From NCBI RefSeq assembly GCF_012911975.1, contig NZ_SMDQ01000027.1, forward strand, positions 1 to 64,000: DNA of 64,000 nucleotides. Direction: 5' to 3'. A program made the translations under genes and the position numbers. Origin of the DNA: Nodosilinea sp. P-1105 (lineage in GTDB: Bacteria; Cyanobacteriota; Cyanobacteriia; Phormidesmidales; Phormidesmidaceae). The notes beneath the pieces are model-generated. The model made no database searches, was not told the origin of the DNA, and saw nothing but the letters and a program-made list of their open reading frames with translations. Positions 1-64,000 of this stretch are shown here, one piece after another. Every line of letters begins with the position of its first letter. The first letter of the stretch is position 1.

Positions 1-195
1 ACCAGTTACATCGAGCGTTTGAACAACACGTTGAGGCAGCGGGTGGCGCGACTGGTGAGAAAGACCCTGTCGTTCTCTAAAAAGCTCGAGAACCACATTG
101 GGGCCATCTGGCTATTCATCCATGACTACAATCGCTGCATCAGAGAGAAGTTGGCCAAGCAAGGTCATCCGGTCTTTTCCTCTGGCCTGCACTAA
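1..195 (+). mobile_element. IS1-family transposase, C-terminal fragment (cut by window edge)
   Basis: An open frame runs from the first base to a TAA at 193-195 and encodes the last 64 residues of a transposase. It contains YIERLNNTLRQRVARL followed by RKTLSFSKK, the C-terminal block of IS1-type DDE transposases (InsB end), including the glutamate of IERLN that is normally the last catalytic acid. The rest lies outside the window, so it is unknown whether the element is intact. Nothing resembling a clear terminal inverted repeat was identified just after the stop. Family assignment is from motif memory and fairly secure. Confidence 0.8.
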
Positions 196-205
196 AATTC
201 ACTAC

Positions 206-237
<32 letters not shown>

Positions 238-241
238 GCGA

Positions 242-446
242 GTGCATCCCAGTTTTGCGAGTTGGCCCACCCTTTCCTGCGGAACGCTTCGCGAACGGGA
301 AGCGCAAGCTCTACATCCCCCAGCCCCTTCTCCCAAAATGGGAGAAGGGGGGCCGGATTCAAAGTCCCTCTCCCGCTCTGGGAGAGGGATTTAGGGTGTA
401 GACGCGGAGCGGCTTCTCTTGAGTGGGCTGCAAAAGTGAGATGCAC
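242..446 (+). repeat. 205-bp MITE-like element, copy 1
   Basis: A near-identical copy lies inverted at 20280-20484. The ends form an imperfect 17-bp inverted repeat: GTGCATCCCAGTTTTGC at the left, and at 430-446 its complement with two mismatches. Inside are two strong hairpins, at 324-350 (12-bp stem) and 366-388 (9-bp stem), and the motif TTCGCGAACGGGAAGCGC. No transposase is encoded. Short ORFs across it read on both strands in both copies and are best seen as artefacts. Target duplications are not obvious, although AGTCAGGG occurs on both sides (231-238 and 449-456). Confidence 0.8.
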
Positions 447-498
447 CCAGTCAGGGTTCTGTGCTAATGGTCTGTCAAGCTAGCATTGAAGGGTTTCC

Positions 499-526
499 GG
501 TGAGCGGTCTACGGTAAACGGTACAG
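499..526. repeat. GGTNNNC heptamer array, four units
   Basis: GGTGAGC, GGTCTAC, GGTAAAC and GGTACAG follow one another without gaps. The same degenerate heptamer recurs at 17372-17476, 48125-48152 and 61639-61659. No coding potential is seen. Confidence 0.6.
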
Positions 527-963
527 GGCTCACTTTTAAACCGCTTACCGTGAGCTGTGAACCTTAAGTCACATCTCCCGTCATTTTTTTTGGGCTCAAC
601 ATTAGTGCAGTGTCAAGGCTAACAATAGTTCTCTACATTCGCTTACTCAGGAAAATTTAAGTGTTTACTCAGGGCAAATTCATCTTTTTGGTATGGCTTT
701 TTGATTAACTAAATAGATGGTGATAACCAGTGCCTGAGCACGGTATAGTTTTAGTCCCGCCCGAGAAAAATCTACACGTTCTTTGAAATTCTTTCTGTCA
801 TTTCAAGCTCGGTCGAGATGTAAGAAGTCTTGCTTGAACTGAGTTCCGAGCGGGTTAGCTGTAGACAAATTAGCCAGAGCGGATGAGTCGTGATCTTACC
901 GCTGTAGAAAGCCTGTGGACAGAAACCGAGCTTTCTTCCTGTTGCATAATGAGGAATCAAGCG
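527..963. other. Non-coding upstream region of the DUF2808 gene
   Basis: AT-rich stretch without a credible gene. ATTAGTGCAGTGTCAAGGCT at 600-619 resembles the end motif seen near 62614-62632 (GGTCTGTCAAGACT) and may be a remnant of a small element. A frame opens at 883, but the ribosome-binding site and the signal-peptide start favour 964, so the promoter should lie within this stretch. No RNA gene was recognised. Confidence 0.5.
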
Positions 964-1539
964 ATGAAAACCTGGATTTATAATCTAACTAAAAATTTCG
1001 CTAAAAGTTTAAAGGTGAGTGCGCTGGGGGTAGGTATTTTAGGCACTGCTGCGGCTATGTCCGTAGAGGCAGTAACGCTGCCAGATGGACGGGTCATGTT
1101 TGACCGCCCCCCCACCTTAGTGGAAGCGACGACCCGCGATATCCATTCTGGAGCTAGAGGGCGCTATCACTTTGTGATTGAAGTACCCGAAAATGCTGGA
1201 GAAGCCCTAGAAGCGATCGTTGTTACCCCCCGTGACCATGCTAAGCGGATTAACTTTACCCTAGATGCCAGTACGGCTCAGCAGGGGGTTGCCTATGCCC
1301 GGGGGCCAGAATTATCCCTAGCCAGTGTTGGCGGTGTCCCCGAAAACCCCCACGAGGTGTTGCTGGTGTTTGATCAGCCGGTGCAGCCTGGGGAAACGGT
1401 GACGGTCACCCTGCGCACAGCCTATAACCCTTGGGGTGGGGTGTACCTATTTGGGGTCACTGGCTATCCCGCCGGGGAGAATGGGGTGGGCCAATTTCTG
1501 GGCTATGGCCGTATCCACCTCTATGACACCAGTAACTAA
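964..1539 (+). CDS. DUF2808 domain secreted protein
   Basis: A 191-residue protein of a family found almost only in cyanobacteria (DUF2808) and of unknown function. The start at 964 is chosen because GAGGA precedes it by about 8 bases and it opens a classical signal peptide: a basic Lys-containing N-region, the hydrophobic core VSALGVGILGTAAAM, and likely cleavage after VEA near residue 36. The mature part is a compact beta-rich domain with the family hallmarks LPDGRVMFDRPP at its start and the Gly/Tyr-rich stretch YNPWGGVYLFGVTGYPAGEN near the end. It is probably periplasmic or outer-membrane associated. It is a lone gene, convergent with the following TauE gene. Confidence 0.8.
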   Translation: MKTWIYNLTKNFAKSLKVSALGVGILGTAAAMSVEAVTLPDGRVMFDRPPTLVEATTRDIHSGARGRYHFVIEVPENAGEALEAIVVTPRDHAKRINFTLDASTAQQGVAYARGPELSLASVGGVPENPHEVLLVFDQPVQPGETVTVTLRTAYNPWGGVYLFGVTGYPAGENGVGQFLGYGRIHLYDTSN

Positions 1540-1677
1540 GCTCACAACTAAGCTCAGTTGGGGATAGCGCTGTCTTTTTGTGATGGCTTGAGCCAGTGGC
1601 GAGTCTCGTCACTGGCGGTTCCATATGCTGAACGCCACGCCGTAACCGCTTCTGCTTCCCATTCTCAGTTCTCATTC

Positions 1678-2559
1678 TCAGAGAGATGTTTGCGATCGCA
1701 GCACAATTTCCCCCAGCAAAAGCCCACCGACAATGACAAATAAGATACCCATGGCGCGCTCAAGCTGGCGTTGCGGCAGGCGAGTCGCGACTATGGCGCC
1801 CAATTGCGCACCAATCAGCACCCCTGGTGCCGTAAAGATAACCAGGCTCAGTACCATACTCAACGTATCACCACCGGCCTGGATAAACTGGGCAACGTGA
1901 CCGACAGACGCCACCAGAGCCGAGATTGCAACCACAAACACGCTGGTCGCCACAGCCACTGGACTGGGGATGCGGCAACGTTTAATCAGAAAGAACCCAT
2001 TTAGTTGCCCCAACCCGGTGGATGTCATGCCTAAAAACAAGGCCCCAATCCCGGCCAACAGTTGCCCCTCGGTGCGATTAGCCACGGTGTAGCAGAAGGT
2101 ATGTCCTTTGGCCGAGGTGATGCAAGTCTGGGAATGGGCAGGGTGGTGGACGTTGATGTCTGGGTCCAGCAGGCCCAGGTCGTCAATATTGGGAATATTG
2201 GGGGTGTGTAAAAAACTAGCGGCGATCGCAAATAGCCCTACCCCTAAAATCCCCTTCAGCACGGTTTCTGGAATGGCGGCAGCCGCCCATGTCCCCACCA
2301 GAGCTAATGGAATGGTCACCAGCAGCAGCATCTGGCCCAGTTTGTAGTCAATCAATTGCTTGCGCATATAGGCATAGAGCCCGCTGGAAAAGCCAAATAC
2401 CTCCGTGATCAGGCCAGAGCCCACAGCAACTTCGGTGGGTAAGCCCAGCCCCAAAATAAACAGCGGGGTAAAAAAAGTGGCCCCTTCCACTCCAGAAGCC
2501 ATGGCAACGGTGGCGATCGCTATGGCGATGGGAAACATGTACCAATAGTCAAAAATCAT
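1678..2559 (-). CDS. TauE/SafE (DUF81) family sulfite/organic-anion exporter
   Basis: A 293-residue polytopic inner-membrane protein. Hydrophobic segments fill residues 5-125 and 165-290. They flank a soluble loop at about 120-160 that is rich in Asp, His and Cys (DDLGLLDPDINVHHPAH, then TCITSAKGHTFCY). The N-terminal pattern AMASGVEGATFFTPLFILGLG and the second half with GIGALFLGMTSTGLGQ match the two inverted TauE repeats, which carry Gly/Pro-rich substrate loops. Family members export sulfite, sulfoacetate or related anions; the substrate here cannot be read from sequence. The ATG start is at 2559. Lone gene, convergent with DUF2808. Confidence 0.85.
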   Translation of the reverse strand: MIFDYWYMFPIAIAIATVAMASGVEGATFFTPLFILGLGLPTEVAVGSGLITEVFGFSSGLYAYMRKQLIDYKLGQMLLLVTIPLALVGTWAAAAIPETVLKGILGVGLFAIAASFLHTPNIPNIDDLGLLDPDINVHHPAHSQTCITSAKGHTFCYTVANRTEGQLLAGIGALFLGMTSTGLGQLNGFFLIKRCRIPSPVAVATSVFVVAISALVASVGHVAQFIQAGGDTLSMVLSLVIFTAPGVLIGAQLGAIVATRLPQRQLERAMGILFVIVGGLLLGEIVLRSQTSL

Positions 2560-2631
2560 TGTGCCTTTAATGAGCGTGAAATTGAAGCCGGGAAACTTTG
2601 GATAGGCCAGAATCCAGAGCTTTTTTGTATT

Positions 2632-2652
2632 CTGACTCCTGGCTCCTGAATT
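2632..2652. repeat. Heptamer array CTGACTC/CTGGCTC/CTGAATT
   Basis: Three heptamers in tandem in the gap between the TauE and DUF3179 genes. The motif is the complement of the GAGTCAG type seen at 208-235. Confidence 0.5.
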
Positions 2653-2701
2653 CTATTACAGGCATCGCTTCCCGCCGTAAGGAATACGCCTACGTTATGC
2701 C

Positions 2702-3724
2702 CTAGGGAGTACCAAAGAAGGCCGGGTAGACAAAGGCAAAGGCTGTGGTACTGGGGATTTCATGGCCATCACGATCTTCTACCACCACCGTGGCCAGATC
2801 GCTGTCCCAACGGGCCAAAAGGGTACAACCGGCTAATTCAACCTCCTGGGTGCCCCCCTGGGCTAGCTGGTCATGGACAAAGGCATAACTATCCCCAGAA
2901 AACCGATTGTGGGGCGTTTGATCGTCGGCTTCCCACACATAACTCACGATGGTTTTGGGATGATGTTCCAGCTGATCCTGGTGGCGTACCGGAAAAATAA
3001 TCCGTTCATCGGTGTAATAGGTACCGTAAGGATAGCGCTGGTAATCGCGGCGGTGACCGGTCTGGGTTGACAGAATTTGGCTGTCGGGATGTTGGGCCAG
3101 CCAAGCCCCCAGGGTGGTTTTCACCGCCGGAACTCGATCTAGGTTTTGATTCACCTGGGGACCGGCAATGCCCTGGGCCCAGGGTTGGGCAAATAGGCTG
3201 TCATCGCTGCGATCGAACATGACCAGACAGCTCTGGTAGAGTTTGCCCGATACCCCAAAGGTGGTGTCTCCCCGCTCAAAGGCGACGATGGTATCGCACA
3301 GGGGACAATAGGTGACCGTCACAGTCACCCCCCCAATCGTATCGTTGACAATTTCATGCCAGTTCAGAATGTTGAAGGGGTAGGCTTTAGCTTCACCGTT
3401 GATCACCACCCCGACCACCAAATCATTCTCCCCAAAGGGGGTGGTGCTGGCCGTATCAAAGCTGGGTTGGTCAATGCTGGGAATGCCGTCTTTGGGGGGG
3501 CCGCCGTCGAGTAGCTGGGCCAAATCAATCCGGCTGGTGGCTTCTGGTGCTATGGACTGCGATCGCAGATCGTCGAGTTCCTGGGTCTGGTCGTGGAAAA
3601 TGCTGGTCCAGGCATAGTAGCGCAGCTTAAAGTTATCCCACCCCCCCGCTTCGACAATCGCCGCCCCAGTGACTAGAGCAGCGGTGGCGAGGGCACCGAT
3701 AGCAATGGTTCGAGCAGGTTTCAT
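2702..3724 (-). CDS. DUF3179 domain-containing exported protein
   Basis: A 340-residue protein. The frame also allows TTG at 3733, but ATG at 3724 opens a standard signal peptide (KPAR, then IAIGALATAALVTGAAIVEA), so it is preferred. The remainder is a DUF3179 domain, recognised by VVGVVINGEAKAYPFNILNW, the double cysteine VTYCPLCDT and the FGVSGKLYQSCLVMFDR block. Function is unknown; the CPLC pair and conserved His suggest a metal-binding or redox role, which is inference. The gene diverges from the peroxiredoxin gene across a 260-bp gap, which could mean a shared regulatory region. Confidence 0.85.
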   Translation of the reverse strand: MKPARTIAIGALATAALVTGAAIVEAGGWDNFKLRYYAWTSIFHDQTQELDDLRSQSIAPEATSRIDLAQLLDGGPPKDGIPSIDQPSFDTASTTPFGENDLVVGVVINGEAKAYPFNILNWHEIVNDTIGGVTVTVTYCPLCDTIVAFERGDTTFGVSGKLYQSCLVMFDRSDDSLFAQPWAQGIAGPQVNQNLDRVPAVKTTLGAWLAQHPDSQILSTQTGHRRDYQRYPYGTYYTDERIIFPVRHQDQLEHHPKTIVSYVWEADDQTPHNRFSGDSYAFVHDQLAQGGTQEVELAGCTLLARWDSDLATVVVEDRDGHEIPSTTAFAFVYPAFFGTP

Positions 3725-3984
3725 GGTGGCCAATCCTAATCAAGTCTGTTTCTAGGATGGCGAGGTTACCTGAATGGGGGATGAGTGTCTCGTGAGACAT
3801 TCCTGATGGTTTTTCATCCCTCTGAGGCCCTCTGAGGTTAGGGTAGCCGCTGGTCTCGGCCCTGGCCATAGACATTTTGCCCCGGCCCACCTTAATGACA
3901 GCGGTCTTTTTATTAGAGGGCTCTCAGGGCAATCTCATCTGAGGCTGTCACCATCCCTAACAATGATGTTAATCGAGAGATGCC

Positions 3985-4641
3985 ATGACCTTAACCCAAG
4001 ATCTAGCCAACCTTGCAGCTCAGATGCAGACTCAGCTGCCTGAGGCGGCTAAGGCTGAAATGGCTAAGGCTGCTCAAAATTTACTGGAATCTGGCATCGC
4101 TGACAACAGCTTGTCAACCGGCGATCGCATCCCGGAAATCACCCTTCCCGATGCCACCGGTCAGCTGGTCAGCGTGTCTAAACTACTGAAGTCAGGTCCT
4201 GTGGTCATTAGCTTTTACCGGGGCGGTTGGTGCCCCTTTTGCAATTTAGAGTTGCGCGCCCTGCAACAGGCCCTACCTGAGATCCAAGCCCTGGGTGCCG
4301 CCCTGGTCGAGATCACCCCAGAAACCCCCGATAACTCCCTGTCGACCACAGAAAAACACCACCTATCTTTTCCGGTTCTTAGTGATCAGGGGAACCGGGT
4401 GGCGCAGTCCTTCGGTTTGGTCTTTACAGTGCCCGAGCCCCTACGGCCAATCTATCAATCGATGGGTATTGATCTACCCGCCTATAACGGTGATGACAGT
4501 TTTGAACTGCCCCTACCAGCGACCTATGTAGTGGGGAGGGATGGCGTCATTGCCCATGGGTTTGTCAATGCTAATTATCAAAAGCGTCAGGACCCAGAAG
4601 GCATTTTGATGGTACTGAAAAACCTGAATGTTACAGCATAG
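3985..4641 (+). CDS. Peroxiredoxin-like AhpC/TSA family protein
   Basis: A 218-residue thioredoxin-fold protein of the larger peroxiredoxin-like group. Residues 1-45 are a helical Ala/Glu-rich N-terminal extension. The AhpC/TSA domain starts at GDRIPEITLPDATG. The active-site loop is FYRGGWCPFCNLELRAL with C83 and C86 in a CxxC arrangement, more thioredoxin-like than the usual PxxxTxxC of 2-Cys peroxiredoxins. Expected role: reduction of peroxides or protein disulfides in the cytoplasm. Six bases separate it from a DoxX-like membrane protein on the same strand, so the two are probably one operon, a pairing that fits a redox function. Confidence 0.82.
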   Translation: MTLTQDLANLAAQMQTQLPEAAKAEMAKAAQNLLESGIADNSLSTGDRIPEITLPDATGQLVSVSKLLKSGPVVISFYRGGWCPFCNLELRALQQALPEIQALGAALVEITPETPDNSLSTTEKHHLSFPVLSDQGNRVAQSFGLVFTVPEPLRPIYQSMGIDLPAYNGDDSFELPLPATYVVGRDGVIAHGFVNANYQKRQDPEGILMVLKNLNVTA

Positions 4642-4646
4642 CCATT

Positions 4647-5045
4647 ATGAGTTCCATACAATCACGAGTTTCGTTGTCCTTGCTGTTACTAAGGTTGAGT
4701 GTTTTTCTGGTTTTTCTGATGTGGACGCTGGATAAGCTGGTTATGCCAGAGCATGCCGCTGCCATTTTTGAAAACTTCTACTTTATCGGCGGCTTAGGAC
4801 CAACAGCGTTCTATATCTTAGGTATCCTAGAACTGATTTTGATTATTGGGTTTGTTGTAGGTTACCAAAAAACGCTGACCTATGGTGCCATCCTGGTATT
4901 CCATGGAATTTCCACCCTGTCGTCTTTTCCCCAATACTTGGATCCTTTCAACAACTTGCTTTTTTTTGCGGCTTGGCCTATGCTGGCGGCTTGCTATACG
5001 CTGTTTTCCTTGAGGGACTTGGACACTCGCTGGACGGTATCCTGA
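4647..5045 (+). CDS. DoxX-like small membrane protein
   Basis: 132 residues with four predicted membrane helices: about 8-28, 45-65 (FYFIGGLGPTAFYILGILEL), 72-92 and 100-122. Length, four-helix topology, and the pattern of an early Met/Trp-Asp-Lys followed by a GxxxF segment are those of the DoxX/SURF4-like group. Members often sit beside thiol or peroxide enzymes, and here the gene starts 5 bases after the peroxiredoxin-like gene. Its exact activity is unknown. The stop is followed within 35 bases by a 67-bp-type hairpin repeat. Confidence 0.7.
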   Translation: MSSIQSRVSLSLLLLRLSVFLVFLMWTLDKLVMPEHAAAIFENFYFIGGLGPTAFYILGILELILIIGFVVGYQKTLTYGAILVFHGISTLSSFPQYLDPFNNLLFFAAWPMLAACYTLFSLRDLDTRWTVS

Positions 5046-5079
5046 GCGACGTACCTCGTGCAACCAGGAATCGTTATAA

Positions 5080-5147
5080 ACCAGATTCAAGTCCAGACCT
5101 GGAGTTCTGCCTGTGGGAAAACTCTAGATCCCGAGCTGGACTTGGTA
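5080..5147 (+). repeat. 67-bp hairpin repeat family, copy A
   Basis: Bounded by CAAGTCCAG at 5088-5096 and its exact complement CTGGACTTG at 5136-5144, with a conserved inner core (TGCCTGTG, AGATCCCGAG). Other copies are at 32275-32333 (inverted) and in tandem at 44781-44847 and 44852-44918. All copies sit just downstream of a gene. Confidence 0.75.
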
Positions 5148-5191
5148 TAGTCTTGGGGCACTGATTTCAAATAAAACCAGGATTTGATCAG

Positions 5192-5220
5192 AAAAGGCTC
5201 TCTATTAAAGAGAGCCTTTG
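5192..5220 (-). terminator. Rho-independent-type terminator of the precursor peptide gene
   Basis: A perfect 11-bp stem, AAAGGCTCTCT with AGAGAGCCTTT, and a 5-base loop. Read on the minus strand it ends in CCTTTTCTG, giving a short U tract. It lies 40 bases beyond the stop of the small double-glycine peptide gene and so probably ends that transcript. Confidence 0.7.
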
Positions 5221-5260
5221 AGTTAAAGGAACAACTCGAGAACCTTGATCTATCGTGGGA

Positions 5261-5443
5261 TTACTTATCCCGATTTTCGCGCCGCATCTCGCGAAAACGT
5301 TCCATAGGATCAGTCGTATTTTCTTCGGTTAGTTGATCGGGATTGGATGAACCCGATCCACCTGCAACATTCTCAAGCTGCTCATCAGAGACTTGTTCTT
5401 GTTGTTCGGCTTGTTGATTTTGCATTTTTTGATCTTCAGTCAT
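5261..5443 (-). CDS. Double-glycine leader peptide, candidate substrate of the adjacent NHLM exporter
   Basis: A 60-residue peptide. The start at 5443 is preferred over 5467 because AAAGGA lies 6-7 bases upstream of it. Residues 1-29 form a hydrophilic Gln/Glu-rich leader ending in VSDEQLENVAGG, the standard double-glycine site cut by C39 peptidase exporters (L23, V26, G28, G29). The predicted mature part is residues 30-60. It is Ser/Asn/Asp-rich and then strongly charged (PMERFREMRRENRDK), with no cysteine and few Ser/Thr after residue 45, so it does not resemble a lanthipeptide or thiazole peptide. It is divergent from the exporter operon across 275 bp and has its own terminator. That it is the cargo is inferred from leader and position. 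Its activity (signal, bacteriocin or other) is unknown. Confidence 0.72.
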   Translation of the reverse strand: MTEDQKMQNQQAEQQEQVSDEQLENVAGGSGSSNPDQLTEENTTDPMERFREMRRENRDK

Positions 5444-5718
5444 AGGTATTCCTTTGGAATTCAACAATTAGATTGCTTAATCTCGAACACCTTTACCCTA
5501 ATGGCTTGACAATAATTAGAATGAATCTAGGATGAGAAACAGATAAAAAGATTCTCATTTTATTAGACTTAAAATCAGATAAACTATGGCAAAGCTTTGA
5601 CAAGTACTTGGATAAGCACCTAAAAAAGTAGTTAAATACACAACACCTTGGACTGAAATGTAATCGTCATTACTTATTCTATATTCTTTTTGATCTGGCT
5701 GTTTATGGGAGGTGTTTT
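5444..5718. promoter_or_regulatory. Divergent intergenic promoter region between precursor peptide and export operon
   Basis: An AT-rich gap that must hold both promoters. On the plus strand TTGACA occurs at 5506-5511 with TAGGAT 16 bases later, and again at 5597-5602 with AT-rich sequence following. Either could serve the operon, but neither has a perfect minus-10. GGGAGG at 5707-5712 is a strong ribosome-binding site for the gene at 5719. No operator-like palindrome stood out. Confidence 0.4.
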
Positions 5719-6828
5719 ATGGAAGATATTTTATTGCGATCGCTATCAAATGTTGACCTGGACTGGTTACTAGCCCAGGGGGTGCGATCGCAGTTGACAG
5801 CCAATACTGAGCTGATCACCCCAGGGCAACCCCAAACCCACCTGTATGTGCTAGTAGAGGGGCAGTTAGCGGTACAGTTAGCCTGGGCAGATCGGCAAAA
5901 TGCGAAGGGGTCGGACGCCACAGATAGGTTGACGGCAGGGGAGATGGCCGGGATCTCAGGGCTGCTAGGAACTGAGCCGCTTGCCCATGTCAGCGTCCTG
6001 AAAGGGGCTCAGGTGTTGTCTATCGAGCTAGCGGCTTTGCACCTGAAGTTGCAGCAAGATCTAGACTTCGCGGCCCACCTTTACCGCTGTGTGGCCGTGG
6101 TTCTCTCCCACCGACTAAGACGGTTATTTGAATACCAGGGCAGCATCAGGGCGATGCAACCGGGGCAGGTCCGGCAGGTGCTGTCGGTCTTTGGGGAGTT
6201 GCAAGACAGCGATATTGATTGGCTGGTGTCCTTCGGTATGGTGCACGAGCTAGGGCCGGAACAGACCCTGCTGCGAGCAGGGCGACCTGTGGATGCTTTC
6301 TATATTGTGCTGGACGGCTGCTTAGAAATTACTGCACCACCCACCGGCATTACACCCATTCAACTCTGTTTTGCCAACCTCAACCTCCCTCCGAGCCAAT
6401 GGATCGCCCTGACGACAATCAGCCAGGGCGCTTTGCCAGGAATAATTTCATTTGTGGATTTCAGTCCCCTGCCAGTGACCATTCGCACTACCACCCACTG
6501 TCGACTGTTGGCGGTACCCTGTGACATGTTGGTCACCAAGCTGCACGTTGATAGGGGGTTTGCCGCCCGGTTCTACCGAATTATTGCAGTGCAGATCTTG
6601 GAGTTGATGCAGGCCATCCGCGATCGCCTCCGCGATCGCCATGGTATTGATGCTAAAGCGGCGGCCCCTCCCAGAGCTGCGATCGCCAATTTTTCCACCG
6701 CTGATACCCAGGCTGGCCCTGAGGGTGACACTGACCAAACCCTGGACTTAGAGGCCCTGCAAACCCTCTCTGAAGGGGGAGCTAAATTTAACTGGATGTT
6801 GCAACAACTCGGAGGCGGATATGGCTGA
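5719..6828 (+). CDS. Protein with two cyclic-nucleotide-binding domains, first gene of the NHLM export operon
   Basis: 369 residues behind the strong ribosome-binding site GGGAGG. Two cNMP-binding beta-barrels can be traced. The first covers residues about 8-130 (LITPGQPQTHLYVLVEGQLAVQL, then AGEMAGISGLLG). The second covers about 150-300 (LLRAGRPVDAFYIVLDGCLEI, then a degenerate phosphate-binding region and TTHCRLLAVPCDMLV). No DNA-binding helix-turn-helix follows; the tail from about 305 is Ala/Asp-rich and low in structure. It is therefore a sensor or scaffold rather than a CRP-type regulator. It overlaps the next gene by 8 bases, so the four-gene operon is translationally coupled. CNB domains recur with cyanobacterial C39/NHLM exporters (from memory); whether this one binds cAMP or cGMP, or has lost binding, is not clear. 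Confidence 0.7.
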   Translation: MEDILLRSLSNVDLDWLLAQGVRSQLTANTELITPGQPQTHLYVLVEGQLAVQLAWADRQNAKGSDATDRLTAGEMAGISGLLGTEPLAHVSVLKGAQVLSIELAALHLKLQQDLDFAAHLYRCVAVVLSHRLRRLFEYQGSIRAMQPGQVRQVLSVFGELQDSDIDWLVSFGMVHELGPEQTLLRAGRPVDAFYIVLDGCLEITAPPTGITPIQLCFANLNLPPSQWIALTTISQGALPGIISFVDFSPLPVTIRTTTHCRLLAVPCDMLVTKLHVDRGFAARFYRIIAVQILELMQAIRDRLRDRHGIDAKAAAPPRAAIANFSTADTQAGPEGDTDQTLDLEALQTLSEGGAKFNWMLQQLGGGYG

Positions 6829-7396
6829 ACCCTCGACAAAGCAACCTCATCCCCTCTTTCGTCAGGAATCTCTGGAGCGTCTTTCATCCCCAGAGCGGCT
6901 GGATGAGTTGATGCCGATCGTCAGCCTACGGCGCTGGCTGCCCCTGGCAACCATGGCCCTGCTCCTGGGGGTGGGGGCGACCTGGGGCTGGTGGGGGCGG
7001 ATTCCCGTGACGGCCCAGGCCTCTGGGGTTCTGGTCCAGGGCGAGGACGGCACTCCGGTGGCCTTCCTTTCTGTGGCAGGGCGTTACCGGGGGCGGATAC
7101 AACCTGGCATGACCGTGGCGCTAATGCCAGATCCCCTGGCAGATTTGAGCCATCCCCCTTTAATGGCAGCGGTACAAGCGGTGGTATCAGGCCAGCCCCT
7201 GACCCTGGCCGCTGTGCGCGATCAACCAGCCACAGCCGCACTGCGAGACCCTGACCCCTTAGACCTGATTGTGCCTCTGCCCGAGACAGCGGTGCCCGCA
7301 GCCATGGTGGCACCCGGGGTCGGGGTGGAAGGGCGCATCACCCTGGCTGAAAAGCGCCCCTTGAGCTTTGTCTTACCGTTTTTGGAGTCTCCCTAG
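6821..7396 (+). CDS. Short NHLM-type secretion (membrane-fusion-like) protein
   Basis: 191 residues. The opening FRQESLERLSSPERLDELM, then a positive segment and one membrane helix (about residues 40-60, LPLATMALLLGVGATWGWWG), then IPVTAQASGVLV, follow the NHLM secretion protein/HlyD layout. Typical HlyD adaptors exceed 350 residues and carry a long coiled coil plus lipoyl halves. Here the coiled-coil hairpin is missing, and the frame passes straight to a single beta domain with the adaptor-like phrases GRYRGRIQPGMTVAL and GVEGRITLAEKRPL. The ribosome-binding site is GGAGG inside the upstream gene, and the start overlaps that gene by 8 bases. Possibly a reduced periplasmic stub that cannot span to an outer-membrane channel; assignment is by context and N-terminal motif. 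Confidence 0.65.
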   Translation: MAEPSTKQPHPLFRQESLERLSSPERLDELMPIVSLRRWLPLATMALLLGVGATWGWWGRIPVTAQASGVLVQGEDGTPVAFLSVAGRYRGRIQPGMTVALMPDPLADLSHPPLMAAVQAVVSGQPLTLAAVRDQPATAALRDPDPLDLIVPLPETAVPAAMVAPGVGVEGRITLAEKRPLSFVLPFLESP

Positions 7397-7406
7397 CGAT
7401 CCCACA

Positions 7407-9677
7407 ATGATTTACATCCACCCCTGGCAGGTCTTCACCCGGCCCAATCGGGTTAAAACCCCCACCGTCTTACAAATGGAAGCGGTGGAATGTGGTGCTG
7501 CTGCCCTTGGCAGTATTTTGGGCTACTACGGTCGTTATGTGCCCCTGGCAGAACTGCGCCAAGCCTGTGGTGTTTCGCGGGATGGGGTAACCGCCGCCAA
7601 TGTATTGAAGGCCGCTCGGTACTATGGGCTAGAGGCCGCAGGCTTTAAGAAAAGTCTGAGCCGAGTGCAGCAAGTGCCTCCCCCTTTTATGGTGTTCTGG
7701 CACTTTAATCATTTTTTGGTGGTTGAGGGTTTTCAAGGAGACCGGATTGCCTTAAATGACCCGGCCACTGGTCCTCGCCAGGTAACGTTAGAGGAATTCG
7801 ACCAGGGCTATACTGGCATCACCCTTACCTTTAGTCCCGGGGAGAGATTTACCCCTGGTGGCCACCATCCCCGGATTCTAAGGTCGCTGGTGCATCGCCT
7901 CAGTCCCGCCAGGGGGGCCCTGCTACTGACCGTGGCGGCGGGTCTTTTGCTGGTGTTGCCAACACTGACCCTGCCAGCTCTCAACCAAATCTTTATCGAT
8001 GACATTTTGGTGGGTGATCAAGATAGTTGGTTGCCTTATGTGTTGGGGGTCTTACTGCTGACTGCTGGTATCCAAGCCTGGCTAACGGCGCTACAACGGC
8101 AGTATCTACGAGCCATGCGAATCAAACTGGCGGTGGGTATGACAAGTCGCTTTGTCTGGCACCTGTTGCGACTGCCCGCAGACTTCTATGGGCAGCGTTT
8201 TGCCGGGGAAATTGCCAGCCGCATTCGCCTGAACGACGAGGTTGCCCAGGTGTTGTCCGGGCGTCTTACCACCACGGTGATTAGCTTAGTGCTGGCGACA
8301 GTCTATGCCGTGGCGATGGCTCTGTATGACTGGCTGCTGACCTTACTAGTCGTCGGGTTAGCCACTGTCAATATCTTAGTCTTGCAATGGGCCGCCCGGC
8401 ACCGGGTAGATGCCAATCTGCGGTTGGCCCAAGAGCGGGGCAAAGTATCTGGAGTGGCGATCGCAGGTTTGCAAACCATCGAAACCTTGAAAGCCTCCGG
8501 GCTGGAGTCCGACTTTTTTGCCCGCTGGTCTGGCTACTACACCAAATCCCTAAAGGCCCAGCAGGCCCTCAGTCAGGTCAATCGACTGGTGGGGGTGCTG
8601 CCCGAACTAATATCCACTCTGACGGCCATGGCGCTGTTGCTGGTCGGTGGCTGGCGGGTCATAAACGGCAGCTTAACCATTGGCATGTTGATTGCGTTTC
8701 AACTGCTGATGCAAAGCTTTCAGCGCCCCGTCAATCAGCTGGTGAGCTTTGGCAGCACCCTGCAAACTCTCCAGGGCAACCTGAATCGGCTGGATGATGT
8801 TTTGCAAACGGCCCCAGCAGACACCCTAGACAGCCGTCGGCAGGAAATGGCAATGTCCTCCGCAGCCTCCCGTCTCCCCTGTGACCCCTTACTTGCCTGG
8901 GGGCAAGGCCCAAACAGGGCGTCGCCCACCTCCCCACCTTTCAATTCTCCGCGCCTTTCCGGAGCGATCGCCCTGCATCACCTCACCTTTGGCTATCAAC
9001 CCCTGGCCGCCCCCTTGATCCGAGACTTTAACCTATCGATTCGACCGGGGCAGCGCATTGCCCTAGTGGGGGGCAGTGGCTCTGGTAAATCTACCCTGGC
9101 CCGGGTAATTGCGGGCCTCTATCCTGCCTGGGAGGGTGACATTTACTTTGATGGTCGCCCCCGCCACCACTGGCCCGCCGCTGTACTGTCCCAGTCCATC
9201 GCCTTTGTCGACCAAGACATTGTGATCTTCGAGGGATCTATCCGTGACAACCTCACCCTCTGGGACAGTACAATTCCCGACGCCGATCTACGCCGTGCCA
9301 CCCAGGATGCCGCCATTGAGTCCGTCATTCTAGCCCAACCCTGTGGCTATGATGCCCCCCTGATGGAAGGGGCCACTAACCTCAGTGGCGGTCAGCGTCA
9401 GCGCCTGGAAATTGCCCGTGCTCTGATCAATAACCCCGCCATTCTAATCCTTGACGAAGCCACCAGTGCCCTGGATAGCACCACCGAGTACCACATTGAC
9501 CAGAACCTGAGACGACGGGGGTGTACCTGCATTCTTGTCGCCCACCGCCTCAGCACCATCCGTGACTGCGACGAAATCATCGTCCTCGATCGCGGCACCG
9601 TGGTTCAACGGGGCACCCATGAACAACTCTGGTCCCAGGGCGGGCACTATGCCGAATTGCTGCAACAGGAAACATGA
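7407..9677 (+). CDS. NHLM-type C39 peptidase-containing ABC exporter (PCAT)
   Basis: 756 residues from ATG 7407; an upstream frame start at 7368 would overlap the previous gene. Residues about 15-140 are a C39 cysteine peptidase with Q23, catalytic C29 in QMEAVECGAAALG, H102 in HFNHFLVVEGF and D118 in LNDPATG. All three catalytic residues are present. Residues about 165-480 are an ABC type-I transmembrane domain (LPALNQIFIDDIL and following helices). The ATPase has Walker A GGSGSGKST near 554, signature LSGGQRQRLEIARAL near 658 and Walker B ILILDEATSALD near 678. Expected role: cut a double-glycine leader in the cytoplasm and export the product. It overlaps the next gene by 4 bases (ATGA). 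The adjacent double-glycine peptide at 5261-5443 is the obvious substrate. Confidence 0.9.
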   Translation: MIYIHPWQVFTRPNRVKTPTVLQMEAVECGAAALGSILGYYGRYVPLAELRQACGVSRDGVTAANVLKAARYYGLEAAGFKKSLSRVQQVPPPFMVFWHFNHFLVVEGFQGDRIALNDPATGPRQVTLEEFDQGYTGITLTFSPGERFTPGGHHPRILRSLVHRLSPARGALLLTVAAGLLLVLPTLTLPALNQIFIDDILVGDQDSWLPYVLGVLLLTAGIQAWLTALQRQYLRAMRIKLAVGMTSRFVWHLLRLPADFYGQRFAGEIASRIRLNDEVAQVLSGRLTTTVISLVLATVYAVAMALYDWLLTLLVVGLATVNILVLQWAARHRVDANLRLAQERGKVSGVAIAGLQTIETLKASGLESDFFARWSGYYTKSLKAQQALSQVNRLVGVLPELISTLTAMALLLVGGWRVINGSLTIGMLIAFQLLMQSFQRPVNQLVSFGSTLQTLQGNLNRLDDVLQTAPADTLDSRRQEMAMSSAASRLPCDPLLAWGQGPNRASPTSPPFNSPRLSGAIALHHLTFGYQPLAAPLIRDFNLSIRPGQRIALVGGSGSGKSTLARVIAGLYPAWEGDIYFDGRPRHHWPAAVLSQSIAFVDQDIVIFEGSIRDNLTLWDSTIPDADLRRATQDAAIESVILAQPCGYDAPLMEGATNLSGGQRQRLEIARALINNPAILILDEATSALDSTTEYHIDQNLRRRGCTCILVAHRLSTIRDCDEIIVLDRGTVVQRGTHEQLWSQGGHYAELLQQET

Positions 9678-12538
9678 AGACCGCTACCCATCCACCCATG
9701 CTCACGGCTAACACCCCACTGTTCCTCAACGATCCCTACCAAGCCTGGCTCATCGAGTCTGGCCAGATTGCTGTATTTGCGGTGCGACTGCAAGAGGGAG
9801 ACCCCGTAGGGGAGCGACGCTATCTGTTTACGGTGTCGTCCGGGGCAGCGATGTTTGGGGCGCCGGCGGATGGCATCTGGGGGCTATTGGCGGTGGCGTT
9901 GGCACCAGCGGCGGTGCAGCCGTTACCGTTTACTCCGGCGGATGACACCTGCTCCCAAGCGATGCTGACGCCTCTGGTTGATGGCTGGATTCAGCACCTG
10001 GGGCAGGTGACGGGGCTGCCACGACCACCTCAGCCAGGACGGGTTCCAGAGACCCACTATGTTGCTTTGATGGCCGGGCAGGTGTGTATTCCGGCTCCCT
10101 CGCAGGTGTTGTGGGTGCGGTTGCAGCAGGGGCAGGCGGCTTGGATGGGTGCGGCACAGTTGCCCGTCGAGTCGGCGTTGGGCTGTTTTCCGGTGGGGCC
10201 AGGTATGTTTCTGACGGCGCAAGACAACATCGAGTTCTTTGCCCGAGCTACCCCTAAGGTGAAAAATAAAACGATTTTGGTGAAGGGACTGCGGCAGCTG
10301 CATCGTTACTTTTTTCAACTGTTGGAAGAGCTGGAGGCGGATCGCGATCGCCAGACTCAACACCGGTTACACCAACGGTTGCAGCTTAACCAGTGCCTGA
10401 CCCAGCAGGTGGTGCAGACGCTGACAACAGTGTTATCTCCTACGCCTTCGGACCTGGCCAGTTCCCAAGATCCCTACTTAGGGGCCGTGGGGGCCGTGGG
10501 CCATGCCCTGGGAATAACGATTAAACCAGCCCCCCAGGGGACAGGGCAGAAGTATTATCAGGATCCTCTAGCCGCGATCGCCCGAGCCTCGCAGGTGCGA
10601 CTGCGGCGGGTATTACTGCGGGGAACCTGGTGGCAGCAGGACAATGGCCCCCTGGTGGCTAACTGGTGCGATAGTGGCCAACCGGTAGCCCTACTGCCCC
10701 AACCCGGGGGATATGACCTGTTTGACCCTAAAGGGGGAGATCGCCAGCCCGTAGACCCGACCCTGGCCGGTCGCCTGGCCCCCCAGGCCGCCATGATCTA
10801 CCGTCCCCTGCCCCCGGTGATTCGCCCTGACACCCTACTGAAGTTTGTCTTCCAGGGGCAGCGCCAGGATGGATTGATGATTTTAGCCACGGGGCTGGTG
10901 GCGACCCTGCTAGGGATGTTGGTTCCCCAGGCCACAGCCTTATTGGTAGACCAGGTGATTCCCTACGGTGAAACTTCCCTGTTGTTTCAGTTGGGGCTGG
11001 GCTTGTTGGCCGTGGCCCTGGGCCGAACTAGTTTTCAATTGGCTCAGGCGATCGCCACCCTGCGCATAGAAACGCGATCAGAGGCCGATCTTCAGGTGGC
11101 GGTGTGGGATCGTCTACTGAAATTACGACCCACCTTTTTCCGGCAGTATGCCATTGGTGATCTCAACTCTCGGGTATCCAGCATTAACGGCATCCGCCGC
11201 CGGGTCAGTGAGGTGGCTATTCAGGGGCTGTTTGCCGGGGCCTTCGCTCTGCTAAATCTGGGCTTACTGATCTACTACAGCCCCCCATTGGCCGGGGTCG
11301 CTGGACTGGTGGCGCTGTTGGTTCTGGGGGTAACCCTGGGGTCTGGTCTGGTGTTGATCCGCAAACATGAACCCCTACTGGCCATTCAGGGGCAGCTCTA
11401 CGGATTGGTGGTGCAGCTAGTCAACGGGGTGGCCAAACTACGCATTGCCGGGGCCGAAGAGCGGGCCTTTAACCAGTGGGGGCAGCGCTACAGCGATCAG
11501 TTGCGGCTCACGCTCAGTACCCAACGGCTGGAAGATGCCGTGGAGGTATTTAACACAGCGTTGCCGACGCTCACCACCCTGGTCCTGTTCTGGCTGGCCA
11601 GTGTGTGGGTTGGGGGCAGAGATGATAGCGTTATGGCCCTGAGTACCGGCCAGTTTATTGCCTTTACCGTAGCTTACGGCACCTTCATTGGGGGCACTAC
11701 TGCCCTCAGCTATAGCCTATTGAGCTTGATCGACGTGGTGCCCCTGTGGCGGCGATCGCACCCCATTCTCCAGGCCCAGCCCGAAATCGACCTGACCAAA
11801 AGCGATCCCGGTCCCCTCTCTGGCAACATCCGGCTGGATCGGGTCGGCTTTCGCTACCGCGACGACGGTCCGCTGATCCTTGACCAACTTTCCCTGGCGG
11901 CCCAACCCGGCGAATTTATCGCCCTGGTAGGACCATCAGGCTCGGGAAAATCCACCGTGATGCGACTGCTGCTAGGGTTTGAAATGCCCCAATCTGGCAG
12001 TGTGTACTTCGATGGCCAGGATTTGATCGGATTAGATGTGGTGGCGATCCGCCGACAACTGGGGGTGGTGCTGCAAACCAGTCGCCTCAGCGCCGGATCG
12101 ATTTTTGACAACATTGCTGGGAATGGTCTGATTTCCCTAGAGGATGCTTGGCTAGCGGCGGAGCAAGTGGGTTTTGCTGAAGATATTCGCGCCCTGCCCA
12201 TGGGAATGCACACAGTGGTGAGTGAGGGCGGCGGCAACCTCTCCGGAGGACAGCGACAGCGATTGCTGATTGCCCGAGCCCTGGCTAATCAACCCCAAAT
12301 CATGCTGATGGATGAGGCCACAAGTGCCCTCGATAACCGTACTCAGGCGATTGTTACCGAAAGTCTGGGTCGTCTTAAGGTAACCCGGATCGTGATCGCC
12401 CATCGCCTCAGTACCATTCGCCATGCTGACCGGATTTATGTTTTGCAGGCCGGTCGAGTAGTACAGCAGGGTTGCTTTGCCGAATTAGCAAATCAACCCG
12501 GTTTGTTTGCCCAACTAACTCAGCGCCAGCAGCTTTGA
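9674..12538 (+). CDS. NHLM bacteriocin-system ABC transporter, second ATP-binding/permease protein
   Basis: 954 residues, translationally coupled to the C39 exporter by ATGA. The long N-terminal part (about 1-390) is typical of the NHLM second ABC protein. It opens with LNDPYQAWLIESGQIAVFAV, a regulatory cupin/CNB-like fold. It then has a domain with GTWWQQDNGPLV and PVALLPQPGGYDLFDP that resembles a C39-like fold without a catalytic cysteine. Membrane helices occupy about 400-690. The ATPase carries Walker A GPSGSGKST near 753, signature LSGGQRQRLLIARAL near 856 and Walker B IMLMDEATSALD. It probably forms the exporter together with the PCAT subunit. The family name is from memory of the NHLM triad (secretion protein, peptidase exporter, second ABC). 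Confidence 0.85.
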   Translation: MKTATHPPMLTANTPLFLNDPYQAWLIESGQIAVFAVRLQEGDPVGERRYLFTVSSGAAMFGAPADGIWGLLAVALAPAAVQPLPFTPADDTCSQAMLTPLVDGWIQHLGQVTGLPRPPQPGRVPETHYVALMAGQVCIPAPSQVLWVRLQQGQAAWMGAAQLPVESALGCFPVGPGMFLTAQDNIEFFARATPKVKNKTILVKGLRQLHRYFFQLLEELEADRDRQTQHRLHQRLQLNQCLTQQVVQTLTTVLSPTPSDLASSQDPYLGAVGAVGHALGITIKPAPQGTGQKYYQDPLAAIARASQVRLRRVLLRGTWWQQDNGPLVANWCDSGQPVALLPQPGGYDLFDPKGGDRQPVDPTLAGRLAPQAAMIYRPLPPVIRPDTLLKFVFQGQRQDGLMILATGLVATLLGMLVPQATALLVDQVIPYGETSLLFQLGLGLLAVALGRTSFQLAQAIATLRIETRSEADLQVAVWDRLLKLRPTFFRQYAIGDLNSRVSSINGIRRRVSEVAIQGLFAGAFALLNLGLLIYYSPPLAGVAGLVALLVLGVTLGSGLVLIRKHEPLLAIQGQLYGLVVQLVNGVAKLRIAGAEERAFNQWGQRYSDQLRLTLSTQRLEDAVEVFNTALPTLTTLVLFWLASVWVGGRDDSVMALSTGQFIAFTVAYGTFIGGTTALSYSLLSLIDVVPLWRRSHPILQAQPEIDLTKSDPGPLSGNIRLDRVGFRYRDDGPLILDQLSLAAQPGEFIALVGPSGSGKSTVMRLLLGFEMPQSGSVYFDGQDLIGLDVVAIRRQLGVVLQTSRLSAGSIFDNIAGNGLISLEDAWLAAEQVGFAEDIRALPMGMHTVVSEGGGNLSGGQRQRLLIARALANQPQIMLMDEATSALDNRTQAIVTESLGRLKVTRIVIAHRLSTIRHADRIYVLQAGRVVQQGCFAELANQPGLFAQLTQRQQL

Positions 12539-12620
12539 ACCAAAGGCATCAGCCATGCGAGGAACCCAGGCTCTGGCTCTGGTGAGGGGTATCGCAGAAC
12601 GTCGGTAAGCTCAGATGGCA

Positions 12621-14066
12621 TCAGTCGTCTTGTTCATGCGGGCGATCGCCCCGATTCAATAGCGTCGGCAGCCCGGTTCCTTCCCAGGTAGTGTTGAAAT
12701 GGTCAGGACTGGCGTTGCGCCACAGCACCAACCCCCCGGTCGCGACCCCCAGCCCCAGCAGGGTGCTGGCCACCCAGCGGGTAACCGGCGGGGTAGACCG
12801 CTGGCGGGCCGGGCGAGAAGACACCGTATGGCGTTGTAGCAGCTCATCGGTTAGCCAACTGAGCGATGCCTTAAAGTTGTGGACTGGATTCGGCAGTAGT
12901 TGTAAATAGGTGGCCTGGCGCAGTAGGTGCCCCTGACGGCCCGTAATCACCACCCGGTTAAACAGATTGGCGGCCCCATCGGCTAGCCCCAACTTCATCA
13001 GGGTGCCCCGCAGGGTGACCTGGGCGGGTTGCAGCGGTTGTCCCTGCACCTGGGCATTCACGTTGGTGGCGATCGCCTCTCCCTGCTGATAGGCCACCTG
13101 AGCGGTGGCTGGTTGAGGAGAGTCAAGCACAGCACAATCTCCCCCGGCAAACACAGTCGGGTAGTCCGGCAGTTGCAATGTCGGTAAGATCCGCAGCCGA
13201 CCACCGCGATCGCGGCTGTCTGGCGGCACATCCAGGCTAGACAGCAGCGGGTTGACCCGGTTGCCAGTCGTCCAAATGACTGTTTGCGTCGGTAGCGTAT
13301 GGGACTGCTCTGCCCGGGTATAAGTCAACTCGGTGGGCGATATCTCAGTTGCTGCGGCACCAGCCATGATCTCCACCGGTACCAGCCGTTCTCGGAGCGC
13401 TTGTTTGGCCGTGTCGCGCAGACCATCATTCAGATCCCCCTTGAGGATGTCCTGACTGCGATTCACCACCACCACCCGCAGGTCTGAACGAATCCCCTCA
13501 AACTTGCGAGCCCACTGGGGCAACAGGTCCCCCAGGGTAGCGGCCATTTCAACCCCTGCCGGTCCTGCCCCGACAATCGCCACCGTCAGCAACGCCTGCC
13601 GCTCAGTGGCATCGGTGGTTTGACTGGCCCGCTGCAAACATTGTCGCAGGTGTTGGGCCAGGCGGCGGGCATTTTCCCCGGTGCGGAACGGAAACCCATA
13701 GTCCTTAACCCCGGGAATGCCAAAATCATGCATGGTACTGCCCACCCCCAGGACCAGATGGCCATAGGTATACTGCAAGCCAGAGGCCAACCTGAGCTGC
13801 TGCTGCTGCAAGTCAACCTGGTCCACCCGGTCATGGATGAAGGTGATCTCATCGCAGTTGAGCAGGTCATCGTACTTGGGCCACACCTGCTGCTCACTTA
13901 GCTCACCACTCAGAAGTTCGTATAATAGGGGTTTAAAGACAAAGCGTTCCGCTTGATCAATCAAAATAATTGGGGCCGGGTGGTGCTGATGGCAGAGGTG
14001 CATCGCTGCAAACAACCCTAAAAACCCTCCCCCCACAATTACGGTGGGCTCTGTGGTCACAGACAT
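12621..14066 (-). CDS. Type II NAD(P)H:quinone dehydrogenase (Ndb-like) with C-terminal membrane anchor
   Basis: 481 residues. There are two Rossmann motifs: VIVGGGFLGLFAA for FAD near residues 9-21, and AIVGAGPAGVEMAATL for NAD(P)H near 165. The order TWTTGN..., then FAGGDCAV with the flavin-binding Asp, is that of NDH-2 enzymes. The C-terminal extension is unusual for minimal NDH-2. After the oxidoreductase domain comes a basic linker (SSRPARQRST) and one clear helix, VASTLLGLGVATGGLVLW, about 40 residues before the end, which would tether the enzyme to thylakoid or plasma membrane. Cyanobacteria carry several Ndb paralogues; which one this is cannot be decided here. It converges with the NHLM operon. 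Confidence 0.82.
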   Translation of the reverse strand: MSVTTEPTVIVGGGFLGLFAAMHLCHQHHPAPIILIDQAERFVFKPLLYELLSGELSEQQVWPKYDDLLNCDEITFIHDRVDQVDLQQQQLRLASGLQYTYGHLVLGVGSTMHDFGIPGVKDYGFPFRTGENARRLAQHLRQCLQRASQTTDATERQALLTVAIVGAGPAGVEMAATLGDLLPQWARKFEGIRSDLRVVVVNRSQDILKGDLNDGLRDTAKQALRERLVPVEIMAGAAATEISPTELTYTRAEQSHTLPTQTVIWTTGNRVNPLLSSLDVPPDSRDRGGRLRILPTLQLPDYPTVFAGGDCAVLDSPQPATAQVAYQQGEAIATNVNAQVQGQPLQPAQVTLRGTLMKLGLADGAANLFNRVVITGRQGHLLRQATYLQLLPNPVHNFKASLSWLTDELLQRHTVSSRPARQRSTPPVTRWVASTLLGLGVATGGLVLWRNASPDHFNTTWEGTGLPTLLNRGDRPHEQDD

Positions 14067-14225
14067 CGCTTCATCCTTCCCTAGGCTGCCTTCTTGTATC
14101 TCGACCTTAAGAGTTAAGGTGTTAACCCGCTCAGGGGCACCTCCATTGAAGGAAATCAGCCTGAAGTTACCCTGATGACAGGTTGAGTTTTTCCTGAGAC
14201 CTGGGCGACAGGTAGGAGCGTATAT

Positions 14226-14332
14226 CTAGAACGCCGGTACAGAAACCTGGTTTCTTGGCCAGACAGCAGATTATGTCGTTAGAGCAGTGACGAAGAAACC
14301 GGGTTTTTAGCCATACTGAACCGATGCTCTAG
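14226..14332. repeat. CTAG-ended dispersed repeat, 107 bp, copy 1
   Basis: Begins CTAGAACGCCGGTACAGA and ends CATACTGAACCGATGCTCTAG-like sequence. Those ends are shared with copies at 32459-32564 and 46564-46670, while the centre differs: AAACCTGGTTTCTT and AAGAAACCGGGTTT here form an internal hairpin. It occupies most of the 336-bp gap between the NDH-2 and ABC-importer genes. No TSD longer than TA is visible. Confidence 0.7.
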
Positions 14333-14403
14333 TACTGCCTGACAAAAATATGACCACCATTGCTGAGGGGGTCAGGTGTAGCCTGATCCTGTCAGCGTGA
14401 GCC

Positions 14404-15471
14404 TTAATTCAGGCGAGCTTCTGTCTGTGTGTCGAACCAGTGAATTGACTCAGGGGGTAGGGCCAACTTCAGATTTTCCCGACTCCAAGTGGCGTCAGAA
14501 GGTAATAGAGCCCGTAGGGTCAGGTTTTCATCGCCATGCACCCGCAGGCTAATTAGATCGCTCATCCCTAAATTTTCCACCAGGAAGACATTGCCCTGCA
14601 CAATCTGGTGATCGCCTTCCCGAGGTAAACGCAGGTGTTCCGGCCGAATGCCCATAATCACGGAGGATTTGGCTGGCAGGTTAGCTGGTAGATCCACCTT
14701 GGAATCGCCCAGCAATACCGCATTGTTCACCCGTTCTAAGGAGATCAAATTCATTTGGGGACTGCCAATAAAGCTGGCCACAAACCGGTTAGCCGGGGTC
14801 TTATAGATTTCGTTGGGGCTACCCAGGTGTTGCAAGTAGCCATCACTGAGGACGGCTACCTTGGTGGAGAGGGTCATGGCCTCAGTCTGGTCGTGGGTGA
14901 CATACACCACCGGGGACTGCTGATCTTCAAAAATCTGCTTCAGGTCAGCCCGCACCTGCTCCCGCAGGAGGGCATCCAGGTTACTCAGGGGTTCGTCGAG
15001 TAAAAACACATCGGGATTGCGCACCAGGGCCCGCGCCAGGGCTACCCGCTGCCGTTGACCACCCGACAGCTTAGCCGGTTTACGGTCAAGCAGAGGGTCT
15101 AACCCCAGGACCCGAGAGGCATCTTGTACCCGCTTTTGAATATCGCCAGACGCCAAATTGCGTAGCTTCAACCCTGAGGCAATGTTCTGCTGCACCGACA
15201 TGTGGGGATACAACGCATAGCTCTGAAACACCATGGCAATGTTGCGATCGCCCGGTGCCAACGGATTAACATCCTTACCCCCAATTAACACCCGCCCTTC
15301 AGTGGGCTGGTCAAGCCCTGCAATCATCCGTAAAATCGTAGACTTACCGCACCCTGACGGCCCCACCAAGGTAAGAAATTCACCATCTTCTACCGACAGG
15401 CTTAAGTCCTTTACCGGCACAATTTTTTGACTGTAGGCTTTGGTTAGATTTTGGAGTTCAAGTTTGGCCAT
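14404..15471 (-). CDS. ABC importer ATPase, MalK/UgpC type (sugar or osmolyte)
   Basis: 355 residues from ATG 15471; the frame extends to a TTG at 15492 inside a heptamer repeat, which is unlikely as a start. Walker A is GPSGCGKST, the signature LSGGQRQRVALARAL, Walker B DVFLLDEPLSNLD, and the switch His is in YVTHDQTEAMTL. The C-terminal TOBE/OB part (VIMGIRPEHLRLP) is typical of the MalK/UgpC subgroup that powers carbohydrate uptake. It lies downstream of two permeases and a binding protein on the same strand, completing an importer. In cyanobacteria this set is commonly the glucosylglycerol/trehalose/sucrose osmolyte importer (Ggt), a plausible but unproven identity. Confidence 0.85.
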   Translation of the reverse strand: MAKLELQNLTKAYSQKIVPVKDLSLSVEDGEFLTLVGPSGCGKSTILRMIAGLDQPTEGRVLIGGKDVNPLAPGDRNIAMVFQSYALYPHMSVQQNIASGLKLRNLASGDIQKRVQDASRVLGLDPLLDRKPAKLSGGQRQRVALARALVRNPDVFLLDEPLSNLDALLREQVRADLKQIFEDQQSPVVYVTHDQTEAMTLSTKVAVLSDGYLQHLGSPNEIYKTPANRFVASFIGSPQMNLISLERVNNAVLLGDSKVDLPANLPAKSSVIMGIRPEHLRLPREGDHQIVQGNVFLVENLGMSDLISLRVHGDENLTLRALLPSDATWSRENLKLALPPESIHWFDTQTEARLN

Positions 15472-15480
15472 GGTATTTAA

Positions 15481-15508
15481 TTCAAAATTCAAAACTCAAA
15501 ATTCAAAT
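15481..15508. repeat. Heptamer array TTCAAAA-type, four units
   Basis: TTCAAAA, TTCAAAA, CTCAAAA and TTCAAAT stand in tandem in the short gap between the permease and ATPase genes, inside a likely polycistronic transcript. Confidence 0.65.
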
Positions 15509-15522
15509 TGATGTCAATCCAG

Positions 15523-16413
15523 CTACCCTTTCACAGAGCCAGCGGTCAGACCCTGTACAATCCGTCGCTGGAAGAACAACACCAGCAGCACCAGCGGAAA
15601 CGTCCCAACTACGGTAGAGGCGGCCAGGGGACCATAAGGAACCTCAAACAGGGTGGTTGCCCCTAGTTGAGCCGCCGCCACTGGAATTGTCTTCATCGAC
15701 TCGCGGGTCATAAAGGTCAGGGCAAACAGAAACTCATTCCAGGCAAAGATAAAGGCTAGAATGCCCGTGGTGACTAAGGCCGGTAGGGTCATGGGCAACA
15801 CGATTTGCCAGAGCATCTGTAGGGTGTTGTAGCCATCCACCTTGGCAGAATCTTCCAAATCTTTAGGCAGTTGCTGAAAGAAACTGCGCATCACCAGAAT
15901 CGTGAGGGGTAAGTTAATGGCGGTGTAGGGCACAATCAGAGCCAGGTAGTTATTGGCCAACCCTAAGGCCCGGACAATCTCTAACAGACCCAAGAACAAC
16001 AAAATGTAGGGAAATAAGGTGACCACCAGGACCGCACCTAAAACGAGTCGCTCTCCAGGGATTCTTAACCGGGCCAGGGCGTAGGCGGCGGGCGACCCAA
16101 GCCCTAAGCACAGGATTGTAGAAATAACGGCCACCAGGGCACTGTTAATGATGTAGATATGAAAATGTTCTTCTCGAAACAGGTCGATGTAGTGACTGAA
16201 CGTGAGCTGATCAGGCCCTGGAAGGTAGACCGTTGGGTCAGCGGTGATGGCGGCATTGGTTTTAATGGAGGTTAATACCTGCCACAGCACTGGTGCCAGG
16301 CTAAAGATGATGGTAAATGCGATCGCCAGCCACAGCAGAATCCGCTTCCAGGGAATACTGCTGTCTGAGGTTGAGGCTGGCGTGGGTGTCGTTGGCTTCG
16401 TAGCAGTAGTCAT
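15523..16413 (-). CDS. Carbohydrate ABC importer permease (MalG-like)
   Basis: 296 residues with about six membrane helices. After a Thr/Pro-rich cytoplasmic N-terminus come the first helix (ILLWLAIAFTIIFSLAPVLW) and the conserved EAA loop YNTLQMLWQIVLPMTLPALV, which contacts the ATPase. The end EFLFALTFM...FFQRRIVQGLTAGSVKG is characteristic of MalG-type subunits. It forms the membrane heterodimer with the next gene. Part of the operon running 18859 to 14404. Substrate is not readable from sequence; the osmolyte importer GgtD is a reasonable candidate. Confidence 0.85.
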   Translation of the reverse strand: MTTATKPTTPTPASTSDSSIPWKRILLWLAIAFTIIFSLAPVLWQVLTSIKTNAAITADPTVYLPGPDQLTFSHYIDLFREEHFHIYIINSALVAVISTILCLGLGSPAAYALARLRIPGERLVLGAVLVVTLFPYILLFLGLLEIVRALGLANNYLALIVPYTAINLPLTILVMRSFFQQLPKDLEDSAKVDGYNTLQMLWQIVLPMTLPALVTTGILAFIFAWNEFLFALTFMTRESMKTIPVAAAQLGATTLFEVPYGPLAASTVVGTFPLVLLVLFFQRRIVQGLTAGSVKG

Positions 16414-16457
16414 AGTTCGCTCAAAAATCTACAATCCAAAACCCTAGATCTCTGGAT

Positions 16458-17357
16458 TTACTCTGTATCGGCCTGTAGCCGTTTCAGCCCCAGCCCAGCC
16501 AGAGCCACAACGATAATCAAAATCAGGAAGGTCACGGTCACCAGCGCTGCCCCATAGCCAAAGTCCAGATAGCGCATGACGGTGGCATAGATGTAAATCG
16601 ACACCATTTCCGTGGCCCCCCCAGGGCCACCGCCCGTCATCACCTGAATCAGGTCGAATATGCCAAAGGCCTGGGCAAAGCGAAACAGCATCGCAATCAA
16701 GATCTGGGGCGCAATCAGGGGCAGGGTAATCTGCCGAAAGCTTTGCCAGGGGGTAGCGCCATCAATGGAGTGGGCCTCATACAGGTCTTGGGAAATAGAC
16801 TGTAGCCCGGCCAGCAGCAAAATCGCCACAAATGACGTGGTCTTCCAGACATCAGCGGCAATCACCGATACCATGGCCCAGTTTGGATCCCCCAGCCAAT
16901 TGACCGGGTTACCAATAATTTGCAACCGCAGCAAAATATCATTCCAGACCCCAAACTCAGCATTAAAAATCCAGCGCCAGGCCAGGGCAATTAGTGCCGT
17001 CGGCAAGGCCCAGGGCAAAATGGCAATGGTACGCACCAGCCCCCGGCCTCGAAAAGCTTGATCGAGGGCCAGGGCGATAATTAACCCCAACAACAACTCA
17101 AATAACAGCGAAAAGACTGTAAAGATGGCCGTGTTGCCAATACTTTGCCAAAAGCGGCCATCCTGCATCATGCGGCCATAGTTTTCTAAACCGCTGAATT
17201 CTGGCTGCAAGTTGGTACTGAGGTTTTCGGTAAAAAAGCCCAGCCAGAACGCCCGTAAAATCGGGAAAGCATAGACCAGCAACAGCAACAGCACCGCTGG
17301 AATCACCAACATCCAGCCGGTACGCTTTTCTCGTTGTCGAATGTAGTCTTGGGTCAT
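16458..17357 (-). CDS. Carbohydrate ABC importer permease (MalF/UgpA-like)
   Basis: 299 residues and six predicted helices. The N-terminus has RTGWMLVIPAVLLLLLVYAF. The EAA loop is DGATPWQSFRQITLPLIAPQ, and the LPWALPTALIALAWRWIFN block is typical of MalF/UgpA subunits. It stands 44 bases upstream of the MalG-like gene. The stretch between it and the binding-protein gene is filled by heptamer arrays rather than a promoter-like sequence. Candidate GgtC if the importer is the osmolyte system. Confidence 0.85.
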   Translation of the reverse strand: MTQDYIRQREKRTGWMLVIPAVLLLLLVYAFPILRAFWLGFFTENLSTNLQPEFSGLENYGRMMQDGRFWQSIGNTAIFTVFSLLFELLLGLIIALALDQAFRGRGLVRTIAILPWALPTALIALAWRWIFNAEFGVWNDILLRLQIIGNPVNWLGDPNWAMVSVIAADVWKTTSFVAILLLAGLQSISQDLYEAHSIDGATPWQSFRQITLPLIAPQILIAMLFRFAQAFGIFDLIQVMTGGGPGGATEMVSIYIYATVMRYLDFGYGAALVTVTFLILIIVVALAGLGLKRLQADTE

Positions 17358-17371
17358 GGTTGGATCGCTAG

Positions 17372-17476
17372 GGTTTGCGGTTCACGGTTCACGGTTCACG
17401 GTTCACGGTTCACGGTTTGCGGTTTGCGGTTCACGGTTTGCGGTTCACGGTTTGCGGTTCACGGTTCACGGTTCAT
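17372..17476. repeat. GGTTYRC heptamer array, 15 units
   Basis: Fifteen uninterrupted 7-mers alternate between GGTTCAC and GGTTTGC, with GGTTCAT last. It lies inside the ABC-importer operon between binding protein and permease. Length variation between strains is likely. ORFs reading through it are repeat artefacts. Confidence 0.9.
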
Positions 17477-17492
17477 GGTTTGGGGGTCTGTC

Positions 17493-17548
17493 TTGCGCCT
17501 AACACCTTGCACCTAACACCTTGCACCTTGCACCTTGCACCTTCTACC
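17493..17548. repeat. Second heptamer array (TTGCACC/TAACACC), eight units
   Basis: Units TTGCGCC, TAACACC, TTGCACC, TAACACC, three TTGCACC and TTCTACC. The motif is unrelated to the neighbouring GGTTYRC array but has the same 7-bp period. It ends just before the stop of the binding-protein gene (17555). Confidence 0.8.
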
Positions 17549-17554
17549 TTCCCC

Positions 17555-18859
17555 TCATCCGTCTGTGCCAAGCACTCGGCGGCTTTCTCGGGCAGCGGCT
17601 TGCATGGCATTTTCTGGGGTCATTTGGTTAGTAATAGCCGCACTTAGATACCGCTGTAGGATGTCTGACAGCTGGGCATATTGGCCAATGGGTGGTCGAG
17701 GAATGGCGGTTTCAGCCACCTCCAGCAGTTGCTCAAAGTGGGGGAACTCGGCCAGCACCTCTGGATCGGTGAACAAGGCTCGGCGACTGGGAACATAGGC
17801 GTGTTCCATCACAAACGCCTTCATCGGTTCAGGGCTGGTGAAAAATTCCACCACCCGCCAGGCTTCTTCAGGGTGAGGAGTAGTGGCTGAAAGGCCAAAG
17901 CCCCATCCGCCTAAACAAGCGGCTGGTTGCTGGCCGTCGTCATGCACCATCGGCTTCAGGGCAATGTTTCCGGCCACAGGGGAACCTTCTTTGTTGGCCT
18001 CGGCCCACACATAGGGCCAGTTGCGCAGGAAGGCGGCGTTGCCATTTTCAAACTGGCGCAGGGAATCTTCCTCAAGGTAATTGGTGACGCCGCCAGGGGT
18101 AATGCCGTCGCTAATCACCTGTTTCATAAATTCAGCAGCTTTGATGCTAGCGTCTTGATCAAGCCCCACTTCCTGGGTATCGGGGTCAATCCAAAAGCCG
18201 CCAAAGCCAGCCACAATTTCCACATAATTAGTAACCAAACCCTCGTACTGAGAGCCCTGCCAGACAAAGCCCCAGTTAGTGTCAGTCTCTTCCTGAATCG
18301 CCTGTGAAGCCGCAATTAGATCGGCAAAGGTTTCTGGGGGTTCTAGCCCCACCTCTTCCAGCAAATCGGTGCGGTAGTAGAGCATGCCCATATCAGAGCG
18401 GAAGGGCATGCGATACAGGCCATCTTGATATAGCCCAGCGACCACGTCAGCATCTAAAAACTCTGATAGCTCTTCGTCGCTGACCCGGTCGGAAATATCC
18501 TCTAACCAGCCAGCGGCTGCAAACTTGGGAATCCAGACCACGTCTGAAAACACCAGGTCATAGGGAGAGTCCCCCAACAGGAAGGACGTGGTATAGAGAT
18601 CTTCCACAGCGTCTGCGGCGTTAGGCCCCCGCACCATTTCCAGCCGAATATCGGGGTTCTCCTCCATAAACTGGTTGGCCAGGGATTGCATTTGGTCTGC
18701 TTCCACAGCCCGCACCAAGAAGGAAATGGTGACTGGTTGTTGGGCCCAAACGGTCAAACCATAGGTGAGGGCAATCAGCCCACTCACCAGGGCCAGCGCC
18801 ACCCAACGAAACCGCCGTCGCCAAGCTAATGTAATGCGATTCAAGGAAAAGTTAAACAA
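17555..18859 (-). CDS. ABC importer extracellular solute-binding protein, family 1
   Basis: 434 residues. The basic N-terminus and the hydrophobic run WVALALVSGLIALTYGLTVWA form an uncleaved anchor or signal peptide, followed by VTISFLVRAVEADQMQSLAN. Typical family 1 features follow: PYDLVFSDVVWIPKFAAAGW, MPFRSDMGMLYYRTDLLEE, FENGNAAFLRNWPYVW and EAWRVVEFF. The only available start is TTG at 18859, since no ATG or GTG lies between the upstream in-frame region and the signal peptide; a start-codon sequencing error is possible. It is the first gene of the binding protein-permease-permease-ATPase operon. Resembles cyanobacterial GgtB (glucosylglycerol/sucrose/trehalose), moderate confidence. Confidence 0.82.
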   Translation of the reverse strand: MFNFSLNRITLAWRRRFRWVALALVSGLIALTYGLTVWAQQPVTISFLVRAVEADQMQSLANQFMEENPDIRLEMVRGPNAADAVEDLYTTSFLLGDSPYDLVFSDVVWIPKFAAAGWLEDISDRVSDEELSEFLDADVVAGLYQDGLYRMPFRSDMGMLYYRTDLLEEVGLEPPETFADLIAASQAIQEETDTNWGFVWQGSQYEGLVTNYVEIVAGFGGFWIDPDTQEVGLDQDASIKAAEFMKQVISDGITPGGVTNYLEEDSLRQFENGNAAFLRNWPYVWAEANKEGSPVAGNIALKPMVHDDGQQPAACLGGWGFGLSATTPHPEEAWRVVEFFTSPEPMKAFVMEHAYVPSRRALFTDPEVLAEFPHFEQLLEVAETAIPRPPIGQYAQLSDILQRYLSAAITNQMTPENAMQAAARESRRVLGTDG

Positions 18860-19272
18860 AGTCCGTAACCTGAAATCGATGTCTTCGGAATCTTCGGAAA
18901 AAGAATAAGTTGGAAAAAAGTCAGACAGGATACTGAGAAAGCTAGAAATCTCTTGTAAAAGAGTCTAGCTAGCTGTCCTGTGACTTCATCTTATTATTTA
19001 CTCAGATACTCAGCAAACCGATAATCGCGATCGCATCACATCTATCCCAGGTGTGATTTCAAAATGTTACGCGATCGCGATTTCCGTACCCACCCTCACT
19101 TCTCTAGTCTTTTTTAGCCTTGGGGTAGCAGCCCTAACCCATAGATAGAGGCGCTATCCAGAAACATCTGGGAAAGTAAAGTTAAATCAAATAGCTAGTC
19201 TTTGATGAAAATTAATTGAAGATTAGCTGCCCACGTTAGGGGGCTGTAGTTAATCATTCTTCAAAAACTTTT
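18860..19272. promoter_or_regulatory. Divergent gap between sugar importer and sigma factor
   Basis: 413 bases with no gene. It contains two HIP1 palindromes (about 19026-19035 and 19069-19080, each extended by CG or AT on both sides) and a 9-bp direct repeat, CTTCGGAAT/CTTCGGAAA, near 18882-18900. It must hold promoters for the importer operon and the sigma gene. No consensus minus-35/minus-10 pair was convincing. Confidence 0.35.
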
Positions 19273-20235
19273 ATGGCACAACATTCATCTGCCACGCAAA
19301 ACTCTGTACAGGCCTATCTCAAGGAAATTGGTCGCATTTCTCGCTTGACGCGAGAAGAGGAGATTTCCCTGGGTAAGCAGGTGCAGCAGCTAGTGCAGTT
19401 GACAGAGGTTGCTGACGAGCTAGAAGACACCCTCAGTCGCAAGCCCACCATCAACGAATGGGCCGAGGCAGCAGAGCTATCTGTGGACCAGTTACAGCAA
19501 CAGCAGCAAGATGGTGAAGCCGCCCGACTGCGCATGGTGGAGGCTAATTTGCGGCTTGTCGTGTCCATTGCCAAAAAATACACCAAGCGCAACCTCGACC
19601 TGATGGATCTGGTTCAAGAAGGAACCATTGGCCTGCACCGGGGGGTAGAAAAGTTTGACCCTACCAAAGGCTACCGCTTCTCCACCTATGCTTACTGGTG
19701 GATTCGGCAAGCCGTCACCCGCTCCATTGCCGAAAAGAGCCGTACCATTCGGCTACCGATCCACATTTTTGAAAAGCTAACCAAGATCAAGCGGGCCCAG
19801 CGCACCCTGGCTCAGGATCTAGGTCGCACCGCCACCCTAGAGGAAGTCGCAGACCACCTCGACTTACCCCTGAAGCAAGTGCGGCAGTATTTGGCCCAGT
19901 CCCAGCAGCCCATGTCTTTGAACATGGCCATGGGTGACAAAGGAGACACGGAACTGGGAGAAATGCTGGAAGACGATCAGGGGCGTTCTCCTGAAGAGTT
20001 TGCCACCCACAACAGCCTGCAACAGGACATCCTTAAAATTTTGGATCGGCTGAATCCCCAACAACGAGAAGTGCTCATTCTCCGCTTTGGGCTGGGTACC
20101 GGCGAAGGGCTCTCCCTGTCGAAAGTGGGCAAGCAACTCAATGTCAGTCGCGAGCGAGTGCGTCAAATTGAGCGAGATGCGATTAAAAAGCTGCGGTTTG
20201 CCCGACAAGACCTGCGTGCATATCTGGCTGGGTAA
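19273..20235 (+). CDS. Group 2 RNA polymerase sigma factor (sigma-70 family)
   Basis: 320 residues, the size of cyanobacterial group 2 sigmas. Region 1.2 is [20 protein letters not shown]. Region 2 has [59 protein letters not shown] (2.3-2.4) and [12 protein letters not shown]. Region 3 follows. Region 4 ends with [35 protein letters not shown] and RDAIKKLRF. Group 2 sigmas are non-essential and redirect transcription under stress, dark or nutrient limitation. Which Sig letter it corresponds to cannot be decided. Lone gene. Confidence 0.92.
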
Positions 20236-20279
20236 TAACTTCTCCCACTATGTCGATGGGATAAGGGACTTCATCTCGG

Positions 20280-20484
20280 GTGCATCCCACTTTTGCCGCC
20301 CACTCAAGAGAAGCCGCTCCGCGTCTACACCCTAAATCCCTCTCCCAGAGCGGGAGAGGGACTTTGAATCCGGCCCCCCTTCTCCCATTTTGGGAGAAGG
20401 GACTGGGGGATGTAGAGCTTGCGCTTCCCGTTCGCGAAGCGTTCCGCAGGAAAGGGTGGGCCAACTTACAAAACTGGGATGCAC
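20280..20484 (-). repeat. 205-bp MITE-like element, copy 2 (inverted relative to copy 1)
   Basis: Same length and nearly the same sequence as 242-446, on the opposite strand. It starts at GTGCATCCCACTTTTGC and ends CAAAACTGGGATGCAC, with the two internal hairpins conserved. It sits 45 bases behind the sigma-factor stop. Confidence 0.82.
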
Positions 20485-20524
20485 TCCTCCAGCTCAACCC
20501 CCTGGGAGTTTACGCTCTCACCGA

Positions 20525-20554
20525 AACATCAGTCTGGTCTACCGGACTGATGTT
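20525..20554 (+). terminator. Possible terminator hairpin after the sigma factor
   Basis: AACATCAGTC pairs perfectly with GACTGATGTT around a 10-base loop, followed by GTTACTTG, a weak U tract. Other orientation has no T run. Confidence 0.4.
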
Positions 20555-20858
20555 GTTACTTGTGATCCGCTTCAGCGAATCACCAGCAACCGCTGCGATG
20601 TTACGGGTATTTACGAAAAGTTTTACAAATAATCTACAGAGTAGATTTTTGGCTCTAAATTGGTAAAACTGAATACAGACAGATCAGTCTTGCTTGGTTG
20701 CGAGTAAGGAAGGTCCTGGTGTGTACACCCTGGGATGCTTGAGCTCCCCTCCTCTCCCCCCCAAGTCACTCCGTTCATCTCCAGCGCAGGAGACGGAAGT
20801 AGGGATTTTCCCGAAGGAACGCGCCTCTTTTCCATCACCACATTTGGAGGCGACTACC
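20555..20858. other. Gap before the 89-residue gene, nothing recognised
   Basis: Contains an ACAGAGTAGA/TTTGGCTC region and CTCCCCTCC-type pyrimidine runs. TTTGGAGG at its 3' end is the ribosome-binding site for the following gene. No RNA gene or long repeat recognised. Confidence 0.3.
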
Positions 20859-21128
20859 ATGACTGTAAAAACTGAGAAGCTAATCTACCAAATTCGCCAG
20901 GCTCAAAAACTAGGGCAATCTATCCTATCGTTAGCTGGATTGACTGACTTAAATATGGTCTATGCCTTTGCCACCGACACTACCCTGGTGGTTAACTGTC
21001 GCGACTACGGGTCGTTATGGCAGCTTGACGATGCCCAAATTCAACTACGCCATGCCATTACCCTGGCAGGGCTGAAGATTTCTACGATTTGGATTGAAAA
21101 GAATGGTCAGTTAGCCTATGAATTTTGA
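20859..21128 (+). CDS. Small conserved-type hypothetical protein
   Basis: 89 residues from the ATG preceded by GGAGG. The frame runs further upstream, but only through pyrimidine-rich sequence lacking coding character. The protein is a mixed alpha/beta unit: helix MTVKTEKLIYQIRQAQKLGQ, then MVYAFATDTTLVVNCRDYGS and a repetitive-looking tail LAGLKISTIWIEKNGQLAYE. No signal peptide or membrane segment. I do not recognise the family. It is convergent with the lipoprotein gene, 12 bases apart. Confidence 0.55.
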   Translation: MTVKTEKLIYQIRQAQKLGQSILSLAGLTDLNMVYAFATDTTLVVNCRDYGSLWQLDDAQIQLRHAITLAGLKISTIWIEKNGQLAYEF

Positions 21129-21140
21129 GCCAGCCAGTGT

Positions 21141-21728
21141 TCAGTTCAAAAAATAAGAGCCGTACATAATGTACTCCCCGGCCTGCAGACTGGCTTCGCT
21201 CTCATAAAAAGCCACCTCTACAGCGGTTGTTTCACCCATTTCGCTGGTTTTTGGAATCAGGCGAATATAGGGGGTTGGTGTGTCGTAAAGATTGGGAGTA
21301 TCCGTTAGGGCCAATACGTAGCCATCATCGGCACTAATCACCGTGTAATCGCTGGTTTGGCCGCTGCCCCACTGCACCTGGTTAGGGGTCACAGTCATTG
21401 GGCCAAAGGTCAACAGCACGTTACTCAGGGGCTCCCACTTCTGCACCAGATCATCCGGCAGGGGAGCCTCTGATGCTGTTGGCGCTGTGGCCGGGGCTTC
21501 GGCGGCAGGGGAATCTGGAGAGGGGTCTGAGGAGGTTGGGGTTTCGGAAGGGGCGTCTGCAGGCCCTTCTATCGGTCTTTCTGGCGGCCTTTCTGGCGGA
21601 CCGTCTGAGAAAGGAAACCACCAGCAGCCCCCTAACCCTAAGGTCAGGATGGTCAGCCCCGCCACCAAGGGACGGGTTCTGTGACGATGGAGCCTATAAC
21701 GATTGGCAGGAACAAACGATGAAGCCAT
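21141..21728 (-). CDS. Putative lipoprotein, Pro/Glu-rich linker
   Basis: 195 residues. After a basic start (NRYRLHRHRTRP) comes the hydrophobic run LVAGLTILTLGLGG and Cys (LGGC), a lipobox, so it is probably membrane-anchored by lipid. Residues about 40-90 are Pro/Glu/Ser/Ala-rich with repeats of PPERP and PEAP type, a disordered spacer. The C-terminal ~100 residues are a compact beta-rich domain (WEPLSNVLLTFGPMTVTPNQ, YTVISADDGYVLALTD, VEVAFYESEASLQAGEY). Function unknown. Confidence 0.6.
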   Translation of the reverse strand: MASSFVPANRYRLHRHRTRPLVAGLTILTLGLGGCWWFPFSDGPPERPPERPIEGPADAPSETPTSSDPSPDSPAAEAPATAPTASEAPLPDDLVQKWEPLSNVLLTFGPMTVTPNQVQWGSGQTSDYTVISADDGYVLALTDTPNLYDTPTPYIRLIPKTSEMGETTAVEVAFYESEASLQAGEYIMYGSYFLN

Positions 21729-21934
21729 TTTGAGAGCCGCCCCAGGAGCGGTCTTAATTCAGGTGCATTAGAAGCCGAGTCTGGGTAAATTATAGGCATG
21801 GTGTAGGCGATCGCCAGCGGCAAGCAGGACGCTTTGATCAGCTGGGTCAACCCACCTGACGCCTTTTAGGAAACAATTCTTAAAAGGAAATTGTTGCACT
21901 CCCCATATCAGGGGTACCACGAGGGCACTGCCTT

Positions 21935-23050
21935 ATGGCTCAAACTGCTTATCCCACCGTTGGGGTTGGGGCATTGGCAACAGAGGCTGATGTTGAACTA
22001 CGACAGGTGATCAAAACCTTCGGCCCCGATACGGCCCTACAAAACTTAAACCTGACGGTGCAGCGAGGGGAGTTTTTTAGCATTTTGGGGCCTTCTGGCT
22101 GTGGCAAAACCACTACCCTGCGCCTGATTGCTGGGTTCGAGACCCCCACCGCTGGGAATGTGATGATTCAAGGGGTGGCCATGAGCCATACCCCGCCCCA
22201 CCGCCGCCCGGTGAATACGGTATTCCAGAGCTATGCCCTGTTTGACCACATGACCGTTAAAGATAATGTTGCCTTTGGCCTCAGAATTAAGCGCATGGGG
22301 GCCGGGCAGGTGCGCGATCGCGTCGCCGATGCCTTACGTCTGGTCAAAATGGACGCCTTTGCAAATCGCTACCCCGCCCAACTATCCGGGGGGCAACAGC
22401 AGCGGGTCGCCCTGGCTCGAGCGTTGGTCAACCGTCCCGCCGTGATGTTGCTGGACGAGCCCCTGGGGGCGCTGGACTTGAAACTGCGCAAGCAAATGCA
22501 GCTAGAGTTGGCTAACCTGCACCGGCAGTTAGGCATCACATTCATTATGGTCACCCATGATCAGGAAGAAGCCCTATCCCTGTCAGACCGCATTGCGGTA
22601 ATGAACCAGGGGGAAATTGAGCAAATTGGCTCCCCCAGCGATATTTACGATCGCCCCCGTACCCCTTTTGTAGCCGACTTCATTGGCGACACTAACCTGT
22701 TGCCGGGTCAGGTAAAACAGCAAGATGCCCGCCAGGTACAGGTAGTCACCCAGAGTGGCCTACAGGTGCTGGCTAAGCCCCCTCAGCATACCCCCCCAAG
22801 TCAATCAGTGGTGGTCAGCGTGCGCCCAGAAAAAATTAACCTCAGCACCACCGCCCCCACCACAGACAGTAACTGCTACGCCGGTCAGGTCAGCCATGTC
22901 ATGTACCTGGGCACCCACATGCACTGCACCGTGCGCCTTACCTCCGGTGATGTTTTGGCGGTTCTCCAGCCCAACCGGGCCACTGGCACCATTGCCCCAG
23001 AGGCACCCGTGTACGTCCATTGGCAAGCGGAGGATTGTTTGGCTCTGTAA
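21935..23050 (+). CDS. potA: Polyamine ABC importer ATPase
   Basis: 371 residues. Walker A is GPSGCGKTT, signature LSGGQQQRVALARAL, Walker B VMLLDEPLGALD, and switch His in MVTHDQEEAL. The C-terminal TOBE domain carries DFIGDTNLLPGQV and VVSVRPEKINL, the latter typical of PotA-type (spermidine/putrescine) ATPases. A matching binding protein lies 487 bases downstream on the same strand, but no PotB/PotC permease follows within the window. PotA-like ATPases also power thiamine or iron import, so the substrate is inferred from the neighbour. Confidence 0.82.
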   Translation: MAQTAYPTVGVGALATEADVELRQVIKTFGPDTALQNLNLTVQRGEFFSILGPSGCGKTTTLRLIAGFETPTAGNVMIQGVAMSHTPPHRRPVNTVFQSYALFDHMTVKDNVAFGLRIKRMGAGQVRDRVADALRLVKMDAFANRYPAQLSGGQQQRVALARALVNRPAVMLLDEPLGALDLKLRKQMQLELANLHRQLGITFIMVTHDQEEALSLSDRIAVMNQGEIEQIGSPSDIYDRPRTPFVADFIGDTNLLPGQVKQQDARQVQVVTQSGLQVLAKPPQHTPPSQSVVVSVRPEKINLSTTAPTTDSNCYAGQVSHVMYLGTHMHCTVRLTSGDVLAVLQPNRATGTIAPEAPVYVHWQAEDCLAL

Positions 23051-23061
23051 GGCGGGAGATG

Positions 23062-23122
23062 GGGGAGATGGGGAGATGGGGAGATGGGGAGATGGGGAGA
23101 TGGGGAGATGGGGAGATGGGGA
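23062..23122. repeat. GGGGAGAT octamer tandem array
   Basis: About seven to eight GGGGAGAT units in a row, immediately after the potA stop, ending at GGGGAGGC. An 8-bp rather than 7-bp period. Slippage-prone, and the copy number in the assembly may be unreliable. Confidence 0.8.
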
Positions 23123-23400
23123 GGCAGAGCCCTGAGCGGAGTCGAAGGGTGGGGAAGGTTTTGGATTTTGGATTCGTAGGGTGGGTTAGGCGATTGGGGT
23201 TAGGGCGATCGCCTGGTCACTCAAGTCCCGCCGGAACCTACGGTCGAGGAGTGGGGCTGGTAGACGGATGAATGGGGGGATGACGTAGGGGCGGACCTGG
23301 GTGTCCGCCCGGGGGGGGAAATGGAAACGCTGGTAAACGGATGAATGAGGGATGGCGTAGGGGCAGACCTGGGTGTCCGTATTTAATTTAAATTTCCCTG
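23123..23400. repeat. Dispersed repeat block, inverted partner of 59980-60240
   Basis: Holds CCTGAGCGGAGTCGAAGG (23133-23150), the common CCTTCGACTCCGCTCAGG palindrome. A block at about 23154-23245 recurs inverted at about 60085-60193; for example GGGCGATCGCCTGGTCACTC at 23203-23222 is the exact complement of 60106-60125. It also holds the hairpin GGGCGGACctgggtGTCCGCCC (23289-23310) and a diverged copy at 23361-23380. No gene. Confidence 0.65.
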
Positions 23401-23537
23401 ACCTGGGTGCAGTTGCCAGGGTGATCAGCCGCTACTCTGGTTAAAGACTTATGGTTTCAAAGACGCATTAGCTCACCTGTATGGGTTCAGAAATCTAAGT
23501 CTGGTTAACTGGCTCCAGCTGCATTGGGGATACTACT

Positions 23538-24668
23538 ATGGCACGTTACCAACCACCACGCCTTAACCCTCGTCGCTATGGCCCCAGGCCAACCCGTAGG
23601 CGTTTCCTGCAGGGGGCCGCAGCGGCAACCGTCGGGTTAACCTTGAGCAACTGTCGGCAAAACCTGGCCGGTCCAACCGGGCAGGGGGGCGGAGATGGGG
23701 CTCTGCACATCTATACCTGGGCCAACTACACTGACGATGCCCTGGCCGCAGAATTTACCGATCGCACTGGCATTCCAGTGGTGGTTGACATTTTTGATTC
23801 CAACGAAATCATGCTGACCAAGATGCAGGCGGGGGGTGGCAGTGCCTATAGCCTGCTTTACCCGTCAGACTATATGGTGTCGGAAATGGTGGAATTGGGC
23901 ATGCTGGCCCCGATTGACCACAGCCGCCTGCAGGGGCTGGAGAATCTTAAGGCCCAGTGGCAGAACCCAGCCTACGACCCCAACAATGCCCACAGCATTC
24001 CCTTTAACTGGGGCACCACGGGCCTGCTTTACAATCGGGATGTGGTGCCCGAAGACCCCACTGACTGGGACTTTTTGTGGGACCATCAGGAGGCCCTGTC
24101 TCGCCGCATTACCCTGCTTGACGATATGCGGGAAACCCTGGGGGCAGCCCTGAAGTCGTTGGGCTATTCCTATAACACCACTGACCCGGCTGAGATTGAG
24201 GCAGCCTACCAGCGGCTGCTGGAACTCCAGCCCCACATCGCCTCGTTTCAGACCACAGGGTTTGAAAGCGAGATTTTGGCGGGGGATTTGAGCGTGGCCA
24301 TGAGCTACTCTAGCGATGCGATCGCCCTTACCCTGGAAGGGGACAATGTTGAGTTTGTGATCCCAGCCAGTGGTTCGTCTCTTTGGACTGACACCATGGC
24401 AATTCCGGCTAACGCCCCAAACCCGGAGGCCGCCTACCAGTGGATCAACTTTTTGCTGGAGCCAGAGGTGGCCCAGGCTGCCGTAGAGCGCCTATATTTT
24501 GCGACGGCCAACCAGGCGGCGTTCGAGCGCCTACCCGAGGAGATTCGTTCTAACCCTGACCTGTATCCCGACGATGATATTTTGGCCAGAAGTGAGGGAA
24601 TCCAGTCTATCGATCTGGCTAGCAACGATTTGTTTGACCAGTATTGGACCGAAATCACCAGTGCTTAG
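23538..24668 (+). CDS. potD: Polyamine ABC importer, substrate-binding lipoprotein
   Basis: 376 residues. The N-terminus RRRFLQGAAAATVGLTLSNC has both a Tat-like twin-Arg run and a lipobox with Cys39, so it is exported and lipid-anchored. Mature features of PotD/PotF proteins follow: LHIYTWANYTDDALAAEF, VDIFDSNEIMLTKMQAGG, LLYPSDYMVSEMVELGML, PFNWGTTGLLYNRDVV, AMSYSSDAIALTLEG and the spermidine-pocket Trp/Asp around SLWTDTMAIPANAPNPEAAY. It is probably co-functional with potA upstream, although repeats occupy the 487-bp gap. The permease genes are elsewhere or outside the window. Confidence 0.88.
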   Translation: MARYQPPRLNPRRYGPRPTRRRFLQGAAAATVGLTLSNCRQNLAGPTGQGGGDGALHIYTWANYTDDALAAEFTDRTGIPVVVDIFDSNEIMLTKMQAGGGSAYSLLYPSDYMVSEMVELGMLAPIDHSRLQGLENLKAQWQNPAYDPNNAHSIPFNWGTTGLLYNRDVVPEDPTDWDFLWDHQEALSRRITLLDDMRETLGAALKSLGYSYNTTDPAEIEAAYQRLLELQPHIASFQTTGFESEILAGDLSVAMSYSSDAIALTLEGDNVEFVIPASGSSLWTDTMAIPANAPNPEAAYQWINFLLEPEVAQAAVERLYFATANQAAFERLPEEIRSNPDLYPDDDILARSEGIQSIDLASNDLFDQYWTEITSA

Positions 24669-24718
24669 GCGATTTTCGAGAAAGCAGATCCCCACTTTAA
24701 GTCGGCAATCGTCGCGTT

Positions 24719-24741
24719 CGTAGGGTGGGCTGTGCCCACCA
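24719..24741. repeat. GTAGGGTGGGC palindromic repeat
   Basis: GGTGGGC pairs with GCCCACC across TGT. The same GTAGGGTGGGC family is at 38478-38499 and 39711-39726, and a related larger inverted repeat is at 36133-36210. Confidence 0.7.
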
Positions 24742-24878
24742 CTCGGTAGCTGTCAAGTCCACCCCAAACCAGAACCTCGGCACTTATAGAAAAATGGAGG
24801 GCACGGGAACCAGATAAAACCCCTTTCTTCAGGTTAGGGATACAGAATGGTTCCCATTCTGCCTTCTGCCTTTCTGTA

Positions 24879-26519
24879 CTAACGGGGCGTTATCACCCGC
24901 CGAAAGCTAGAGGCCACAATGCGGGGCTGACCGTCGATGGTTTGGACTGTAAAGGTGCGCTCTTCCCGCTGGGTAGAACCGTCAGGGTAAACGTAGGTGT
25001 TTTCGCCCAGAAACTCGATGCGATCGCTGGTTTGATCGGTCACCCGCAGATTTTCCACGGTTACCCGATCGAACTGGGCAAAGAAGTTGGGATCAAACTG
25101 TTGGGCCAAGGCCCCATCAAACTGCGATCGCGCCGCCTGCCAATTCTGATTCGACACATGGTTGTACAACGTGGTCACCGTGGCCTGGGCCGCTGCCGGG
25201 GTCAGGTCAGGACTAGGGGCCGGATCCGGGGGAGATGGGTCTGCGGGAGCCGGCTCTGGGGGAGTGGTTAACTCAGGTTCAGGCGGCTCCGGTTCAGGCT
25301 CAGGCTCAGGTGGCTCAGGGGACAGGGGTGGGGCAGTGTCTTCGGTCTCCAGCTCAGACTCCTCGCCTGAATCAACTGCCACCTCAGGGGACTCTGGGGC
25401 CGGGTCTGTCGCCGTAAACCGCCAGAAAGACCAGACCAGTAGCCCGACAGCAACAACCGCCGCGATCGCCACCCCTGTCAGGGGCCATAACAACGCTGTC
25501 GCTGGTTGTCTCTGTCGTTGGCCAGTTAAGCGCCCATCCGTAGCGTGAACATCCGTAGCCTGGGTCGGTTGAGGGGAGCGCCCCACCGCCACCGTCGGTT
25601 GGGCCTGGGTGTCGGGCGTTGGCACCGCAATTCCCCCAATCCCAGCTTCGGAAGGAATGTAACGGCTCAACGCAGGGGGCAAGGCCCGCAGGGCGGCCAG
25701 AGCTTCAGCGGCAGTGCGGTAGCGGCTGCGAAAGTCATAGCGCACCATGGTGTCTAGCACTGCTGCCAGAGGGGCAGAGACATGGGGAGCATAGGGCTGC
25801 CAGTCCAGTTCGCCGCTGTGGGGGTCAGGGACCAGCTGACTGGGGGCATAGCCCGTCAACGCCTGGATGCCTACCATGCCGACAGCATAGACATCACTAC
25901 TGAACTGAGGCCGTCCAGCCACCTGTTCACTGGGCATGTAGCCCTGGGTGCCAATGGAAATGGTGTGGCTGAGGCCAGATCGCAGGTGGGTGGCCTGGGT
26001 GCTGACCTGCTTCACAGCGCCAAAGTCAATCAACACAATCCGGTTGTCACGATGGCGGCGCATCAGGTTAGACGGCTTGATGTCGCGATGAATCACCCCA
26101 TGGTGGTGCACAAAGGCCAGAATGCCCAACAAATCTCCTAAAAAAGTCACCACCTGCGCTTCTGACCAGGGAGCCGCCTCCAGTTCATGGTCAAGGGCGT
26201 GCCCCTGGACAAAGTCCTGGGCCAAATAAAAGTCCTGGTCTTCTTCAAAGTGGGCCAGTAACCCAGGAATTTGCGGGTGGGAGCCCAACCGATAGAGGGT
26301 CTGGGCTTCGGTGTCAAACAACCGCCGGGCCACCTGCAACTCTTCAGCCGTGGTGACCTGGGGTTGTAGCTGTTTGACCACACAGAGGGGGTGGCCAGGC
26401 AGGTGCAAATCTTGGGCACTAAAGGTTTGGCCGAATCCCCCCGCCCCCAGGGGCTGAATCAGCCGATAGCGACCCCCTATGGGCTTTGACTCTGGGGATA
26501 GATTGGGCAAGCTGGGCAT
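24879..26519 (-). CDS. Serine/threonine protein kinase, transmembrane (Pkn2-type)
   Basis: 546 residues. The kinase domain covers about 18-285. Glycine loop is LGAGGFGQTF, the catalytic loop is HRDIKPSNLM with the Asp, the DFG site is IDFGAVKQ, and the activation stretch ends TQGYMPSEQVAGRPQ. After a linker there is one helix, ALLWPLTGVAIAAVVAVGLLVW, near residues 345-367. A Pro/Glu-rich low-complexity spacer (PEPPEPEPEPEPPE) then leads to a C-terminal extracytoplasmic domain (about 440-546) with LYNHVSNQNWQAARSQF and VYPDGSTQREERTFTV. That domain resembles NTF2-like or SnoaL-like sensors common on cyanobacterial kinases (inference). The compositional bias in the spacer generates long opposite-strand ORFs that should be ignored. 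Confidence 0.9.
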   Translation of the reverse strand: MPSLPNLSPESKPIGGRYRLIQPLGAGGFGQTFSAQDLHLPGHPLCVVKQLQPQVTTAEELQVARRLFDTEAQTLYRLGSHPQIPGLLAHFEEDQDFYLAQDFVQGHALDHELEAAPWSEAQVVTFLGDLLGILAFVHHHGVIHRDIKPSNLMRRHRDNRIVLIDFGAVKQVSTQATHLRSGLSHTISIGTQGYMPSEQVAGRPQFSSDVYAVGMVGIQALTGYAPSQLVPDPHSGELDWQPYAPHVSAPLAAVLDTMVRYDFRSRYRTAAEALAALRALPPALSRYIPSEAGIGGIAVPTPDTQAQPTVAVGRSPQPTQATDVHATDGRLTGQRQRQPATALLWPLTGVAIAAVVAVGLLVWSFWRFTATDPAPESPEVAVDSGEESELETEDTAPPLSPEPPEPEPEPEPPEPELTTPPEPAPADPSPPDPAPSPDLTPAAAQATVTTLYNHVSNQNWQAARSQFDGALAQQFDPNFFAQFDRVTVENLRVTDQTSDRIEFLGENTYVYPDGSTQREERTFTVQTIDGQPRIVASSFRRVITPR

Positions 26520-26711
26520 GGCCTTAGATGAAAGCAGTCAACGGAGCACAGAGTGCTGAGCACACAGTATAGATGACTGACGAACGCAGACTATTTCTGT
26601 TGCACCTGCTGATTAAGCTAAGTTTGCTTGGTGACGACCAGCTTGGGTGGGGGGGGAGGGTGCAGTTTGAACGGTGGTGGGTAGCGATCGCCTGATCTCC
26701 AATCCCAGGAC

Positions 26712-27119
26712 TTACAACATATCAATGGTGTGAGCAATTAGTCCCTGACCAGGTTCAGAGGTTACTCCCGTGATTCGCACTTGCTGACCTGGGGACAGAT
26801 CATTGGCTGTAGCCGCCTGCCCGGCACGAGTAACTGACGTTTCCGCCTCTAGGGCAATATCGTATGACCCAGCTTGGGTCATGACCACTAGTTGTAGTGG
26901 CCAACTTTCCATCACCTCAGTAATCTCTCCTGTAATTGTTGTCATGGCTGAATCATCAGAAGCAGGAACATGGGCCGCAGAATCGTCTAAAGGGGGCAAG
27001 GTATCGTAGGAAGGCGCCTGACAACTTAATAAAAGGGCCGCTCCTACCATCCAGCATAGACCACTTAACCAAGCCACTCTGCCAGCAACTCTCCCGATGA
27101 AGGGGGCAGTAGTTAACAT
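26712..27119 (-). CDS. Putative small lipoprotein with an OB-like domain
   Basis: 135 residues from ATG 27119; a TTG four codons upstream is less likely. The hydrophobic run LSGLCWMVGAALLLSC ends in a lipobox Cys (LLLSC). The remaining ~75 residues contain ITGEITEVMESWPLQLVVMT, SYDIALEAETSVTRAG and LSPGQQVRITGV, a short beta-barrel pattern seen in DUF5666/OB-fold proteins (inference). Same strand as the V8-like protease, 81 bases downstream of it, so possibly one transcript. Confidence 0.55.
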   Translation of the reverse strand: MLTTAPFIGRVAGRVAWLSGLCWMVGAALLLSCQAPSYDTLPPLDDSAAHVPASDDSAMTTITGEITEVMESWPLQLVVMTQAGSYDIALEAETSVTRAGQAATANDLSPGQQVRITGVTSEPGQGLIAHTIDML

Positions 27120-27200
27120 AAGCCAATCCAAATCATGGGTGTAGCTGTCAATGTACGTTGGGCCGACGTTAGCAGTGTAACCTCGGCCCTAGGGCGATCG

Positions 27201-28262
27201 CTAAGACTGCCCTTCTGCCTTCCACTTCTGGATGTTGTCGAACACAGGCTTAGTAATGCGGGTCGCCGAGTTACCAGAGCTAGAGCCATTGGTATGGATT
27301 CCCACGGCATAGCGCTTGCCATTCAGCAGCCGCCAGACTGGCGAACCACTCTGACCCCCAGCGGTATCGATGTTATAGACCAGGGTGCGGCTCGTGACTC
27401 GCTCAATGCGGCGGGCATGCCACCATTGGGTACCCGTGGGCTTATCGCCAGGGTAGCCCGATAAATTGACATGCAGGTTGTTCAGATTACTATTGCTGTA
27501 GTTGCCATAGCCAAAGTAACCCAACTGCTGACCATACTGACAGGTTTGGGGCAAGATAATCGCCCCATAGTCGTGGCTACGCCGACGGTTTTGCGTCCAG
27601 CCTTTAACGCTGCGTAAGTTAGACGACCGGCAGGATCCGTAGGGACGGCTGGAGCCATTGCGGCCTGGAATCACTTCCACCTCTTTAACCCATCCGCCTC
27701 GGCTATGGATGTAGATACAGTGGCCAGCGGTAATCACAGTACGGTGCCCGACCAACCAACCAGTCCCAATCCATTGGCTGTTATCTTGGGCGGTAATGCG
27801 TAAGCTGCAAATGGTACGCCAGGGATAGCTGGTTGTATTTTGAATTTGAATGCGGTCATCAGTGCCGATGACCACTTCCTGGACCAGGCTAGAAAAATCG
27901 GGCTGCCGCAGCAAAGCCCCAATCATCGGATCGTCTAGGTCGGCATACCAGACATCGAGCAGCTTGTCTTCGCCTCGGGCTTCTACTTGCTCTTGGCGGG
28001 ACGTATAGAGAACACTCTGATCAAATCCAGGGACAGTCTCTAAACCCAACCGACTACCATCCGTCACCGCTGCACCATCAACACCGACAAACGCTTCAGC
28101 AACATCCGCTTGATCCTGGCTAATCAAGCCATTACTGGATGTCTCAGCATCCTCGTCACTGTCATTAAAGGCAGCCTTAACAAAGGGAGGCTCATAACCT
28201 TCTGCAATGCCTTCCAACTCCACAGACTCACCCACAGATTCGTCTAAATAAGTGGTTGTCAT
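27201..28262 (-). CDS. Trypsin-like serine protease of the V8/glutamyl endopeptidase type with acidic N-terminal region
   Basis: 353 residues. The C-terminal ~215 residues are a chymotrypsin-fold protease. The catalytic triad is readable as H in VITAGHCIYIH, D in SHDYGAIILP and S in GGQSGSPVW, with V8-like spacing. The domain is introduced by TICSLRITAQDNSQWIGTGW. No signal peptide or membrane helix is seen; the first ~135 residues are acidic (LDESVGESVELEGIAEG, NDSDEDAETSSNG) and could be a propeptide that keeps the enzyme inactive. Cellular location is therefore unclear. Cleavage after acidic residues is inferred from family only. Confidence 0.8.
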   Translation of the reverse strand: MTTTYLDESVGESVELEGIAEGYEPPFVKAAFNDSDEDAETSSNGLISQDQADVAEAFVGVDGAAVTDGSRLGLETVPGFDQSVLYTSRQEQVEARGEDKLLDVWYADLDDPMIGALLRQPDFSSLVQEVVIGTDDRIQIQNTTSYPWRTICSLRITAQDNSQWIGTGWLVGHRTVITAGHCIYIHSRGGWVKEVEVIPGRNGSSRPYGSCRSSNLRSVKGWTQNRRRSHDYGAIILPQTCQYGQQLGYFGYGNYSNSNLNNLHVNLSGYPGDKPTGTQWWHARRIERVTSRTLVYNIDTAGGQSGSPVWRLLNGKRYAVGIHTNGSSSGNSATRITKPVFDNIQKWKAEGQS

Positions 28263-28572
28263 AAGTAATTACGCTCCTAGGCGTTAGGTAGAAAGTTTCG
28301 TGGGGAAACTCTCATCCTTTGTAGCCCTGGACCCCATGGCAATCACACTACCCGTGCGGGTCATCTTTGACGACCGCCAGACTGGCTTGATGTTGGCTAT
28401 TAGAACAAGGTTCCATCTGAGGTTGACCCGGCAGGCACTAAAATTTCCCCGCCGTACAAAAAATATCTACGTTTTATAACACTATGCTAGGGGGTCTTCC
28501 AAGGGAGCCTAACGGTGCGGGTAAGCTAAGTAATTGGACAGATGTTGATTCAACCCGATAGTTTGGCACCCT
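28263..28572. other. Divergent gap between V8-like protease and cimA
   Basis: 310 bases without a gene. It must hold promoters in both directions. GCAAAAATATC-like AT-rich sequence lies around 28455-28490. No riboswitch or repeat was recognised; GTTTGGCACCCTATG precedes the cimA start without a clear Shine-Dalgarno. Confidence 0.3.
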
Positions 28573-30225
28573 ATGGCTCAGCGTAACGGACAGGCAAAGG
28601 CTTCCATCCAAATTTACGACACCACCCTGCGGGATGGCGCCCAGCGAGAGGGGTTAGCCCTGTCCATTGAAGACAAAATTCGCATTGCCCGTAAGCTCGA
28701 TGCCCTGGGGGTACCGTTTATTGAGGGGGGCTGGCCGGGGGCCAACCCCAAGGATGTGCAGTTTTTTTGGCAACTGAAAGAAGCGCCCCTGGCCCAAGCT
28801 AAACTAACTGCCTTTTGTGCCACCCGGCGGCCGGGTAGGCAAGCCGCCGCAGAACCCATGCTACAGCCCGTGTTAGCCGCAGGCACCGAGTGGATTACCC
28901 TGTTTGGCAAGTCTTGGGATTTGCATGTCACCACTGGGCTGCAAACCACCTTGGCCGAGAACCTGGCGATGATTGATGACACGATTCGCTACTTCAAAAG
29001 CCAGGGGCGCCGGATCATCTACGATGCCGAGCACTGGTTTGATGGCTACCAGGCCAACCCTGACTATGCCCTGCAAACCCTAGCGGCTGCCGCCAATGCC
29101 GGGGCAGAATGGCTGGTGCTATGCGACACCAATGGCGGTACTCTGCCCGGGGATGTGGGGGCGATCGCAGCCGCCGTTCACACCTGGCTCCAGACCCGGC
29201 CCGGCCCCGGCCCCCAATTGGGCATTCACACCCACAATGACAGCGGTACAGCGGTAGCCAATGCCATGGCCGCCGTCGAGGCGGGGGCCACCATGGTCCA
29301 GGGCACCATCAATGGCTACGGGGAACGTTGCGGCAACGCCAACCTCTGTACCTTGATCCCCAACTTGCAGGTGAAGCTGGGGTACCCCTGCATCGCGCCA
29401 GCCCGCCTAGAAACCCTGGCGGAAACCAGTCGATTTATCAGTGAAGTGGTTAACCTCGCCCCCGACGACCATGCCCCCTATGTGGGTCGCTCTGCCTTTG
29501 CCCACAAGGGGGGTATCCATGTCAGCGCTGTGCAAAAAGAGCCCAAAACCTACGAACATATTGATCCTGCTACCGTGGGCAACAGCCGCCGGATTGTGGT
29601 GTCTGATCAGGCGGGCATGAGCAATGTGCTGGTCAAGGCTCGCAGCTTTGGGTTGACGTTGGATCGTCAAAATCCGGCCTCCCGTCAATTGCTCAATCGA
29701 CTCAAAACCTTGGAGCATGACGGCTATCAGTTCGAAGCAGCGGAGGCTAGTTTTGAGCTGTTGATGCGGGAGTCTTTGGGGGAACGGCCCTGTTTCTTTG
29801 ACCTGAAGGGGTTTCAGATTAATTGCCAGCGCCAGGGGAATGGCGCTAACCACAACAGCCAGTCGTTAGCTACCATCAAAGTGGCCGTCAATGGGCAAGA
29901 CATTTTGGCCGCTGCCGAGGGAAATGGGCCGGTGGCAGCCCTGGATAATGCCCTGCGCCAGGCCCTGACCACCTTCTACCCGGCGATCGCCAACTTCCAC
30001 CTCTCTGACTACAAGGTACGAATTATTGACAGTGGCGCCGGTACAGCGGCCAAAACCCGGGTCTTAGTAGAATCCACCAATGGCTACCAGCGCTGGACTA
30101 CCCTGGGGGTATCCACCAACATCATTGAGGCCTCTTATCAGGCGGTTACCGAGGGGCTAGAATATGGTCTGATGTTGGAGACAAAGCCGCTGTTCTGCGC
30201 GATCGCCTCAGACTACGCCCTCTAA
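28573..30225 (+). CDS. cimA: Citramalate synthase
   Basis: 550 residues. The HMGL-like TIM barrel opens with IQIYDTTLRDGAQREGLALS. It continues with FIEGGWPGANPKD, ITLFGKSWDLHVTTGL, LCDTNGGTLPGDV and IHTHNDSGTAVANAMAAVEA, and the metal-site motif GTINGYGERCGNANL. Then come the linker KGGIHVSAVQKEPKTYEH and a C-terminal LeuA-type regulatory dimer domain (residues about 440-545). The size and C-terminal layout are those of CimA type 2, which condenses pyruvate with acetyl-CoA to make citramalate for threonine-independent isoleucine synthesis. 2-isopropylmalate synthase is the main alternative, but the KSWDLHVTTGL segment favours CimA. Confidence 0.88.
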   Translation: MAQRNGQAKASIQIYDTTLRDGAQREGLALSIEDKIRIARKLDALGVPFIEGGWPGANPKDVQFFWQLKEAPLAQAKLTAFCATRRPGRQAAAEPMLQPVLAAGTEWITLFGKSWDLHVTTGLQTTLAENLAMIDDTIRYFKSQGRRIIYDAEHWFDGYQANPDYALQTLAAAANAGAEWLVLCDTNGGTLPGDVGAIAAAVHTWLQTRPGPGPQLGIHTHNDSGTAVANAMAAVEAGATMVQGTINGYGERCGNANLCTLIPNLQVKLGYPCIAPARLETLAETSRFISEVVNLAPDDHAPYVGRSAFAHKGGIHVSAVQKEPKTYEHIDPATVGNSRRIVVSDQAGMSNVLVKARSFGLTLDRQNPASRQLLNRLKTLEHDGYQFEAAEASFELLMRESLGERPCFFDLKGFQINCQRQGNGANHNSQSLATIKVAVNGQDILAAAEGNGPVAALDNALRQALTTFYPAIANFHLSDYKVRIIDSGAGTAAKTRVLVESTNGYQRWTTLGVSTNIIEASYQAVTEGLEYGLMLETKPLFCAIASDYAL

Positions 30226-30495
30226 CCTTATCCGAGCTTGCCCCGAGTTCGAACAAGAGTCATGCTTGGGCTGATAGCTTAACTATCCCTCTCTACAAAG
30301 CCTGTACTGCTCGCGCAGTGACCCCAGGCGATGTCCTGAGCTGGTCAAAGTAGGCAGGGGTTGTTCCCCTCCCGGAGGGACAGCGGTAAGTTAGTCTGGG
30401 TTAAAACGCAATATTCATCGCAACGTTATCAGCCGTTTCCCATTAGAATATCTTCGTTCGGGCTTATGGCCCATAGCCTAGTTCAGTGAGGTTCC
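30226..30495. other. Gap between cimA and the RodZ-like gene, possible structured element
   Basis: 270 bases with no ORF. ACTGCTCGCGCAGT (30311-30324 region) and CCCCTCCCGGAGGGA can form hairpins, and GTCCTGAGCTGGTCAAAG resembles the CCTGAGCTTGTCGAAGG repeat family. A non-coding RNA is possible, but no known RNA signature (6S, SRP, RNase P, tmRNA) was matched. Confidence 0.3.
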
Positions 30496-31377
30496 GTGGC
30501 TAAGTTAGCACCTACCCAAGTCGAACAGCTCCAAAATATTGGGGCTTACCTGCGCCAGGTGCGCCAAGAGCAAGGGTTATCCCTAGACCTTTTGGCGAAT
30601 CAAGTTTTTATTCGACCGGCTTTGCTGCATGCTTTGGAAACAGGAAACGATGATGCCCTGCCTGAACCAGTGTTTATTCAAGGCTTCATCCGTCGTTATG
30701 CCGAAGCGCTAGGGCTTGACGGCCAAGGCATTTCCCAGGAATTTGCCGTTACCCCGGTGGACGTGCTGCCCAGTCCTGAACGCTTGGTTAACGCTGACAC
30801 TGATGGCGTAGTGGAACCTAAAACCCGCCACAGCATCCGAGTCTTGGAAAAAGCGGCCCCTGCGCCAACTACGGCTCGTCGTTCTACTCCTAAATCTAAG
30901 TCTTCGCTCCCTGGGTGGTTGGGGCTTGGGGCTGTAGCCCTGCTACTCATCGCTGGCCTGTGGGCCTTATTTGGCCGCACCGATCCCTCCCCGGTAGCGG
31001 GTACCCCCACTGACCCAGCCACGGAAGCCAATGGGGTAGGCATGGCTGAGGGAGAGGATGACGCCGCGTCAGCGGATACCGTGGTGGTGGAGTCTGCTCC
31101 CTTGGAGGCTCCGATTGTGGTTACGGCCCGGTTGAGCGAGCGGGCTTGGTTGAGCGTCGTGGCTGATGGTTCGAACGTCTACGAAGGCACCCCCGAAATC
31201 GGGTTTGAGGAAACCTGGACGGCTGAAGATACCCTCGTCTTTACCACTGGCAATGCTGGGGGCGTAGAGCTGTCGGTAAATGGGGATGACCCGGTGGAAC
31301 TCGGCAACTCTGGGGATGTGCGCACCCTGACGTTGACCCCAGAGTCGGGGGCTGAAACCCTGGCAACATCTCCCTAA
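30496..31377 (+). CDS. RodZ-like protein: HTH domain, membrane helix, DUF4115 domain
   Basis: 293 residues starting at GTG 30496. Residues about 8-75 form a Cro/C1-like helix-turn-helix of RodZ type (IGAYLRQVRQEQGLSLDLLA, then FIQGFIRRYAEALGLDG). Residues about 130-155 hold a membrane helix (LPGWLGLGAVALLLIAGLWAL). A low-complexity Asp/Thr linker leads to a C-terminal domain (APIVVTARLSERAWLSVVAD, FEETWTAEDTLVFTTGNAGG) of DUF4115 type. RodZ couples MreB filaments to cell-wall synthesis and cell shape. tatC follows 78 bases downstream. Confidence 0.82.
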   Translation: MAKLAPTQVEQLQNIGAYLRQVRQEQGLSLDLLANQVFIRPALLHALETGNDDALPEPVFIQGFIRRYAEALGLDGQGISQEFAVTPVDVLPSPERLVNADTDGVVEPKTRHSIRVLEKAAPAPTTARRSTPKSKSSLPGWLGLGAVALLLIAGLWALFGRTDPSPVAGTPTDPATEANGVGMAEGEDDAASADTVVVESAPLEAPIVVTARLSERAWLSVVADGSNVYEGTPEIGFEETWTAEDTLVFTTGNAGGVELSVNGDDPVELGNSGDVRTLTLTPESGAETLATSP

Positions 31378-31398
31378 GCCCAGCCAGGTTGAGCCGTG

Positions 31399-31420
31399 GG
31401 AGCGATCGCTCCTCTACAAT
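31399..31420 (+). promoter_or_regulatory. HIP1 palindrome and minus-10-like box before tatC
   Basis: GGAGCGATCGCTCC is a perfect 14-bp palindrome with a HIP1 core at 31399-31412. It is followed by TACAAT at 31415-31420, a plausible minus-10 about 35 bases before the tatC start. Whether the palindrome has regulatory meaning is unknown; HIP1 is a genome-wide element. Confidence 0.35.
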
Positions 31421-31455
31421 AAAACCATTGCGTCCATAGCCCACTTGCCACGCCT

Positions 31456-32250
31456 ATGACACCGCCCACCGAGCTTGATACCGCCGAGACCCAGACGGTT
31501 AGCCCCAACGGTGCCACCGCCAACCCCAAGGCTGACTTGGACGAAGTCCCCAACGATGTGGAAATGTCCCTGTTCGACCATTTGGAAGAACTGCGGATGC
31601 GCATTTTTTACTCGCTGATTGCCGTTTTGGCTGGGATTATCCTGTGCTTTTGGCAAGTCAATCGCATTGTCACCCTGCTGGAGATTCCGGCACAAGGAGC
31701 GAAGTTTTTACAGCTTTCCCCTGGGGAGTATTTCTTTGTTTCCCTAAAGGTGGCAGGCTATAGCGGCATTGTTATCGCCAGCCCGTTTATTCTTTACCAG
31801 GTGGTGCTGTTTGTGCTGCCAGGGCTGACCCGACGCGAACGGCGGCTGATTGGGCCGCTGGTGTTAGGGTCCAGTGTTCTATTCTTTGCTGGGCTGTTTT
31901 TCGCCTACTTTGCCTTGATCCCGGCGGCTCTGAATTTCTTTATCAGCTATGGGGCCGACGTGGTGGAACAGCTGTGGTCCATCGATCGCTACTTCGAGTT
32001 TGTGCTGCTGCTGCTGTTTAGCACCGGTCTAGCCTTTCAAATTCCAGTGGTGCAGCTGTTGCTAGGACTGTTGGGTATTGTCAGCTCTAAGCAAATGCTG
32101 TCGGGTTGGCGCTACGTGTTACTGGGGGCAGCGGTGCTGGGGGCAGTGCTGACACCATCGACGGACCCAATTACCCAAAGTTTACTCGGGGGGGCGGTGC
32201 TATTTCTTTACTTTGGTGGCATTTTCATGGTTAAGGCCATTGGCCGCTAG
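31456..32250 (+). CDS. tatC: Twin-arginine translocase subunit TatC
   Basis: 264 residues with six membrane helices. After a polar N-terminal extension of about 34 residues come the conserved [20 protein letters not shown], then [36 protein letters not shown], the helix [20 protein letters not shown], and the C-terminal [19 protein letters not shown]-type end. TatC recognises twin-arginine signals such as the one on PotD in this window. The polar extension is longer than in most TatC proteins. Confidence 0.93.
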
Positions 32251-32274
32251 TCCGTCCCTGGCAAAGGGACTATC

Positions 32275-32333
32275 CCAAGTCCAGCTCGGGATCTAGAGTT
32301 GTCCCCCAGGCAAAACTCCAGGTCTGGACTTAG
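32275..32333 (-). repeat. 67-bp hairpin repeat family, copy B (inverted, shortened)
   Basis: CCAAGTCCAG at 32275-32284 and CTGGACT at 32324-32330 bound a core (CTCGGGATCTAGAG, CAGGCAAAACTCCAGG) that matches the complement of copies C and D. It lies 24 bases after the tatC stop. Confidence 0.7.
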
Positions 32334-32379
32334 ATCGGGTTTATGTCAAAACGGTGAGCCAAGGGGCAGCAAGCTGTGG

Positions 32380-32458
32380 ATTTTTGGCATACTGTAATAA
32401 TGTTTGGAGCAATACTCTAGGCAAGCACTCTGAGATCTTGGCCGACTGTACCAAGGCT
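32380..32458. repeat. Degenerate copy of the CTAG-ended repeat
   Basis: Ends in CGACTGTACCAAGGCTCTAA, the same right end as the following full copy, and contains CATACTGTA upstream. Probably an older copy directly next to the younger one. Confidence 0.4.
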
Positions 32459-32564
32459 CTAAAACGCCGGTTCAGATCCCAGGGTTCTGTCCCTGGATGC
32501 CCAAAAAACGTGGCCAATCAGCCCAAGAACCCTGGGATCTTGACATACTGTACCAAGGCTCTAG
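32459..32564. repeat. CTAG-ended dispersed repeat, 106 bp, copy 2
   Basis: Starts CTAAAACGCCGGTTCAGATC and ends GACATACTGTACC...CTCTAG. Read on the complement it aligns base for base over most of its length with 46564-46670. Stem arms ATCCCAGGGTTCT and AGAACCCTGGGAT are complementary, so the RNA would fold into one long hairpin. Confidence 0.8.
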
Positions 32565-32587
32565 CAGACGTCACTGATTAAACCCCT

Positions 32588-32803
32588 ATGTTTCTAGACG
32601 AACTTTCTCCTTTCGCCAGAGAACTTGCCAGCCATCCTGTACCTTTCCTGGGTGGACTGGCCTCTGGTCTGTTGCGCTTAAGCTTAAACGACGACCCCGT
32701 TAAGTCCTGGCTAGCGAAGCAGGGGGTTAACCCCAGCATTATGACCAGCGACCACGACAATCATCGCAATGGCGATGGGCCTCAATCCATTACGATTGAC
32801 TAA
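32588..32803 (+). CDS. Small hypothetical protein
   Basis: 71 residues. It begins FLDELSPFARELASHPVPFLGGLASGLLRLSL, an amphipathic/hydrophobic helix pair, then DDPVKSWLAKQG, and ends in a polar Asp/Asn/His tail. From memory similar small proteins occur in many cyanobacteria, but no function is known. There is no clear ribosome-binding site, and the protein starts only 24 bases after a repeat, so the assignment is moderate. Confidence 0.5.
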   Translation: MFLDELSPFARELASHPVPFLGGLASGLLRLSLNDDPVKSWLAKQGVNPSIMTSDHDNHRNGDGPQSITID

Positions 32804-32861
32804 TTGCAGGCGGAGGGCTGCGACAACCCTAGGGGTCTGTCGAGGAGATTTCTGTAATGGC

Positions 32862-33560
32862 TTAGGCTGCAGGTAGTAATGCTGCTGTCCACCGCTGCAC
32901 CCGCTCTATCATGTGCTGTCGCTGAAGGCTGGACGGTTCCAGGCTGGCGGCAGTTAGGGCTCGTTGGTAATCGGCGATCGCACAGTTCCAGTCACCCCGT
33001 AGGTGATAGGTGCGGCCTCGTTCAGCGTAAACAAAGTCCGGTAGTTGATGAAAAATTAACGCCTCTTCAAATTGAGCCAGGGCGCCATCCCAATTTCCCA
33101 AATCCCGCAGAGTGATCCCCAGGTTAATGCGAGCTTTGATATTAAACGGGTTCAGATCGATGGCCTGCTCATAGTCATCCACGGCCTTCATCTTTTGGCC
33201 GAGGGCAACATAGCAACTGGCTCGGTTGTTATAGGCCTGATCTAGACTGGCATCGAGTTGAATGGCGCGACTGCAATCAGCTAACGCCGCTTGGTGATGG
33301 CCACTCCACAACTGCACCAGCCCCCGGTTACTGTAGTAGGCGGCTCGCTGGGGATGCCGGTCAATCAGCTGGTCCAACAGGGCTAGGGCCCAGTCATACT
33401 GCTGGCGTTGAATAGCGCGATGGGCAGATTGGCTGATTACATTGTCGGGGACAGCCATGGGTAATGGCCTGACTGGCTTAACCGCAACCCTGCCGGGGTT
33501 GGGGGCAGGAGCGGTGATCGTTGCCGTTGCTGTGCGCCTAGGGTGTTGGTAGATGTCCAT
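32862..33560 (-). CDS. Tetratricopeptide repeat protein
   Basis: 232 residues. After a ~45-residue Pro/Ala-rich head, about four to five TPR units can be traced: WALALLDQLIDRHPQRAAYY, NRGLVQLWSGHHQAALAD, YNNRASCYVALGQKMKAVDD, ARINLGITLRDLGNWDGALA and YHLRGDWNCAIADYQRALTA. Such proteins are adaptors for protein-protein contact. No signal peptide; cytoplasmic. No operon partner. Confidence 0.85.
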   Translation of the reverse strand: MDIYQHPRRTATATITAPAPNPGRVAVKPVRPLPMAVPDNVISQSAHRAIQRQQYDWALALLDQLIDRHPQRAAYYSNRGLVQLWSGHHQAALADCSRAIQLDASLDQAYNNRASCYVALGQKMKAVDDYEQAIDLNPFNIKARINLGITLRDLGNWDGALAQFEEALIFHQLPDFVYAERGRTYHLRGDWNCAIADYQRALTAASLEPSSLQRQHMIERVQRWTAALLPAA

Positions 33561-34108
33561 GATTGGTCCTGTCGATTACGGGTGTGCTTAACCGGCTCGA
33601 TAGTCCATCGCTGACAGGGTTAGAGGTAATCCTGCGATTTCTGGCTATAGAGTCGCATTAATAGTGGATTGATCCAGGCCATGGGTGTGGCAGTTATTGG
33701 GTTGTCTTGCACTAGGGCATAAATCAGCAAGATTCCTGACTTATCCAGACATGAATTGGCATAAGGGATATCAATCATGCCTGATGTACTGCCATACTCC
33801 CACCAACCTAAAGCTGGCTAAACCGCAAAAGGACGTAGATTTCTCGGGGGGGGTTCTGGCTTAAGTGGGATTTGGTTGGTTTTCTCGGGGTTTGTACGCA
33901 GATGGCTTATGTAGTTTCTTTAGGTCTCATGAATCAGCGTTAAATTCTCTGGGAGGAGATTTTGTTTTGTGACAGTTCTGAGGGGTGGACCTAAGTCCTG
34001 CTGAACCTAGCCGCTAGAATTCAAAACAGTGGATGCGGTCAAGAAGATACCCGTCTTGTGGCGGCGATCGACACGCTCTCAATGTTGCTGTTATTCATGC
34101 CAAGGATT
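33561..34108. other. Gap before the 152-residue gene, nothing recognised
   Basis: About 550 bases divergent from the TPR gene. GGGAGGAGATTTTG (33949-33963) looks like a strong ribosome-binding site, but the only downstream start, GTG at 33970, opens an 11-codon frame. No tRNA, hairpin terminator or dispersed repeat identified. Confidence 0.3.
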
Positions 34109-34567
34109 ATGGTTCAAGCTAACGCCCAGACGGTTTCCCTTCCGGCCGATAGTTACGTGGCCTTGGGCCTGGCCACCTGCTACCGCCAGCAAGATGGTGA
34201 GACGGAAGAAATCCAGGTATTCGAGCCAGTGCCTTCCGCTTACTTGGAGGCGGTATTTAAAGGGGTGGCCACCTCTTACAGCGCTATTTGTGGCACTACT
34301 TTAGGCCAAGCTTTAGCCTTAGATGTGTCTGGGTTCTCGACCGACAAAGTGGCTGTGGCTCAACCCTGTCTAGATTTTGAAGAACGGCTTTTGGCGGCGG
34401 CCCGCACCTACCAAACCCGCCCCCAGGCCATCAATTTATTACCCCTTGGTACCCTGCGGGATGATATTAACTTCTCAGTGGAAAAGAAGCGGGTGTTGAA
34501 TGGTCAGCGTAAGGTGTCGCTAGCTGACAACGTTAAGCAGCACAAATATACCCATGAAGTGCTCTAA
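34109..34567 (+). CDS. Hypothetical protein convergent with fur
   Basis: 152 residues from ATG 34109. The frame also opens at 34058, but the added residues (IDTLSMLLLFMPRI) look unrelated, and AAGGATT lies right before 34109. The sequence is soluble alpha/beta (VSLPADSYVALGLATCY, IQVFEPVPSAYLEAVFKG, ALALDVSGFSTDKVAVAQPC). A C-terminal stretch, INLLPLGTLRDDINFSVEKK, precedes a Lys/Asn-rich tail. No recognised family. It converges with fur, with a 4-base overlap at 34564-34567. Confidence 0.5.
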   Translation: MVQANAQTVSLPADSYVALGLATCYRQQDGETEEIQVFEPVPSAYLEAVFKGVATSYSAICGTTLGQALALDVSGFSTDKVAVAQPCLDFEERLLAAARTYQTRPQAINLLPLGTLRDDINFSVEKKRVLNGQRKVSLADNVKQHKYTHEVL

Positions 34568-35019
34568 GTCGGTATGATTGAACGCTGACAGGGGGGGCAA
34601 ATACCATGGATGAGCAACTGACAATCCAGCAGGTGATAGCCTGACTTATCTGCCGTCTTTGCCCCCACCTTCAGCACCGAGTCATTTTTGAATTCGATGG
34701 TTTTATTGCACCGCACACAGATCAGGTGATGGTGATGGTGAGGGGCGGGTTGGTTAATTTCGTAACGTTTTTGCCCCTCAGCTAACTCCAGTTCCCTCAG
34801 AATTCCCATGCGAGCCATTAGCTTTAAGTTGCGATAAATCGTGGATAGGCTAATGGGTTCCCCTTCTTTGTCAAGCAAGTCACAGAGATCTTCAGCACTC
34901 AGGTGAGTGCCTTCGGGTAAGTTCTGAAAGGTTTTGAGCATGGTTTCCCGTTGGGGAGTCATGCGCCAGCCTCGCTCATTGAGCTCTGCCTTTAGAGCTG
35001 TTGGAGTATATGCTGCCAT
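34564..35019 (-). CDS. fur: Fur-family transcriptional regulator, FurA-like
   Basis: 151 residues. Winged-helix domain: LKAELNERGWRMTPQRETML, LSAEDLCDLLDKEGEPISLS and TIYRNLKLMARMGILRELEL. The metal/dimer domain has HHHHHLICVRC and CQLLIHGICPPCQRS, with two CxxC pairs (CVRC and CPPC) for structural zinc and the His cluster for iron sensing. The overall wording is very close to cyanobacterial FurA (from memory), the iron-dependent repressor that also influences redox and nitrogen genes. Two TTGAGAATA boxes lie just upstream. rsmE is the next gene upstream on the same strand, 87 bases away, so transcription from a shared promoter is possible. Confidence 0.88.
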   Translation of the reverse strand: MAAYTPTALKAELNERGWRMTPQRETMLKTFQNLPEGTHLSAEDLCDLLDKEGEPISLSTIYRNLKLMARMGILRELELAEGQKRYEINQPAPHHHHHLICVRCNKTIEFKNDSVLKVGAKTADKSGYHLLDCQLLIHGICPPCQRSIIPT

Positions 35020-35055
35020 AGCTCAAATCCTCCCAAGGAATTTCAATAATCTACC

Positions 35056-35119
35056 CTTGTTGAGAATAGTAGCGAATTTTGATGGCTGTTTGCAATAGAT
35101 TTTTCTTATTGAGAATAAG
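35056..35119 (-). promoter_or_regulatory. Repeated TTGAGAATA boxes upstream of fur, candidate autoregulatory Fur sites
   Basis: CTTGTTGAGAATAGT (35056-35070) and CTTATTGAGAATAAG (35105-35119) share a core. The second is a perfect 6+3+6 inverted repeat that also spans the rsmE stop codon. Fur boxes are AT-rich inverted repeats, and fur genes are often autoregulated, so binding is plausible, but the classical GATAATGATAATC pattern is not met. Confidence 0.4.
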
Positions 35120-35864
35120 TCCGAAGACGGGCGGCGGCAAAGTCAGCAGAAAGATCTTGTACGGCGGTAATTAAGGCCAGGGCCGCTAGGGGGGCCGTAA
35201 CAGCTCTCAGGATGCGTGGCCCCAAGGATACGGGCTGTAGCCCTGCGGCGATCGCGGTGTCAATTTCAGCGGCTGTCCACCCCCCTTCGGGACCAATAGC
35301 CAGGGTTATGGGTAGGGGCTTATGGCAGTTTTGCAGGGCGGTTAGTAGGTGGGGCTCACCGCAGCGGGCCACACACAGCCAGCGGTACCCTTCCCCGGGC
35401 TGGTGTAGGTAGTCGGCCCAGGGTAGGGGAGGCAAAACCTGAGGCAATTGCAGTCGTTCAGATTGTTCCGTGGCCTCGGCGGCAATGCGTCGCCAGCGAT
35501 CTAGCTTTTTGGGGTTGGGATGATGTAGGGTGCGATCGCTAATCACCGGTTGAATTGTTGTTACCCCGAGTTCCGTCGCCTGGCGCACCACCTGGTCAAA
35601 GCCATTGCCCTTAGGTAGGGCCATTACCAGGGTAATGGGGGCGGTTGATGGCTGTAGGGGGGGCTGGGTGTTAACGATGGCGGCGGTATCAGGGGTGGTG
35701 GTAAGTTGAGCCACCCACTGCTGTCCCTGGCCATCTAGAGCAATAAAGCGATCCCCAGTGACTAGCCGCAGCACCCGGTGAAGATAGTGCTGCTGGTCTT
35801 GGGTGAGGGCAATCTGATCGGGAGTAACCTGATCAGGGGCAACAATCACACGGGGTAGAGCCAC
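35106..35864 (-). CDS. rsmE: 16S rRNA m3U1498 methyltransferase
   Basis: 252 residues starting at GTG 35864. SPOUT-class features: N-terminal PUA-like part LTQDQQHYLHRVLRLVTGDR, the KGNGFDQVVRQATELGVTTI block, the SAM knot region LAIGPEGGWTAAEIDTAIAA and LGPRILRAVTAPLAALALIT at the end. RsmE methylates U1498 of 16S rRNA. Lone gene upstream of fur; the stop codon lies in the fur promoter region. Confidence 0.92.
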   Translation of the reverse strand: MALPRVIVAPDQVTPDQIALTQDQQHYLHRVLRLVTGDRFIALDGQGQQWVAQLTTTPDTAAIVNTQPPLQPSTAPITLVMALPKGNGFDQVVRQATELGVTTIQPVISDRTLHHPNPKKLDRWRRIAAEATEQSERLQLPQVLPPLPWADYLHQPGEGYRWLCVARCGEPHLLTALQNCHKPLPITLAIGPEGGWTAAEIDTAIAAGLQPVSLGPRILRAVTAPLAALALITAVQDLSADFAAARLRTYSQ

Positions 35865-36269
35865 GGGTAAGTCCTAAAATCTAAGATGCCATAGTAATGG
35901 CCCCCAACCCATCGATTGAGAGCCATTGCTACGATATAACGTGTTCTGTATAGTACCGTCTACATAAGAACCCTACGGTTCAAGCCAACTATAAATTAAG
36001 TTTCGTAAGGAAACAACCAAAAAACATGAAGTTTTCTTGTGATTGTCCCTTTCCCTACGAATTGTTGACAAACGTTTTCAGCTAGAAGGTTGGTGCAGGC
36101 TCTAAGGCGACTTTTGGATGAAAAAATACCTCCGTAGGCTGGGCACGCAAGCTTTGCCCAGCGACCGATAGCCCAGCTGGGCACGGGCAAGACCCTTTGC
36201 CCAGCCTACGTTAAGGGAAAATCTTTCCTGTAGATCACCAAAGGTTCTGCCTGATTGATTTTCCTGGTG
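35865..36269. other. Gap with a 13-bp inverted repeat around 36133-36210
   Basis: CGTAGGCTGGGCA at 36133-36145 is exactly complementary to TGCCCAGCCTACG at 36198-36210. Between them is a further TGGGCA/TGCCCA nested copy (GCCCAGCTGGGC), giving a long hairpin related to the GTAGGGTGGGC family. No gene. Confidence 0.65.
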
Positions 36270-37001
36270 CTAGCGACTTAGTACCCCGGGGGATTGTTGG
36301 ATCGGCACAACATCTAGCACATCCAACTGGGCGCAATATTTGAGGTCGGCTTCGTTATCTAGGCGCAGTAGTCGTTGCCCATGGCTGGCGTAGTGCATCA
36401 AATCTAGCAGTTGGTCCTGCCATTGCAGATATAGACTCACAGATGCGATCGCCGCGTCATTACCGGCTAGGTCTTTAAACGTTTGGCCTGTGGCGGCAAT
36501 CACCCCGTGGATAATCGCTCCAGCACACACTGTATCTTCTAACGAATAGGTGCCCTCCCAGCCGGAACCCACCAGCCAAACCGTGGCGGGTTGATGGTGG
36601 AGCAGAAAGTCGACCACTGCCTGGCGGGTGGTCAGGGCCGCTGTAATCACCATCGGCGCATGTTCGATCTGCTTTAAACAGCGGGTACCGTTGGTGGTGC
36701 TCATAAACAACCGCTTTCCCTGGGAGCGCTCCGCAGAGTGATCGAGCGGAGAATTGCCCAAGTCGCACCCATCCACTTTGGCACCACCCCGCTCCCCCGC
36801 TAGCAGGCGCTTATCCGCAGGCCAACTGGCACCAGTAGACAGCAGGTCGTCAATATTACTAAACACTTGGATGGCTTCAGCCCCAGCCTCAAGGGCTGCC
36901 GCCATGGTGGAGGTGGCCCGTAGCACATCAATCGCCACGGCGCAAGCTGGGCTGCCATCGCCGGGCACTTCTTCGGGAGTGTGGTACAGAAATAATTTCA
37001 C
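36270..37001 (-). CDS. comB: 2-phosphosulfolactate phosphatase family protein
   Basis: 243 residues from GTG 37001. ComB hallmarks: [60 protein letters not shown] and [22 protein letters not shown]. The classic ComB acts in coenzyme M synthesis in archaea; in cyanobacteria, which lack coenzyme M, the substrate is uncertain. So the family call is good, the physiological role open. Confidence 0.88.
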
Positions 37002-37072
37002 AGCTGGAGAGTCTCAACCTAGTACGGATCACCAATGTTTCATTCTATGCGGGGAGCCGTACCCTTTTTACC

Positions 37073-37101
37073 AAAAAAAGGAGCACCCAAGGGGTACTCC
37101 T
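37073..37101 (-). terminator. Terminator of the DUF4912 gene
   Basis: On the minus strand AGGAGTACCC and GGGTGCTCCT form a stem with a short loop, followed by seven T residues (AAAAAAA at 37073-37079 on the plus strand). It lies 35 bases after the stop at 37136. A textbook rho-independent signal. Confidence 0.8.
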
Positions 37102-37135
37102 CGACAGGTGATTCTGCGTTAAGCAAACGGACGAC

Positions 37136-38392
37136 TTAGGGCAGCCACTCTAGCACCGCATCTTCTTTGGTGTTGGTGCGGCGGGAGAGGGTCTGCCGAT
37201 CAAAGGTCATATGGATGGATCGGGTCTGCTCACCATCGGCGGCGACGGCCATAATCGGGTAGTCGATATTGCCATCTTGGAAGGACATCTGGAAGCGGAA
37301 GGTGCCATCGGAGTTGAGTTTGATCGGCTTGCCGCCGATGGTAACGGTGGCGTCGGGTTCGGTGGCACCGTAGACAATCAACTCAGCGTCAGCCACTAGC
37401 CAGAATTGGCGAGGGCGAATCGGTGGGGCCGAGGCCGAAAAGCCAACCCCAGACATGGTCAACCCAGACATGTTGGGCACCATACCGGGCACAGCCCCAG
37501 GCACAGCCCACAGCCCAGCCCCGGAGGGGAAGACATAGGAACTAACCGGTGCCGCTGGCAAAGCATAGGAACTGATCACTGAGCCGGGCACATGCTGCAT
37601 TGAGCCAAACAGAGATCCGGCTACCCGCTGGGCTTCGGCCCCCTGGGTCATGGCAAAGATGTTGTCGTAGATCGGGCTGCCATGGTCGCTGAGGCGCTGA
37701 CTGGGATGCTTCAGGGACATCAGCGTCTTACCGCGCAGGTCAGCCTGCCAGTCAACGGTCATGAAGTGGTCTTCGACCCATTCGGAGGGGTACACCGGGG
37801 GAATGTGAACCGGCAGGGAACGGGCGAGGACCAGCCAGCGGCCATCGTTAGTGATATAGCCAATTTCAGCCACGTAGTCGCGATCGCTGACTGGAATTGG
37901 CAGATACCACTCCCGTGCCATTTCATCACATTCATACTGCTGCAAACTATGGGGCGCTTGGTAAGTGAGGTCAATATCGGTGACATCGTAGAACCGCAGG
38001 GCCAGCTTGGCGCCCCCCTGCCGCCGCAACACCTCCTTATGGTCTTGGGGCACATCCCAGTAGGCATAGGCCCACTGAGGATCACGGGGCATCAACACAA
38101 TCCGACTTTCGCCATAGCCACCGGGTAAATCCGCCAGGCCATCATCCACGCTAGCCAGGGTATTTGTTGGGGCTGGCGCCATAGCCGGGGCGGCGGCTGG
38201 GGTGGTGGCGGCTTGGGGTGGGGCCGCAGCGGGGGGCACCTGCTCCTGAACCCGCTTCGCGTCCACGGCCTGAATAGCCGCGATCAATTCAGTCTTACGC
38301 ATGCGGCTGTAGCGAGAGACCTCATAGTCGCTGGCAACCTTACGGAGTTGCCGCAGTGTCATTTCTTCAAGGGGGGGACGAGGCTGAGACAT
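37136..38392 (-). CDS. DUF4912 protein with N-terminal SAP/Rho_N-like domain
   Basis: 418 residues from ATG 38392 (AGGAG 10 bases upstream); the frame extends ten codons further. Residues 5-38 (MTLRQLRKVASDYEVSRYSR, then MRKTELIAAIQA) form a Rho_N/SAP-type helical motif associated with nucleic-acid binding. After an Ala/Pro linker (about 50-90) comes the DUF4912 domain: SRIVLMPRDPQWAYAYWDVP, LRFYDVTDIDL and REWYLPIPVSDRDYVAEIGY. A Gly/Ser/Pro-rich stretch and a C-terminal beta domain (YGATEPDATVTIGGKPIKLN) follow. Function unknown. It has a strong own terminator. Confidence 0.75.
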   Translation of the reverse strand: MSQPRPPLEEMTLRQLRKVASDYEVSRYSRMRKTELIAAIQAVDAKRVQEQVPPAAAPPQAATTPAAAPAMAPAPTNTLASVDDGLADLPGGYGESRIVLMPRDPQWAYAYWDVPQDHKEVLRRQGGAKLALRFYDVTDIDLTYQAPHSLQQYECDEMAREWYLPIPVSDRDYVAEIGYITNDGRWLVLARSLPVHIPPVYPSEWVEDHFMTVDWQADLRGKTLMSLKHPSQRLSDHGSPIYDNIFAMTQGAEAQRVAGSLFGSMQHVPGSVISSYALPAAPVSSYVFPSGAGLWAVPGAVPGMVPNMSGLTMSGVGFSASAPPIRPRQFWLVADAELIVYGATEPDATVTIGGKPIKLNSDGTFRFQMSFQDGNIDYPIMAVAADGEQTRSIHMTFDRQTLSRRTNTKEDAVLEWLP

Positions 38393-38729
38393 AGACACGC
38401 TTCTCCTATGGGAACTGAACAACTTGGAACTAAACGCTGAGCCCTAGGGTGACCTCTAGAAAACGTTCTCCCCAGTAGTGGGCAGTGCCCACCCTACGGC
38501 TAAAGAGTTGGAAGTCAAACAGATGGGAACCCAACAACTGACCTGTGGACAAGCTGCAAACTGGAGCAATGAGACCAATGGGATCCAAAAGTCCTCTGCA
38601 ATCACCTAAGATGGATGCCCCGAGCCAAGGCGGGGATCAATCTTTGCCAGGTACTATGACAAAAAAGAAAGCTGGGATCAACCCTCTATCAAGGCTTTTC
38701 TGGTGATTGCAGCGAGGATTAAGGGGTTC
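38393..38729. other. Gap upstream of the DUF4912 gene, with GTAGGGTGGGC repeat
   Basis: About 340 bases. GTGGGCAGTGCCCACCCTAC at 38478-38497 is a palindromic member of the GTAGGGTGGGC family. Several TTGG/GGAT repeats follow. No gene seen. Confidence 0.55.
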
Positions 38730-38769
38730 GGGGATCAAAATGTCAAAATATCATGACATTTTGATCCCC
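38730..38769. promoter_or_regulatory. Perfect 16-bp inverted repeat, candidate operator or hairpin
   Basis: GGGGATCAAAATGTCA at 38730-38745 and its exact complement TGACATTTTGATCCCC at 38754-38769, with the 8-base spacer AAATATCA. A third partial copy, CATTTTGATCTCGG, occurs at 38797-38810. It stands 118 bases before the DUF2993 gene. It could be a protein-binding site or a cruciform/RNA hairpin; there is no T run for a terminator. Confidence 0.6.
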
Positions 38770-38887
38770 GTGAGTGTATTTACGTCATGAATTAAAAACA
38801 TTTTGATCTCGGCGGGGTGTGTGCGACATCTTTGTTAAAGTCTGGAAGGATATCCAGCCTACGCATTCCTTGAGGATTTGATGATCG

Positions 38888-39676
38888 ATGCCGTCCAACT
38901 CGATTAGCTCTGCGGATAACCGCTCGACTTCATCAGTGACCTCCGGGCGAGGCAGCCGTCTGATTAGCCGGATCCTGTCTCCGGCGATTCGCCTTTGGTT
39001 GCAGACCCAGCTGGACCATATTGAAGGGCTTGATTTTCGGGTTAACGGTAGCGATCGCCAGATTTTGTCGGGTCATGTGCCCCAGGTGACGGCGTCAGCC
39101 CAGCAGGCGATTTATCGGGGGTTGCACGTCAGCCAGGTGACTGTAGCGGCCACCGATATCTATGTCAATTTGGGGCAGATAGTGCGAGGCAAGCCCCTGA
39201 AATTATTGCGGTCATTCCCGGTGAGTGGGCAGATAGCGGTGCAAGCGGCCGATTTACAAGCGTCCTTAGGCTCGGCGTTGCTGGGCGATGGGCTGCAAGA
39301 CCTGCTGCAACGGCTGTGGCACAGTCGCCCTGAGTTAAATCAGTGGTCGACTGTGGCATCGACTACTCGAGAATCGACCCCCAGCATTCGGGAGATACAG
39401 TTGGGGGCTGATCAGTGCACCCTGGTCTGGGCCGTGGCGGCTGATCAGTTTCTGGCCATGGAAGCCCGCTTAACCCTGGTGGATGGGCGCTGGCTATGTT
39501 TGCAACAACCAACCCTGACCCTGCAGCCACCTGACCCCTGTTCTGGGGCAGCGAACCCCATAGTTGTAGACGATGTGAGGTTTGATCTAGGCCCTGAAAC
39601 CGATATTCAAACCCTGACAGTGACCCCCGCCGCCATTACCCTAGAGGGCACGGTCCAGGTGATCGCCGCCACCTAA
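38888..39676 (+). CDS. DUF2993 domain-containing protein
   Basis: 262 residues. Residues about 20-250 match DUF2993 (LmeA-like) in pattern: SPAIRLWLQTQLDHIEGLDF, LSGHVPQVTASAQQAIYRGL, ATDIYVNLGQIVRGKPLKLL, a lipid-binding-type beta sandwich. No clear signal peptide, since the N-terminal 25 residues are Ser/Arg-rich; the family in other bacteria is linked to envelope lipid handling. Lone gene after a long palindrome. Confidence 0.7.
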   Translation: MPSNSISSADNRSTSSVTSGRGSRLISRILSPAIRLWLQTQLDHIEGLDFRVNGSDRQILSGHVPQVTASAQQAIYRGLHVSQVTVAATDIYVNLGQIVRGKPLKLLRSFPVSGQIAVQAADLQASLGSALLGDGLQDLLQRLWHSRPELNQWSTVASTTRESTPSIREIQLGADQCTLVWAVAADQFLAMEARLTLVDGRWLCLQQPTLTLQPPDPCSGAANPIVVDDVRFDLGPETDIQTLTVTPAAITLEGTVQVIAAT

Positions 39677-39710
39677 GGCAACGGCTGGACAATAGGCTTT
39701 CCAATGGCAG

Positions 39711-39726
39711 GCGCAGCCCACCCTAC
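39711..39726. repeat. GTAGGGTGGGC family half-copy
   Basis: GCAGCCCACCCTACAG in the gap behind the DUF2993 gene. It is one arm of the palindrome seen at 24719 and 38478. Confidence 0.5.
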
Positions 39727-39873
39727 AGTAGCCCTGCTCCCTGATGCCAATGCTGATTCTGCTCACAACAATTCTCATTTTGGGTCGCTGTCGTTCGGCC
39801 TGAGCTTGTCGTCAGCGGTCAGTACACTGGGGGTGTCTGCGTTCTTCTGTCTTCTCTTTTCGTTCTTTAGCTA

Positions 39874-40572
39874 ATGTCTGCCCCAGCACCCATTCCTGAC
39901 ACCACCCTGGTTTTAGCCATGAGCTTGGATGGCAAAATTGCCGATGTCCAGCGGGGGGCGGCTCGGTTTTCGTCGTCGGCAGATTTGGCCCATTTAGAAC
40001 AGCGGGTGGCGGCGGTGGACGGGGTCTTGTTTGGGGGGGGTACCCTGCGGGCCTATGGCACCGCCTTGTCCGTGCGTCACCCGCACCTATTGGCTCAGCG
40101 ACAACAAGGGGGAAAGCCGCCTCAGCCCTTACAAATGGTTTGGTCCCCCTCGGGTCAGTTGGACCCCCAAGCTCAGTTTTTTCGGCAACCTATCCCCCGG
40201 GGGTTGATCACCACGGCTATGGGGGCCCGCAACTGGGATTCAGAGCAGTTTCAGCGCATTTGGGTGATGCCAGAATCGCGCACTCACCCCTGGGATTGGC
40301 CTTGGCTGCTAGCTCAGCTGCAACAGGAGGGAATACACACCCTGGCGCTGCTGGGCGGGGGCACCCTGACGGCAGAATTGCTGCGCTGCCGCTGTGTGCA
40401 TGAAATTTACCTCACCCTTTGTCCGTTGCTGTTGGGGGGAGTCACCGCCCCTACCCCGGTGGATGGACCTGGGTTTTTAGCGGCTGTGGCCCCTCGGTTG
40501 AAACTGTTGTCCCATCGAACAGTGGAGGACGAAGTGTTTTTACACTATCGGGTTTTGCCACCTGACGGTTAA
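39874..40572 (+). CDS. RibD C-terminal/dihydrofolate-reductase-like NADPH reductase
   Basis: 232 residues. TTLVLAMSLDGKIADVQRGA at the N-terminus is the typical start of RibD_C/DHFR-like reductases. VAAVDGVLFGGGTLRAYGTA, HTLALLGGGTLTAELLRCRC and HEIYLTLCPLLLGGVTAPTP complete the nucleotide-binding fold. In riboflavin synthesis the domain reduces the pyrimidine intermediate; stand-alone copies may act on other substrates. It lacks the deaminase half of a full RibD. Lone gene; the ATG is at 39874 with weak ribosome-binding site. Confidence 0.8.
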   Translation: MSAPAPIPDTTLVLAMSLDGKIADVQRGAARFSSSADLAHLEQRVAAVDGVLFGGGTLRAYGTALSVRHPHLLAQRQQGGKPPQPLQMVWSPSGQLDPQAQFFRQPIPRGLITTAMGARNWDSEQFQRIWVMPESRTHPWDWPWLLAQLQQEGIHTLALLGGGTLTAELLRCRCVHEIYLTLCPLLLGGVTAPTPVDGPGFLAAVAPRLKLLSHRTVEDEVFLHYRVLPPDG

Positions 40573-40645
40573 AGGCTGAGCTGCAGGCAGGGATAAATTC
40601 CTTTACCCTAGTCAATAATCCTTGTTCCTTACTGGCTGATGATCT

Positions 40646-41818
40646 ATGGGCTATCCGTCTGTGCCGCCGCTGACTGCCACCTGGATTCGCCACATTGAGG
40701 AGGTACCAGAGGCTCTGTGGGATGAGTTGGCTCAGCCCCTGGTGACGCCGTTTTTGGAATGGCATTGGCTGCACAATATGGAGCGCTCTGGCAGCGTCGG
40801 GGCGAATGCGGGCTGGCTGCCCTGCCACCTGACCCTGTGGCGGGGTAAGACCTTGATAGGGGCAGCCCCCCTGTACCTGAAGGGCCACAGCTATGGTGAG
40901 TTTGTGTTTGACCATCAGTGGGCTGACCTGGCGGAGCGGTTGGGGGTGCAGTACTACCCGAAGTTGTTGGGCATGTCCCCCTTTACCCCAGCGGAGGGCT
41001 ATCGTTTTTTAATTGCCCCAGGGGAAGATGAAGCGGCTGTGACCCTGGCCATGGTAGAAGCGATTGATGGATTTTGCGATCGCAACAATATTTCGGGCTG
41101 TCATTTTCTCTACGTCGATCCCCAATGGCGGGCGACCATGACCCAGTTGGGCTTTTCCCAGTGGTTGCACCACAGCTACGTGTGGCAAAACCACAACTTT
41201 GACGACTTCGATGATTACCTGAGTCAATTCAATGCCAACCAGCGACGCAATATCAAGCGGGAACGTAAGGCGATGGCTACGGCGGGTCTGCGGCTAGAGG
41301 CGGTGACTGGCGACGCCATCAGTAAGCCCCTGTGCAACCTGATGTACGACTTTTATGGCGACACTTGCGACAAATTTGGCTGGTGGGGCAGTAAGTACCT
41401 CAGCCGCAAGTTTTTTCAGCTGCTGCACCATAACTATCGCCATCGTATGGTGTTTTTCGCCGCCTATGACGACGACGATCGCGATCCGATTGGTATGTCA
41501 TTTTGCCTGACTAAGGGTGATCGCCTCTATGGTCGCTACTGGGGTTCTAGGGTGGAGGTGAACAACTTGCACTTCAATGCCTGCTACTATGCGCCGATCG
41601 AGTGGGCGATCGCCAATGGCATTGATCTATTTGACCCCGGGGCTGGGGGGCGGCACAAAAAGCGACGAGGCTTTCCAGCCCTGGGCAACTATAGTTTGCA
41701 CCGATTCTACCAGCCCCGCTTACAAACCCTGCTGACTCGCTATATTGCTGAAGTCAATCAGCTAGAGCAAACAGAAATCGACGCCATTAATGCCGAGCTG
41801 CCTTTGAAACGGCCTTAG
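40646..41818 (+). CDS. FemAB/GNAT-like protein of the COG3146 (peptidogalycan biosynthesis) family
   Basis: 390 residues. The characteristic segments are TPFLEWHWLHNMERSGSVG, LTLWRGKTLIGAAPLYLKGH, YGEFVFDHQWADLAERLGVQ, LSQFNANQRRNIKRERKAMA, KFGWWGSKYLSRKFFQLLHH and LFDPGAGGRHKKRRGFPALG. These belong to the family often annotated peptidogalycan biosynthesis or GNAT N-acetyltransferase (DUF482). The true substrate is not established in any organism I can recall. No signal peptide, so cytoplasmic. Lone gene. Confidence 0.78.
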   Translation: MGYPSVPPLTATWIRHIEEVPEALWDELAQPLVTPFLEWHWLHNMERSGSVGANAGWLPCHLTLWRGKTLIGAAPLYLKGHSYGEFVFDHQWADLAERLGVQYYPKLLGMSPFTPAEGYRFLIAPGEDEAAVTLAMVEAIDGFCDRNNISGCHFLYVDPQWRATMTQLGFSQWLHHSYVWQNHNFDDFDDYLSQFNANQRRNIKRERKAMATAGLRLEAVTGDAISKPLCNLMYDFYGDTCDKFGWWGSKYLSRKFFQLLHHNYRHRMVFFAAYDDDDRDPIGMSFCLTKGDRLYGRYWGSRVEVNNLHFNACYYAPIEWAIANGIDLFDPGAGGRHKKRRGFPALGNYSLHRFYQPRLQTLLTRYIAEVNQLEQTEIDAINAELPLKRP

Positions 41819-41899
41819 GGAGCAAGTGCGATACCGTGCGATACCATAGAAGGCCACGCCCTATGGTTTGTAGTGCACCTTCTAAGCCCCACTTTTGTG

Positions 41900-42307
41900 A
41901 TGACGATACCGCCTACCCCTCAACCCTTAGACAACGTCCAACGTCAGGCGTTAGACGATCAGCTGTCTAAGCGATTTATCGCCCTGGACCCAGGGGGATA
42001 CTTTTTAATTTATGTCGATAACACCCAGGGCTTAATCTACGCCCAACACTTTGCCAACACGATTAACGAAAAAGGCCTCGCCTGCGACCCAGTCACCGGC
42101 AAACCCTTGCCCGTGCGAGGCCCTGTAGAACGAGTACCCACCCACACCTACAGCGGCCGCACGGCCAAAGAACTGTGTATCGCCATTTTCGAAGATGCTG
42201 GCACCCCCTGCCCGATTAGCTACCTCGATCATGCCGCCTATCTAGGGCGGGAGTTTATGCGAGCAGAGGCTGCTCTCAACACCAACGCCCCCTACATTCA
42301 GGACTAA
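41900..42307 (+). CDS. DUF4346 domain-containing protein
   Basis: 135 residues from ATG 41900; an earlier in-frame start at 41873 adds nine residues of unlikely coding. The core is SKRFIALDPGGYFLIYVD, GLIYAQHFANTINEKGLACD, HTYSGRTAKELCIAIFEDAG and ISYLDHAAYLGREFMRAEAA, the dihydropteroate-synthase-related DUF4346 pattern as I remember it. Soluble. It converges with the coiled-coil gene, the stops overlapping by 4 bases. Confidence 0.65.
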   Translation: MTIPPTPQPLDNVQRQALDDQLSKRFIALDPGGYFLIYVDNTQGLIYAQHFANTINEKGLACDPVTGKPLPVRGPVERVPTHTYSGRTAKELCIAIFEDAGTPCPISYLDHAAYLGREFMRAEAALNTNAPYIQD

Positions 42308-42678
42308 TGGACACGGGCCGCGAGTAACTGCTCTTCTAGGGCGGCAATACGGTGGTAAGCGGCTGTGAGCTGGGCCGTCAGGCGCTGAATCTGCACATCC
42401 TGAGAAATGTTGGCCTCATTATTCTGCCGTTCTAGATCTAGGTAGCTGCTATCCACCAGAATATCTTTGTGCTCACAGACGGTGTCTAGCAGACTGGGAT
42501 TGGATTTTGGAGTGTATCGGTTGACTGGCTGCCCCACCTTAAAGTTACTGATATCGCTAGATGATGGATAGCCTGAAGCTAAAACAGTGGAGACCTGACT
42601 GTTAATTTGATCAATCATCTGGTGCAGCGCGTCAACTTTAGTAGTCAAAACCACGACTTGCTCTTGAATGGAGTCCAT
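42304..42678 (-). CDS. Coiled-coil hypothetical protein
   Basis: 124 residues. Two heptad-rich helices, VVVLTTKVDALHQMIDQINS and VQIQRLTAQLTAAYHRIAAL, flank a short polar region with Pro/Ser (NRYTPKSNPSLLD). No membrane segment. No family recognised. Confidence 0.5.
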   Translation of the reverse strand: MDSIQEQVVVLTTKVDALHQMIDQINSQVSTVLASGYPSSSDISNFKVGQPVNRYTPKSNPSLLDTVCEHKDILVDSSYLDLERQNNEANISQDVQIQRLTAQLTAAYHRIAALEEQLLAARVH

Positions 42679-43018
42679 ATGACGCCTGTTTTTAGTTTTC
42701 GCTACTTATCCTAGACTCAACTCAATCAATCTTCCTGCGTCTCCTGAATCATTTAAACTTTGTTTGCCCAGCGGTGTTGTTGTTTTCAATCGCGAGGGTG
42801 GCGTATCCCTCTATTTTATTCGGATGGCGTGACTAGGCCTACAGGTTTCCCTGGCACAGCCCCTTGGCCCCAATGACATACACAAAGTTCATGATTTAAG
42901 GATTTAGCCACCGGTCATGTAATGAATTCACGAATCTAGCCGGAACTCGGAATCCTTTTGATTGGCAAGCCCATCAAAGCTTCTGGGTGTGCATTCTACG
43001 TTTCGGTAGCTAAATCCT
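42679..43018. other. Gap before the TIR-FGE gene
   Basis: 340 bases, no gene. Contains CATGATTTAAGGATT and CATGTAATGAATTCACG with only weak self-complementarity. The promoter of the TIR gene must lie here. No RBS-like GGAGG near 43019; the closest purine run is GGTAGCTAAA. Confidence 0.3.
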
Positions 43019-44761
43019 ATGACTGTTGCCAAAGCTATATTTATCTCCTACCGTCGCTGCGATAGCATCGACATCGTAGGGCGAATTTATGACCGACTAG
43101 TGGCGTATTTTGGCGCCAACAGCGTATTTAAAGATGTTGATTCCATTCCCTTTGGGGTAAATTTTCGCCAGCATTTAGAGCGGGAAGTTAGCCATTGCCC
43201 GGTCTTGCTGGCGGTGATTGGTCCTGAGTGGTTAACCATTACCGACAAACAAGGGCAGCGGCGTCTTGACGATCCAGCTGATTGGGTACGGGTCGAAATT
43301 GAAGCCGCCCTGAAACGAGACAGTCTGGTGATTCCGGTGTTAGTAGGCGGGGCATCGATACCCAAGGATACCGATCTGCCGGACAGTTTACGAGGTCTGG
43401 TCTATCGTCAAAGCGCTCTGGTACGCCATGACCCCGATTTTCATCGGGACCTGGATCGCTTAATTCAACGTTTGGAAGAGGTGTTTAGTCGGTTAACGCC
43501 TCCGGCTGGGGCACCGTCGTCTCCCTATGGGGCGTTGATTGATGACTTGGCGGCGGCTTTGACCGCGGCCAAGTCCCCTCAAGAGCCGACCCCTCGGCCT
43601 CTAACCCGGCGGCGGTGGTTACGGCTGATGGGGCTGGGGCTGATGGGGGGAAGTTCAACGCTGGCCGTGCGTCATTGGAGACAGTCACTCCAGGAGCTTA
43701 CACCTAACCGGATTGCGGCCCCACTGCCGTCCCTGGCGACGCTGCCCGATCGACTGCAGCGGGCTTGGACGGCTGCCACTGACCTGTCTAGCGATCGCAC
43801 CGATGCCTATGAATTTGTCTCGGTGACGGTGGACGAGTTTGGACGGCAACGCCATCAGGCCCAAGTCGCCACTCAGGCTTACACAGAGATTTCCTTAGAA
43901 ACGCCAACTGGCACTGTCCTGTTGCCATTAGTGGCGATCGCGGGGGGACAGTTTTTGCAAGGAGCCCCAGCTGCTGAACCCGGTCATGCCGCCGCTGACC
44001 TGCAGCCAACCATTGCCACGGTAGACTCCTTTTGGATGAGCATTTACCCCATCACCCAAGCCCAGTGGCGAGCGGTGGCCCAGCTGCCAGAAGTGAACCG
44101 CCCACTGGCGACGAACCCGGCCCACTTTAAAGGCGACGACGATCGCCCGGTAGAGCAAGTGACCTGGATGGAGGCCGTAGAATTTTGCGATCGCCTCAGT
44201 CGATTAGCCCAACCAGGGCTATCCCCCTTTCGCTTACCCACCGAAGCCGAGTGGGAATATGCCTGTCGGGCCAAAACCACGACCCCCTTTCATACCGGCG
44301 AAACCTTGACCACAGCCTTAGCCAACTATGACGGCACTTATCCCTACCGCCAAGAGCCCGTGGGGACGTTGCGCGGCACCACCACCGCCGTAGGCAGCCT
44401 GGGCCATGCCAACGCCTTTGGCCTCTACGACATGCACGGTAATGTGCTGGAGTGGTGTGCGGATGCTTGGACGCAGCAGGTCCCTGAAGCTATCGATGAA
44501 GACATAGAGACCGACAGTCAAGCCGATGAGCCCCCAACCACCGAGTTAATTCAAGCCGATCCATCCCACACCCCCCGGCCCCATGTCGAACCGCCAGTAC
44601 GGGCGATTCGCGGTGGGTCCTGGCAAAGTCGCCCTCACCACTGTCGGTCCGCTTACCGCACGGGCTTGACCGCCCACAGCCGCCAGCGGGATGTGGGCTT
44701 TCGGATTGTGCGATCGCTGCTTCTGGAAAATCAGGCTGATTCAGGTCCCGGGACGAGCTGA
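43019..44761 (+). CDS. TIR domain - membrane helix - formylglycine-generating-enzyme-like (SUMF1) protein
   Basis: 580 residues. Residues about 4-160 form a bacterial TIR domain: AIFISYRRCDS, YDRLVAYFGANSVFKDVDS, FRQHLEREVSHCPVLLAVIG and DPADWVRVEIEAALKRD, with E93 at the usual NADase glutamate position. After a linker comes a helix (WLRLMGLGLMGGSSTLAV, about 200-218). The C-terminal half is a SUMF1/FGE-like C-type-lectin fold: PLVAIAGGQFLQGAPAAEPG, SFWMSIYPITQAQWRAVAQL, LPTEAEWEYACRAKTT, NAFGLYDMHGNVLEWCADAW, RAIRGGSWQSRPHHCRSAYR and RDVGFRIV. The fold is complete, but metal and Cys residues of true FGE were not all checked. Such fusions in cyanobacteria are linked to signalling or conflict, or serve as hypervariable receptors; which applies is inference. 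Confidence 0.85.
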   Translation: MTVAKAIFISYRRCDSIDIVGRIYDRLVAYFGANSVFKDVDSIPFGVNFRQHLEREVSHCPVLLAVIGPEWLTITDKQGQRRLDDPADWVRVEIEAALKRDSLVIPVLVGGASIPKDTDLPDSLRGLVYRQSALVRHDPDFHRDLDRLIQRLEEVFSRLTPPAGAPSSPYGALIDDLAAALTAAKSPQEPTPRPLTRRRWLRLMGLGLMGGSSTLAVRHWRQSLQELTPNRIAAPLPSLATLPDRLQRAWTAATDLSSDRTDAYEFVSVTVDEFGRQRHQAQVATQAYTEISLETPTGTVLLPLVAIAGGQFLQGAPAAEPGHAAADLQPTIATVDSFWMSIYPITQAQWRAVAQLPEVNRPLATNPAHFKGDDDRPVEQVTWMEAVEFCDRLSRLAQPGLSPFRLPTEAEWEYACRAKTTTPFHTGETLTTALANYDGTYPYRQEPVGTLRGTTTAVGSLGHANAFGLYDMHGNVLEWCADAWTQQVPEAIDEDIETDSQADEPPTTELIQADPSHTPRPHVEPPVRAIRGGSWQSRPHHCRSAYRTGLTAHSRQRDVGFRIVRSLLLENQADSGPGTS

Positions 44762-44780
44762 CGACGTTAGAATCGAAGTG

Positions 44781-44847
44781 AACCAAATCCAAGTCCAGAC
44801 CTCAGGTTTTGCCTGTGAGAAAACGCCAGATCCCGAGCTGAACTTGG
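44781..44847 (+). repeat. 67-bp hairpin repeat family, copy C
   Basis: First unit of a tandem pair starting 20 bases after the TIR-FGE stop. CCAAGTCCAG at the left pairs with CTGAACTTGG at the right with one mismatch; GTTTTGCCTGTG and GAAAACGCC make an inner stem. Confidence 0.85.
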
Positions 44848-44851
44848 TCTA

Positions 44852-44918
44852 AACCAAATCCAAGTCCAGACCTCAGGTTTTGCCTGTGAGAAAACGCCAG
44901 ATCCCGAGCTGAACTTGG
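44852..44918 (+). repeat. 67-bp hairpin repeat family, copy D
   Basis: Exact duplicate of copy C, offset 71 bases, separated by four bases (TCTA). The TerB gene begins 54 bases after it. Confidence 0.85.
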
Positions 44919-44971
44919 TATATTACGGCTTAGCACCTCAATGCCGATGTGATGCCAACCTCATAAATCCT

Positions 44972-45658
44972 ATGCCCACAGTCACTAATTCTCCCTATAC
45001 TGAAGCGCAAATTAAAGTTTGGCTGCGGGGGCTGTTAACCATCGCCTGGGCCGACGGTGATTTTGATCAAGATGAACAAGCCTTGATTGCCGACATGACC
45101 CAGGAAGAGTTGGCCCCTTGCATTGACTTTGACCACTTTGACCCAGTCACCCCAGAGGAACTGGGCACAACCCTAGGGGATGATCCCCAGGTGGCCGAAA
45201 ACTTTCTGCGAATGGCGGTGATGGTTGCCCTGGCCGATGGGGTCTACTCTGTTGAAGAGGATGAGCAACTACAAGCCTTCTGTCAGGTGCTGAACTTAGA
45301 GGACAACATCCTGACATCGGTGCGATCGACCCTCTATAGCCTTAGCCCTGACAATGCTGAGGTGGCTGAAGGGCTGCGCCCTCCTGCCGACAGTGGTAAA
45401 ATCGACCCGCTCAAACCGGCCCGAGAATGGCTAGACCAGCTAGAAGTACATGATCCCCGCCTGGCTAGGTTTGTGTGCAAACTGATTCCTTCCCAATGCC
45501 CGTTTGAGCGGGATGTGGTGCTGTTTAACAAAAAGCTGGTGCACATTCCCCCCATGTGCAAGCTCAATCCCCTCTATGAGCAGTTAGTGGGCCTACGATT
45601 TCGGGCTTTATCCTATCTGGCGGATGACTGTGGCGAAGATGTCACGCCCCTGCTTTAA
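44972..45658 (+). CDS. TerB-family (tellurite resistance-like) protein
   Basis: 228 residues from ATG 44972; the frame extends upstream into repeat D, so an earlier start is unlikely. Residues about 15-130 have the TerB pattern: IKVWLRGLLTIAWADGDFDQ, DEQALIADMTQE and FLRMAVMVALADGVYSVEEDE, an EF-hand-like acidic helical domain. The rest (REWLDQLEVHDPRLARFVCK and IPPMCKLNPLYEQLVGLRFR) reads like the Mo-dependent nitrogenase C-terminal domain attached to TerB in cyanobacteria. No nitrogenase gene is nearby. Its stop is 18 bases before the next gene, so the two may be co-transcribed. Confidence 0.72.
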   Translation: MPTVTNSPYTEAQIKVWLRGLLTIAWADGDFDQDEQALIADMTQEELAPCIDFDHFDPVTPEELGTTLGDDPQVAENFLRMAVMVALADGVYSVEEDEQLQAFCQVLNLEDNILTSVRSTLYSLSPDNAEVAEGLRPPADSGKIDPLKPAREWLDQLEVHDPRLARFVCKLIPSQCPFERDVVLFNKKLVHIPPMCKLNPLYEQLVGLRFRALSYLADDCGEDVTPLL

Positions 45659-45676
45659 GCTGACTTGGTGTGTGCT

Positions 45677-46567
45677 ATGACATTCAAGCAATTTATCCTA
45701 TTGGGTTTGCCGGGAGTGGAGGTGCAGGAGCAAGGGCATACCCTAGCTGAGCACTGGCATATTCCCCATATTTCTATGGGCCAGCTGGTGGGTAAGGCTA
45801 CCGAGCAACCATCTGCCCTTGGCCTTGAGATCCGCCCTTATGTCGACGCGGATGCCCTGATCCCTGACGCCCTGGCCATGACGCTACTTCGCCGCCGACT
45901 AGAGCAACCCGATGCCATGTTGCAGGGGTGGGTGCTGGATGGGTTCCCGCGCACTCTGGCCCAGGCGCAAGGGCTGGGCGACTGGCTGACAGCGGTGGGA
46001 CAACCAGCCCCTACCGTGGTTTACCTGAAGGCAATTCCTGAGTTGTTGCTAAATCGGCTGTGGAATCAGGGCGGGCAGCAACAGCCTATCCCGCTACTTC
46101 GCCGCCAGTTGGACGATCATGGGGCGGCGTTAGCCCCCCTTCTAGACTACTACCAGCAGCAGGGACAACTCGAAACCGTTAACGGTAGCCTATCAGCTGC
46201 CGAGGTGGCCCGGGATCTGGCCCAGGTGGGCAACGACCCACCAACGGCAATCCGTTGGGTGCAAGATGAAGCTGAGCTGGATGAACTACTGGCGAAAGGC
46301 TCTGTACTGGTGGTCGACTGTATGGCATCCTGGTGCGGCGCTTGCAAGCAAGTGATGCCATTGATCAATCGGTTAGCGGAAACCTATGGCCATCAGGTCA
46401 AGGTGATGACCATGGACTTTGATGCCAATCGGCAGATTTCTAAGCGATTCGGCCTCCAAGGCATTCCGGCGGTGATGTTCTTTAAAGACGGCGACTTACA
46501 GGAGACCCTGACAGGGGTGAAGTCTTACCAAGACTACGAGGTCACCCTGACCTGTTTATTGGACTAG
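45677..46567 (+). CDS. Degenerate adenylate kinase-like domain fused to thioredoxin
   Basis: 296 residues from ATG 45677 (TTG 45665 is a weak alternative). Residues 1-185 follow adenylate kinase order: FILLGLPG at the P-loop position, IPHISMGQLV, GWVLDGFPRTLAQAQ, VVYLKAIPELLLNRLW and LLRRQLDDHGAALAPLLDYY. The Walker A residues GKGT are replaced (GLPGVEVQEQG, no Lys), and the LID is very short, so phosphotransfer is unlikely. Residues about 195-296 are a full thioredoxin: VLVVDCMASWCGACKQVMPL with the active W219-C-G-A-C-K224, DFDANRQISKRFGLQGIPAV and VMFFKDGDL. The stop codon TAG lies inside the end of the CTAG-type repeat at 46564. The function of the pseudo-kinase half is unknown. Confidence 0.8.
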   Translation: MTFKQFILLGLPGVEVQEQGHTLAEHWHIPHISMGQLVGKATEQPSALGLEIRPYVDADALIPDALAMTLLRRRLEQPDAMLQGWVLDGFPRTLAQAQGLGDWLTAVGQPAPTVVYLKAIPELLLNRLWNQGGQQQPIPLLRRQLDDHGAALAPLLDYYQQQGQLETVNGSLSAAEVARDLAQVGNDPPTAIRWVQDEAELDELLAKGSVLVVDCMASWCGACKQVMPLINRLAETYGHQVKVMTMDFDANRQISKRFGLQGIPAVMFFKDGDLQETLTGVKSYQDYEVTLTCLLD

Positions 46568-46670
46568 TGCATCGGTACAGTATGTCAAGATCCCAGGGGT
46601 CTTGGGCTGACTAGCTAGGAACTTTGGGGTATCTGAGGGCAGAACCCTGGGATCTGTACCGGCGTTCTAG
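46564..46670. repeat. CTAG-ended dispersed repeat, 107 bp, copy 3
   Basis: CTAGTGCATCGGTACAGTATG at the left and ATCTGTACCGGCGTTCTAG at the right. Its complement aligns along most of 32459-32564. Its first CTAG supplies the TAG stop codon of the preceding gene (46565-46567). Confidence 0.85.
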
Positions 46671-46684
46671 GGATTTACGGTAGC

Positions 46685-46720
46685 CAAAAAGCCGGGGAGC
46701 GCAACTCTGCACTCCCCGGC
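46685..46720 (-). terminator. Terminator of the M50 protease gene
   Basis: GCCGGGGAG (46691-46699) and CTCCCCGGC (46712-46720) form a perfect 9-bp stem. On the minus strand it is followed by TTTTTGGC, a rho-independent signal about 70 bases after the stop at 46790. Confidence 0.75.
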
Positions 46721-46731
46721 TGATGGACTAT

Positions 46732-46795
46732 GAACCTTGGGGTATCCCACGGCGTAACCCTAGGATCGGTTGGGAACTGTACCGGCGCCCTAAGC
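46732..46795. repeat. CTAG-ended repeat, partial copy 4
   Basis: AACCTTGGGGTATC...AACTGTACCGGCGCCCTAAG matches the right half of copy 3 with an insertion in the middle. Its end CTTAG (read minus) supplies the TAG stop codon of the M50 protease (46790-46792). Confidence 0.65.
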
Positions 46796-47911
46796 CGCTT
46801 GGGCTTGGGGTTGGCTCAGTAGGTTCTGAATCGCGGCTTTTTCCAGCAGACCCACCAGCGAACCATCTGGTCGCACCACCGCCAGGGCTTGTAGTTTCTC
46901 AGTTTCCAGAGTTTGAATCACCTCTAGTAGGGGCTGATCTTGCTTCACGGTGGTGGGGGCCGCAGAGTCCATAATCGTGTCAACGGACATGGTCGACCAA
47001 TTCTCTCGGGGCACCTGCTTTAGGGCGTCGATTAAGACTGTCCCAACCAGTTCCTCAGCCTCATTCACCACTAAAAACTTGCGCCAGGGGGTAGTGCCCG
47101 ACAACAGGGCTGTATCGGCAAACTCGCGCAGGGACATGGCCGTCGTCACCACCGGACTATTGGCAACCACAGCATCTTCAGCGGTGAAACCGGTTAGTCG
47201 ACCTTGAACTTCACCAAACTGAGCGCTACGGTTCGCATTTTGCAGCAGGAATAGACCAATCAGCAGGGTCCAGATATTGCCCACAGGGCTAAGGCCAAGG
47301 ATGGAACCAACGCCAGTGATAATTGCAGCCCAGCCAATCAGTTGACCCACTCGGCTAGCAAACACCAAACCTTTGTAGGGTTTGCCAGTAATTTGCCACA
47401 CCAAAGCCTTGAGCACATTACCACCATCCAGGGGTAGCCCAGGAATCAGGTTAAACACTCCCAGGGCCAGGTTGATGTAGGCCAGTAAAGCCGTCACGGC
47501 TGCGATTGGGCCGGTGAGAGGCAATAGTTGCGATGCACTAAAGAATAGACCAAACAGGGCAAAGCTGACTAAGGGACCAGCAATGGCCACCCAAAATGCC
47601 CCTTTGGGCGTATCAGATTCTTTCTCTAGGGCGGCTAAGCCACCAAATAAAAACAGGGTGATGGAGTTTACACCGATGCCCTGGCGTTTGGCGGCAAAGC
47701 TATGACCCAGTTCGTGGGCCAGTACCGAAGCGAACAGCATCAGTGCGGCCCCAAGTCCTAGCAGCCAGGGCAGACTGCCTCCCAGCTGGGGAAAGGCTTG
47801 GGCCAGGCCACCACCATAGTCCCAGGTGATCAAGGCCAGCACTAAAAACCAAGACACATTCACAAAGAATGGAATGCCAAATAAATTTCCTACCCGTAAG
47901 TTGCCGTTCAT
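46790..47911 (-). CDS. Site-2-protease-type (M50) metalloprotease with C-terminal CBS domains
   Basis: 373 residues. The first half is membrane-embedded: helix about 14-32, then LMLFASVLAHELGHSFAAKR with H66-E67-x-x-H70 as zinc ligands. The second zinc motif NLIPGLPLDGGNVLKALVWQ has the conserved Asp. About six helices run to residue 225. The C-terminal ~140 residues carry two CBS motifs (VVNEAEELVGTVLIDAL, LLEVIQTLETEKLQALAVVR), which may sense adenosine ligands. Substrates of such Rip1/SpoIVFB-like proteases are membrane-spanning regulators. The own terminator follows; a repeat end forms the stop codon. Confidence 0.88.
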   Translation of the reverse strand: MNGNLRVGNLFGIPFFVNVSWFLVLALITWDYGGGLAQAFPQLGGSLPWLLGLGAALMLFASVLAHELGHSFAAKRQGIGVNSITLFLFGGLAALEKESDTPKGAFWVAIAGPLVSFALFGLFFSASQLLPLTGPIAAVTALLAYINLALGVFNLIPGLPLDGGNVLKALVWQITGKPYKGLVFASRVGQLIGWAAIITGVGSILGLSPVGNIWTLLIGLFLLQNANRSAQFGEVQGRLTGFTAEDAVVANSPVVTTAMSLREFADTALLSGTTPWRKFLVVNEAEELVGTVLIDALKQVPRENWSTMSVDTIMDSAAPTTVKQDQPLLEVIQTLETEKLQALAVVRPDGSLVGLLEKAAIQNLLSQPQAQAA

Positions 47912-48124
47912 GGGGCACCTCGCTATCGAACACTGGGATGGGCAAGCCTGTAGCGCTGGCCATCCGCATTAACTAGATTGTAACGAAGTGTTAAAAGGTT
48001 CCTCATCCACTGAAGGGGGGAACATCCGAAGAGGCCGGGGGGGATTACCGTGCCTCTGGGGGGTCAACCCCAACCAATGATCTATCGAGCTAAAGGTGAG
48101 GGGCTGACAGGGTTTTCGATTCAC
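47912..48124. other. Gap upstream of the M50 gene, nothing recognised
   Basis: Contains GGGGGGAACATCC and GGCCGGGGGGG-type G runs and no gene. The promoter of the M50 gene should lie near 47912-47990. Confidence 0.3.
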
Positions 48125-48152
48125 GGTCTACGGTTCGCGGTTCACGGTTCGC
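48125..48152. repeat. GGTNNNC heptamer array, four units
   Basis: GGTCTAC, GGTTCGC, GGTTCAC and GGTTCGC in tandem, same degenerate heptamer as at 17372-17476. Confidence 0.75.
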
Positions 48153-48378
48153 CTTAAACCTCATACCGTAAACCCGCTACTGTCATATTGATAGAGCATT
48201 AAAATTCCTCTTTCAGCGGCTGTCAAGACCTCTGGACTGGTAACACAGGAGGGAAGCGACTTGATGTCAAGACTGCGCTTCTGAAGAAAAGATTAAATTC
48301 TGGAGATATGATGCCAAGGTAACCACCAGCAAAAAAATAATCCTTCACAATAGGAATCGACATCCTCAATATGGAGCG
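48153..48378. promoter_or_regulatory. Upstream region of the HxlR-type regulator
   Basis: AT-rich, no gene. GGCTGTCAAGACCTCTGG and AAGACTGCGCTTCTGAAG give only weak inverted repeats. A site for the HxlR regulator itself is plausible here but not distinguishable. Confidence 0.3.
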
Positions 48379-48756
48379 ATGCCGATGCCCAAACCCCACT
48401 ACGGTACTAACGGTAAGCTGCCCCATTGTCCAGTTCATCTGGTTCTGTCGTACATCGGCGGCAAATGGGCAATTTTAATTTTGCGAGAACTGTTTCAAGG
48501 GAACCGCCGCACCAATGAGTTTTTGGCAGCCTTACCAGGCATCAGCACAAAAACTCTGACGGCTCGCTTGCGAGAGTTGGAAAGCTATGGCTTGGTCAAG
48601 CGCACGGTATTCCCTGAGGTACCGCCTCGGGTGGAGTACTCTCTCACACCGAAAGGGCGAGAGGTGCAGCCGATTATGACCGCCCTAAATCAGGTGGGTA
48701 CCCAGTGGTTAGTGCAGAGACCTGCGGGCAGTCCAGCCTCTATGCCGCGCTACTAG
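48379..48756 (+). CDS. HxlR-family transcriptional regulator
   Basis: 125 residues (ATG 48379 or 48385). The HxlR pattern is clear: KLPHCPVHLVLSYIGGKWAI with the N-terminal Cys (near residue 17) that often senses electrophiles or redox, then LILRELFQGNRRTNEFLAAL, PGISTKTLTARLRELESYGL and the winged-helix end VKRTVFPEVPPRVEYSLTPK. Stand-alone regulator; its target is unknown. The 3' end overlaps the DUF4327 gene by 4 bases (convergent). Confidence 0.88.
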   Translation: MPMPKPHYGTNGKLPHCPVHLVLSYIGGKWAILILRELFQGNRRTNEFLAALPGISTKTLTARLRELESYGLVKRTVFPEVPPRVEYSLTPKGREVQPIMTALNQVGTQWLVQRPAGSPASMPRY

Positions 48757-48998
48757 TCATTGGTCCAAGTTTCGTGGGTCAGTAAGTCAGCGATGCGATC
48801 GCGCAGCAGATAGTCATGTTCTTCCAGTTCGGCCTCAATCAGGGGCCATTCCCGGGCAGCAATATAGCGGCACAGGGTAAAAATAGGCTGTTGGCGGCTG
48901 ACCAACCCACTGTCAACCAACTGCTTAGCTTCATCACAAAGCATTTGTAGGGTGTAGTGCAGGGTAGATGTCTGGGTTGTGGGAAGGGTAGTCGTCAT
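48753..48998 (-). CDS. DUF4327 family protein
   Basis: 81 residues from ATG 48998 (GGAGAG upstream); a much longer in-frame extension to 49193 is unlikely. The core LQMLCDEAKQLVDSGLVSRQ, QPIFTLCRYIAAREWPLIEA, ELEEHDYLLRDRIADLL is the helical DUF4327 of cyanobacteria, of unknown function. Two Cys (in MLCDEA and TLCRY) are conserved-looking. Converges with the HxlR regulator, overlapping by four bases. Confidence 0.72.
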   Translation of the reverse strand: MTTTLPTTQTSTLHYTLQMLCDEAKQLVDSGLVSRQQPIFTLCRYIAAREWPLIEAELEEHDYLLRDRIADLLTHETWTND

Positions 48999-49235
48999 AA
49001 CGATTCGCTCTCCAATCCAAAACGATAGGGGCAGGGGCTGACTGAACTCGTCAAGCTTGGGACACTGGTCTGACCAGCCGCCTGCTAGAACAAAGTAAGA
49101 ATAATTGCTTAGTCCTCCACCTTTATACTGAGCCTCCCTTTCTCCTGGAGCCAGCAATTGATGTGTATCCTTACCTTTGTTTACAGATCGCAATATTGGT
49201 AGTCTACACTACCGTTTTTTAACATGCCTCTTACT

Positions 49236-50999
49236 CTAGGTACACCCTAGGGCTTGCATGGCTTGGTGAGTGGTCAGAAAAATGCGATCGCGTCCCCCTA
49301 GGTGGTCAACAAAGCCTGCCCGCTGCAATTGATCCATCACTGGCCCTTTCACCTCACTCAGGTAGGTGGTCACCCCTGCCTCTGCTAACCCCTCAATTAA
49401 CCGTTCCAGGGTCTCCAGGGCGCTACCGTCAATGTGGTTGATAGCGCTACAGATAATCAGCAGCGTTTTAGCCTTAGGGTGCTGGGCCACAACCCCCAGG
49501 AGATAATCTTCCAGATATTTAGTGTTAGCGAAGTAGAGACTTTCATCAATACGAATGGCCAGTACCCCCTCACAGGTCTGGACCGGGTGGCGCTGAATGT
49601 TACGGAAGTGCTCGGTGCCGCTGATACGGCCCACCTCGGCAATGTGGGGATGACTGGTGCGCCACAGGTAAAAGGCGATCGAGGTCACCAACCCCACCAC
49701 AATTCCCGCTTCAATCCCAATGCCTAACACGGCCAAAAATGTGATCACCACGGTCACCCCATCCCAGCGCGACACCTGCCACAGATGGCGCACACTCTTG
49801 ATATCCAGTAAATTCATTACCGCCACCAGAATGACCGCCGCTAAGGTGGCCAGTGGCAGATGGTACAGCAGGGGAGTAAAAAACAGCACCACCAGGGCAA
49901 TTAATCCAGCCGTAATGATCGAAGCCAAGCCGGTGTTGGCCCCGGCGCTAAAGTTCACCATGGAGCGGCTGACACCCCCTGTGACCGGATAGCCCGCCGT
50001 AAAGGCGGCCCCCAGATTGGCCACCCCCAAGGCCACCAATTCCTGGTTGGGGTTAATCCGCTGCCGACGCTTACTGGCCAGCCCCTTGGCCACGGCAATA
50101 CTCTCCATAAAGCCGACAAAGCTAATGGCCAGGGCCGTCGGCAACAGGGCCTGCCACAGCCCTAAGTCAAAAGATGGCCAAGATAGGGAGGGGAGGCCCT
50201 GGGGAATGTCTGCCACAATAGCCACCCCATAGCGCTGGTCTAGCCCCAGCAGCCACACCACCCCAATACTGCCGCCCACCACCACTAATGGGCCACTACG
50301 GGTAATCGGCGTGACCCAGGCGGGGGACACCCCCCAGCGGTTAAGCCAGGGAGGCAACCCACGACTAAAAAACAGTAGCAGGCCGGCACTGGCTACCCCC
50401 AACAGCAGGGTGATACCGTTAGTTTGATGCGCGGATTGCACCAAATAGTGCAGGGTTTCAGCAAAGCCTTCTGCCGGAGGTAGGCTCACCCCCATCACAT
50501 GTTTGAGCTGACTGGCCCCAATAATTAGGGCAGCGGCGTTGGTAAAGCCGACAATCACCGCATGGCTCAAGAAGTTAACTAAAAACCCCAGGCGCACCAC
50601 TCCCATCAGGGTTTGGATCAGGCCAATCATCAGGGCCAAGGCTAAGGCTGCGGCAATATAGTCATGGCTACCCTGGGCAGCTAGGGGGCCTAAGCCAGTG
50701 GCCACCAACAGCGACACCATGGCGACCGGCCCGACGGCCAAGGCCCGACTGGTACCCAGGGCGGCGTACAGCACCAAGGGCAGAATACTGGCATAAAGGC
50801 CCACCTGGGGCGGCAATCCAGCCAGCATCGCATAGGCCATCCCCTGGGGAATCAACACCACCGCCACGATCATACCCGCCATCATATCCCCAGGCAGATC
50901 CTTAGCCTGGTAGTTAAGTCCCCAATCTAAGATCGGTAGCACTCGACGCAGGGACGCCCCAAAACCAGACGACTTAGGCAACGATGAGGAATCAGGCAT
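49236..50999 (-). CDS. SulP family anion transporter with C-terminal STAS domain
   Basis: 587 residues. The N-terminus has the SulP signature WGLNYQAKDLPGDMMAGMIV, AVVLIPQGMAYAMLAGLPP and SRALAVGPVAMVSLLVATG, then roughly 12 membrane helices. The second signature is NLGAAFTAGYPVTGGVSRSM. The STAS domain covers residues about 465-580 (VLAIRIDESLYFANTKYLED, LLIICSAINHIDGSALETLE). SulP proteins move sulfate or bicarbonate; the cyanobacterial bicarbonate carrier BicA belongs here, but sulfate cannot be excluded. Lone gene. Confidence 0.88.
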   Translation of the reverse strand: MPDSSSLPKSSGFGASLRRVLPILDWGLNYQAKDLPGDMMAGMIVAVVLIPQGMAYAMLAGLPPQVGLYASILPLVLYAALGTSRALAVGPVAMVSLLVATGLGPLAAQGSHDYIAAALALALMIGLIQTLMGVVRLGFLVNFLSHAVIVGFTNAAALIIGASQLKHVMGVSLPPAEGFAETLHYLVQSAHQTNGITLLLGVASAGLLLFFSRGLPPWLNRWGVSPAWVTPITRSGPLVVVGGSIGVVWLLGLDQRYGVAIVADIPQGLPSLSWPSFDLGLWQALLPTALAISFVGFMESIAVAKGLASKRRQRINPNQELVALGVANLGAAFTAGYPVTGGVSRSMVNFSAGANTGLASIITAGLIALVVLFFTPLLYHLPLATLAAVILVAVMNLLDIKSVRHLWQVSRWDGVTVVITFLAVLGIGIEAGIVVGLVTSIAFYLWRTSHPHIAEVGRISGTEHFRNIQRHPVQTCEGVLAIRIDESLYFANTKYLEDYLLGVVAQHPKAKTLLIICSAINHIDGSALETLERLIEGLAEAGVTTYLSEVKGPVMDQLQRAGFVDHLGGRDRIFLTTHQAMQALGCT

Positions 51000-51105
51000 G
51001 GTATTGCGCTAGACCAACTAACCCACAGGCGGTTGTGCTCCTCCACAATACCCCGATAGACGTCTATCTGATTAATTAACTATTTAGTAGTATGACCAGT
51101 AGTCT

Positions 51106-51669
51106 CTACATGGGCTTGGCAAACACCTGCACCCAATACAGGCGTCCCCCGGCTTCCGCCCGTCCCAACCCCAGTTCGGTAAAGGTAGGGTTTAATAGGT
51201 TTTGACGGTGACCGGGGCTATTTAGCCAACTTTCCATCACGGCAGCGGCCGTGGGCTGCCCCATGGCCACATTCTCGCCAATGGCCCGCCAGCGATAGCC
51301 AGTGGCGTCAATCCGCGATCGCATCGTTGAACCATCCGACCCTGTGTGGCTGAGCCGCCCTGTGCTGGCCATATCCTGGGCATGGCCCTGGGCCGCAGTG
51401 GTCAACTGGGGATTCAGTCTGAGGGGATTCACCCCCGCTTGTTGGCGTTCCTGGTTCACTCGGGTCAGCAGTTCGGCAACGGCTGGGTCCTCCGCTTGGC
51501 TCAGGTGCTGCGCCGGGACTACTTCTAACGCCGGACTCAACCTCTGGCTAGCGGCGATCGCCCCCAGGTCCACCCCAGCGTTCCACAGCCCGCCTGCAAA
51601 TAGGGCCAAACTAACCCCCCCTAACCCGAACGATTTAAATAAGTTGCCAGCCATCCCATACCTCACCAT
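51106..51669 (-). CDS. CAP (SCP/PR1) domain secreted protein
   Basis: 187 residues. A signal-like hydrophobic start (LGGVSLALFAGGLWNAGVDL) precedes a CAP domain: AELLTRVNQERQQAGVNPLR, TTAAQGHAQDMASTGRLSHT, IGENVAMGQPTAAAVMESWL, NSPGHRQNLLNPTFTELGLG. The CAP His/Glu residues (H in GHAQDM, E in IGENV, H in GHRQN) are present. Extracellular; lipid binding or proteolysis are proposed for the family. Confidence 0.85.
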   Translation of the reverse strand: MVRYGMAGNLFKSFGLGGVSLALFAGGLWNAGVDLGAIAASQRLSPALEVVPAQHLSQAEDPAVAELLTRVNQERQQAGVNPLRLNPQLTTAAQGHAQDMASTGRLSHTGSDGSTMRSRIDATGYRWRAIGENVAMGQPTAAAVMESWLNSPGHRQNLLNPTFTELGLGRAEAGGRLYWVQVFAKPM

Positions 51670-51698
51670 AGGTAACCCTAGGGTTGACGTCCCCTAGG

Positions 51699-52610
51699 CT
51701 ACGACAGTTCCACTCGGTTGAGGGGGGCTATCACGGGGCGTGGCCGTGGATACTGAGCCATCAGCCGCTGCACCTCCTCGGCATGGTAAGAGCTGCGAGT
51801 CAATGGAGAAGACACCACCTGCAAAAAGCCCTTGGCTTCCCCAGCCACCCGCCAGGCATCGAACTGAGCTGGGGTAATGAACTCGACCACAGGTAGGTGT
51901 TTTGAACCAGGGGAAAGGTACTGACCCAGGGTGAGAATATCGCAGTCCACAGCCCGTAAATCGTCCATCACCTGCTGCACTTCAGTATCGGTTTCCCCCA
52001 AGCCAGCCATCAACCCTGATTTGGTGTAAACCCAGGGAGCCCATTCCCGGCTGCGGCGCAGCAGTTCTAAGGAGCGATCGTACTTACCTTGGGGCCGCAC
52101 CCGCCGATACAGGCGAGGCACGGTCTCTGTATTGTGATTGAGCACGTGGGGCTGGGCTGCCAAAATTGTGGCTAGGGCATCCCAATTGCCGCACAAATCA
52201 GGAATTAGCACCTCAATGGTGGTTTGGGGCGACAGGGCTTTGACCGCCTGGATACAAGCCACAAACTGACTGGCCCCGCCATCTTCCAGGTCATCGCGGT
52301 TCACAGAGGTAATTACCACATGGTTTAGCCCCATGCGCCGTACAGATTCAGCTAATCGAGCTGGTTCTGTGGGATCTAGGGTCTTGGGTTGCTTCTCAAA
52401 GTCGATGTCACAGTAGGGGCAGGCCCGGGTGCAAGCAGGCCCCATAATTAAAAAGGTTGCGGTACCGGCCTTAAAACATTCCCCAATATTGGGGCAAGAG
52501 GCCTCTTCGCAAACGGTGTTAAGACCCAAGTCTTGCAGGATCGCCTTAACGGCCCCAACCCGCTCCCATTGAGGTGCTTTAACCCTTAACCAGTCTGGTT
52601 TTACAGTCAC
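51699..52610 (-). CDS. lipA: Lipoyl synthase
   Basis: 303 residues from GTG 52610. Two Fe-S clusters can be read. The auxiliary cluster is in [20 protein letters not shown] (C-x4-C-x5-C), and the radical-SAM cluster in [15 protein letters not shown] (CxxxCxxC). Also [37 protein letters not shown] and [20 protein letters not shown]. It inserts the two sulfurs into octanoyl groups of E2/H proteins. Lone gene; converges with the short promoter of the L,D-transpeptidase. Confidence 0.93.
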
Positions 52611-52725
52611 AGATTCGTCTAAAAATGGGGTGCGCTTTAATCATAACAAGCCCTAGCCCCAGGGCTGATAAGATTTGACATTTGCCCCCTGTGCTGTCCC
52701 TCAGCGATCGCAGTATTCTTAACTT

Positions 52726-53301
52726 ATGGAAACCCCATCTCCCCTGAATCGCTGCGCCGTTGTGCTGTGTTATGTCGCTGCTGGCTTTTTAGCAGCTGGG
52801 ACTTGGCGTGACTATGTGGCCAACCCTAACCCAGTGGGACAACCGTTTCAGCGCTACTCCCTCACCCGGCTGACCACGATGCTCAGCCATGCTCCTACCA
52901 CTTTAATCACAGCCAATACTCGCATTGAAATTAATCTCAGCCAGCGACAGCTTATCCTCTACCAGAACGATATGGTTCAGGCTGAATTCCCAGTAGCCAT
53001 TGGCCAAGACGATTGGCAAACCCCCCTCGGCGACTTTGCGGTGCGCGATATGCGGGTAGATCCTGTCTGGCGACACCCAATCACCAAAGAAGCGGTGCAG
53101 TCAGGCCCCACCAACCCCCTCGGCTCCCGCTGGATTGGCTTTGCCACAGACGGGGACTACCACATCGGCATCCATGGCACCAACCAGGAGGACTCCATAG
53201 GCGAAGCGGTATCCCATGGCTGTGTGCGCATGTTCGACCATGACATTCAAAGCCTTTACAGCCGGGTCACGGTCGGCACCCCCATAATTGTTAAGCCTTA
53301 A
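52726..53301 (+). CDS. L,D-transpeptidase (YkuD domain), secreted
   Basis: 191 residues. The N-terminal hydrophobic stretch CAVVLCYVAAGFLAAGTW is a signal peptide or anchor. The YkuD domain begins RIEINLSQRQLILYQNDM. Active site: IHGTNQEDSIGEAVSHGCVR, with catalytic Cys in SHGCVRM and the conserved His upstream. It forms 3-3 cross-links in peptidoglycan or attaches proteins. Converges with the next gene. Confidence 0.9.
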   Translation: METPSPLNRCAVVLCYVAAGFLAAGTWRDYVANPNPVGQPFQRYSLTRLTTMLSHAPTTLITANTRIEINLSQRQLILYQNDMVQAEFPVAIGQDDWQTPLGDFAVRDMRVDPVWRHPITKEAVQSGPTNPLGSRWIGFATDGDYHIGIHGTNQEDSIGEAVSHGCVRMFDHDIQSLYSRVTVGTPIIVKP

Positions 53302-53312
53302 GCGGTTAAGCC

Positions 53313-54368
53313 CTAAACTGCAATGGTCACTTCGGCTTCAGCCGGTATTGAATTGGTCGCCAAGTCAACCAACTGCCAGGGCTTACCATCTAGGGCCATT
53401 TGTTCAATTAGGCTAGCTAGTCGTAGTGCTTTCAGGGCCTGCTCACCACCAACAGAGGGCTTTTCTCCACCTCGGACACAATTAATAAAGTGTTCTAATT
53501 CCGCATGCAGGGGCTCGATATTGCTGGTGTAAACCTTTTCAATCAGACCGTCTTGACGGTAAAGCACCTGCCCGTAATCTGTGGAACAATCCGCTGTTGT
53601 TTGTCGGTGAATCAAAATTTCATTGTTGAGGAAGTCGGCGTCGGTGAGAGAATTTTTGCAGTGGGCCGTAATGCTGCGAATCTTTCGGTGGGTGACTTTA
53701 CTCGAAGTCAGGGTGGCCACAATTCCGTTGCTGAACCCTAGGGTGGCGGTCACATAGTCTAGATAACCCGAGTTAGATGCCCGGCTACCATTAGCCGTCA
53801 GGGTAGACACCGAAGACCCCGCTAATTCCAGGAGCAGGTCAATGTCGTGGATCATCAGGTCCAGGACCACTGACACATCATTAGCCCGCTGGGAATAGGG
53901 GCTCATGCGGCGAGCTTCTAGGGCTAGAAGTTCCTCTGTTTTAAGGACTTTGTGCAGTTCTTGAAAGGCTGGATTAAACCGCTCGATGTGACCCACCTGC
54001 AGAATACAGTTGGTGGTGGCAGCGGCGTTTACTAACGACTCTGCCTCGGCAATGCTGGCTGCGATCGGCTTTTCAATCAGCACATGTACTCCGGCTTGCA
54101 GACAAGCCATACCCACCGCATGGTGTAGCCGGGTGGGCACCGCTACACACACCGCATCCACATGGTTCAACAGATCCTGGTAGTCTTCAAAAAAACGGAC
54201 CCGATACTTACCCGCTGTATCTAGGCCACGTTCCACATTGACATCAGATATGCCAACTAACTCCACATCCTTGAATCGGCTGAGCACCCGAGTATGATGC
54301 TGGCCCATATTGCCAACACCGATGACACCTACACGGATTGGATCAGATTGATTTCGAGATGGATGCAT
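53313..54368 (-). CDS. Gfo/Idh/MocA family NAD(P)-dependent oxidoreductase
   Basis: 351 residues from ATG 54368; a GTG 33 bases upstream is possible. Rossmann motif VGVIGVGNMGQHHTRVLSRF, then VCVAVPTRLHHAVGMACLQA and GVHVLIEKPIAASIAEAESL with the catalytic EKP, DLMIHDIDLLLELAG, and a long C-terminal substrate domain. Such enzymes oxidise or isomerise sugars; the substrate cannot be read. No sugar-pathway partner is adjacent. Confidence 0.86.
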   Translation of the reverse strand: MHPSRNQSDPIRVGVIGVGNMGQHHTRVLSRFKDVELVGISDVNVERGLDTAGKYRVRFFEDYQDLLNHVDAVCVAVPTRLHHAVGMACLQAGVHVLIEKPIAASIAEAESLVNAAATTNCILQVGHIERFNPAFQELHKVLKTEELLALEARRMSPYSQRANDVSVVLDLMIHDIDLLLELAGSSVSTLTANGSRASNSGYLDYVTATLGFSNGIVATLTSSKVTHRKIRSITAHCKNSLTDADFLNNEILIHRQTTADCSTDYGQVLYRQDGLIEKVYTSNIEPLHAELEHFINCVRGGEKPSVGGEQALKALRLASLIEQMALDGKPWQLVDLATNSIPAEAEVTIAV

Positions 54369-54847
54369 ATCTAAGGCAGATGACGATAGGGGGAGATGCA
54401 CGTCTGTCCCTCCTTTGTGGGGACGAAAATACGTTAAAACGATACCGTCGCCCTAAGTAACCTAGTCAGGGTTTAATTGTGCAGCTCTTTGCACACAAAA
54501 TCGGTTGGTGAACTTGGACTAGGTTGAAGAGGGATCTGAATCAAGCCCTTTAGGGCTAAATTCATCCAGATAGTATCACAATGCTTAGACCTGTAAAGAA
54601 TAATTGCCTAATCTAACGATAGAACGCCTTCTATTTCCCTGAAAAGACATAGGCCTGGGGAACAACTTGAGCCGGACTTATCCGCTATGCCAACTGAGAC
54701 TATTTAGCGTAGCCTTTCTGGCCTGCTAGATCTAAACCTTGGGAAGATATTGAGCTGGAACACAGTTAACAGGGTACCGGCTGGTCTTAGGTCAATTGAC
54801 GAGGATGTGGCAGTTTTCCAGCTGGTTCGAGGGAACACGACGATCGC
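54369..54847. other. Gap between oxidoreductase and CNNM genes
   Basis: About 480 bases, no gene recognised. The oxidoreductase promoter must lie near 54400-54480. Multiple AT-rich stretches around 54570-54640 and GGTACCGGCTGG at 54773; no long hairpin, tRNA, or known repeat family found. Confidence 0.3.
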
Positions 54848-56302
54848 TTAAGGGGCTTTAGGCCGATCTACGGCTGGAAAGAAGATCGGAGTGTTGGGAT
54901 CGACAGGATGGGTCATAGCGCTTTCGGCTAGGGGATCTAGGGGTTTGACCAAAATATCTTCCAGGCGAGGGCCGTCGGTAGACAGCACAATCCACTCTCG
55001 ATTGGCGTAGATCAAGCGATCGCCATCCCGTGGAATCTTTTGCATTTGGTAGATTAAAAAGCCCCCTAAGGTCTGATAGTCTTCGTCATAGGGCAGTTCT
55101 AAACCCAATAATTCGTTGGCCTCTTCCAGGTCGGTGTAGGCTTTAATCCGATAAGACTGGTCTTCTAGCAATTGCACTGGCAAATCGTCCTGGCTGTCAG
55201 GTTCGTTGATTTCACCGATGATTTCAGTGGTTAAATCTCGCAGGGTCAATAGACCTGCGGTGCCCCCAAACTCATCCACCACCATGACCAATTCTTGCCC
55301 CGTGCGCTGCATGGTGGCCAGCAATTCGTGCAGGGGGGTGTACTCGGGTACAAACCGAGCCGGCTTGACCCAGGGCTGGATCGAGCTGTCTAGGGTGATG
55401 TCTTGTTTCGCTAGGGGCTGTAGCAGTTGCTTCACATCGACAATGCCTTGGATGTCATCCAAAGAGTCGCCGATTACCGGGTAGCGGGAATGTTCGGTCG
55501 CGGCAAACACATCCAGCAGGTCCCCAAAGGTTGCTTCGAGGGGCACCCCATGCACTTGAGTGCGGGGAATCATAATTTCCCCAGCGGTGAAGTCCCGAAA
55601 TTCAAATACATTGTTCAACAGCTCTCGCTCATCTGCGTCTAAGCCGGGGGTTTCGGCGGTAGTGCTGATAATCAGCTGCAATTCTTCTGGGGTAAGCCGA
55701 CTGTAGCTAAATTGGTTACTGTACTGGATATTCACCAGTCGCAGCAGCCGCCGAGTGGACTGGTTTAACACCCAAATGAACGGGTTAAATAGTTGGGCAA
55801 TGGTCACACTCGCAGGTCCCAAAAAACGCGCCACCTGCTCGGGGTACAACATTGCGACAGACTTGGGGCAGAGCTCTCCTAGAACGATTTGCAAGTAGGC
55901 GATCAGCATAAAGGCCACGGGCACCGCAATGGTGTGAGCCATGGCGTGGCTTTGGGCGGCGTTGAGGGGGGTTTGGGTAATCCAAAAGGCCAGGGTGGCA
56001 GCCATGGTACTTTCGCCAATCCAGCCCAGGGCCAGGCTAGAGAGGGTAATGCCAAACTGAGTGGTAGACAGCAGTCGATCTAAACTGCGCTGGAGTTGCT
56101 GAACGGTTTTAGCCCGCAGATCACCTTCATAAACTAATTGGCTAATGCGCGATCGCCGCACCGATACCATAGAAAATTCGGCGGCCACAAAAAAAGCGTT
56201 GATGCCAATCAGCAGAAAGACCGCCATTAATCGGGACAGAACCGCAGAGGGCGGCAGTTCTTCCGGAATGACCACAACCAACACCTGGAGAGAGATGTTC
56301 AT
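54848..56302 (-). CDS. CNNM/CorC-type membrane protein with CBS pair (hemolysin-related)
   Basis: 484 residues from ATG 56302; a TTG 27 bases earlier is possible. CNNM domain with four helices: VFLLIGINAFFVAAEFSMVS, SRISQLVYEGDLRAKTVQQL and IVLGELCPKSVAMLYPEQV. The CBS pair follows (RDFTAGEIMIPRTQVHGVP, YPVIGDSLDDIQGIVDVKQL, ELVMVVDEFGGTAGLLTLRD), and then the CorC_HlyC domain (SYRIKAYTDLEEANELLGLE, YQTLGGFLIYQMQKIPRDGD). Members handle Mg2+/Co2+ efflux; haemolysin is a historical name. An 83-residue gene lies 75 bases upstream on the same strand. Confidence 0.88.
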   Translation of the reverse strand: MNISLQVLVVVIPEELPPSAVLSRLMAVFLLIGINAFFVAAEFSMVSVRRSRISQLVYEGDLRAKTVQQLQRSLDRLLSTTQFGITLSSLALGWIGESTMAATLAFWITQTPLNAAQSHAMAHTIAVPVAFMLIAYLQIVLGELCPKSVAMLYPEQVARFLGPASVTIAQLFNPFIWVLNQSTRRLLRLVNIQYSNQFSYSRLTPEELQLIISTTAETPGLDADERELLNNVFEFRDFTAGEIMIPRTQVHGVPLEATFGDLLDVFAATEHSRYPVIGDSLDDIQGIVDVKQLLQPLAKQDITLDSSIQPWVKPARFVPEYTPLHELLATMQRTGQELVMVVDEFGGTAGLLTLRDLTTEIIGEINEPDSQDDLPVQLLEDQSYRIKAYTDLEEANELLGLELPYDEDYQTLGGFLIYQMQKIPRDGDRLIYANREWIVLSTDGPRLEDILVKPLDPLAESAMTHPVDPNTPIFFPAVDRPKAP

Positions 56303-56377
56303 AGCCACGGGGTGCTCAAGTGGCGCCAAGGTCAGCCCTCTCCCTAGAGGGTGCTTGGATAACAGCCAGCTCGCCCG

Positions 56378-56629
56378 CTACTGACCTCCGCCGTTAATAC
56401 GAGCTTGCACCTGCTGTAAAATCTCGTCTTCGCTTAACAAAATAACGCTACCTTGCCCAGTGGTGGCTCCGTCGCGACTAACTGGGGTTCCACTGGATGG
56501 ACGAGCCTCTGGCTGGCGCACCCCCGTTAGGGCCTGCCGACCCAGGGTAAATCCCCACGATGCACTAACAACCCCTGAACCAATCATCAGGGACAACAGA
56601 ATCAGGGTGAAAGCAACGGCAGGATTCAT
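56378..56629 (-). CDS. Small membrane-anchored hypothetical protein
   Basis: 83 residues from ATG 56629 (GTG 56659 possible). One helix at the start (AVAFTLILLSLMIGSGVVSA), then GFTLGRQALTGVRQPEARPS, a Ser/Thr-rich region, and LSEDEILQQVQARINGGGQ at the end. No family recognised. Same direction as the CNNM gene and 75 bases upstream, so possibly co-transcribed. Confidence 0.5.
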   Translation of the reverse strand: MNPAVAFTLILLSLMIGSGVVSASWGFTLGRQALTGVRQPEARPSSGTPVSRDGATTGQGSVILLSEDEILQQVQARINGGGQ

Positions 56630-56977
56630 GGTGGAGCCTAGGCTGCGGCAAGTGGACACCTACTAGCATATCGATAGAACCAAATTTTGACCTATAAATC
56701 CTAGGGATGCAAGTCCTTTTTTTTGACTCCGATAATGAGTACTGGCTGGCAGAGATGTAACTCCCCTGGCCGAGGGGGTCGGGTGTCAGGTGCCGGGTAT
56801 CAGGTATCAAGCAGGGTTGGCCGACTAATGCCACAACGGACTAGGACAATGGCTGGATAGCGAGAGGCTTCCCTTGTCAGGAGATGTCTTGGTCCAGGTG
56901 CCATGTAATGTTTAGACAAATTAGCCAAAAATTTTTGGCCATTGGCTGGAGACGCCATACAATAGTATTGACCTTAG
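56630..56977. other. Gap between the 83-residue gene and tRNA-Ile
   Basis: No gene. Holds the heptamer array listed separately at 56775-56809. Upstream of the tRNA, CAATAGTATTGACC (56961-56974) is AT-rich and probably part of its promoter. No other structure was recognised. Confidence 0.3.
56775..56809. repeat. Heptamer array GGTGTCA-type, five units
   Basis: GGGGTCG, GGTGTCA, GGTGCCG, GGTATCA and GGTATCA in tandem. Another unrelated-sequence array with a 7-bp period. Confidence 0.6.
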
Positions 56978-57050
56978 CCAGGGTTGGCCGAGCGGATTAG
57001 GCAGCGAACTCATAATTCGCCTTAGGCAGGTTCAACTCCTGCACCCTGGA
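56978..57050 (+). tRNA. trnI-CAU: tRNA-Ile(CAU), lysidine type
   Basis: 73 bases fold as a cloverleaf. Acceptor CCAGGGT (56978-56984) pairs with ACCCTGG (57043-57049), discriminator A 57050. D stem GCC/GGC, anticodon stem GCGAA/TTCGC with loop CTCATAA (anticodon CAT), variable loop CTTAG, T stem GCAGG/CCTGC with loop TTCAACT. Elongator-Met is the alternative for CAU, but the D arm (TGGCCGAGCGGATTAGGC) and AACTCATAATTCG resemble chloroplast trnI-CAU (ATGGCTGAATGG...AACTCATAATTGG), where C34 is changed to lysidine by TilS to read AUA. CCA is not encoded. Confidence 0.85.
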
Positions 57051-57055
57051 TTTTA

Positions 57056-57454
57056 TTAAAGCCGCTCAAAAATAAATTCTGTACCGACCGCTGGAGCCTG
57101 GCTGCTTGGCATGGTCAGCAGGCTGGTGTTAAAGGGGGTGGCCATGTCAGGCACCCGCAGGGTTGGATCGACCCCGGTTTGCAGCAGCATCAGATCCCGA
57201 ACTGCGGCGGAGGTGGCGTGGCTATCCCACTCAATTTCTCGCTCGGGAAACCCAAAACCAACGATGCGAGCAGCCTGGCGGCTAATGGAGCGATTGCGAT
57301 AGAAATCCCCCGAGTAGGTGGAAGTGAGCTCGTCCATGGCGTCGGGAATAGTTTGCCGGGGAGCTTCTTGGGCCCACCCAGCTGGGGCGGCGATCGCCGC
57401 TGCCGCCACCAGTGCCAAGCTTATCCCTGAAATGTGATTTAATTGAATGCCCAT
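57056..57454 (-). CDS. Secreted hypothetical protein
   Basis: 132 residues from ATG 57454. Signal peptide ISLALVAAAAIAAPAGWAQE with cleavage after WAQ or AGW. The mature part is alpha-helical at first (IPDAMDELTSTYSGDFYRNR, SISRQAARIVGFGFPEREIE) and ends with LMLLQTGVDPTLRVPDMATP and FNTSLLTMPSS. Probably periplasmic; no family recognised. Convergent with tRNA-Ile, whose 3' end is 6 bases from the stop. Confidence 0.6.
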   Translation of the reverse strand: MGIQLNHISGISLALVAAAAIAAPAGWAQEAPRQTIPDAMDELTSTYSGDFYRNRSISRQAARIVGFGFPEREIEWDSHATSAAVRDLMLLQTGVDPTLRVPDMATPFNTSLLTMPSSQAPAVGTEFIFERL

Positions 57455-57687
57455 GGCCAAGCCTCCTCAACAACCCAATGTAACAGTACGATACGGTGGG
57501 ATCTGGCTAAACTGCCCCAGGGTCATCCCCGATCGCGGTAGATACAGCCAGAATCTCCCAGTCCACGTCCTTTATAGCGCAACCCAGCCAAAACGGAACA
57601 CCTCGGGCCAATAATTTCCAAGAGCAACCTCTGAGTACCGATAAGTACAGACACGTTAGAAACGGACACGTAAGTAAGACGAGATCT

Positions 57688-58305
57688 ATGACCCAACTGC
57701 TGCTTGATATTCCGGCTCAGTCTTTGGTAAACCTGGGGCTAAAGGAGCTGCGATCGCGCCTGTTAGATTTAATTTGCCAGGGGGCCTACCAAGAAGGAGA
57801 CTTTGTGCTTACCTCTGGTCAGCGCAGCAGCTACTACATTAATGGTAAGTTGGTCACTCTCCACCCCCAGGGGGCACTGATGGTGGGGCGACTGTTACTA
57901 GAACAAATCAATCCTGCTGCAGCCGGGGTAGCAGGGCTGACCCTAGGGGCTGACCCCATGGTCACAGCTGTGAGTCTGGTGGGGATGTACCGCGATCGCC
58001 CCCTGTTTCCCTTGATTATTCGCAAACAGGCCAAGGGCCACGGCACCAAAGCCTACATTGAAGGGGTACCGCTACCCCCTGGCAGTACCGTGACTGTCCT
58101 AGAAGATGTGGTCACCACGGGGCAATCAGCTTTGCAAGCGGTAGAGCGCCTCCAAGGGGCCGGGTATCAAGTGGATCAAATTTTAGCCCTGGTGGATCGT
58201 CAGCAGGGTGGGGCTCAGCTTTACCAAGACCAGGGGCTAGCCTTTACGGCCCTCTTTACCATCAACGATATCCAGGCTCACTGGGCCATGCTCAAGTCTC
58301 AGTAA
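57688..58305 (+). CDS. pyrE: Orotate phosphoribosyltransferase
   Basis: 205 residues. PRTase fold. N-terminal YQEGDFVLTSGQRSSYYING, then LTLGADPMVTAVSLVGMYRD, PLFPLIIRKQAKGHGTKAYI (with the flexible-loop lysines) and the PRPP motif VTVLEDVVTTGQSALQAVER. It makes OMP in pyrimidine synthesis. The methyltransferase that follows begins 10 bases after the stop, so the two are probably co-transcribed. Confidence 0.92.
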   Translation: MTQLLLDIPAQSLVNLGLKELRSRLLDLICQGAYQEGDFVLTSGQRSSYYINGKLVTLHPQGALMVGRLLLEQINPAAAGVAGLTLGADPMVTAVSLVGMYRDRPLFPLIIRKQAKGHGTKAYIEGVPLPPGSTVTVLEDVVTTGQSALQAVERLQGAGYQVDQILALVDRQQGGAQLYQDQGLAFTALFTINDIQAHWAMLKSQ

Positions 58306-58315
58306 CGTCATTCCT

Positions 58316-58855
58316 GTGAATTCCGACCCTTTAAGCTCTTCTGCTCTCCCTCGACCAGACATTGGCTTTATTCCCACCCCCGCCGATGCCATGGCCGCGA
58401 TGTTAACCCTGGCTGAACTGACCCCCCAAGACCAGGTCTACGATCTGGGCTGTGGTGATGGCCGATTACTGATTCAAGCCGCTTTGAATTACGGAGTATC
58501 GGGGGTAGGGGTGGATGTTAATTCCCAGTTGCTGGTTCAGGCTCGCGATCGGGCCTGGGAAACTGACACCGACCGCCAACTTACGTTTGTGCAGGGCAAC
58601 CTGTTTGAGTTCCCCCTGCATAGGGCCACGGTGGTGCTGATTTACTTGTTGCCTCACCTGAACTTGCGCTTAAGACCTAGGTTGTTGACTCAACTTCCTC
58701 CAGGCAGCCGCATCGTCTCTCATCAGTTTGATATGGATGACTGGCCCCCCACTCATACCCTGGCCTTAGCACAATCTGAAGAAGATTCAGTGATTTATCG
58801 GTGGGATATTCCTAAGCGATTGCAGGTTTTTGAGCGACCCAGTATTTGCTCATAA
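58316..58855 (+). CDS. Class I SAM-dependent methyltransferase
   Basis: 179 residues starting at GTG 58316. SAM site QVYDLGCGDGRLLIQAALNY, then GVGVDVNSQLLVQARDRAWE, FVQGNLFEFPLHRATVVLIY and HQFDMDDWPPTHTLALAQSE. A minimal Rossmann methyltransferase; substrate unknown. Immediately behind pyrE. Its last 44 bases overlap the end of the opposing methyltransferase. Confidence 0.82.
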   Translation: MNSDPLSSSALPRPDIGFIPTPADAMAAMLTLAELTPQDQVYDLGCGDGRLLIQAALNYGVSGVGVDVNSQLLVQARDRAWETDTDRQLTFVQGNLFEFPLHRATVVLIYLLPHLNLRLRPRLLTQLPPGSRIVSHQFDMDDWPPTHTLALAQSEEDSVIYRWDIPKRLQVFERPSICS

Positions 58856-59861
58856 AGTGAACTTGATTGGTCACCTCCTCAAAGCCTGCGGTAATCAGCC
58901 GACTATTGAGATCATCCGTCGTATAGTGGCGATAGTAAGGCTCATGGAACATGGCCGGGAAGTTGTCCATCATCACTTCAAATTCCGGGGAATCGACCCG
59001 TTGAATCGAGTCACAGAGCACTAGGGTTCCCCCCGGTTTGATCACCCGAAAGGCCTGATCAATCACATTTTGGCGAGCGGCGGCGGGTAACTCGTGGAAT
59101 AAAAAGACACTGACTACCGCATCGAAGTAGTCATCCACAAAGGGTAATGCCTCCCCATTCGCTTGAATCAGTTGGGGTAGCACCCCCGGTTGGGCCGATA
59201 GGGTTTCGTTAGCCTTGCGCAGATAGGCCGGGGACAGATCAACCCCATACAGAGAAGCCTTGGGTAGCATGGCCCGAATCATACTGAGGGTACGCCCTGT
59301 ACCACAGGCAACATCAAGAATTTTAGCCTTTTCCACCCCTGTTACCCCCGCTTTCAGCGAGGGTAGAATCCGCCGCCGCATTGGATCGGCATTGCCGTTA
59401 AACAAAATCTCCACCTGCAAGTCGTACAGGTGGGCCGATAAATCGCTGAGGTAGCCATCGGTCTGGTGGTGAAAATTTTGTAAGTAATACTGGGGATACC
59501 CAGAGGTATCAATGTCTTTTGCAAAGCTATGGTGATTGCGGTCAGTAGCCCGCTGCCAGATTTTGGGTAAATCTAGCCATACCAGGGGATAAAAGCGCAA
59601 GAAATCGTCCCAGGGGTTGTCAAACAGCAATTGCTTAGGATAGACACCTGCTTCGGCATCCTGCCAGTCCTGCTCTAGCAACGCTGCCATCCGTTGCTGG
59701 AGTCGCTGTAGCGTCTTCAGGTCCACTTCCTGGGTTTCGACGTTTTTAGGGGGCTGAAACGTCTTCATCAGGTTGTTGCTTAGGGTCTTGTGGGTAATCC
59801 CAAAGTATTGCTTACCCTGCTGGAAGGTCTGATAGGCCAGCTTCGTCAATGTGTCAGGCAT
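58812..59861 (-). CDS. Class I SAM-dependent methyltransferase with N-terminal helical domain
   Basis: 349 residues. Residues 1-150 are a helical extension (LAYQTFQQGKQYFGITHKTL, VWLDLPKIWQRATDRNHH, YPQYYLQNFHHQTDGYLSDL). The methyltransferase core starts KILDVACGTGRTLSMIRAML, then LYGVDLSPAYLRKANETLSA, NGEALPFVDDYFDAVVSVFL and AFRVIKPGGTLVLCDSIQR, with GFEEVTNQVHFMSKYWVAQK at the end. This layout is seen in cyanobacterial UbiE/COQ5-like proteins of unknown substrate. It overlaps the opposing gene by 44 bases at the 3' end. Confidence 0.82.
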   Translation of the reverse strand: MPDTLTKLAYQTFQQGKQYFGITHKTLSNNLMKTFQPPKNVETQEVDLKTLQRLQQRMAALLEQDWQDAEAGVYPKQLLFDNPWDDFLRFYPLVWLDLPKIWQRATDRNHHSFAKDIDTSGYPQYYLQNFHHQTDGYLSDLSAHLYDLQVEILFNGNADPMRRRILPSLKAGVTGVEKAKILDVACGTGRTLSMIRAMLPKASLYGVDLSPAYLRKANETLSAQPGVLPQLIQANGEALPFVDDYFDAVVSVFLFHELPAAARQNVIDQAFRVIKPGGTLVLCDSIQRVDSPEFEVMMDNFPAMFHEPYYRHYTTDDLNSRLITAGFEEVTNQVHFMSKYWVAQKPAIA

Positions 59862-59979
59862 ACGACTTGGAAAATTATTTTCTCAAAAGAAATTTCAAAG
59901 ACGTAAATAATTGTAACTAACTTCTCTCAGAAATGCTGCCACCCTATCTGTGCATCCACTTCATTATCATGCTCCCCCA
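59862..59979. other. Upstream region of the 349-residue methyltransferase
   Basis: AT-rich (TTATTTTCTCAAAAGAAATTT). Probable promoter region; no gene. Confidence 0.4.
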
Positions 59980-60240
59980 GGGCGGACACACAGGTCCGCA
60001 TCTGAAAAACGAAAAACGAAAACGGAAGAACGAAAATCCGTTACCATCCATTTTGCTGCTACTTGGTACAGCCCCATCCCTCACCCGTGGGTTACGGCGG
60101 GACTGGAGTGACCAGGCGATCGCCCTAACCCCGACCGCCTAACCCCGACCGCCTAACCCACGCTACGAATCCAAAATCCAAAATCCAAAATCTCCCCACC
60201 TCCGCCATTCCTGGCCAGGGCGGACACACAGGTCCGCCCC
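59980..60240. repeat. Dispersed repeat block, inverted partner of 23123-23400
   Basis: GGCGGACACACAGGTCCGC hairpins at 59980-59999 and 60218-60239. Heptamers at 60004-60038 (GAAAAAC x2, GAAAACG, GAAGAAC, GAAAATC) and 60169-60189 (ATCCAAA x3). Between them the stretch 60085-60193 is the complement of 23154-23245 with small indels. Confidence 0.7.
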
Positions 60241-60272
60241 TACCCCATCCCCCCATCCCCCCATTTAAACCC

Positions 60273-61592
60273 CTACCCCTTGCCCTGGGCGGCACGCAGC
60301 TGCTGTTGAAAGGCGTCTGCATCCTGTAGCAGAGCCGCCTGCGCCAAGCTAGACTGCTCCCCTGACCCCAGCCACTTGATTTGCACCGTGCCCTGGGCCG
60401 CTTCGTCATCCCCCACAATCAAACAGGCGGCAGCCCCACTGCGGTCGGCCCGCTTAAACTGCTTGCCAAAGGCGGCTCCGCTCAGGTCTAGCTCGACAGC
60501 GATGCCTTTCTGGCGCAACTTTTGAGCCAATTGCAGGGCGTTGGCTTCAGCCCGATCGCCTCGGGATACCAGGTATACATCGGGGGCAGTGGCTGACGTT
60601 GGGGTCAGCATTGCCAGCAGCAGCGTTAAGCGCTCTAGGCCAATGGCCCAGCCCACGGCGGGGGTATGTGGGCCACCCAACTCCTGGACTAGGCCGTCAT
60701 AGCGACCGCCGCCGCACACCGTAGCCTGGGCCCCGAGGTCATTGGACTGAATTTCAAAAGCGGTATGGGTATAGTAGTCGAGCCCCCGAACCAGCCGAGG
60801 GTTAAGTTCAAAGGTAATCCCCAGATCACTCAGTTGCTGACATACCCGTTCAAAGTGGTGCTGCGAGACATCACCGAGATAGTCCAAAATGCTGGGGGCA
60901 TCTTGGGCGATCGCTTGGGTTTTGGGATCTTTACTATCTAGGATGCGCAGGGGATTACGGCTAAGGCGATCCTGGGAGTCGGCATCTAGGTCGGCCTTAA
61001 AAGGAGTGAGGTAGTCTACCAGCGCCTGCCGGTAGCGATCGCGGTCTTGCCGATCCCCCACCGAGTTCAGGTAAAACACCAGGTCTTGTAGCCCCAGGGT
61101 GGTGAGCAGGTCGGTGGCCAGGGCAATCACCTCCACATCAGCGCGGGGGTCAGAGCTACCCAGTACCTCCACACCGATCTGGTGGAACTGGCGCTGTCGC
61201 CCTTTTTGGGGCCGTTCATAGCGAAACATGGGGCCGCCATACCACAGCCGTTGCACCCCCCCTTGGGCATAGAGACTGTGTTGAATGTAGGCGCGCACCA
61301 CCCCAGCTGTACCCTCAGGGCGCAGGGTACAGCTGCGATCGCCCCGATCGACAAACGTATACATTTCCTTGCCGACCACATCGGTTGCTTCCCCAATCCC
61401 CCGTTCAAACAACTGGGTTTGCTCAAAGGCAGGGGTGCGAATTTCCCGGTAGGCCGCCCGCCGAAAAATCTCCCTGGCAGTGGCCTCTACCCATTGCCAG
61501 ACCTGGCTATCAGCCATTTTCAGATCTTTCCCCACCTGCTGGGGGATTGGCAAAATATCTTCGACTCCCGGCAGGGATTGAATCAGCTCCAT
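60273..61592 (-). CDS. hisS: Histidyl-tRNA synthetase
   Basis: 439 residues. Class II motif 1/2/3 context: [97 protein letters not shown] and [17 protein letters not shown]. The anticodon-binding domain is at the end ([40 protein letters not shown]). An antisense ORF of 390 codons (61182-62354) crosses it and is spurious. Confidence 0.93.
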
Positions 61593-61638
61593 GGATTTAA
61601 TGATGACAACAAAAGATTAATGATTAGCGCAGGGGCAC

Positions 61639-61659
61639 GGTTTGCGGTTTGCGGCTTGT
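61639..61659. repeat. GGTTTGC heptamers, three units
   Basis: GGTTTGC, GGTTTGC and GGCTTGT, directly related to the long array at 17372-17476. A stretch upstream of hisS. Confidence 0.55.
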
Positions 61660-61686
61660 CCGGCACCTGCGTAACCCACCCCTGCC

Positions 61687-61757
61687 CCTCCCAGGAGGGG
61701 ATGCCGACACCCAAGACCCGACACCTAACACCTATTTTCTGCCTTCTGCCTTCCCCC
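61687..61757. repeat. Short hairpin and heptamer composite (ACACCTA, TTCTGCC)
   Basis: CCCCTCCCAGGAGGGG (61687-61702) is a strong hairpin. The downstream 7-mers ACACCCA, AGACCCG, ACACCTA, ACACCTA and TTCTGCC, TTCTGCC, TTCCCCC run to 61757, a few bases before the pedR stop codon region (61764). Confidence 0.55.
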
Positions 61758-61763
61758 TTCCCT

Positions 61764-62054
61764 CTAGGCTTCCTGGCTTTCTACCCCATCGGGAGTGGGC
61801 AAGACACAACAGTTGATTTCGTCAATGCATACCTTACCCGACTGCAAGGCCCAGCGAAACAGTTCAACCCGGTTGCCGGTTGCGGTTTTGGTCAAAATAT
61901 TGCTGATGTGGTTATCAACAGTGCGCTTGCTGATTTCCAACTTTTCAGAAATTTCTTGGTTGGTCAGCCCAGACGCCACCAGCTCAACAATTTGCAACTC
62001 CCGATCAGAAAGACTTCCCTGACCATGGATTGGAGATGTGTCGTTGCTTGCCAT
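61764..62054 (-). CDS. pedR: Stand-alone LuxR-type HTH regulator, PedR-like
   Basis: 96 residues with only an HTH domain: SLSDRELQIVELVASGLTNQ, EISEKLEISKRTVDNHISNI, LTKTATGNRVELFRWALQ, followed by KVCIDEINCCVLPTPDG with three Cys in CIDEINCC. This small, receiver-less layout with a C-terminal Cys cluster matches PedR of cyanobacteria (from memory), which senses photosynthetic electron-transport redox state via thioredoxin and changes stress and photosynthesis gene expression. NarL-type receivers are absent. Lone gene, divergent from DUF4168. Confidence 0.75.
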   Translation of the reverse strand: MASNDTSPIHGQGSLSDRELQIVELVASGLTNQEISEKLEISKRTVDNHISNILTKTATGNRVELFRWALQSGKVCIDEINCCVLPTPDGVESQEA

Positions 62055-62152
62055 ACCAAATACTGTTCCTGTGGGTTGTGTATTTATGCTTATCTATCTA
62101 TAACTATAGGCTGTTATTTCAGTTCCGGTAAGCTTTTTGGAGAATTCCAACC

Positions 62153-62599
62153 ATGGCTAGATGCAACCGATATGCTTGGATCCTCGCAGTGGAGCGGTGG
62201 CTGCTATCCCTGGGAATCATACTGGGTTTGGGGCTGGGGTATGGGATACCGGTTGGGGCGGCTCCGGCGCCCCTTGAACCGGACAGCGAGATTGCCGAAC
62301 CCGCACTACCTAGCAATCAGCCGGATGCCAGTGATATTCCCTCCGAAACTGTGAGCCGGTTTGTCAAGGCCTATTTGGCTGTAGTAAAGCTGATTGAATC
62401 AGAAGAGCCCAGTCTACAGCGGGCTGAAACTGACACAGAATCAAGGCAAATGCAGCAGGAGATCCAGGCCAAGGCGATCGCCCTGATCCAAGATCACGAC
62501 CTTACCTTGCAAGCCTACTGGGAACTGCTGGGGCTAGCCAATAGCGATCCCGAGTTCCGAGAGCGGGTGCTGGCCCAGGTGGAAGAAGCGAGCCTTTAA
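62153..62599 (+). CDS. DUF4168 domain secreted protein
   Basis: 148 residues. Signal segment WLLSLGIILGLGLGYGIPVGA with a cleavage site at AA near residue 38. The rest is a helical DUF4168 domain (SRFVKAYLAVVKLIESEEPS, MQQEIQAKAIALIQDHDLTL, YWELLGLANSDPEFRERVLA). Periplasmic; function unknown, restricted mainly to cyanobacteria and proteobacteria. ATG at 62153. Confidence 0.75.
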   Translation: MARCNRYAWILAVERWLLSLGIILGLGLGYGIPVGAAPAPLEPDSEIAEPALPSNQPDASDIPSETVSRFVKAYLAVVKLIESEEPSLQRAETDTESRQMQQEIQAKAIALIQDHDLTLQAYWELLGLANSDPEFRERVLAQVEEASL

Positions 62600-62613
62600 A
62601 TGAAGGCAGTACG

Positions 62614-62940
62614 CTAGTGGTCTGTCAAGACTAAAAATCAGGGTAAGTGCTTTGCAAAAGCCCTTTAATCTTCAGGGAGGTTGCTTCAACACATCAGGAC
62701 CTTTCATCCCCTCCCACGGAGGGGTACCCGTTCGCGTTCGCGAAGCGTTCCGAGGAAAAGCGTTCCGCAGGAAAGTCCGGGGTGGTCCCCTCCTTTGGAG
62801 GGGTGCCCGGAGGGCGGGGTGGGTTCCTTCGGGCTTGCTTGACTCACCCCTACCCCTCCAAAGGAGGGGATTTCGGACCTTGATGCTACCAAATCTCTAC
62901 ATCTGGAAACCCTAAATTCAAGTCTTGACGCTGTACTAAG
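62614..62940. repeat. MITE-like element with hairpins, overlapping the PBP stop
   Basis: The left end CTAGTGGTCTGTCAAGACT (62614-62632) and right end AGTCTTGACGCTGTACTAAG (62921-62940) are partly inverted (TCAAGACT). Inside are three CCCCTCC/GGAGGGG hairpins (62708-62724, 62787-62803, 62853-62869) and TTCGCGAAGCGTTCCG, a motif shared with the 205-bp elements. The right end contains the TAG stop (62936-62938) of the penicillin-binding protein. No ORF of its own. Confidence 0.55.
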
Positions 62941-64000
62941 GCTGCACAAACTCTGAGGGGCGCCTAAAGTTTTCCACTGGCACATTGGCCAGAGCCTGCT
63001 GCATAAAGTCTCGCCATACCGGGGCTGCATAGGTACCGCCAGTGGCCCCTGACCGCATCGGAGTATTATTGTCATTGCCAATCCACACCGCCGTTGATAG
63101 CTGTGGCACATAGCCCACGAACCACACATCCCGCTGGGAGTCAGTGGTGCCGGTTTTACCCGCTGCCGGACGGCCAATTTGAGCCGCCGTGCCAGTTCCT
63201 CGGGCAATCACCCCTTGCATCACATCGGTTAACGACGCAGCTGCCCAGGGGTCAAGCACCAGTTGAGGTTGGGGGGTATTGTCGAGCAGCACATTACCGG
63301 TGCTGTCGGTCACCTGCACGATGAAGGTGGGGTCAGAGTGCCACCCATTGCTGGCAAAGGTGGCATAGGCCCCGGCCATTTCCATCGGGGTTAAATCCAC
63401 AGCGCCTAGGGGTAACGAGGTGACTGGCTGCATCGGACTGCGGATGCCCAGGGTACGAGACACCTCAATCACCTGGTTAATGCCTACCGCCTGGCCCAAT
63501 TTGACCGCTGGGACATTTCGAGACACTTCCAGGGCTTGCCGAATCGAAATATTTCCCATAAACGTTCCATCATAGTTTCTGGGGCTATAGGAACGGTAAC
63601 CGTCTGGATAGCTAACCGGGGTGTCAGCGATGCTGCTAGAGGGGGTATAGCGCCCAGTGGCAAAGGCCGCGTAGTATACGAACGGCTTAAAGGCCGATCC
63701 CGGTTGACGATGGGCTTGAATGGCGCGGTTGAATTGGCTCTCCTGGTAATCGACACCGCCTACCATCGCTTTAACAAAATGGGTGCGAGGGTCAATCGCC
63801 ACCAGGGACATCTGATCAGCAATGTGACGAATGCGGGCATTGTGACGCTGTACCGTGGCTTCTGCCATGTTTTGCATGGCTAGATCCACTGTGGTTTGCA
63901 CCCGCATCCCCCCCTTCAGCACCGCGTCATGGCCAAACCGCTGCTTCAGTTCTTGAACCGCCGCCTCTGTGACATAGGGGGAAATACTGCTGCGGAAGGA
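62936..64000 (-). CDS. Penicillin-binding protein, transpeptidase domain (class A/1A-like), N-terminus outside the window
   Basis: Frame open to the window edge: at least 354 residues are present. Motifs of the transpeptidase: SxxK as PGSAFKP, SxN as SRN in EVSRNVP, and KTG as GKTGTT, in the right order, plus FVGYVPQLSTAVWIGND and YAAPVWRDFMQQAL. The upstream part VTEAAVQELKQRFGHDAVL-like stretch (63923-64000) precedes GMRVQTTVDLAMQ, a linker typical of class A PBPs. Glycosyltransferase domain would lie beyond 64000. It cross-links peptidoglycan. The stop TAG lies inside a repeat end. Confidence 0.9.
   Translation of the reverse strand, partial: SFRSSISPYVTEAAVQELKQRFGHDAVLKGGMRVQTTVDLAMQNMAEATVQRHNARIRHIADQMSLVAIDPRTHFVKAMVGGVDYQESQFNRAIQAHRQPGSAFKPFVYYAAFATGRYTPSSSIADTPVSYPDGYRSYSPRNYDGTFMGNISIRQALEVSRNVPAVKLGQAVGINQVIEVSRTLGIRSPMQPVTSLPLGAVDLTPMEMAGAYATFASNGWHSDPTFIVQVTDSTGNVLLDNTPQPQLVLDPWAAASLTDVMQGVIARGTGTAAQIGRPAAGKTGTTDSQRDVWFVGYVPQLSTAVWIGNDNNTPMRSGATGGTYAAPVWRDFMQQALANVPVENFRRPSEFVQP

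Follow-up and report, generated by a model that had tools for sequence, protein, structure and literature searches.

A degenerate adenylate kinase domain fused to a thioredoxin in Nodosilinea and related cyanobacteria

Thioredoxins (Trx) joined to another protein are, as such, already known. In NTRC of cyanobacteria and chloroplasts another enzyme carries the thioredoxin at its C-terminus (accessible part of PMC9025218), and in the animal protein NME8/TXNDC3 it is likewise combined with a nucleotide-kinase domain, a nucleoside diphosphate kinase (accessible parts of PMC11457495 and PMC2777172). The coupling between adenylate state and thiol switching has so far been approached through CP12 and CBS-CP12; the accessible part of PMC9406205 describes Microcystis CBS-CP12 as a protein that binds AMP and then inhibits the activation of PRK by thioredoxins. 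Among the matches listed, our search of the titles and abstract openings of the open-access literature found no fusion of an adenylate kinase (Adk) with a thioredoxin and no bacterial pseudo-adenylate-kinase. To our knowledge few bacterial pseudo-adenylate-kinases are known.

The gene described here was found in a 64,000-nucleotide stretch of a Nodosilinea sp. P-1105 contig (the window), where a single open frame runs from the ATG at 45677 to the stop codon at 46565-46567 and encodes 296 amino acids (Table 1). Residues 8-163 of the translation match Pfam ADK (PF00406) with 89.8 bits (cut-off 26.8) and residues 198-284 match Pfam Thioredoxin (PF00085) with 72.4 bits (cut-off 23.5); CBS and CP12 domains had no Pfam match in this protein. 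The best NCBIfam model was NF002700 (adk, PRK02496), and the score of 142.7 bits, far under the cut-off of 262, fits a diverged Adk paralogue. AlphaFold predicted two folded domains for the window protein with a mean pLDDT of 88.2. When residues 2-188 of the model were used as query in a structure search, the N-terminal part resembled solved adenylate kinases, the top match being 2c9y (Z 23.7, rmsd 2.4, 185 residues; Z was 20.5-23.7 among the 50 matches listed). Taking the profile score above cut-off and the structure match together, the Adk part of the window protein is predicted to have the adenylate kinase fold. The preliminary description of this DNA had recognized the adenylate kinase motifs IPHIS, DGFPRT and RRQLDDH in this order, and all three are present; its designation of the protein as a pseudo-adenylate-kinase fused to thioredoxin was right, and applies family-wide in the fused proteins that we compared.

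Table 1. Features of the fused gene and its product (nucleotide positions in the window; aa, amino acids of the translation)
Feature	Position	Strand	Basis
Fused gene, 296 aa + stop	45677..46567	+	Open frame, Pfam; M1 invariant in 24-row alignment A1
Pseudo-adenylate-kinase domain (predicted), aa 1-184	45677..46228	+	Pfam ADK; model matches solved adenylate kinases
Degenerate P-loop GLPGVEVQEQ, aa 10-19	45704..45733	+	Alignment of fused and unfused Adks
Conserved stretch E76-Q-P-D-A-M-L82 with one-residue insertion L82	45902..45922	+	Column conservation
DGFPRT, kept, aa 88-93	45938..45955	+	Arg in 35/39 fused
LID stretch QGGQQQ without RxRxDD signature, aa 131-136	46067..46084	+	Alignment
Linker, aa 185-192	46229..46252	+	Poorly ordered in model, pLDDT <50 at 187-191
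Thioredoxin domain, aa 193-296	46253..46564	+	Pfam Thioredoxin
Active site CGAC, aa 220-223	46334..46345	+	Translation, Trx alignment

A peptide-pattern scan of 84,980 species genomes, which reaches close relatives only, returned 28 loci, 24 of which align to query residues 1-295/296 at 52-62% identity; these 24 come from Leptolyngbya, Nodosilinea, Phormidium tenue, Adonisia, Halomicronema, Tildeniella and related MAGs. A search for the same architecture in cyanobacteria, which the preliminary description had recommended, was made in an even sample of 388 genomes of the class, occurrences being counted among the matches listed (to about E 5e-32). It found a match through both domains in 38 of the 388 genomes, while 20 genomes had no match of any kind. 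Again among the matches listed, the fusion is present, within the window's genus, in 16 of 25 sampled genomes and absent from the other 9, it is present in 20/35 genomes of the rest of the family (f1), which gives 36/60 for the whole of f1, and in two genomes of family f4, both f4 genomes listed; none was listed for the remaining 326 sampled genomes of the class. Beyond cyanobacteria the search for the fusion consisted of the close-relative scan and of plasmid and phage searches.

Distinct full-length fused proteins, the window copy always included, were collected in one alignment of 32 and in a later one of 39, sequences interrupted by a stop or cut off where a contig ends being excluded when the 39 were picked. 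In a Halomicronema-like MAG the fused gene is interrupted by an in-frame TAG (L021:1376-2281, apparently the same sequence as L064), and in L082, a MAG member, the gene is frameshifted. These two lesions are what could be cited for an artefact, i.e. for a frameshift, mis-assembly or chimera as the source of the fusion. We consider this next to impossible, because recurrence in 38/388 genomes excludes chance and the homologues refute it: 38 of the 39 distinct fused proteins read whole, rows with a stop or contig end having been removed beforehand.

The residues that an adenylate kinase needs were compared in a joint alignment of the 39 fused Adk domains with 40 unfused cyanobacterial Adks, equivalents (T31, R36, R88, Q92, R119, R167) being given in what we take to be E. 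coli Adk numbering. The Walker-A Lys is present in 0/39 fused and in 40/40 unfused domains, the Thr of GKGT in 2/39 and 40/40, the two LID Arg in 2/39 and 0/39 versus 40/40 and 40/40, and the second (last) Asp of the LID signature RxRxDD in 0/39 versus 40/40. L082, which is one of the 39, is frameshifted at the place of the Walker-A Lys, and the statement that it had lost its P-loop was dropped, as the P-loop stretch sits in another frame. The canonical Adk of the window's own genome (L070) has the intact P-loop GPPGAGKGTQ. The loss of the P-loop Lys claimed in the preliminary description was borne out by these counts, and since this Lys is absent from all 39 fused domains, its absence is not an error of the window sequence; a functional P-loop in close homologues, named there as a finding that would speak against the proposal, was encountered in 0/39. 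The accompanying claim of a reduced LID has to be corrected: the LID has the same length as in L070, and what disappeared is the RxRxDD signature, not size. Judged from its sequence, the fused Adk fails both tests of a functional adenylate kinase, Walker-A GxxGxGK[ST] and LID RxRxDD, and the domain appears to be a pseudoenzyme of the adenylate kinase fold, from which we infer loss of catalysis. Some pseudo-looking kinases proved active elsewhere, and in 21/38 fused domains the lost position is followed by Lys or Arg, thus one could argue that the protein is still a kinase which uses a shifted Lys (GVGVK) or acts on another substrate. The Lys/Arg is, however, not conserved (Gln in the window), and with the GKGT Thr, both LID Arg and the second LID Asp depleted to the extent given above, we find residual kinase activity very improbable.

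In each of the two domain trees the fused proteins (39 distinct sequences) form one clade, with support values of 100/100 for Adk and 100/98 for Trx, which fits a single origin of the fusion. The Trx tree placed no particular unfused Trx as nearest to the fused ones. In an Adk tree with four outgroup Adks the fused domains join three adk2 proteins (L068, L085, L094) with moderate support (81/76); the outgroup sequences, taken from named plasmids, have long branches and fall among the cyanobacterial ones, which leaves the position of the root uncertain. A clade of the fused Adks with four adk2 proteins, L091 being the fourth, is neither demonstrated nor rejected (p-AU 0.489). The three adk2 genes stand in the order adk2, 2Fe-2S ferredoxin, Trx, small zinc-ribbon-like protein (Pfam matches under cut-off), CBS-CP12 in G033, G351 and G227 (L068, L085, L094), genomes which also carry the fused gene elsewhere. 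A second, shorter CBS protein follows the cluster in L068 (4065-7139). The same kinds of genes are found in one stretch, in another order, in G352 (L091). In Dolichospermum (L026, Nostocales) an Adk-like gene, Trx, a small protein and CBS-CP12 are consecutive, and a Nodularia plasmid (L136) has an NMP kinase, Trx, a small protein and two CBS proteins; ferredoxin is missing from both. The set of adk2, ferredoxin, Trx, zinc-ribbon-like protein and CBS-CP12 possibly constitutes an adenylate-linked redox module. The preliminary description had also named, as a finding that would count against it, the occurrence of the two halves as separate genes elsewhere. This is literally so in most cyanobacteria, but in the six loci L068, L085, L094, L091, L026 and L136 the Adk and Trx genes are close together, and such neighbouring genes likely represent a forerunner of the fusion, not its refutation.

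The Nodularia plasmid, whose cluster Adk is accompanied by Trx and CBS genes, was typed as mobilizable. The Nostocales cluster Adks (L026:5998-6654, L136:5998-6654) keep the P-loop GKST, have DGFPS for DGFPR and have Ile at the T31 equivalent; judged from these residues, parts of their AMP side seem to be lost, which is the reverse of what is seen in the fused proteins.

No conserved operon partner of the fused gene was found in 33 fused loci (window included, several of them short): the widest neighbour families among those listed occur in 8/33 loci, all from one close group, the window's two neighbour genes have no match in the other 32, and the L068 CBS-CP12 protein has no match in any fused-gene locus, several of these being short. 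In the window, a gene at 44915-45658, encoding a TerB-like part and a 'Mo-dependent nitrogenase C-terminus' domain, ends 18 bases upstream of the fused gene, and both are possibly co-transcribed here. The 580-aa protein encoded at 43019-44761 looks, by eye, like a TIR domain with a sulfatase-modifying (FGE-like) domain after it. A mobile or phage origin was considered and rejected, as 80% of the query was covered in 0/91 phage and 1/171 plasmid records among those matching, and the sole plasmid record was the unfused Nodularia gene pair. Co-occurrence with CP12 was uninformative as a clue, CP12 being present in 59/59 family genomes.

On the AMP side of the fused domain the Arg of DGFPR (R88 equivalent) is kept in 35/39 fused versus 39/40 unfused proteins, the Gln four residues further (Q92 equivalent) in 38/39 fused and the core Arg at residue 127 of the window protein (R119 equivalent) in 39/39. 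The R167 equivalent is retained in 32/39 (Gln in the window copy), the R36 equivalent in 25/39 (Gly in the window copy) and the T31 equivalent in 1/39; the Asp column of DGFPR contains Asp in 19/39 and Glu in 16/39. Most of the AMP arm is gone in L083 and L084 (genus g34) and a shorter deletion affects it in L079, with the Trx whole in all three. Column conservation, calculated from 38 fused rows (L082 left out) with permutation p-values that ignore relatedness, was lower than that of random columns for ATP/catalytic positions (p 0.03), about average for the AMP pocket (p 0.44) and not significantly above the average column for the two phosphate Arg (p 0.12).

These data bear on the suggestion, made in the preliminary description, that the protein is a nucleotide- or adenylate-sensing adaptor: the kept core Arg and Gln agree with it, whereas the average AMP-pocket columns, the below-average ATP/catalytic columns and the near absence of the AMP arm in L083/L084 give it no special support. 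As an AMP (or ADP) sensor, the pseudo-Adk would bind AMP via the retained core Arg and Gln and gate the tethered Trx, as an analogue of CBS-CP12. The R88, Q92 and R119 equivalents speak for such a sensor, and so do the CBS-CP12 genes close to its nearest unfused relatives, given the AMP link reported for the Microcystis protein (accessible part of PMC9406205). Nevertheless, we regard it as a possible but rather unlikely explanation, since AMP-pocket conservation is only average, the T31 equivalent is missing in 38/39 and R36 in 14/39, two members have lost most of the arm and a third has a shortened one, and the window copy itself lacks the R36 and R167 equivalents.

Eight close relatives were compared in all 28 pairs, a set that covers one Nodosilinea-like group without the window's own branch. 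The dN/dS ratio lay within 0.06-0.16 in the Adk part and within 0.03-0.10 in the Trx part; in this group both domains are under purifying selection. It could be argued that the Trx works alone, and that the Adk domain is an evolutionary relic, a slowly decaying appendage serving solubility or spacing. The Adk dN, which reaches about three times the Trx dN in the same pairs, and the Adk-domain deletions of L083, L084 and L079 next to a whole Trx are in line with decay, but the low dN/dS of the Adk part in the group measured and the existence of positions that the fused family conserves and unfused Adks do not make a relic improbable. Such columns, conserved in fused and variable or different in unfused proteins, number 14 (5, 8, 27, 37, 51, 76, 77, 86, 108, 128, 161, 173, 175 and 176). 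E76 occurs in 38/38 fused versus 3/40 unfused domains, Q77 in 38/38 versus 19/40, and the inserted L82 in 36/38 fused domains, its column being nearly empty in unfused Adks. Of the 15 family-specific positions that these columns and L82 make up, 7 (5, 27, 76, 77, 82, 108, 161) are placed by the model's secondary structure where helices end and strands start, or close to such points, and parallel-fold topology suggests that these seven, W27, E76-Q77, L82 and Q161 among them, probably lie opposite the nucleotide cleft. The other eight are not on that side and follow no nameable pattern.

The thioredoxin domain keeps both cysteines, the cis-Pro and the buried Asp (VVDC, 39/39). The active site is CGSC in 30/39 fused proteins, CGPC in 7/39, CGAC in 1/39 (the window) and CSSC in 1/39, versus CGPC in all 13 unfused Trx compared. 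The "intact CGAC thioredoxin" of the preliminary description is therefore intact in CxxC, buried Asp and cis-Pro, but not in the usual active-site Pro, the sequence being WCGAC and not WCGPC. Changes of this Pro in E. coli and S. aureus Trx were reported to make the protein more oxidizing, and the Pro-less cyanobacterial TrxC was inactive with insulin and FBPase, restoring the Pro giving no rescue (both in the accessible part of PMC6262485). By analogy, fused Trx domains without Pro (CGSC/CGAC) are probably more oxidizing than ordinary Trx. In view of the Pro changes and the TrxC assays it would be unsafe to treat the fused Trx as a normal reductase, and, TrxC being inactive, an insulin assay of the fused protein may fail independently of the Adk part. 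A fused Trx with CGPC is found in L069 (G033), L065 (G227) and L064 (G351), genomes that also hold the adk2 cluster, and the only other CGPC sequences among the 39 are the five of genus g34; this may reflect shared descent.

The explanation that we tentatively put first, although with less than even confidence, is a lineage-specific pseudoenzyme fusion in which the pseudo-Adk would serve as the docking part of a protein whose tethered Trx is probably more oxidizing. The starting point would be a duplicated gene for a short-LID adenylate kinase, possibly adk2 near a Trx gene; it would have been fused to thioredoxin and would have lost ATP binding and catalysis, with its folded domain retained for docking or targeting. 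The docking surface would perhaps be remote from the former nucleotide cleft, near W27, E76-Q77, L82 and Q161, and the domain would hold the tethered Trx near one or a few client proteins. Because the unfused genes neighbour CBS-CP12, a Calvin-cycle or adenylate-linked client would be the best guess. This proposal starts from what the sequences contain: the fusion and its recurrence, one clade per domain, lost catalytic residues, purifying selection on both domains in the one group of relatives, and linked unfused genes. A docking role would fit the loss of the ATP site, the average conservation of the AMP pocket, the fact that some members do without most of the AMP arm, and the newly conserved residues. 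It must be noted, however, that the family-specific residues could be conserved for structural reasons, that the kept R88, Q92 and R119 equivalents fit residual AMP or ADP binding, and that the CGPC of 7/39 fused proteins argues against a family-wide redox shift. Nor does any conserved neighbour in the fused loci hint at a client, and 9/25 genomes sampled from the window's genus do without the gene. In our ranking docking or targeting is followed by AMP sensing, then by the relic, with the residual kinase last. We also considered an energy-gated redox switch, in which the dead Adk would sense AMP or dock on an adenylate-linked enzyme and control the attached oxidizing Trx, combining the logic of adk2, Trx and CBS-CP12 in one polypeptide; we think this unlikely, though worth stating. 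If the pseudo-Adk does steer or gate the Trx, the fused protein would offer a single-protein handle on the coupling of adenylate state to thiol switching in cyanobacteria. Independently of the fusion, the unfused adk2-Trx-CBS-CP12 genes offer a lead that can be tested.

It is instructive to set the fused protein beside the systems that resemble it. CBS-CP12 shares with it the reported AMP link to Trx action on PRK (accessible part of PMC9406205), but consists of CBS and CP12 domains, to neither of which the window protein has a Pfam match. The active site of cyanobacterial TrxC (WCGLC) is also without Pro (accessible part of PMC6262485), but TrxC, as described, is unfused and has another residue in place of the Pro. 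The partner of Trx in NTRC is a thioredoxin reductase, not an Adk. NME8/TXNDC3 differs in having another kinase fold and another domain order. The adk2 clusters come closer, containing the nearest, moderately supported unfused relatives of the fused Adk with a Trx gene close by; there the genes are separate, the P-loop is intact and the Trx has CGPC, and their neighbourhood is not common to the fused gene. The canonical cyanobacterial short-LID Adk (PF00406; NF002700 PRK02496) has in common with the fused domain the fold, the LID length and the DGFPR core, whereas the fused domain is without the Walker-A Lys, the GKGT Thr and the LID RxRxDD, and is joined to a thioredoxin.
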